Made by a program: the position numbers and the translations under genes. A model generated the notes under the pieces. It did not search any database. It saw nothing but the letters and a program-made list of their open reading frames with translations, and was not told where the DNA came from. 23,279 bases of DNA from Zoopage sp. CT-All. Taxonomy: Eukaryota; Zoopagomycota; Zoopagomycetes; Zoopagales; Zoopagaceae. Location of the stretch: assembly GCA_004114245.1 (NCBI GenBank), contig QZWS01000129.1:1-23279 (forward strand), read 5' to 3'. Positions 1-23,279 of the stretch are shown one piece after another. How positions within the stretch are numbered: the stretch's first letter is position 1; every line of letters begins with the position of its first letter.

Positions 1-424
1 CAAACTGTGAGGGCTCCAAGGTGGATCTGGTGAAGCTAGTATGTATTGGGACCAATACTGGTGTTGGTCAGATAGAGAAGAAAAGACTTGTCTGCTAACC
101 CTCACAGAGAGGACCACCCCACCAATCTGCTGGGGTGTGCTGGTGCCAAGGGACAAGAAGGGCATGCAGAAAAGCCACCAAGCCCTTGGTGGTGGGGAGT
201 TAGTGGATGCGGACATTGGCACCACAGCTTCCCTTGATGCTGCCCTTATCTCGCGTCAAACTTTCGGACAACACGCCTCGCCCTGGACTTAAGTAGCCAG
301 ATCTGCCTCGTGTGTTGTCATATATTGCTTTTAAAAAAACCGCCGACAAGAGCCTTCTCCGGTTGCATGAACAGGCGTCCAATGAGCGGGTTAATGTATT
401 AAAATCGGTCACCCTGCGTATTGG
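1..424. other. Gene-free left flank
   Basis: I see no supportable gene here. A short open frame at 41-292 has no recognisable domain and no homologous neighbour. The first 209 bases contain no CpG; after that CpG is normal. The segment ends where the left arm of the large palindrome begins. It may be old repeat DNA, but no terminal repeat or coding relic is visible. Confidence 0.5.
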
Positions 425-1395
425 GGCCCCCAATCATGCCTGATAAGTAGTAAAATACTCTAAAGGCCATGAGAGTGGCCTCAAGACTCTCAAGTCTTGT
501 TGGAGGGCTATGGATGCCCAGGCACAATAGTAGCAATGCTATGTATAAGCATTGCAAAGCATGCGCTGCCAATGTCAGGCCCACTCGGCACTTTAATTCC
601 CAAATATCTCCAGTCACATTGTCAACAGCATCAACCCTCCAGCACTTGTTAGATAATAATTATTACTAAACGCAGTATATTACATACAGATCTGCAGAAA
701 CTTGAACTACTATGCTTACCAACGGCCGCAGCACTAGGCAGCATGGTTATTATGGCCACTATTCATCTTCGCAACTAGTCGGGCTGATCGCCTTGATGGT
801 GGCCGCTGCATTGGCTGAGTCTCTACATAGCCGTTAGCATCATGCGATGCAAATACCGTGTCTTACCCTTCCGTCTTTGTTTCCGCTTGCTTTGTGACAC
901 TGTGGGTCGCAATGATTTTTGCAACGTATCACTAGCTTTGCCTAGAATCGTTAGGCAAGCTAACGCCATGGGAAATCATACCCGAGGCCACCAATATCTC
1001 TACAGCTTTCCGTAGCTCAGGATCATCGAAACCAGCATTCTCGTATATGTCGCTTAAAGAAGGAGCGTTGGCTAGGCGGCGCAAACCGTAGACGCACGGA
1101 ACCAAGCCACCAATTGTTCGGCGCCACACTGTCTTTCTCTTTACATCCACAAATACAGCGCCAGATTTGCGTGCTTTATCTTCATCGAATGCCATAGTCG
1201 TGCAAGCCGCGAGCATTGCCGGCTTTGACGGTTGCGGATTGACTGGGAACCAAGGAACCAGTGTACCCTCGATAAGGCCTCGTTCAATACGTTGTCGAAG
1301 CAGCGGCTTGTCGCGGCACATGGCGTCGATCTCTAAAAATAAGCAATGGGAATAATGAACAGCGCATACTTTCGAATCCCTTGGCGAGCAGGGGG
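425..1395. repeat. Left arm of a ~970-bp imperfect palindrome
   Basis: Read in reverse complement, this stretch matches 2105-3076 almost end to end. Shared blocks include the outer flank with a TTGAG/CTCAAG-type hairpin around 480-500, the segment with TATTACATACAGATCTGCAG near 677-696, and the whole of exons 2-4 of the gene inside. The arms differ by scattered substitutions and small indels, so this is an old duplication and not an assembly mirror artefact. The arms are separated by a unique spacer (about 1396-2104). Boundaries were set by eye and are good to roughly 10 bp. Confidence 0.85.
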
Positions 1396-1565
1396 CTGTC
1401 AGTATCGCTACCGCGTGCGGGGCCAGATGGTGGGGATGTGGCAGCTGTGGTCTCCGCTCTGATGCTCTCGGCCGCCGCCGAAGCCAATCGCGCACTCCGC
1501 CTCAAAATGGTCGCGGACGGTGTAGTTGGGGATATAATATGTCGGCGAGGTGTACGTGGTGGCAT
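734..1565 (-). CDS. Unrecognised nuclear-type basic protein, left copy (4 exons)
   Basis: Four exons on the minus strand: 1370-1565, 982-1332, 867-941 and 734-822 (introns 37, 40 and 44 nt). They sum to 711 nt, giving 236 residues. The start at 1565 is the first ATG giving the proline/arginine-rich N terminus MPPRTPRRH. Residues about 19-26 read LRRSARLA and a second copy of that motif, RRSARLV, lies near the C terminus. Between them is a conserved core of about 120 residues (KIDAMCRDKPLLRQRIERG onward, with WFPVNPQP and YENAGFDDPEL motifs). No catalytic motif or known domain is recognised. The paired basic SARL motifs suggest nucleic-acid binding, but that is inference. The paralogue at 2044-2768 shares every splice position. 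The last intron has a GCTAAC branch site. Confidence 0.62.
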
Positions 1566-2043
1566 TGCGGAGGGAGGGAGAGTGGTATTAGGTGATGGCC
1601 GGTGGTCGGCGCGGGCGGTGGAGTGGCGAGACCTGCCCAACCGTCGTGCATCTACGTGCCACCCACACGTGTAGGTCTTGCGAGTCCATTGTTTGTCCAT
1701 CTCCTTGCTGCTCGGCGTCCTGGACAATGCTGATGCTGATGGTTTCCTTCCACTTTAGCGGGTTGTTGGGTGGATTTGCTCCTGTACTTGAGACTCCAGG
1801 TTCCTGCACCCTCAATCGCCTCCCCGAGTCACCTCAGGCCAAAGGCATATATACTGCCTGAGATTCGATTGCAAGCTTTGTGGCAGGAATGCAGTTGCCT
1901 ATTATACGCAGCTCTACACTGCAATGCTAGCTGATCAATGAGTCATGTTGAATTTCATTGCTTCGGTGACGCCGCGTCCACTGAGCTACAACGTAAAGTC
2001 CAGCTGACTGGGCAAGTTCACCCTGGCGTGCTGCCGGTGATCA
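1566..2043. promoter_or_regulatory. Shared spacer/divergent promoter of the gene pair
   Basis: This interval separates the two divergently oriented paralogues and lies mostly in the unique centre of the palindrome. It holds a CACGTG E-box at 1666-1671, a TATATA run near 1850-1855 that could serve the rightward copy, and the first of two 18-bp direct repeats that contain a Gcn4/AP-1-like site. No coding region is supported: the open frame over 1592-1861 has no domain. Promoter activity is inferred only from position and motifs. Confidence 0.4.
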
Positions 2044-2055
2044 ATGAGTCATGTT
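1932..2055 (+). repeat. 18-bp direct repeat with ATGAGTCAT cores
   Basis: The 18-mer TGATCAATGAGTCATGTT occurs at 1932-1949 and again at 2038-2055, 106 bp apart, with no similarity just outside. Each copy contains ATGAGTCAT (1938-1946 and 2044-2052), the consensus bound by Gcn4/AP-1-type bZIP factors. The ATG of the second copy is also the furthest-upstream in-frame start of the rightward gene. It may be a paired regulatory site or the target duplication of an 88-bp insertion; the sequence alone cannot decide. Confidence 0.5.
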
Positions 2056-2768
2056 CTTGGACAGTCTGCGATATTATGTTGCCTCATTCCCATGTCCGTC
2101 GCCAGCCCACTTCTAGCCAAAGGATTCGAAAGTATGCGCTATTCATTATTCACATTGCTTATTTTTAGAGATTGACGCCATGTGCCGTGACAAACCGCTG
2201 CTTCGACAACGTATTGAACGAGGCCTTATCGAGGGTACACTGGTTCCTTGGTTCCCAGTCAATCCGCAGCCGTCAGAGCCAATACGGACCGCGGTTTTCA
2301 CGACTATGGCGTTCAAAGAAGATGTGGCACGCAAATACGATGTCGTATTTGTGGATGCAAAGAGGAAAACAGTGTGGCGCCGAGTGCGGGGTGGCTTGGT
2401 TCCGATTGTCTACGGTATGCGCCGCCTAGCCGACGCCCCTTCCTTGATCGACACGTATGAGAATGCCGGTTTCGATGATCCCGAGTTAAAGAGATTTGCA
2501 AAGATATTGGTGGCTCAAGGTATGATTTGCCACGGTTTTTGCTTGCTTAACAATTATAGCAAAAGCAAATGATATGTCGCGAAAGTCATTACTACCCACG
2601 GGGTCTCAAAGCAAGTGGAGTCAAAGACGGAAGGGTAAGGCACTGTATTTGCATTGCATGATGCTAACGGCTATTGTAGAGACTCAGCCAATGCAGCGGC
2701 CACCACCAAGGCAATCGGCCCGACTAGCTGCAAAGATGAATGGTGGCCATAATAACCGTGCTGCCTAG
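2044..2768 (+). CDS. Unrecognised basic protein, right copy (4 exons, different N terminus)
   Basis: Paralogue of the 734-1565 gene. Exons are 2044-2131, 2169-2519, 2560-2634 and 2680-2768, with introns of 37, 40 and 45 nt at the same codon positions as in the left copy. Exons 2, 3 and 4 have exactly the same lengths in both copies (351, 75 and 89 nt). From the ATG at 2044 it encodes 200 residues; from the in-frame ATG at 2092, 184. Homology begins only just before the first intron (SPLLAKGFE), so the N-terminal RRSARLA module of the left copy is missing, replaced by unrelated sequence. The C-terminal basic motif RQSARLAAK is kept. The core reads KIDAMCRDKPLLRQRIERG, again without a known domain. 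Maintained frame and splice sites suggest it is or recently was functional. Confidence 0.58.
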
Positions 2769-3076
2769 TGCTGCGGCCGTTGGTAAGCATAGCAACTCCA
2801 GTGTCTGCAGATCTGTATGTAATATACTGCGTTTAGTAATAATTGTCTGACAAGTGCTGGAGGGTTGATGCTGTTGACAATGTGACTGGAGATATTTTAG
2901 AATTTAAAGTGCCAAGTGGGCCTGGCATTGACAGTGCATGCTTTGTAATGCATATACATAGCATTGCTACTATTGTGCCTAGGCATCCATAGCCCTCCAA
3001 CAAGACTTGAGAGTCTTGAGGCCACTGTCATGGCCTTCAGAGCATTTACTACTTGTCAAGTTTGATTGAGAGCCCC
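2105..3076. repeat. Right arm of the imperfect palindrome
   Basis: Inverted copy of 425-1395. The arm contains most of the rightward paralogue plus about 300 bp of 3' flank. In that flank the left arm keeps CpGs where this arm has TpG or CpA: around 2905-2945 the left-arm CGAG and GCGCAT equivalents appear here as CAAG and GTGCAT. The gene-bearing part keeps its CpGs. The loss of CpG therefore starts just beyond the gene and continues into the flank. Confidence 0.85.
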
Positions 3077-4147
3077 ACCTGTAATGGTTAGCAAGTAGTT
3101 GTTACTTGGCCTGGTTCTAGGAATATTACCTTTTCCTCTGTTATGCCAATACCAGTATTGGGCCAGTATATTTATTCTCCCCTTACTATTGAGATATGGT
3201 AGCTACCTTTGAATAGTGTCATTTAGTAGTGTAGGCAGGTCATAAGGGAAATTGAGAGGGTAGAATAATATATATTGATTATACAATGTCATGGACAGAT
3301 TAGGAAATGCCTATTTTTTCCTATATTGTAGTGGAAATATATCAACTTCTATTAATCCTGCTCCCTGCTGCCTCAACACTATATATAGAAAAAGACAAGA
3401 CTGTCACTATAAGGGGTATGGCTCTAATATACTACTCTAAATAAAGCAAGCCAAGATATGTGTAAAAGAAAGAAAGTACTATAAGCTACAATATTGAATT
3501 CTGAATATCTATTGGAATTTTAGTAATATGAAATATTATATATTTTGCAGTAAAAGTGAAAATTTATAGTAGTTAGCATTTATCAAAAAATAATATGCCA
3601 TGCATTGAGCCTTGACTTTAATACAAGTACACATACTAAATACTAGTCCTAATATTTGGTTAGGCTAGGAATATCTACCTAGAGCTTAAGTTAAATCTCC
3701 TATTCTAATAAGGGAAAAACCATGGCTCTAGGTAATATGTTGGGTGTGGCTTGGGTGGCAGCATTGTGTAAGGGTTGTTCAAGTAATTGTCTGACTAAAG
3801 GTTAATGTGGAGCTTATCTGTATTGAAGACATGCTCAGTATCATAGCATCATGTGATCCACTGCTTAGCATTGATTGCAATGCAAAGTTCTACTAGGAAG
3901 GACTACCAGAAGCCTGCAGGAGCTATCAGTAGCATGTTATAGATGTGCTCAGTGTGTAACTTGGATGGTGATCAGGGTTGAATGAAAAAGAGAACTCTGA
4001 TCAGTGCACCCAAGACTAGACTGATGCTTCAGCTTCCAACACAGTGTGTGCTCAATAAATGCAGTAGATGCTGATGCCCCAAACAAGCATGTATGTCTTG
4101 TCCATGGCCTCATTAAGTCTGAGAAGACTGCCCCAGAATTGGTCCTG
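2832..4147. other. CpG-free AT-rich tract (1316 bp)
   Basis: I read every line and found no CG dinucleotide on this interval, whereas the flanking genes are rich in CpG. The tract is AT-rich, with many TpG and CpA, and holds no supportable gene. The signature is that of cytosine methylation followed by deamination in silenced repeat DNA. The tract ends at 4148, shortly before the PIG-Y gene. No LTR, TIR or coding relic could be recognised in 3077-4147. Confidence 0.75.
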
Positions 4148-4373
4148 CGATAGGGCTGCTCGGGCAGGTGGCCAGTTATCGACTTCCACTTCCACATATA
4201 TACTGCTGATGGACCTGTCTGATGTCGCTGACACACATCATCCCTCCTCCCGCAGCCGAAGTTCATCGTCGTCACGCATCCAGCCGCAGCACTTCTTCTT
4301 GCATGGCATCCACTCCCCGCTCACGCCTCCAGCCTCGCTTACGCGGTCCGGATCCCTCAAGCCCGAGTTCGCC

Positions 4374-4736
4374 ATGCCCGTTATCGAGACGGAGGATATG
4401 CTGCGGTTTCTGCAGCAGGAGGCGACCGATTCATATGGCGCCGATGTGGCGCCGGTACCGTTTTTCATTGTTGGCAGCCAGATGCCGGCGCACCTCGAGG
4501 AGTTTGACACCACACCCATCATCGGCTGGTTGCTGCTTCTTGCAAACACCGCCGCCTTCTTGGTCGGAACCTACGCAATGATAATATCAAAGTGGATGCC
4601 CGACACGGGAAGCGTAATACTCGACGCCATCAAGCACGATCGCTACTATTGCTACCTTGCAATAGCGATAACCCCCGCTGCATTTTACCTGGTGGTAATC
4701 AACTGGCTTGGCATGAAGTACTTTAGGCATAACTGA
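4374..4736 (+). CDS. PIG-Y/Eri1-like subunit of GPI-GlcNAc transferase
   Basis: A 120-residue protein with two membrane segments (about residues 48-68, GWLLLLANTAAFLVGTYAM, and 88-111) and a C terminus ending WLGMKYFRHN. The hairpin of two helices and the terminal W..MG.K.FRHN pattern are those of PIG-Y, a small ER-membrane subunit of the complex that transfers GlcNAc to phosphatidylinositol, the first step of GPI-anchor synthesis. Human PIG-Y is only about 71 residues, so this form has an extra ~45-residue hydrophilic N terminus. I chose the ATG at 4374 because the protein resembles the family from there; an in-frame ATG at 4209 would add 55 serine-rich residues. It converges on RPC31 with a 122-bp gap. 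The assignment rests on topology and the C-terminal motif. Confidence 0.72.
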   Translation: MPVIETEDMLRFLQQEATDSYGADVAPVPFFIVGSQMPAHLEEFDTTPIIGWLLLLANTAAFLVGTYAMIISKWMPDTGSVILDAIKHDRYYCYLAIAITPAAFYLVVINWLGMKYFRHN

Positions 4737-4858
4737 CGGACGCGCACTGATTGCCGTGTGTAACTATACATGTTCGATATTGTTTACATCCTTGTACGTG
4801 CCGCCCCTTGCTCGTCACGCCTGAACGGATGCATGGCGAACCAGCGCGAAACACATAT

Positions 4859-5743
4859 CTAGTAGTAATCATCGCCTCCGCCGCCCTCGTCGATATCGTC
4901 ATCGAACCCTTCGCCATTGTCGAAATAGCTCTCCATGTAATCGTTGCCGTCGTCATCGTCCTCTTCTGGCTCCTGCTCCACATCCGGCTCGCTTTCTTGT
5001 CCCTCCTTTTGAGCATCGACCTTTTCCGCGTCATTCTCCTCTGCTTGTGCGTCATTTGTGTCGCCTTCCTGCTCAAGCCGTTCCAGCTCCATGCGGAGTT
5101 CCTCGTCAATATCAGGGTCCAGCATTGCGTCAGCACTCGTCGTTGCTGCGTTACCCCGTCTCGCTGGTATCTTTTTGCCAGGCGCCGCCGCAACAGCGGA
5201 TTTCTGCAACCCAGGAGCAAACTTGATATTCGCCTTAAGCGGCGTCGGCTCGATGTACCCTTGCAGCTCCAGAGGAAAGAATTCCAAGTCTGTGCGCACG
5301 GGTCAGCCAGCGAGCAACAAAGTGATAGTCCACCCACTGAGTTCAGCTTGACGAAGGGTCGGCCTTGCACTCCTCTTGCTCCTGTATTTATCGGAATACC
5401 GTTCAAAGTCGTCGTCCTGGGCAACCTTGGCCTCGGCGTAGAATGCCGACTTGCACAGCATCAGACGATATTCGTCGCCAAATTTGACCGCGTTCCGCTC
5501 CACCAATGTTCCGGTTCGCTGTGGAAACACATTGAAATCCTAGTTAATCGCATGGGCTCTTGCAGAGATGGACAGCAGGACACGCACCGGGAACACGTCT
5601 GAGCGCGCGTCAAACGTGACCGCTGCTGCGGCCCCCGCGACACTTGCATTCTGCTGCTGCTTTTGCTGAAGCTCGCCAAACAGTGCGGGAGGCGGGTCGC
5701 GCCGTCCGCCGCCTCTGCCTCTGCCGCGTCCGCGTCCGCCCAT
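4859..5743 (-). CDS. RPC31: RNA polymerase III subunit Rpc31/RPC7
   Basis: Three exons: 5588-5743, 5338-5539 and 4859-5289, with two introns of 48 nt each; 789 nt, 262 residues. The N terminus is the diagnostic glycine/arginine run (MGGRGRGRGRGGGRRDPP). The middle has the conserved FYAEAK...DDDFERYSDKY region and LEFFPLELQGY. The last ~80 residues are almost entirely acidic (ED-rich, ending GGDDYY), as in this family. Rpc31 belongs to the Rpc82-Rpc34-Rpc31 subcomplex needed for Pol III initiation on tRNA and 5S genes. For the first intron a second in-frame acceptor a few codons downstream (after TTTCCACAG) is possible. It is divergent from the PPR-like gene, with only 45 bp between start codons. 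Confidence 0.87.
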
Positions 5744-5788
5744 GTTGTCGATGGGTTGGTGTCAGATTTTTTTGGCTCTTGCCACCCA
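5744..5788. promoter_or_regulatory. 45-bp divergent promoter between RPC31 and the PPR-like gene
   Basis: Only 45 bp separate the RPC31 ATG (5743, minus) from the PPR-like ATG (5789, plus). The segment contains a T-rich run (CAGATTTTTTTGGC) and no clear TATA box. Transcription in each direction probably begins inside, or is driven from, the neighbour's transcribed region. The promoter role is inferred from arrangement alone. Confidence 0.45.
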
Positions 5789-8314
5789 ATGCAGCGATGC
5801 ACCAAAATCCTTGCACGTTGCCTTCCACCCTCGGCTCATTTCCGGACATTCGCTTCGCGGTCGGGCGCGGACACGAGCGCAGTGAAGTCTGCTGTGGCTA
5901 CGTCAGGACTGAAGGCGCAGCGCGAAGGGCCACTGGGCGTATTGCGACCGCGGCATCGCAGGCGTGCTCGCATAGCGCGTTCCACCGCGATTACGGCGCC
6001 CGAGATGGCCAACAGGGTGCATAAAATAATTGGCAGAAATTACACTAGTGCCTTGGTAAGCTTGAACAAGCTGCGACGGTCGCTTCGCATTCTTGAGTAC
6101 ATGAGAAAGCGCGGCGAACGGCAACCCCGGCTCTCCAATAAGGCTCTGGTCGTGTTCAAAGCGCTCGTTCGTCGCCATCCTGACGAAATTACTGCATCGG
6201 ACGTCGGGGCGGTGTGTAAAGTGACTCGCGCATCATCTTCAGCGTTGCACGGTCGAACCCTGTGGCGTTGGGCTTCAACGCAGCCAGTCCTTCGTTCTTT
6301 CATGGGCGCAATTGTCGCGACAGGGATTTCTACGTGCTGCTCTGCTAACGAAACAGCCGAGACTTTATCCTGGGCCGAGACAAATTTGCACAGTTCGGCT
6401 GTCAGTCAAGTTCGAATTGCCACAGCGGCGCAACTGGCATCATTTGGCGATTTAGCAGCGTCCATGGCTGTTTTACGAGTACTTTTGTCAACAGCCGACT
6501 TTAATGCTAGCATTGGAAAGCGCAGCCATCTCGCTCTTGTTCGGACCTTGTGCGCTTGCGATCATATAGCAGAGGCAGAGGCAGCGGTATCAACTCGACT
6601 AGAGTTCCACAAGATATCATCTTGGGCATTTCTCGAGCTTATTAAGGACTACAGGCTATCTTCGGATGTCTCTTCCATGCGAAGGATCCATGATCTCTGG
6701 ATTCAATACTATCAACAGCAGCGTTCAGCGCTAAAATTTTCTAAACGCATAGTTCACCACGCATTAGAGAACTGGCAATCTGTCGATAGACTTGATATGG
6801 TTATTCGCTTTATCGAAGATTTTGACATATCAGCGGAGCGTATAACACCTAGACGTCTCGTATTCCTCCTCTCCGAGTCGACCAGCCGCCGATATCTTTC
6901 GTCCAAAGCGAAAAGATTTGGCAAAGCTCATTCAAAGCGCGTCGCAAAGCTAATAAACCTCGCCGACGATTACATGTCGAAATGCCTCCCGAGCTCACGA
7001 ACCAGAAAGCTCGTAATAGCTATAGCAGTGGCTCGTTTTCGGACATCGGGGAATTCAAACGAGTTGCGACAAGCACTGCATTCTATCACAGCAGCACTTA
7101 ATCCAAATAGTGGACAGCAGACTGAGCTCAATTTGATACATTCCTTGCTCGTAGAGGCATTTGTTACCGATTTAAAAGCCAAATCTCGACGTGCGACACG
7201 CCGTATGTACGCATATCTCGACAAGCTTCTCGGGCGAAACGCGCCGTTCGAATACTCGCCGCATTTGACCGTGATTGGAGCAGGTGTCTCGGCCTTGGTC
7301 GACAACGCCTTGTTTGAAGCAGCCATAGGCGTATATTCCAGCGTCGATTGGCCTCAGCAGAATGTACTAGCGCGAGATTTGCTGTCCAAGATGGTCGCTG
7401 CCATATTGCGCTCCCAAAATGTTTCTATGCGACCTTCCTCCTGGAACTGGCTCGTAAACGTGCTCCAGCAACGTGAAAACGAAGACGCCGTCTTTGCTCA
7501 TCTCTCAGCAGCACTCACAGCTCGGATATCCGACACTGGGCGGGCTCTTGACGACGCGCTCAATAAACGAGTCCAGCAATTGACGCATCAAGAAAAACCC
7601 GTGCCTGTGCTTTGTACCTACACGAAAATGCTGCATCAAATCGCCCAGCGTCAAAAGACACAAGGTGCCACTCGATCATCTCGTCAGCTGCACTCCTTTG
7701 CCACCGCCATTCTGCGTCAGTTTCGTCAACTGCTCAATGTGTCTGTCGCGCCACCCGACATACGTTTCCTGACAGAGTGTTTTCGCTGCTGCGATTCGCG
7801 TGTCTTTACCACCAGCGATCAGGTATTGTATGCATTGCAGAAGGCGCAACAAGGCGACCATGCGATACGCATCGATCAGCACCTGGCAAATTGTGCTCTG
7901 TATACCCTTGCTCAGCAAGGCCTAGTAAATGAAACTTGGCGACTCTTTGAAAGCCTGCGCGGAGCATTTGGGCTTGGTGGCGATTTAGTTACGCTCGCAA
8001 CGATCGCCACGGCGTATCTCAAGCTTTCTAGGCTACGACCAGAAGAGTATTACTTGGGCGATGGAACTGAGCTGACCGAGCCCGTTTCATCGGTTTGGTG
8101 GCAGGTCGCAGGCGCGCTTCCGCAGCTGTCCACAGCGGAATCCGACCAGCAAGTAATGGTTATCGCCCGAGTTGTCCTGCTAGCATGCCGAACGGAGAGC
8201 GAACTCGGTGAAGTTTGGTCGTCCGTATTTCGAGCCGGCCTCGGAGGGCAAAGCGAAATGGCGCAGCTTTACGATGACCAACACAACAGGCTCAAACACA
8301 ACAAGTTGCTTTGA
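5789..8314 (+). CDS. Mitochondrial PPR-like helical-repeat protein
   Basis: Intronless frame of 841 residues from the first ATG at 5789; the frame stays open upstream to 5663 but without another ATG. The N terminus is arginine/serine/alanine-rich, lacks acids and contains FRTFAS, a typical matrix-processing context, so it should enter mitochondria. The rest is a chain of helical pairs with weak pentatricopeptide character, for example around residues 230-330 (LASFGDLAASMAVLRVLL, then DHIAEAEAAV) and near the C terminus (CALYTLAQQGLVNETWRLFESL). Such proteins bind organellar RNA for processing or translation. I cannot match it to a named member. The stop lies only 24 bp from the convergent SEC20 stop. 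Confidence 0.6.
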   Translation: MQRCTKILARCLPPSAHFRTFASRSGADTSAVKSAVATSGLKAQREGPLGVLRPRHRRRARIARSTAITAPEMANRVHKIIGRNYTSALVSLNKLRRSLRILEYMRKRGERQPRLSNKALVVFKALVRRHPDEITASDVGAVCKVTRASSSALHGRTLWRWASTQPVLRSFMGAIVATGISTCCSANETAETLSWAETNLHSSAVSQVRIATAAQLASFGDLAASMAVLRVLLSTADFNASIGKRSHLALVRTLCACDHIAEAEAAVSTRLEFHKISSWAFLELIKDYRLSSDVSSMRRIHDLWIQYYQQQRSALKFSKRIVHHALENWQSVDRLDMVIRFIEDFDISAERITPRRLVFLLSESTSRRYLSSKAKRFGKAHSKRVAKLINLADDYMSKCLPSSRTRKLVIAIAVARFRTSGNSNELRQALHSITAALNPNSGQQTELNLIHSLLVEAFVTDLKAKSRRATRRMYAYLDKLLGRNAPFEYSPHLTVIGAGVSALVDNALFEAAIGVYSSVDWPQQNVLARDLLSKMVAAILRSQNVSMRPSSWNWLVNVLQQRENEDAVFAHLSAALTARISDTGRALDDALNKRVQQLTHQEKPVPVLCTYTKMLHQIAQRQKTQGATRSSRQLHSFATAILRQFRQLLNVSVAPPDIRFLTECFRCCDSRVFTTSDQVLYALQKAQQGDHAIRIDQHLANCALYTLAQQGLVNETWRLFESLRGAFGLGGDLVTLATIATAYLKLSRLRPEEYYLGDGTELTEPVSSVWWQVAGALPQLSTAESDQQVMVIARVVLLACRTESELGEVWSSVFRAGLGGQSEMAQLYDDQHNRLKHNKLL

Positions 8315-8338
8315 TGAAGGGGGGAGGTGATGTGTATT

Positions 8339-9597
8339 TCAGACAATTGCCTCCGCCGTTTTCCGTAGCACATGCTCAATCGTGGATGTCGCTGCAATTA
8401 TTGGAATCGCATCGTTCAAGGCACCGACATCGGAAGCTGCGGCTGCTAGGGTTTCGGCCAAAAGTGTAATGGTTTCGGTCGCGTGCTCAGTGATTGCATC
8501 CGCTGCGGCTGGAGCAACCGTTTCCACAACCTCCTTAGCAATGATGATCGGAACTTCGACGATATCCCCGCCAGTGCTCAGTTCCCAGACCGCCCAAGAC
8601 CACGAGCTAAGCAGGTCCAGCAAGGCCCGCACCAGCCAGCTCACGCCCGGAATCCATAGTCGTCGACGAAGTACGTGCACTATCACTAGCGAGAAGACGA
8701 ATAATCCTAATATGATGAGTAGACGGTCGGTCCAATCTCCGCGTTCGAGCCGACCCAGGATGCGCCGAGAGGCTAGATATGCGTGATGCTGATCAGGCGA
8801 GGATGCAATGAAACAGCCTACTTTGAAGCGTATTTTGCATCGCGCCGTATTCCCCTTTCGTTTTGTGCAGCATTCGCGACGATTCCTCTGCATGTCAGTG
8901 TCAGCGAATACGATGCCACGCGAGATGTAACGCGTTACGCAGCGTTGCAGCACTCAGCGCCGATTTCTCCAACTCCTGGGTCATCAGCCTCGCCGTTCGC
9001 TTCAGCGATTCAGTAACATCTCCAGCCGTCTTTAATAATGTCTTTTTGTCATTTCTATGAGCATGTCGAATCTTGCAGAGACTAAACGATCACTGCATAC
9101 GCATGCTGTCGACGACGGAGCTCGTCGCTTGGCGTTGCGCCGGCCAGCAAGGCCTCCCGCTCCTGCCTCATTCGTACATCCGCCTGCTGCTTCGCGTGCA
9201 TCGACGCCTTCCTGATTGACAGCTGCAGCCTAATGCAGGCAATGGTACACGTGGGAGAGAATCCAAACACCGCATACGCTTTGTGGTGCTGCTGATGCGC
9301 GTCTACGCGCTGAAGCAGCGCATTCCGCTCCGACGGCTTCTCGACATCCTCTGCCGCATCTCGGCATTTCTAATAATAGAACAATCAGTCCTTCCAGCAC
9401 CGCGATGCAGACGGCCACACCGCGATCATCTGCCCCAGGTCGCGATGCTGCTCGCGCACGGTCCCGGCCCATTCCTGCTGCTCCAGCAACGACCCCGACG
9501 ATTCCCGCAGCTGAGCGATGAGGCGGTCGAGCTCGAGCTCGAGGTGCGGCAGCGTGGAGAGGAGCTGGTCCGCGAGCGGATCGATGGCTGTTGCCAT
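8339..9597 (-). CDS. SEC20: Sec20-type SNARE (Golgi-to-ER retrograde fusion)
   Basis: Six exons: 9421-9597, 9278-9369, 9101-9229, 8939-9054, 8822-8887 and 8339-8772; introns of 51, 48, 46, 51 and 49 nt; 1014 nt, 337 residues. The junctions restore the Sec20 family order: an N-terminal helical region, LQLSIRKASMHAKQQ, DVTESLKRTARLMTQELEKS, ATLQESS, TLQTSRRILGRLERGDWTDRLLI, then a membrane helix at about 211-228. Sec20 is a Qb-SNARE that works with Ufe1, Use1 and Sec22 on ER membranes to receive COPI vesicles. The start at 9597 is the only ATG, in good context (AACATGG). After the membrane helix there is an unusual lumenal tail of about 105 residues rich in alanine, valine, isoleucine and threonine. 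No HDEL-type signal is seen at the end. Confidence 0.86.
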
Positions 9598-9958
9598 GTT
9601 TGGCGTGTTCCGCTTGACGGTGCGCTGGATGTCTGCATCGCCGCATAGCTTTGGCCAACGCCGGGCATTTATTGTTGCTATTTCAGTTTGCAGTATGCAG
9701 CCTCGATAATCCTCCGCCTCTGCTAGCTTTGAGAAGTGCCAATGTCTGCCCCAGCTTGAGACCGTCCGGGCATCAGGCACAGAGGCCTTGTCCCGGACGG
9801 GGGTTTCAGGAGCTTCGTACGATTCTCTGCCGCTCGGATAAGCCCACCTTGGGGGCAACAGTAATGCCTTGAAAGTGCAGACGAGCGATTACGGGAAGAA
9901 GGGTTTGCTTGTGCAAAAACGCGCTGGTCAAACGCTGTAAAGTGGCGCAATTATGGTA
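9598..9958. other. SEC20 upstream region
   Basis: No separate gene is supported in this 361-bp stretch. The SEC20 reading frame stays open upstream to 9858 but has no ATG there. A 9-bp perfect inverted repeat, CCGTCCGGG at 9762-9770 and CCCGGACGG at 9792-9800, brackets a 21-nt loop. It could be a structured 5' leader or chance. The segment presumably holds the SEC20 promoter and leader. Confidence 0.4.
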
Positions 9959-10109
9959 CAGAGTTCTCCTTTGATATAGTGACACCTTAAATTAGTGACA
10001 TCAAACCACTGGATAATTATATTTCTCCCTCAACATAGTGACACCCTTGATTTAGTGACATTAAACTGCTGAACAATTAGGTGTCACTATATCAAGGGAG
10101 AACTCTGTA
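9957..10109. mobile_element. 149-bp mariner-type MITE with TA target duplication
   Basis: The element 9959-10107 starts CAGAGTTCTCC and ends with its inverse GGAGAACTCTG, flanked on both sides by the dinucleotide TA (9957-9958 and 10108-10109), as in Tc1/mariner insertions. The terminal inverted repeats are about 28 bp and differ at one position. It is far too short to encode a transposase, so it is non-autonomous. Inside, a unit of 59 bp (starting near 9964 and again near 10023) is repeated imperfectly in tandem. The second unit repeats the subterminal TTCTCC...ATAGTGACACC block, so the left side carries the TIR-like sequence twice. It lies between the SEC20 promoter and the 3' end of MRC1. 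Confidence 0.82.
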
Positions 10110-10244
10110 TTGTGTGACTGCCAACGTCCAATATTGGCCACCATGCCACTCCAATGTGTGATTGCCATGATCACGATCCCATCGCACAGAGCGCCGCGCC
10201 ACTTGTATAGTACATGTACATGAATGCATTGTCTACTGCTGTGC

Positions 10245-13200
10245 TCACACCTTTTTATGCTTCACTCCAAAGGTCATCTTTCTGCCCGAGTTGATGCTCC
10301 CGATTCCAGTCACACTGGACTTTTGTGCGTTTCGCATCAACACTGAAAACGCGTGGTTGCCACTCGCTGGATCACGGGCCGACTTGGGCAGCAGTGGCTG
10401 GATACCCGAGGTTCGCGAAGCCTTGGTCGCAGGAATATTCGGCTGTGCGATCTGAATAGAGGCTTGCACGAATGTGGATTCGTCCAAAATGATATCTGGC
10501 TCAGATGTCAAGATCGAGGGCTTCACAGCTGATCTAGTAGCAGCTCGTGAGGTATGCCGAGTCGATGCAGTCGAGGTCCCCTGTAACAGTGTCAAAAAAT
10601 AAGCACGTAGCTCATTTCCTACTCGTGAGATGGAAGCGAGCACCGAATTTGGTCCCTCTTCGACGTCTGATATGCAATAGTTTAGGTCCTCGTCCATGTC
10701 ATCGATTCCCATCGCGATTTTGGCGAAAGCAGCCGTTTCAGGATGCTCGGCTGGTCAAAGTCAGCGCTGCCGCAAGTAGTACCAAAAGCAACTCACCCAG
10801 CTTGTCCAGAGATGCCTCCATCTGCTTCTTCTTGGTTAAAAGGCGTCGCTCCCAGTCAAGCTGCTCGTCCTCGTCAAGATAGTCCATACCGTATCCTTTT
10901 TCAAGACCACCGCCTCGACCGCGCTTTCCAAGATTACCTGCCGCCAAGTCTCGAAGCAGCATCTGAATATCTGCTGAATCTTGGGCGTCAAGCTTTCGTC
11001 TTGGCAGCGTTAGTGATGCATGTTTTCGGGCACTGTGCATACCGATGGTAGTCTTTCATGTCGCTCAAGTCGGCAATACCAGCGTCATCTTTGGCAAGTC
11101 CGAGGTCTTCGAACCCAAGTCGAGCATCCTCGGCATCCTCGTCTTCGTCATATCCAGCCATTTGCGCATACTCATCTTCAGAAAGCTCAGCCTCTACATC
11201 GACGAGCCGCGTTCGCGCAGGTTTGCCCTTGGACTCGGTCGTAATCTCTTCGCGGCGACGGAGTCGCTTCTTTGTAGGACGGATAGGCCCATCAGCTTGT
11301 GCTTCCGAGTTGAGCACATTGGGATTGGTTGGCTCGATAGAGTCCTGCGTCATCATTGGAAGGAGCAGTTCCAACCTAATGTTCTGCAGTGAGCACCAGC
11401 AAATAGTGAACTATGCTGACCTTGAACTAGGCGACGGACTCGGTTCAAAGAGCGGCGGTGACTGAATGCTGTCGTCCAATTGAAGCACCGGAGATTTATC
11501 AGCGTCCACAGCATCATAGGAGTCACGCCATGACTGAGTAGGTAAGGGCGCTGTACTGGCGATAGTTGGGCTCCTCGAGGCATGCGGAGTAATAAGCAGA
11601 TCAGACGACTGTTGCTGTGTTGGAGTTGCAGCTGAAACCGGGGTATCAATGACATGTGCTCCTCCTAATGGCGAATCCAATCTGGCCGCCATCTGATCCA
11701 ACGTGTCCGCAATTGCTCGCTCCATCATTGGCGAGGGCGCATCGCCTATGCAAGGCTGCGCATAAGGATCACCAACCTGCGTATCACCTTGGAGTGCGTC
11801 CAAGCCAGCAGCTAGTCGTTCCAGCGTATCAGGCTGATCAATTAGCAACCGCGGGATGGTAGATTTGAGCACTTACGACAGCATCGACATCATCTTCTTG
11901 GTGGTGAGCGGTAGCAAATTCAGGGTGAGATCGATCTGCTCTAGCTGCGACTTTGACATTGCCTTCATCCTCGCTGTCAGAAGCAATCACACGCCGTCGT
12001 CGTATCGGACCTGCATGGGTTACCGCATCCGACTGCAAGGTCTCATCCTCCTCGGATCCACTGTCACTCGTACCAGACGTTGCTGAGGCCATGTCGTCGA
12101 CCAGATTGGACGCCTTAGCGCTTGGTCGATGATCAAGCTCCTCGGCACTGATAAGATCGCCGTCGCTGTCTTCAGAGAAGAAATCGTCCTCGCTAGCTAT
12201 GTCATCTTCGTGTTGGTCCTTGACATCTTCACGACGCTTGAGCATCCACTCAACGTCACGTCGAGCAAGCTCCTTTTGGCGGGCTTCCTCGGTCACGCCC
12301 GTTGTCTTTGATATACTGATGCCCTGTAGCTTGGCTTGATTTTCGAGATTATGCCGCTCCACCGCTACAGCTGCCTGTATTTTGTGAGCAAGATAGGCAG
12401 TAAGTTCACTCGCGGCCATATCCGGTTTGATGCGGGTTGGGGCATGCCGGTTTTTCAGCAACGTCGGGGGAAGCTTAACCGCAGGCGTGGATTGCTTAAC
12501 TGTCGGTCTTTGCATATCAACAATTTCGAGCTCCATATCGCTGCAGTCGGAGAGCACAAGTTCGGAAATAAAGGGAAGCTTGGGCACAGTCGGTGTATGA
12601 GCTGCGGGGAGCTTGCCGCGTGCTTTTTCAGAGAGATGACTCGTGTCGATCCGAGTCCGTTCACCATTGACAGCGCGTATAACGCCGTTGGTAGAATTCA
12701 ACACATGCTGAGTTTGTTTCTGGTCTGCACTGGAAGACCTCTCCTCGCTATCTTTAGGCTTTGTCATAGGATTGTCGGAGGACCCGGTTCCTTTTCTACA
12801 CGACGGTCTGACACCAAATTGGGGTGAACCTTAGCCTAAATATAAAGAAATACCCTGTGCTAAGATATGCAACCATAAAGTCAACAAGATTCAACGGCTT
12901 GCGGATCCCCACAGGGATACTGACAATAGCCGCTACACGTACAAGATTGGCATCATTTCAAGGACACAGAAGCCGCCCACCTCGTGACAATCGCTCCGTT
13001 TCGCGGTGCATCTCGATCAACTCCTTCTTTGTCAAGCCCTGAGGAGATAAGTTAGAATCGCTAGTGCCCTTATTCAGCCCTTACCTTTGGTTTCGGCTGT
13101 TTGGCAGTCGTCATCTCAGGGTCGTGAGCATCGCTATCGTCGGATCTTCGAGCAACATGCTGGCCCACAATATCAGCTATCGGGAGAAGCAAGCAGTATA

Positions 13201-13723
13201 GCGTACACGACCACGACTTCGGGACGCAATCGTTCTCTCGGCCTCGGCCTCGGCGTCGCTACCATCTGCCAGTCCCACCGTCTCCATAAATTCATCATCG
13301 TCGCTGCCCTTCGCCTTTAGCTTTACCGCTCGTTTCCCTGAACCATTCCTAGCCTTGGACTACATATATTTACACCGATATAATGCGACTGTTGGCATGA
13401 ATACTTGGGGCTCGAACAAATGCTGTGGCGGCCCACGACTCACGCCCAGCGTGTCGCTGTCAGAATCCACGATGTACGCCAAACTCTTGAACTTGGAGTC
13501 CGCATTCTATATCCTTCGTGAGCACATGAATTCAACGGACTCTATTAATCCACACGTCATTGATGGCGAGGCGCGTCGGCGGGGCATGTTCAGCGGTTGG
13601 CAGCAGTATATCTATGCCGGGGCTGCTGTCATCTGTTGACCATCCGCCAAGGACAAGGTCGTCATCATCGTCGGATGAATCATGCAGGGTGAAGGTAGCC
13701 GGGATAAGCGTAGGCGGCTCCAT
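10245..13723 (-). CDS. MRC1: Mrc1/claspin replication checkpoint mediator (11 exons)
   Basis: Exons: 13556-13723, 13405-13506, 13207-13359, 13085-13159, 12981-13038, 12854-12932, 11877-12807, 11421-11833, 11043-11375, 10797-10999 and 10245-10750; introns 43-49 nt; 3021 nt, 1006 residues. Spliced residues 167-185 read GLTKKELIEMHRETERLSR followed by IRKPLNLVDFM, the conserved claspin/Mrc1 N-terminal helix. Residues about 718-870 form the MRC1 domain: AELSEDEYAQMAGYDEDED, then LLRDLAAGNLGKRGRGG, then KLAEHPETAAFAKI across the exon 10/11 junction. TQ sites (QTQH, DTQV, PTQQ, PTQS, MTQD) fit ATR/Mec1 phosphorylation. Mrc1 travels with the replisome and activates the effector kinase when forks stall. 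In exon 11 a possible 42-nt intron (about 10559-10600) is a multiple of three, so whether it is removed (992 residues) cannot be decided. Confidence 0.9.
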
Positions 13724-13940
13724 GTTGATTTTGTTTGATCGCGATGAGGCACGCTGAGGAATCGGCAATTTTGCAAAACCCGTCCAATGTTCACTTTCCT
13801 CCACCTCCCTGGTGGCACTTGAGACCAAGTGGGGATCACTGAACAACTAGCATAGTCTATTTATCCGGGATGTACCCCGAGCAGGTGTCTTCAGTCGTGA
13901 TACTGGTTTCTCTCTCCCTCTCATCCGCAAGCTCTTATAT
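13724..13940. promoter_or_regulatory. MRC1 upstream region
   Basis: This 217-bp gap separates the stop of the RRM-WD40 gene from the MRC1 ATG; both are read leftward. The MRC1 start has a strong context (AATCAACATGG on the minus strand). The frame is open upstream to 13846 but lacks an ATG. No MluI-type ACGCGT cell-cycle box is seen here. Confidence 0.4.
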
Positions 13941-16817
13941 TTACGATGCAGCGTCATAGTTTGTAAATGCAACAGTGTAGTCGGTGCTGAACGACACAAT
14001 GCTCTTCTCGCGTGGGTGGAATTTAACGATGGGTATTCGCTGCGAGTGCATCGAAATCGATCGGGATGGCCCCTCCTTCACCCGCGCATATCGAATGTCC
14101 CTTTCCATCGTTAGCATGCTATCGAGCATTTAATTGATACCAACCATAGCGCTATCTGCGGCGAGTCTTGTCCAAACGCCACCCACCATCCAGATGCATC
14201 CCAGCTTGGAGTATTGTATCGGCTCGGACTCCTGCTCTGTTCGAAGCCAAACGTCAGAATTTCGCTGTTCGGTCGACGCATATCCAATAGTCGAAGCTGA
14301 TCCAGACGAGCGTGGACCGATGCAAGTATAATGTTCGGGTGAAGCGGATGATTGCTCAGCGTTGAGACCTAGCCGCTGGTCACACTATGAATAAGGCCAC
14401 TCTCTGGCTTGCCTTCTCCAAGATCCGACACCCTGACACGGCCTTGTTTGTAGGCATGTCCCAGTTAATAATGCGGCCGTCCATGCCTCCCGAAAACAAT
14501 TGCGTTCCACCGGCAGGCGAAACGAGTGCAAGAATACGACTGCTGTGCTGCAATCGAGACGAAAATGGTACCGATTTGGCATCCTTCGCATCACCAAACT
14601 CCTGCGGTTGACCAGTGAGCACATGGTCATCTGCAGACGTGGTGCCGCGCTCCACATTCCACATAAACTGCAGCCATGACAGTCAAATTTAGAGCTGGGC
14701 ATGCGTCAAATTGCCATACCATGCGATGATCTGCGCCTCCAGTAACGAATCGCATGCAGCCATTTGTTTCGCCGATACCAACCACTGCCGTCACTTCTCC
14801 TAGATGCGGCTGCACGTCAAATGCTTGAATTCGGTTGCGAAATGGCCTGTTGGCGTTTGGCGTGCGGAGCGTAATCAACGATATTGGCTTCAGCATCACA
14901 TCGCCAGCGCGCATGTAGGACGCGGCCACCATGACATCGCGACTGGCCCAGCTCATGTCCTCGACCCATGCCATGTTCAACTCCCTCGATGATATTGAAT
15001 CAATTGTCCTGGAAAGCGATATAAAAGTCAGAGATGTGATACAAACAGTGTTACTCTCGCTTCGCATAGTCCCAAACCAGCATAGATCTGTTGCAATGGA
15101 TTAATAGTGTGAATCAACCAAATCGTCATACCCGTCCAAAAGGGTAGAAAACATGAGCTCTCCATAGCCGTCTCCTGCTTCTCTGAAGAGAACCCCCCGC
15201 GTCTGCCTTCTGGTGGTTTGCTTACGACTAACTGTCTCTGCACAGGTGAATGTTCCAATCGTATCACCCTTGCCAATGAGCGCTGATGGGTCATGCTCAA
15301 CGAAATTAGTTCCATTCGATGGTGGTGGAGCAATCCTGCGGGCAGTGGAAGCGATGGCTGCCTTGCTGAGGAGCGAAGAGCGCATTTCGGTCAATTCCAA
15401 TGGCTCGGACGATAACGATAAGGGGTCATGGCACCCCTGAAGCATGTCCACTTGTTCAAGTTTCCGAAATGAGCGTTCTAAGCGGCGATTGGCTTTTCCC
15501 ATCCACTTGGACGCACGACGAGCCTTCTCTGTGTGCCGGACAAAACGAATGCGCGATCGTTCAATCTATGGCTACTGTCAATCCCGTGGTGTGAGGGAAG
15601 AGGCTGCCTACGCTACTAATGAGCAGGGATATTTCATGGCGCATTTTTGAAATTTCAGCAGCATCTGGTATTGCCTCTAGCTGCTTGCTGCGATTCTCGT
15701 GCTGGCGTGAGCACAAATTGCGCTCGGGCTTGGAATTTTTCTTGGATGGCTGAGTCGAGTCTGAGGTGCTATCATCATCCGACGACGACGATATACCTTC
15801 ATCGCTGCTAGAATCGGATGAAGACGTTGTTGCTGCTTTGTACAAATCCCAAACTCCGCGTTCCACGGGCGCAGGAGACGATCCCGATGATACTGCTGAT
15901 ATTTTCGATCCTTGACCTGCGCTGCAACCAACAGACATCGAAGAGCGCTCGACTATCTGTTGAGTTGATAACGAGGAAATAGGAGCAATATCAAACACGT
16001 GGCCGTTGGGAATAGATTGCCTCCCAATACCTCTTATGGATGGCAATGAAGCATCAGTGATGTTTGATAGGCTCGCCGGAGCGATGATTGTCGAGCGGTT
16101 ATGCATAGTAATAGGATGTGGTGACCGTGCGAATGTCGAACCCGAAATATATACGGGTTGCATGCTAATGGGCGCATCGAATACTTTCGATTCCGGACAG
16201 CGCACATAGATCGGCGTTGGACGGGGTGGAGTGAAATCTGCGCTGTACGAGTTGTTCCCAGCCGGAAATGAATTGTGCTTAGACAATTCATCCATCGCAC
16301 GCTGAATATTACTCGAGGCATCAGCATAAAAACGCGACACTGACGGCATTTGCCTAGTCCTGTCATCACTGCGAACTGATGGCGGTTTTGGGCTCGCATT
16401 ATTCCTGCTGTCTAGCGTTCCCTTGTAAGCTCTCGATACGTCCCTTTTTGTTTTGCCGTTGCCTGAATCATCGGGGGATCGGCCGCGTTTGACGCCATTG
16501 GGACTTTTCGCAGATGCTGCCGGATTCTGCTCGGGATCAGTTGCGTTCGGCGCTGGAGGGAGCACAACGGTGAGTAGCGACTTTCCCATCATGCTTTTAT
16601 TCAGTTTCGCCATGGCCTGGTTCCGGCAATGCTCAGACTCGAAAAACACGTATGCCATGCGGCGGCGACGTCCCTTGTCGTTCACCAGGAGGTCGACACC
16701 GACAACCCTGCCGATTTCGGTGAAATACGCAGCTAATTGATCATGCGTCGACGTCGCGGGTATCCCTTTGACGAGTACTGCGGTGTCCAGGGCGGGCGCA
16801 TCGGCGGACGGCTCCAT
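13941..16817 (-). CDS. RRM plus WD40-repeat protein (7 exons)
   Basis: Exons: 15612-16817, 15132-15565, 15055-15087, 14720-15008, 14401-14667, 14145-14368 and 13941-14100; 2613 nt, 870 residues. Residues 12-88 are an RNA-recognition motif (RNP2-like VLVKGIP, RNP1-like RRRRMAYVFF). Residues 90-400 are serine-rich and disordered. A basic helical stretch follows (ARRASKWMGKANRRLERSF), then from about residue 520 a WD40 propeller: SMLVWDYAKRE, FVTGGADHRMFMWNVERG, FSGGMDGRIINWDM, LRLLDMRRP, IALWDIRYA. The RRM and WD40 parts are joined by a 46-nt intron at 15566-15611; without it the RRM protein stops at 15561. The intron at 14369-14400 is only 32 nt and its exact ends are the least certain. The function is not recognised; the RRM suggests RNA binding. 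It is divergent from the Rxt3 gene. Confidence 0.68.
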
Positions 16818-16884
16818 GCCTGTGGATTTAACGCGACGCGAGGCAAAACAATTTGCTCGATGGCCGAGCCTGCCTCAGCGAAAA
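16818..16884. promoter_or_regulatory. Divergent promoter between RRM-WD40 and Rxt3 genes
   Basis: At most 67 bp lie between the start codons of the two divergent genes. An in-frame ATG for the rightward gene also exists at 16816-16818 and would overlap the leftward ATG (16815-16817) in a shared CATG. I therefore place the rightward start at the better-context ATG at 16885 (CGAAAAATGA). No TATA box is evident. Confidence 0.4.
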
Positions 16885-18129
16885 ATGACCGATGCCACCA
16901 TGTCCTCGTCGCATACAGAATGTGTGACCGAGATCCACGCACCCAAGCCTCCGCAGATTACTATCCGCAATCACCCGGGACTGACGCCGCCGGAGGGCAC
17001 TGCGCCGCAGATCCTCCCCGTCGAGCTGTACCATCCCAGTCACACCCTTCCAGAGCTTGCCTCCCATCCGCCTTTCTCTCTCCTCCCGGTCGCCATACTA
17101 TCCCCGCACCTCACATGGGACAACATTGCGGTGCGCGAGTGCCGGGTCTGGGGCACGGGAATTTTCACGGATGATTCGGACGTTGTCGCAGCGATGATCC
17201 ATGACGGGAAATGGGCGCCAAAGCTACCGCATCCGCTGCTTCGTGATTGGCCGCCAGCATCAGTATCGGCTACGAATGGGTTTGTTCCCATGGCACCGCC
17301 TGTGCATATGACGCAGGCGGCAACGGCGGCGTGGCATGTGGCGCGAGCTACGATGCGTGCATGCCGAGCACAGCCGGTGATAGACAAGGCTGGCGCTGAC
17401 GGTGTTATTGTGTGGTTGCGGACACTCCCCGTGCTCGAGTATTACACTGGAACCGTGAGGAATAGTGTCAAGAGCCGTGGCTGGGGCGATGTGCCGGCGA
17501 AGCCCACGGCAGGGAGCACTGGGACGGAGGGGTTTGTTCCAGCAAGCGGGAAGCCCGCGGACAAGAAACGCAAGAGTTCTCTTCATGACGGCGTCAGCTT
17601 TGAAATCTTGTCTGTCGTCCCGTGGCCAGCACATAGCCGTATGCTGACCGTTCAAGTACCTATTAAATCAGATCAAGAAGCACACGTGACGTTGGTGCCC
17701 CAACGACTCATGAGAAAGGAGATGCTTGGATCCTGGGTATTTTCGCTCTCTGACGAAGTATCGAAGGAAACGCTTCATACGCTCCAGCAGCAAGTCAAAA
17801 CATTTCGACGCTCGCATAAAAGACCAAGGCGCGATGGCACAGAGCTGGACGACGATGATGGGGCCAGTTCCTGGGAAAGCGGTAGCACATTTGCGGATGG
17901 AGAGGAGGAAAGGGGCGACGATGCTACGGTGGCGTCGTACGAGGAATCAGATTCTATGGAGTGTGCTCGGCTGCTCATAGCCACGGGCGGTCCTGCTCGG
18001 TGCGTCGATTTCAACCATGAGCGGCTGTTTGACATGTCTAGGTTGATTCATATTCCTGAACGACTGGCTCGCAGGCCGTTCAGCGAAGAAACACAAGCCC
18101 CCGTAGTGGTGGGGCAGGCTGAAGCGTAG
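16885..18129 (+). CDS. RXT3: Rxt3-domain subunit of the Rpd3L histone deacetylase complex
   Basis: A 414-residue protein in one exon. Residues about 72-110 contain LSPHLTWDNIAVRECRVWGTG followed by IFTDDSDVVAAMIHDGKW, the hallmark R.WGT..YTDDSD..A..H.G signature of the Rxt3 family. About 100 residues later come VWLRTLPVLEYYTGTVRNSV and KSRGWG, then LHDGVSFEILSVVPW, completing the domain. Rxt3 is a non-catalytic subunit of the large Sin3/Rpd3 deacetylase that represses promoters. The domain is interrupted by a low-complexity insert rich in glycine, threonine and lysine. The C-terminal third is acidic (ELDDDDG, GEEERGDD) apart from the last 40 residues. Alternative starts are 16816 (26-residue-longer N terminus) and 16900. 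It converges on the dehydrogenase gene, 104 bp away. Confidence 0.83.
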   Translation: MTDATMSSSHTECVTEIHAPKPPQITIRNHPGLTPPEGTAPQILPVELYHPSHTLPELASHPPFSLLPVAILSPHLTWDNIAVRECRVWGTGIFTDDSDVVAAMIHDGKWAPKLPHPLLRDWPPASVSATNGFVPMAPPVHMTQAATAAWHVARATMRACRAQPVIDKAGADGVIVWLRTLPVLEYYTGTVRNSVKSRGWGDVPAKPTAGSTGTEGFVPASGKPADKKRKSSLHDGVSFEILSVVPWPAHSRMLTVQVPIKSDQEAHVTLVPQRLMRKEMLGSWVFSLSDEVSKETLHTLQQQVKTFRRSHKRPRRDGTELDDDDGASSWESGSTFADGEEERGDDATVASYEESDSMECARLLIATGGPARCVDFNHERLFDMSRLIHIPERLARRPFSEETQAPVVVGQAEA

Positions 18130-18233
18130 GCGTCCTGCTAAAGGTGTAATTCGTGTCCACCAAATTGCTGCTGTGTGAATTTCTTTTATATACAATTGCA
18201 GCCTCCTACACTTGCATCATCCTGTGCGGATGC
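18130..18233. other. Convergent 3' intergenic gap
   Basis: Short AT-richer gap between the stops of the Rxt3 gene and the dehydrogenase gene. It must hold both 3' ends. Nothing else is seen. Confidence 0.4.
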
Positions 18234-20875
18234 CTACGCGTCCTGAACAACGGCAGTTTCCGACTGGACTGCCCCACTTTCCGTCGCTGCGTCGTCACTG
18301 ACGGCCTCAACAACGCTATCCGTGGGAGTGCTCACGGCCACAGCGGTTTCGCAGTCTTGTTTCTCTGCGGAAATTTGGTCATGTTCAGCATCAACAGTGT
18401 CCGCAATTGTTTCCAAGGGAGATCCACATTGCACCGCTGTTGCCTCGATGTCCTTGTCTTTGTTCTCGGCGGCACCAACCACCTCGGCGGCACCAACCAC
18501 CACGACGGACTCACGAGACGCCAACTCGACAACATCCTCCCTGGAATTGCATTCGTTGGTCAGCGGCGTGATAGCCTCAAGATTATCACTCGATTCCGTT
18601 TCACTATCAGCAACAGGAACACTTGGTCGTGATATATCTGCTTCAACTAGCACTATTTGCTCGTCAGGGATGTTCTCCACTTCAGCGGCCTCGTGGGAGC
18701 TCTCAACAGATGCGCTTGTCTCGATGATTTTGCTCGATTCGGCTGGTGGCATGTCATCGGCGGTGTTAGCGACGGGGGCCGCGGATTGGCTTTCCTCAGT
18801 TACTTGTGCTGGAGTTGAGTTCACATCATCGCTCGCCTGTTCATCGCTCGCCTGTTCTTCCTCGCCGCTTGAAGAGCTACACTCGGCCTTTTTCTCAACC
18901 AAAGTTTCACTTGGCTCGGCTGGTATTGGGGCTACAACTGCAGCTGCTTCAACCTCTTCGTCACTCGAGCTACTACTGGATGAACTGTTTCCTTCGATGT
19001 CTCTGGCTGCGTCCTGTGACTGAACCTGCACCGTTGAATCTTCCACGAGGTCCACATTTGAGCATGTGCTAGATGTATCGTGGACACCTCTTGGATTCTG
19101 CTCAGGTGCATCCAACCCATGGCCGCTATCAACGGGCTGGTGGTCGGCAACGTCCATGCCTTCCGGTTCGGCCACACGAGTGACGTCTTCAATCAATGGG
19201 CCAGCGTATTCGGCGAGAATGGGCTCATCGACTTGCATGCGTCGCTCCACGTCCTTGACGACTTCCTCGTCAGGCCGAACAAGGTCAGCAAACATCGCCA
19301 CGCTGTCTAGCCAATCGGCGGATTCCGGGCGTTCTCCAAACATGGAAGAACGGATAGAGTCATCGCCATCCCAGTTCTCGAGAGCGTACGGAAACAGATC
19401 CTCCTCCGTGGGTTCCTCGCCAACCTCATCAGCGACTGCGGCGCCCTCTGTCTGTTCTGGTTGCTCCTCTTCGTCAATTACCTCCCCCGTCAGCGTCTTG
19501 CGGAACCCATCCGCCCAATCGGCAATATCTTCGAATACAGAGGCTTTGCGCACATCCTTTACACCATCTTCGCCACTTTTGACCGAGCTTGCACTGGTTT
19601 GCTTGGCGCCAGGCACCGCCAATGAATCCTGCATCGCATCGTCGCCAACCACGGACTTTACAATGGCATTTCCCCACGATCCAAATATGCTTCCTGATCG
19701 CATGCGGGCCGACGAAGCCTCGGACGAAGCCAATTCACGATGCGATGGTGACGGAGAGAGGGCCTGGTTGTTTCCAGACCTGATCGAGCCCCGGCTGCGC
19801 AGGCTGGCGCCGGACTCGTACTTCTCAACGACGTACGCGAAGGCCGATCGATTGAGCTCAGTTTTTCGCGCAATCAGCGCTTCGGTCCACTCCCAGACGT
19901 GCTTTCGCACGTCCATATCCTTGGCTGGGGCAAACGTGACCTCATCGATGCCGCCGTATGGTACAATGTACCCGCCGTGCACGCCGGACAACTCCAGTGC
20001 CTCGTCCGATGCGACCGCCCACAGCGTGGTCAGCACTCCCTTGCCAGGCTCTACGCCCATCAGCGTTGCACTCACATCCATGAATGCGCGCGAGAACCAC
20101 GACGTGGTCACCTCTGTGTGCCGATTCAGCTGCGTTTGCTTGACGATGCCGGGGTTGACCACCGTCACGATGATTTTTGCGGGATTCAATCGCTGGGCCC
20201 AGGCACAGGCGTCGTGGTAGGCCGCAAGCTTGGACTGGTTGTAGCGTGTCATGGCGACGTAGTCCCTGGGGTCCTGCAGGGTCTCGAGATCCAAGGGAGG
20301 GAGGGAGTCGACGCGCAAATGGGCGTCGCATGCCGTGAACACGATGCGCGATGTCGTAGCCTGCCGAAGGTGCGGAAGGAGGAGCGAGGTGAGGAAATGG
20401 GCGCCGACATGGTTAACAGCCAGGTGCATTTCCACGTCGTCGGCGGACAGGGCGAACGGCGCCGCCATGATCCCGGCATTATTGACGCTGGAAATAGCGT
20501 GAGCAGACACATGGTTGCGAACGGGTCGACGTACAGCGCGTGGAGAGGCAGCCTCCGCGCAGCAAACGCATTGGCGGCGTCGCGAATGCTGGCCAGACTG
20601 GCCAAATCCAGCACCAGCAGCTCCACGGCCGCGCTGCCCGTTTCCCTGCGAATTTTCTCCACTGCGTCGTGGCCTTTTGCGGGATCTCAGCATGCGCAGA
20701 ACACGTGTGCATGGCGGCGGGCGAGTTCGAGGGCGACGTGGAACCCGATGCCGCAGTTTGCGCCCGTGACGATGGCGACCTAGCTCGAGCATAACCCTGC
20801 TAACCAGGGGAATGTTGCGGTGCACTGTACCTTCCCAGAGAGGTCCGGAACATCCTCCACCGAATTGAATGGCAT
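18234..20875 (-). CDS. Short-chain dehydrogenase with long acidic tail; frame broken by TGA at codon 46
   Basis: Exons 20831-20875, 20535-20779 and 18234-20487 (introns 51 and 47 nt) sum to 2544 nt, or 847 residues if the stop is ignored. The Rossmann motif TGANCGIG spans residues 20-27. NNAG is at 99-102, N122 and YNQSK (Y179, K183) supply three of the four catalytic residues, and VVNPGIV follows. The layout resembles the retinol-dehydrogenase/WWOX-like SDRs. The usual catalytic serine before the AH motif is replaced: FTACDAH where family members have SS.AH. TGA at 20687-20689 stands where the family has arginine (ACxDPAKG). Past about residue 330 there is a ~500-residue acidic, serine-rich tail without domains. 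The long open frame antisense at 19066-20220 is a shadow. It may be a recent pseudogene, an allele, or a sequence error. Confidence 0.8.
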
Positions 20876-21102
20876 GCGACGGGTGGCGGGAGTTGGGCGG
20901 GATGAGGATTAGGGGGGTGAGACGGCGCCCAGCGGAGATAAACGGGGTGGTGGCTGCATTGCTCTCTTTGACCTGCTCGTGGTGTAATAGGGCATGAAAT
21001 AGTATAACAGTGTTGCCTCTCTTATATTTATTGCTTGCGTAAGACTTTACCTTGGTCCCTTTACCCTGGACAAGCCAAGGTAAGACCATTTTCCCCATTT
21101 AA
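20876..21102. other. Dehydrogenase upstream region and 5S 3' flank
   Basis: No gene is seen. An inverted repeat TTACCTTGG (21047-21055) and CCAAGGTAA (21075-21083) could form a 9-bp stem with a 19-nt loop. It lies just beyond the 5S gene. The dehydrogenase promoter presumably overlaps this stretch. Confidence 0.35.
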
Positions 21103-21104
21103 AA
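21101..21104 (-). terminator. Pol III terminator of the 5S gene
   Basis: Four T residues on the minus strand follow directly after the 3' CGTAG of the 5S RNA. A run of four or more T is the RNA polymerase III termination signal. Confidence 0.7.
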
Positions 21105-21220
21105 CTACGACACCACGTATTCCCATGTCGTCCCCGACCATAGTACTGACGTGGCTGTCACTGGCTTAACTTCGCAGATCGGACGGGATGCGGTGCTTCT
21201 CAGTGCATGTGGCCGTAGTT
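21103..21220 (-). rRNA. 5S ribosomal RNA (118 nt)
   Basis: The minus strand reads like a fungal 5S RNA from end to end: AACTACGGCCAC at the 5' end, the highly conserved CACCGCATCCCGTCCGATCT, GAAGTTAAGCCAGTG (internal A-box region), AGTACTATGGTCGGGGACGA and ATGGGAATACGTGGTG (C-box region), ending CGTAGTT. The two ends pair to form helix I (AACUACG with CGUAGUU). Length is 118 nt, normal for 5S. It is transcribed by Pol III with TFIIIA using the internal control region. It stands alone, away from any rDNA unit, as is common for dispersed fungal 5S genes. All core blocks look intact, so it is probably functional. Confidence 0.93.
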
Positions 21221-21232
21221 GTATGAAGCTCG

Positions 21233-21789
21233 GTTGCAATGCATACTATTCCATGGCAAGAATTAAGGCAAAAAAATCACCTGGTCTATTTTTCTGCATC
21301 ATCTACTGATGACTGCCATAGATGCTTGCATTTCTTTGCTTGAATATCTATCTATATGTCTGGAAGTCATTTGCCACTTGGGAGGAGATTTCAGTATGCT
21401 ACTCTACAATTGATTCTTGAGATAGACTTCTATAATAGGTGGTGTAAGATGGTATTATATTATCCAAGTTTTATTGCACATGCCTGGACACAACATCTAT
21501 TTTGGCTAATTAACTCATCATCTGAAAATTGGATATCTTCAGCTCACTCCAATATGCCATTATTTATAATTTTGAACTCATTGGCTTGCTCCAGCATTGA
21601 CTGTGCTATTGTTTAGTGGCTAATGTAATCATCAATATCTGAACAGAAGTGAAGTCTTTTGAACACAGTCAACACATTTCATTCTTAACTGCTATGTCTT
21701 AGCTCCAGCAGAATGCACTCCATCTCTACTTTTTACCTTCAAATGCATCAAATTTATCCATCCTTTCTTTAAGCTCTGCATTAGCTTTC
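21233..21789. other. CpG-free AT-rich tract (557 bp)
   Basis: No CG dinucleotide occurs between 21233 and 21789, although the 5S gene just to the left has many. No gene is supported in 21221-21725; an open frame at 21356-21616 has no features. The tract runs into the 3' end of the secreted-protein gene. It looks like silenced, deaminated repeat DNA. Confidence 0.6.
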
Positions 21790-22217
21790 CGAAAATCATC
21801 GCCGGTGGTCCACTTTTGTTTAGACTCCGCCGGACGCTGATATTCCGTTGGACGCTGATAAGGAGTCTTCTTTGCCTGCCAATGCTCCTGCTGATATGGA
21901 CGTTTCAGGATTGGAGTCCAATACGGATATTGATTAGGCTGGATTGGAACCTCATGACAATGTGGGCATGGATCTGTTGGATGCCCCTCTGCAATTTGCA
22001 CATTGGACATAAATTTGTCAAGATAAATCTTTGCCTTTTCCTCAGGACTGCCAACCTCAGCATTTTCAAAACGCTTAGGCATCTTCCAATGATTTGGGGT
22101 AGGTTGGACAGACTTATCTGGATTGCCCTGGAGGTCAGGATGGTTGCTTGCATGGGCTGGAGCAGTAGCGCAGGCAACAGTGAGAGCAATGAGCACAATG
22201 GATGAACGGAAGAGCAT
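21726..22217 (-). CDS. Small secreted protein, unrecognised
   Basis: Intronless frame of 163 residues from the ATG at 22217, which has a good context (ATCAACATG). The first ~23 residues, MLFRSSIVLIALTVACATA then PAHA, form a classical signal peptide with a cleavage site after AHA. The mature part is hydrophilic, rich in proline, glutamine and lysine, with a single CPHCH motif, a tandem YQRP repeat (YQRPTEYQRPAE) and a lysine/glutamate-rich C-terminal helix ending FEGKK. No enzyme domain is seen. Size, secretion signal and isolation in CpG-poor repeat-like DNA recall effector-type genes, but this is inference. Inside the gene CpG dinucleotides are kept while both flanks have lost them. Confidence 0.62.
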   Translation of the reverse strand: MLFRSSIVLIALTVACATAPAHASNHPDLQGNPDKSVQPTPNHWKMPKRFENAEVGSPEEKAKIYLDKFMSNVQIAEGHPTDPCPHCHEVPIQPNQYPYWTPILKRPYQQEHWQAKKTPYQRPTEYQRPAESKQKWTTGDDFRKANAELKERMDKFDAFEGKK

Positions 22218-23279
22218 GTTGATGATGGTTTGTTTGTTTGAGAGTTGCTGTGTGTGGGTGGATGTGCGCAGTGCTGGGGTGCAGCTGGGGGAGGGGGAGA
22301 AAAGAGACTGCAATTATTTGGTTTGCAAACCGGGCCGTAATTGCCAGGGGTGATTAGTAATTGATGACTGGCTTTCTAAATTGGGCACAGCAAGGAAGTC
22401 GCCACAAGGGTTTTGTGTACAGTGCATTCTGTGAACAAGGAAACTCTGGCATTAAATAGCAAGCTCCCAGATCACCTACTAATTATTACTTTCCTTAAAC
22501 TTCTTACCTGCTTCCATACCAATAGGGGAGTTATGTCTAAGGCACCCCATTATTAACTTCATATACTTTCTGCTATTCTGATGAGCTATATTTATTTATT
22601 AAAATAGTATTACTATTGTGTGTAGTTGTATGAGGAGTAGATGCCAGCTGGTGCTAGGCTTCAGATGTGGGTTGGGAGAATGTCCTGTGGAATGAGATAT
22701 CTATTTGTCAGACTTGGCATATACACATTTCTTTTATACTACTTTAAGACCTTTTAGAACATTCTAGAAGGTTCCATACAACAATTACTTTAAATCTGCA
22801 TATTCTGCTAACTTTATTACAATCCAGTAATATAATAGCTGTATTGCACATGTTGTCATACCCACCCCAGGGTAGGAGGACCCGGGGGCAGGATAGGATG
22901 TCAATGGTGCTGTGGGGGGCGGGTGAACTTGTGTTGATATACAAGAAAAACATCAGACTGCTTCTACCAGGGGTATAATCATGACACATGTCAGTGAGAA
23001 GCTTTTTTACCTTATAAATAAATTGCATTTTACTAACCCAGTACCTCTCTCCTTTTATACTGGGACCTGTAATAGCTAGTTAGAAGTTTTAATTATTATG
23101 TTTAAAATTCTAGCTATATAAGCCAGCTTAAGCAATCTTATTTTGTATAAAAATGCAGATTGCATCCTACATTCAGTGATTAGCAATAAAATTAAAGCAG
23201 GTTCCACTACTTTGTATTTGGTAATTGTTATACTCGTGGATGTGAAAGGGACTTGGGCAGGAATACGATGGAAGTCTAT
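22218..23279. other. Gene-free AT-rich right flank
   Basis: No gene is supported. CpG is absent from 22402-22882 and from 22922-23233. A GC-rich patch at 22861-22925 (with CCCGGGGGC) followed by a TATAAATAAATTGC box near 23015 might be a fragment of an LTR, but no matching repeat lies in the window to test this. The first ~110 bp upstream of the secreted-protein gene are purine-rich (GGGGGAGGGGGAG) and probably its promoter. Confidence 0.4.

What the first reader, a model, noticed from the sequence alone, without database searches (positions are those of the whole stretch)
425..3076. Palindromic locus carrying two divergent copies of an unknown gene
Two ~970-bp arms in inverted orientation each hold a copy of one four-exon gene, with exons 2-4 of identical length and identical splice phases. 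Neither copy is obviously dead. Such a palindrome could form a hairpin RNA by read-through, undergo arm-to-arm gene conversion, or be the product of a mobile or selfish element. No transposase, integrase or terminal duplication is visible. Of everything in the window this is the best candidate for an undescribed system.
Basis: partly seen in the sequence, partly recalled or inferred. Interest (0 to 1): 0.75.

Follow-up and report, generated by a model that had tools for sequence, protein, structure and literature searches.

The report
Inverted pair from fungal gene family
Two back-to-back copies of a small unknown fungal gene sit in a real but ageing inverted repeat; elsewhere in the genome the same gene was found as single copies or a same-direction row of five, so the palindrome looks like one accident of a shuffling gene family rather than a dedicated system.

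Summary
Arms 422-1398 and 2103-3077 are inverted, 86.5% identical over 979 aligned columns, and each carries a four-exon gene whose exons 2-4 are 351, 75 and 89 nt. The "undescribed palindromic system" reading does not hold. The host genome shows 10 copies: this pair, five head-to-tail on contig C259, and three singles, one broken. No other head-to-head pair was found.

Compared with C259, the spacer is the promoter plus N-terminal part of a different, divergently transcribed gene. In the window that gene's body is replaced by an inverted copy of the family gene, fused in frame to the leftover N-terminus, so the left gene is a chimera. Outside a 355-bp central block the arms differ by 6%; inside it by 23%, and there the arms belong to two paralogue types: a conversion mosaic. 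Amino-acid change is constrained (dN/dS 0.44 between arms).

No relative of the protein was detected in the collections searched, but a control suggests poor coverage of this host. Function is unknown; a basic nuclear, perhaps nucleic-acid-binding protein is my guess.

The parts
422..1398 (-). left arm of the inverted repeat
   Evidence: 86.5% identity to 2103-3077
2103..3077 (+). right arm of the inverted repeat
734..1565 (-). left gene, chimeric, 237 aa; exons 1565-1370, 1332-982, 941-867, 822-734
   Evidence: spliced model open to the stop codon
2092..2768 (+). right gene, 184 aa; exons 2092-2131, 2169-2519, 2560-2634, 2680-2768
   Evidence: spliced model open to the stop codon
1399..1565 (-). 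spacer-derived coding piece of the left gene (56 codons); 43 of them align in frame with the N-terminus of a different gene (C259 about 1629-562), the first 12 are shifted by a 1-base indel relative to it; joined in frame to exon 1 of the family gene at 1398/1399
   Evidence: window 1398-1949 is 89% identical to C259:1519-2062; reading frames compared
1566..2091 (.). shared divergent intergenic (promoter) stretch between the two modelled start codons
   Evidence: paralogous to about C259:1686-2098 apart from the insertion at 1950-2037
1950..2037 (-). SINE-like element of about 88 bp flanked by 18-bp exact direct repeats (1932-1949 and 2038-2055); absent at the paralogous C259 site
878..1232 (-). 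central block of the left gene, type A (nearest to the C409 copy, 88%)
2269..2623 (+). central block of the right gene, type B (94% to C259 copy 2, 91% to copy 4, 77% to the left arm)
487..605 (+). dispersed-repeat fragment in the left arm (its counterpart in the right arm is 2896-3013)
   Evidence: 12 matched places, both window copies included; alignment of 8 of them

Best explanation
The locus is an inverted (head-to-head) duplicate of one member of a small, apparently lineage-restricted fungal multigene family. SHOWN: ten copies detected in the genome (two here, five in direct tandem, three single), a common splice pattern with nine open copies and one broken; the spacer and the left N-terminus are paralogous to the promoter and N-terminal part of a second, divergently transcribed gene next to the C259 array; patchwork identity between the arms; excess of synonymous change. 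INFERRED: an ancestral divergent pair [other gene <- shared promoter -> family gene] existed here as on C259; an inverted copy of the family gene with its 3' flank overwrote the body of the divergent neighbour and joined its N-terminal piece in frame; ectopic conversion with a paralogue replaced the central block in one arm; a short SINE-like element landed in the shared promoter. Mechanism of action, as a commitment: each open copy is an ordinary protein gene for a small, very basic protein (pI 9.9-10.8 in the eight copies computed), probably nuclear and nucleic-acid- or chromatin-associated (guess, about 40%); the palindrome itself does no work.
For: Ten exon-2 places by protein search of the whole genome at E <= 10; tandem array and singles; 9 of 10 copies open under the splice model, C38 broken (the left window copy with its own exon 1). 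Window 1398-1949 is 89% identical to C259:1519-2062, where the other gene lies on the strand opposite to the array. In-frame junction and 237-aa open chimera. Central block 23.1% against 6.3% elsewhere, 0 of 200 shuffles as extreme; in the central-block tree of 9 copies (C38 left out) the right gene falls with C259 copies 2 and 4, split from the other six with support 100. dN/dS below 1 in 36 of 36 pairs of the nine open copies, range 0.20-0.66; one-sided Fisher tests on 6 chosen pairs p = 1e-5 to 0.015. pI and hydropathy.
Against: No relative genome could be compared, so the order of events is inferred from paralogues in one genome. The tree of the gene parts outside the block does not recover the two window genes as sisters; its deep nodes are unresolved (supports 25 and 30), although they are the most identical pair there (94%). 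Which arm received the block is unresolved. The 43 comparable captured codons show no significant constraint (pN/pS 0.46, p = 0.10), so the chimera may not be used. No RNA evidence. Protein function rests on composition only; the fold model is too poor to use (mean pLDDT 43.6).
Confidence: 0.75

Rival explanations
1. Hairpin RNA source: the locus is transcribed across both arms into a long fold-back RNA that Dicer cuts into small RNAs silencing the other family members, as in the inverted-duplication model for plant microRNA genes.
For: The arms share 7 exact runs of 28-74 nt, 301 nt in all. The genome encodes a Piwi domain and a Dicer-dimer domain. Sequence-similar possible targets exist.
Against: The genes diverge from the spacer, so their own transcripts are both sense; a hairpin needs transcription entering from outside through one gene in antisense. 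Codons evolve under constraint in both arms, unexpected for a pure hairpin gene. The most divergent part lies in the middle of the arms.
Confidence: 0.07
2. Mobile element: the palindrome is a foldback or TIR transposon, or the family gene is carried by one.
For: Copies lie on 5 contigs; the outer arm part is a dispersed repeat; the left junction abuts another repeat.
Against: The arm-spacer-arm unit was found once. Single copies share the gene and short flanks but not the outer repeat. No target duplication at the outer ends. Copies sit beside different neighbours. In an alignment of 8 copies, four copies of the dispersed repeat seem by eye to run on beyond the arm end, which suggests that the arm end is a break inside it.
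Confidence: 0.05
3. Diversifying poison-antidote or similar selfish gene family analogous to fission-yeast wtf genes, with the divergent neighbour on C259 as partner.
For: Multicopy, recombining mosaic family with different N-termini; a divergent partner gene on C259 whose C-terminal half has a PD-(D/E)XK-like motif by eye only.
Against: No hydrophobic segment of transmembrane strength in the 8 copies computed (highest 19-residue Kyte-Doolittle mean 0.83), unlike wtf proteins as I recall them. One match only for the neighbour in the genome, and no convincing family, structure or homologue match. dN/dS is below 1 in all 36 pairs. Population data are absent.
Confidence: 0.05
4. Assembly artefact: the second arm is a false inverted copy.
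For: Fragmented assembly (419 contigs); the palindrome begins 422 bp from a contig end.
Against: The arms differ by 13%, and the right central block matches other contigs better than the left arm; chimeric copies would be expected to be near-identical.
Confidence: 0.03

Closest known systems
Divergent paralogous gene pairs in long inverted repeats of Caenorhabditis (PMC1803023; abstract and one results section read)
   Same: Homologous genes in head-to-head orientation inside a long inverted repeat; patchwork identity along the genes; pairs duplicate; arm identity ranges widely (one C. briggsae pair has intergenic arms at 81.6% once an insertion is set aside).
   Different: There the inverted repeat extends through intergenic sequence and the structure recurs across species. 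Here the spacer is not palindromic and derives from another gene's 5' part, and no other copy of the family found here is paired head to head.
wtf spore-killer family of fission yeast (PMC13160552; outline and abstract read)
   Same: Multicopy fungal family diversified by recombination among copies.
   Different: No transmembrane-like segment here; no evidence for drive or for poison and antidote products.
Inverted-duplication origin of plant microRNA genes (PMC3237417; search listing only)
   Same: Inverted duplicate of a protein gene whose arms could pair.
   Different: Here both arms look like constrained coding genes transcribed away from each other.
Y- and X-chromosome palindromes with arm-to-arm gene conversion (PMC3723533, PMC8981503; search listing with start of abstract only)
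   Same: Inverted arms with gene conversion.
   Different: Those arms exceed 99% identity through arm-to-arm conversion; here the clearest tract makes the arms differ and points to a paralogue elsewhere.

Membership tests
Caenorhabditis-type inverted paralogous gene pair | divergent homologous genes in a long inverted repeat | tested here: met
Caenorhabditis-type inverted paralogous gene pair | inverted repeat extends through the intergenic sequence | tested here: not met
   arms start inside exon 1; the 704-bp spacer is not palindromic and derives from another gene's 5' part
Caenorhabditis-type inverted paralogous gene pair | inverted structure kept in related species | not testable with these tools
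   no relative genomes held; among the 8 other copies in this genome no head-to-head pair
TIR or foldback transposon | whole unit dispersed, with target duplication | tested here: not met
   unit found once; longest word shared by the two 25-bp flanks is 4 bp, not flush with the ends
wtf-like spore killer | transmembrane protein (recalled) | tested here: not met
   highest 19-residue Kyte-Doolittle means 0.56-0.83 in the 8 copies computed; left window copy and C38 not computed
wtf-like spore killer | two products from alternative starts; killing of non-carriers | not testable with these tools
   no RNA or cross data
hairpin small-RNA locus | one transcript spanning both arms, diced | not testable with these tools
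   machinery domains present; orientation unfavourable
APSES/KilA-N DNA-binding domain | profile match of the family's exon 2 | tested here: inconclusive
   hmmscan lists no KilA-N; hhalign against 5 APSES/KilA-N sequences gives probability 4.3% over 19 columns, score 19.5, above all 60 column shuffles (highest 18.0)

The most novel reading that the evidence does not exclude
The divergent neighbour on C259 (PD-(D/E)XK-like by eye) and the family gene form a two-gene selfish or conflict module driven from one shared promoter; the amplified, recombining family genes are partner or antidote proteins, and the window locus is a derived state in which the nuclease-like body was lost and replaced by a second antidote-type gene wearing the nuclease gene's N-terminus.
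Probability: 0.04. Interest if true: 0.8.

Novelty: new member of a known kind. Interest (0 to 1): 0.3.

Why it matters
It is a compact example of how inverted duplication can overwrite a divergent neighbour and make an in-frame chimeric gene, inside a fungal gene family without recognised relatives that diversifies by swapping a central block. The family itself, rather than the palindrome, is what would deserve follow-up.

Tried and rejected
Hypotheses tried. (1) APSES/KilA-N resemblance of exon 2 (patterns noticed by eye): hhalign probability 4.3%, score above all 60 column shuffles but over 19 columns only; not established. A first hhalign run used wrongly oriented translations of three loci and is void; one search found the right orientation for two of the three (L064, L065), the third (L066) gave no segment and was dropped. 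(2) Fold prediction of exon 2 with 9 family rows gave mean pLDDT 43.6, and of the C259 neighbour alone 33.6; neither was sent to fold search. (3) PD-(D/E)XK identity of the C259 neighbour: motif by eye only; Pfam, NCBIfam and PDB gave only weak chance-level matches or none, and none of 162 candidates scored E <= 1. (4) Homologue searches of the family: 0 of 3880 scored candidates; 0 of 56 pattern stretches in viral contigs; 0 of 87 in prokaryote contigs; two PDB hits at E 0.44 and 0.48; one Pfam hit, DUF494, E 0.086, in 1 of 5 members, and CheR_N at E 0.17, below its cut-off, for the right exon-2 frame; all taken as chance. Control: the Rxt3-domain protein of this window found 1 hit, 31% identical, with only the best 7997 candidates scored, so absence of homologues is weak evidence. 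(5) The small-subunit rRNA search for host identity never ran (tool busy), so the host is only called a fungus, from Mbp1-type APSES genes (that this type is fungal is recalled).

Full report
What is there. The window is the whole contig C377 (23,279 bases) of an 8.62-Mb, 419-contig genome. The host is taken to be a fungus because it has Mbp1-type APSES genes (that these are fungal is recalled). Arms 422-1398 and 2103-3077 are inverted and 86.5% identical over 979 aligned columns, around a 704-bp spacer. Each arm holds a four-exon gene with short GT..AG introns of 37-45 nt in phase 1; exons 2-4 are 351, 75 and 89 nt in both. The right protein has 184 aa, the left 237 aa.

The gene is a family. 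A DNA search with the right arm and a protein search with exon 2 find the same ten gene places: this pair, five copies in one direction on C259 (about 2.1-6.9 kb), and one each on C409, C230 and C38. Contig C400 begins with 55 bp that match the 3' flank of the gene (85%), so an eleventh copy may be cut off by that contig end; its arrangement is unknown. The other rows are pieces of the dispersed repeat in the outer arm. The tool calls such counts lower bounds. Nine of the 10 copies are open: the left window copy with its own exon 1; C259 copies 2 and 4 lack the common start codon but have an in-frame ATG two codons upstream; copy 2 has a 12-nt in-frame deletion and copy 5 a changed C-terminus. 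C38 has a deletion that breaks the frame. None of the 8 copies outside the window is in a head-to-head pair. The singles have different neighbours, judged by eye: a kinase-like ORF near C230, a folylpolyglutamate-synthase-like ORF near C38, a helicase-like stretch near C409.

Where the palindrome came from. Window 1398-1949 is 89% identical to C259:1519-2062, and a further 64 bp (92%) lead on C259 into the first tandem copy. On C259 this stretch is the shared 5' region of the array and of a different gene on the opposite strand, a 356-aa open frame whose C-terminal half has one match in the genome, itself. In the window only its N-terminal part remains: of 56 spacer-derived codons of the left gene, 43 align in frame with that gene and the first 12 are shifted by a 1-base indel. 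At 1398/1399 the sequence passes in frame into about codon 5 of exon 1 of the family gene. I infer that an inverted copy of the family gene with its 3' flank replaced the neighbour's body. The outer ends of the arms lie at the edge of a dispersed-repeat fragment that in four other copies seems, by eye, to continue outward, and the left junction abuts a second repeat also found on C190 and C361. No target duplication flanks the palindrome: the two 25-bp flanks share at most 4 bp, not flush.

Mosaic evolution. Over 926 aligned columns with 118 differences, the arms differ by 23.1% in a 355-column block (right 2269-2623, left 878-1232) and by 6.3% outside. The chi-square of 55.5 was not reached in any of 200 shuffles (maximum 23.8). 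In the block the right gene is 94% and 91% identical to C259 copies 2 and 4 and 77% to the left gene, while the left is nearest to C409 (88%); the block tree of nine copies separates the two types with support 100. In the gene parts outside the block the two window genes are each other's most identical relative (94%), but the tree of those parts does not recover them as sisters and its deep nodes are unresolved (25, 30). I read this as ectopic conversion or recombination among paralogues; which arm received the block is not resolved. C259 copies 1 and 2 share a tract at the start of exon 2 (99% in an 80-column window).

Coding constraint. dN/dS is below 1 in 36 of 36 pairs of the nine open copies (0.20-0.66; exon 1 but for its last 10 nt left out); left-right is 0.44. 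One-sided Fisher tests on six chosen pairs give p between 1e-5 and 0.015, left-right 5e-4. For the 43 comparable captured codons pN/pS is 0.46 but not significant (p = 0.10). Intron differences between copies are mostly lower than dS, which a simple neutral-intron picture would not predict and which short introns and recombination may explain; averages over a recombining family are approximate.

Function. No convincing sequence relative was found: Pfam, PDB, 3880 scored candidates in the large protein set, viral and prokaryote contigs. The control suggests poor database coverage of this host. Eight spliced proteins have pI 9.9-10.8, with C-terminal 55 residues at 11.5-12.0, and no hydrophobic segment of transmembrane strength. 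I therefore guess a nuclear, nucleic-acid- or chromatin-associated protein. The structure model is unusable. A faint APSES/KilA-N signal is above 60 shuffles but far below significance.

Hairpin question. Piwi and Dicer-dimer domains exist in the genome, and the arms share seven exact runs of 28-74 nt. But divergent genes yield two sense transcripts; only a transcript entering from outside would fold back. Coding constraint on both arms also argues for protein genes.

Verdict. What remains is a recombining fungal gene family, without relatives in the collections searched, with one inverted, chimera-making duplicate. The kind is known (inverted paralogous pairs, e.g. PMC1803023, abstract and one section read); this is a new member of that kind.

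Noticed in passing
window 1932-2055: An ~88-bp SINE-like element with a tRNA-A-box-like motif and a TCAAT-type tail (both by eye); 39 other matches in the genome (40 candidates scored, so a lower bound). The window copy has 18-bp exact direct repeats; of the 7 other places examined, 3 show 17-19 bp repeats near the ends, 1 shows 11 bp, and 3 show none convincing.
   Followed up: partly
L009 (C259) 562-1632, minus strand: 356-aa open frame with repeated Ala/Ser/acidic segments near the N-terminus and a TDVSV..AIEIKR stretch resembling a PD-(D/E)XK core by eye; one place in the genome, no convincing database match.
   Followed up: partly
L015 (C400) 1-55: Contig start matches the 3' flank of the family gene (85%): possibly an eleventh copy cut off by the contig end.
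   Followed up: partly
window 356-428: Matches C190 and C361; the C190 stretch looked reverse-transcriptase-like by eye, but the one frame given to a tool had 4 stops, so unconfirmed.
   Followed up: partly
window 1-108: The start of the contig is a repeat with over 20 matches elsewhere in the genome; the right flank 3078-4000 is also repeat-rich (47 rows, itself included, 40 of 86 candidates scored).
   Followed up: no
window 21102-21220: 5S rRNA gene on the minus strand (Rfam, 99.3 bits).
   Followed up: no
window 2056-2094 and the same place in other copies: A short block around CAGTC..C(G)AT just upstream of the start codon is shared, by eye, by about 6 of the 10 copies, perhaps a promoter or initiator element (alignments).
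   Followed up: no
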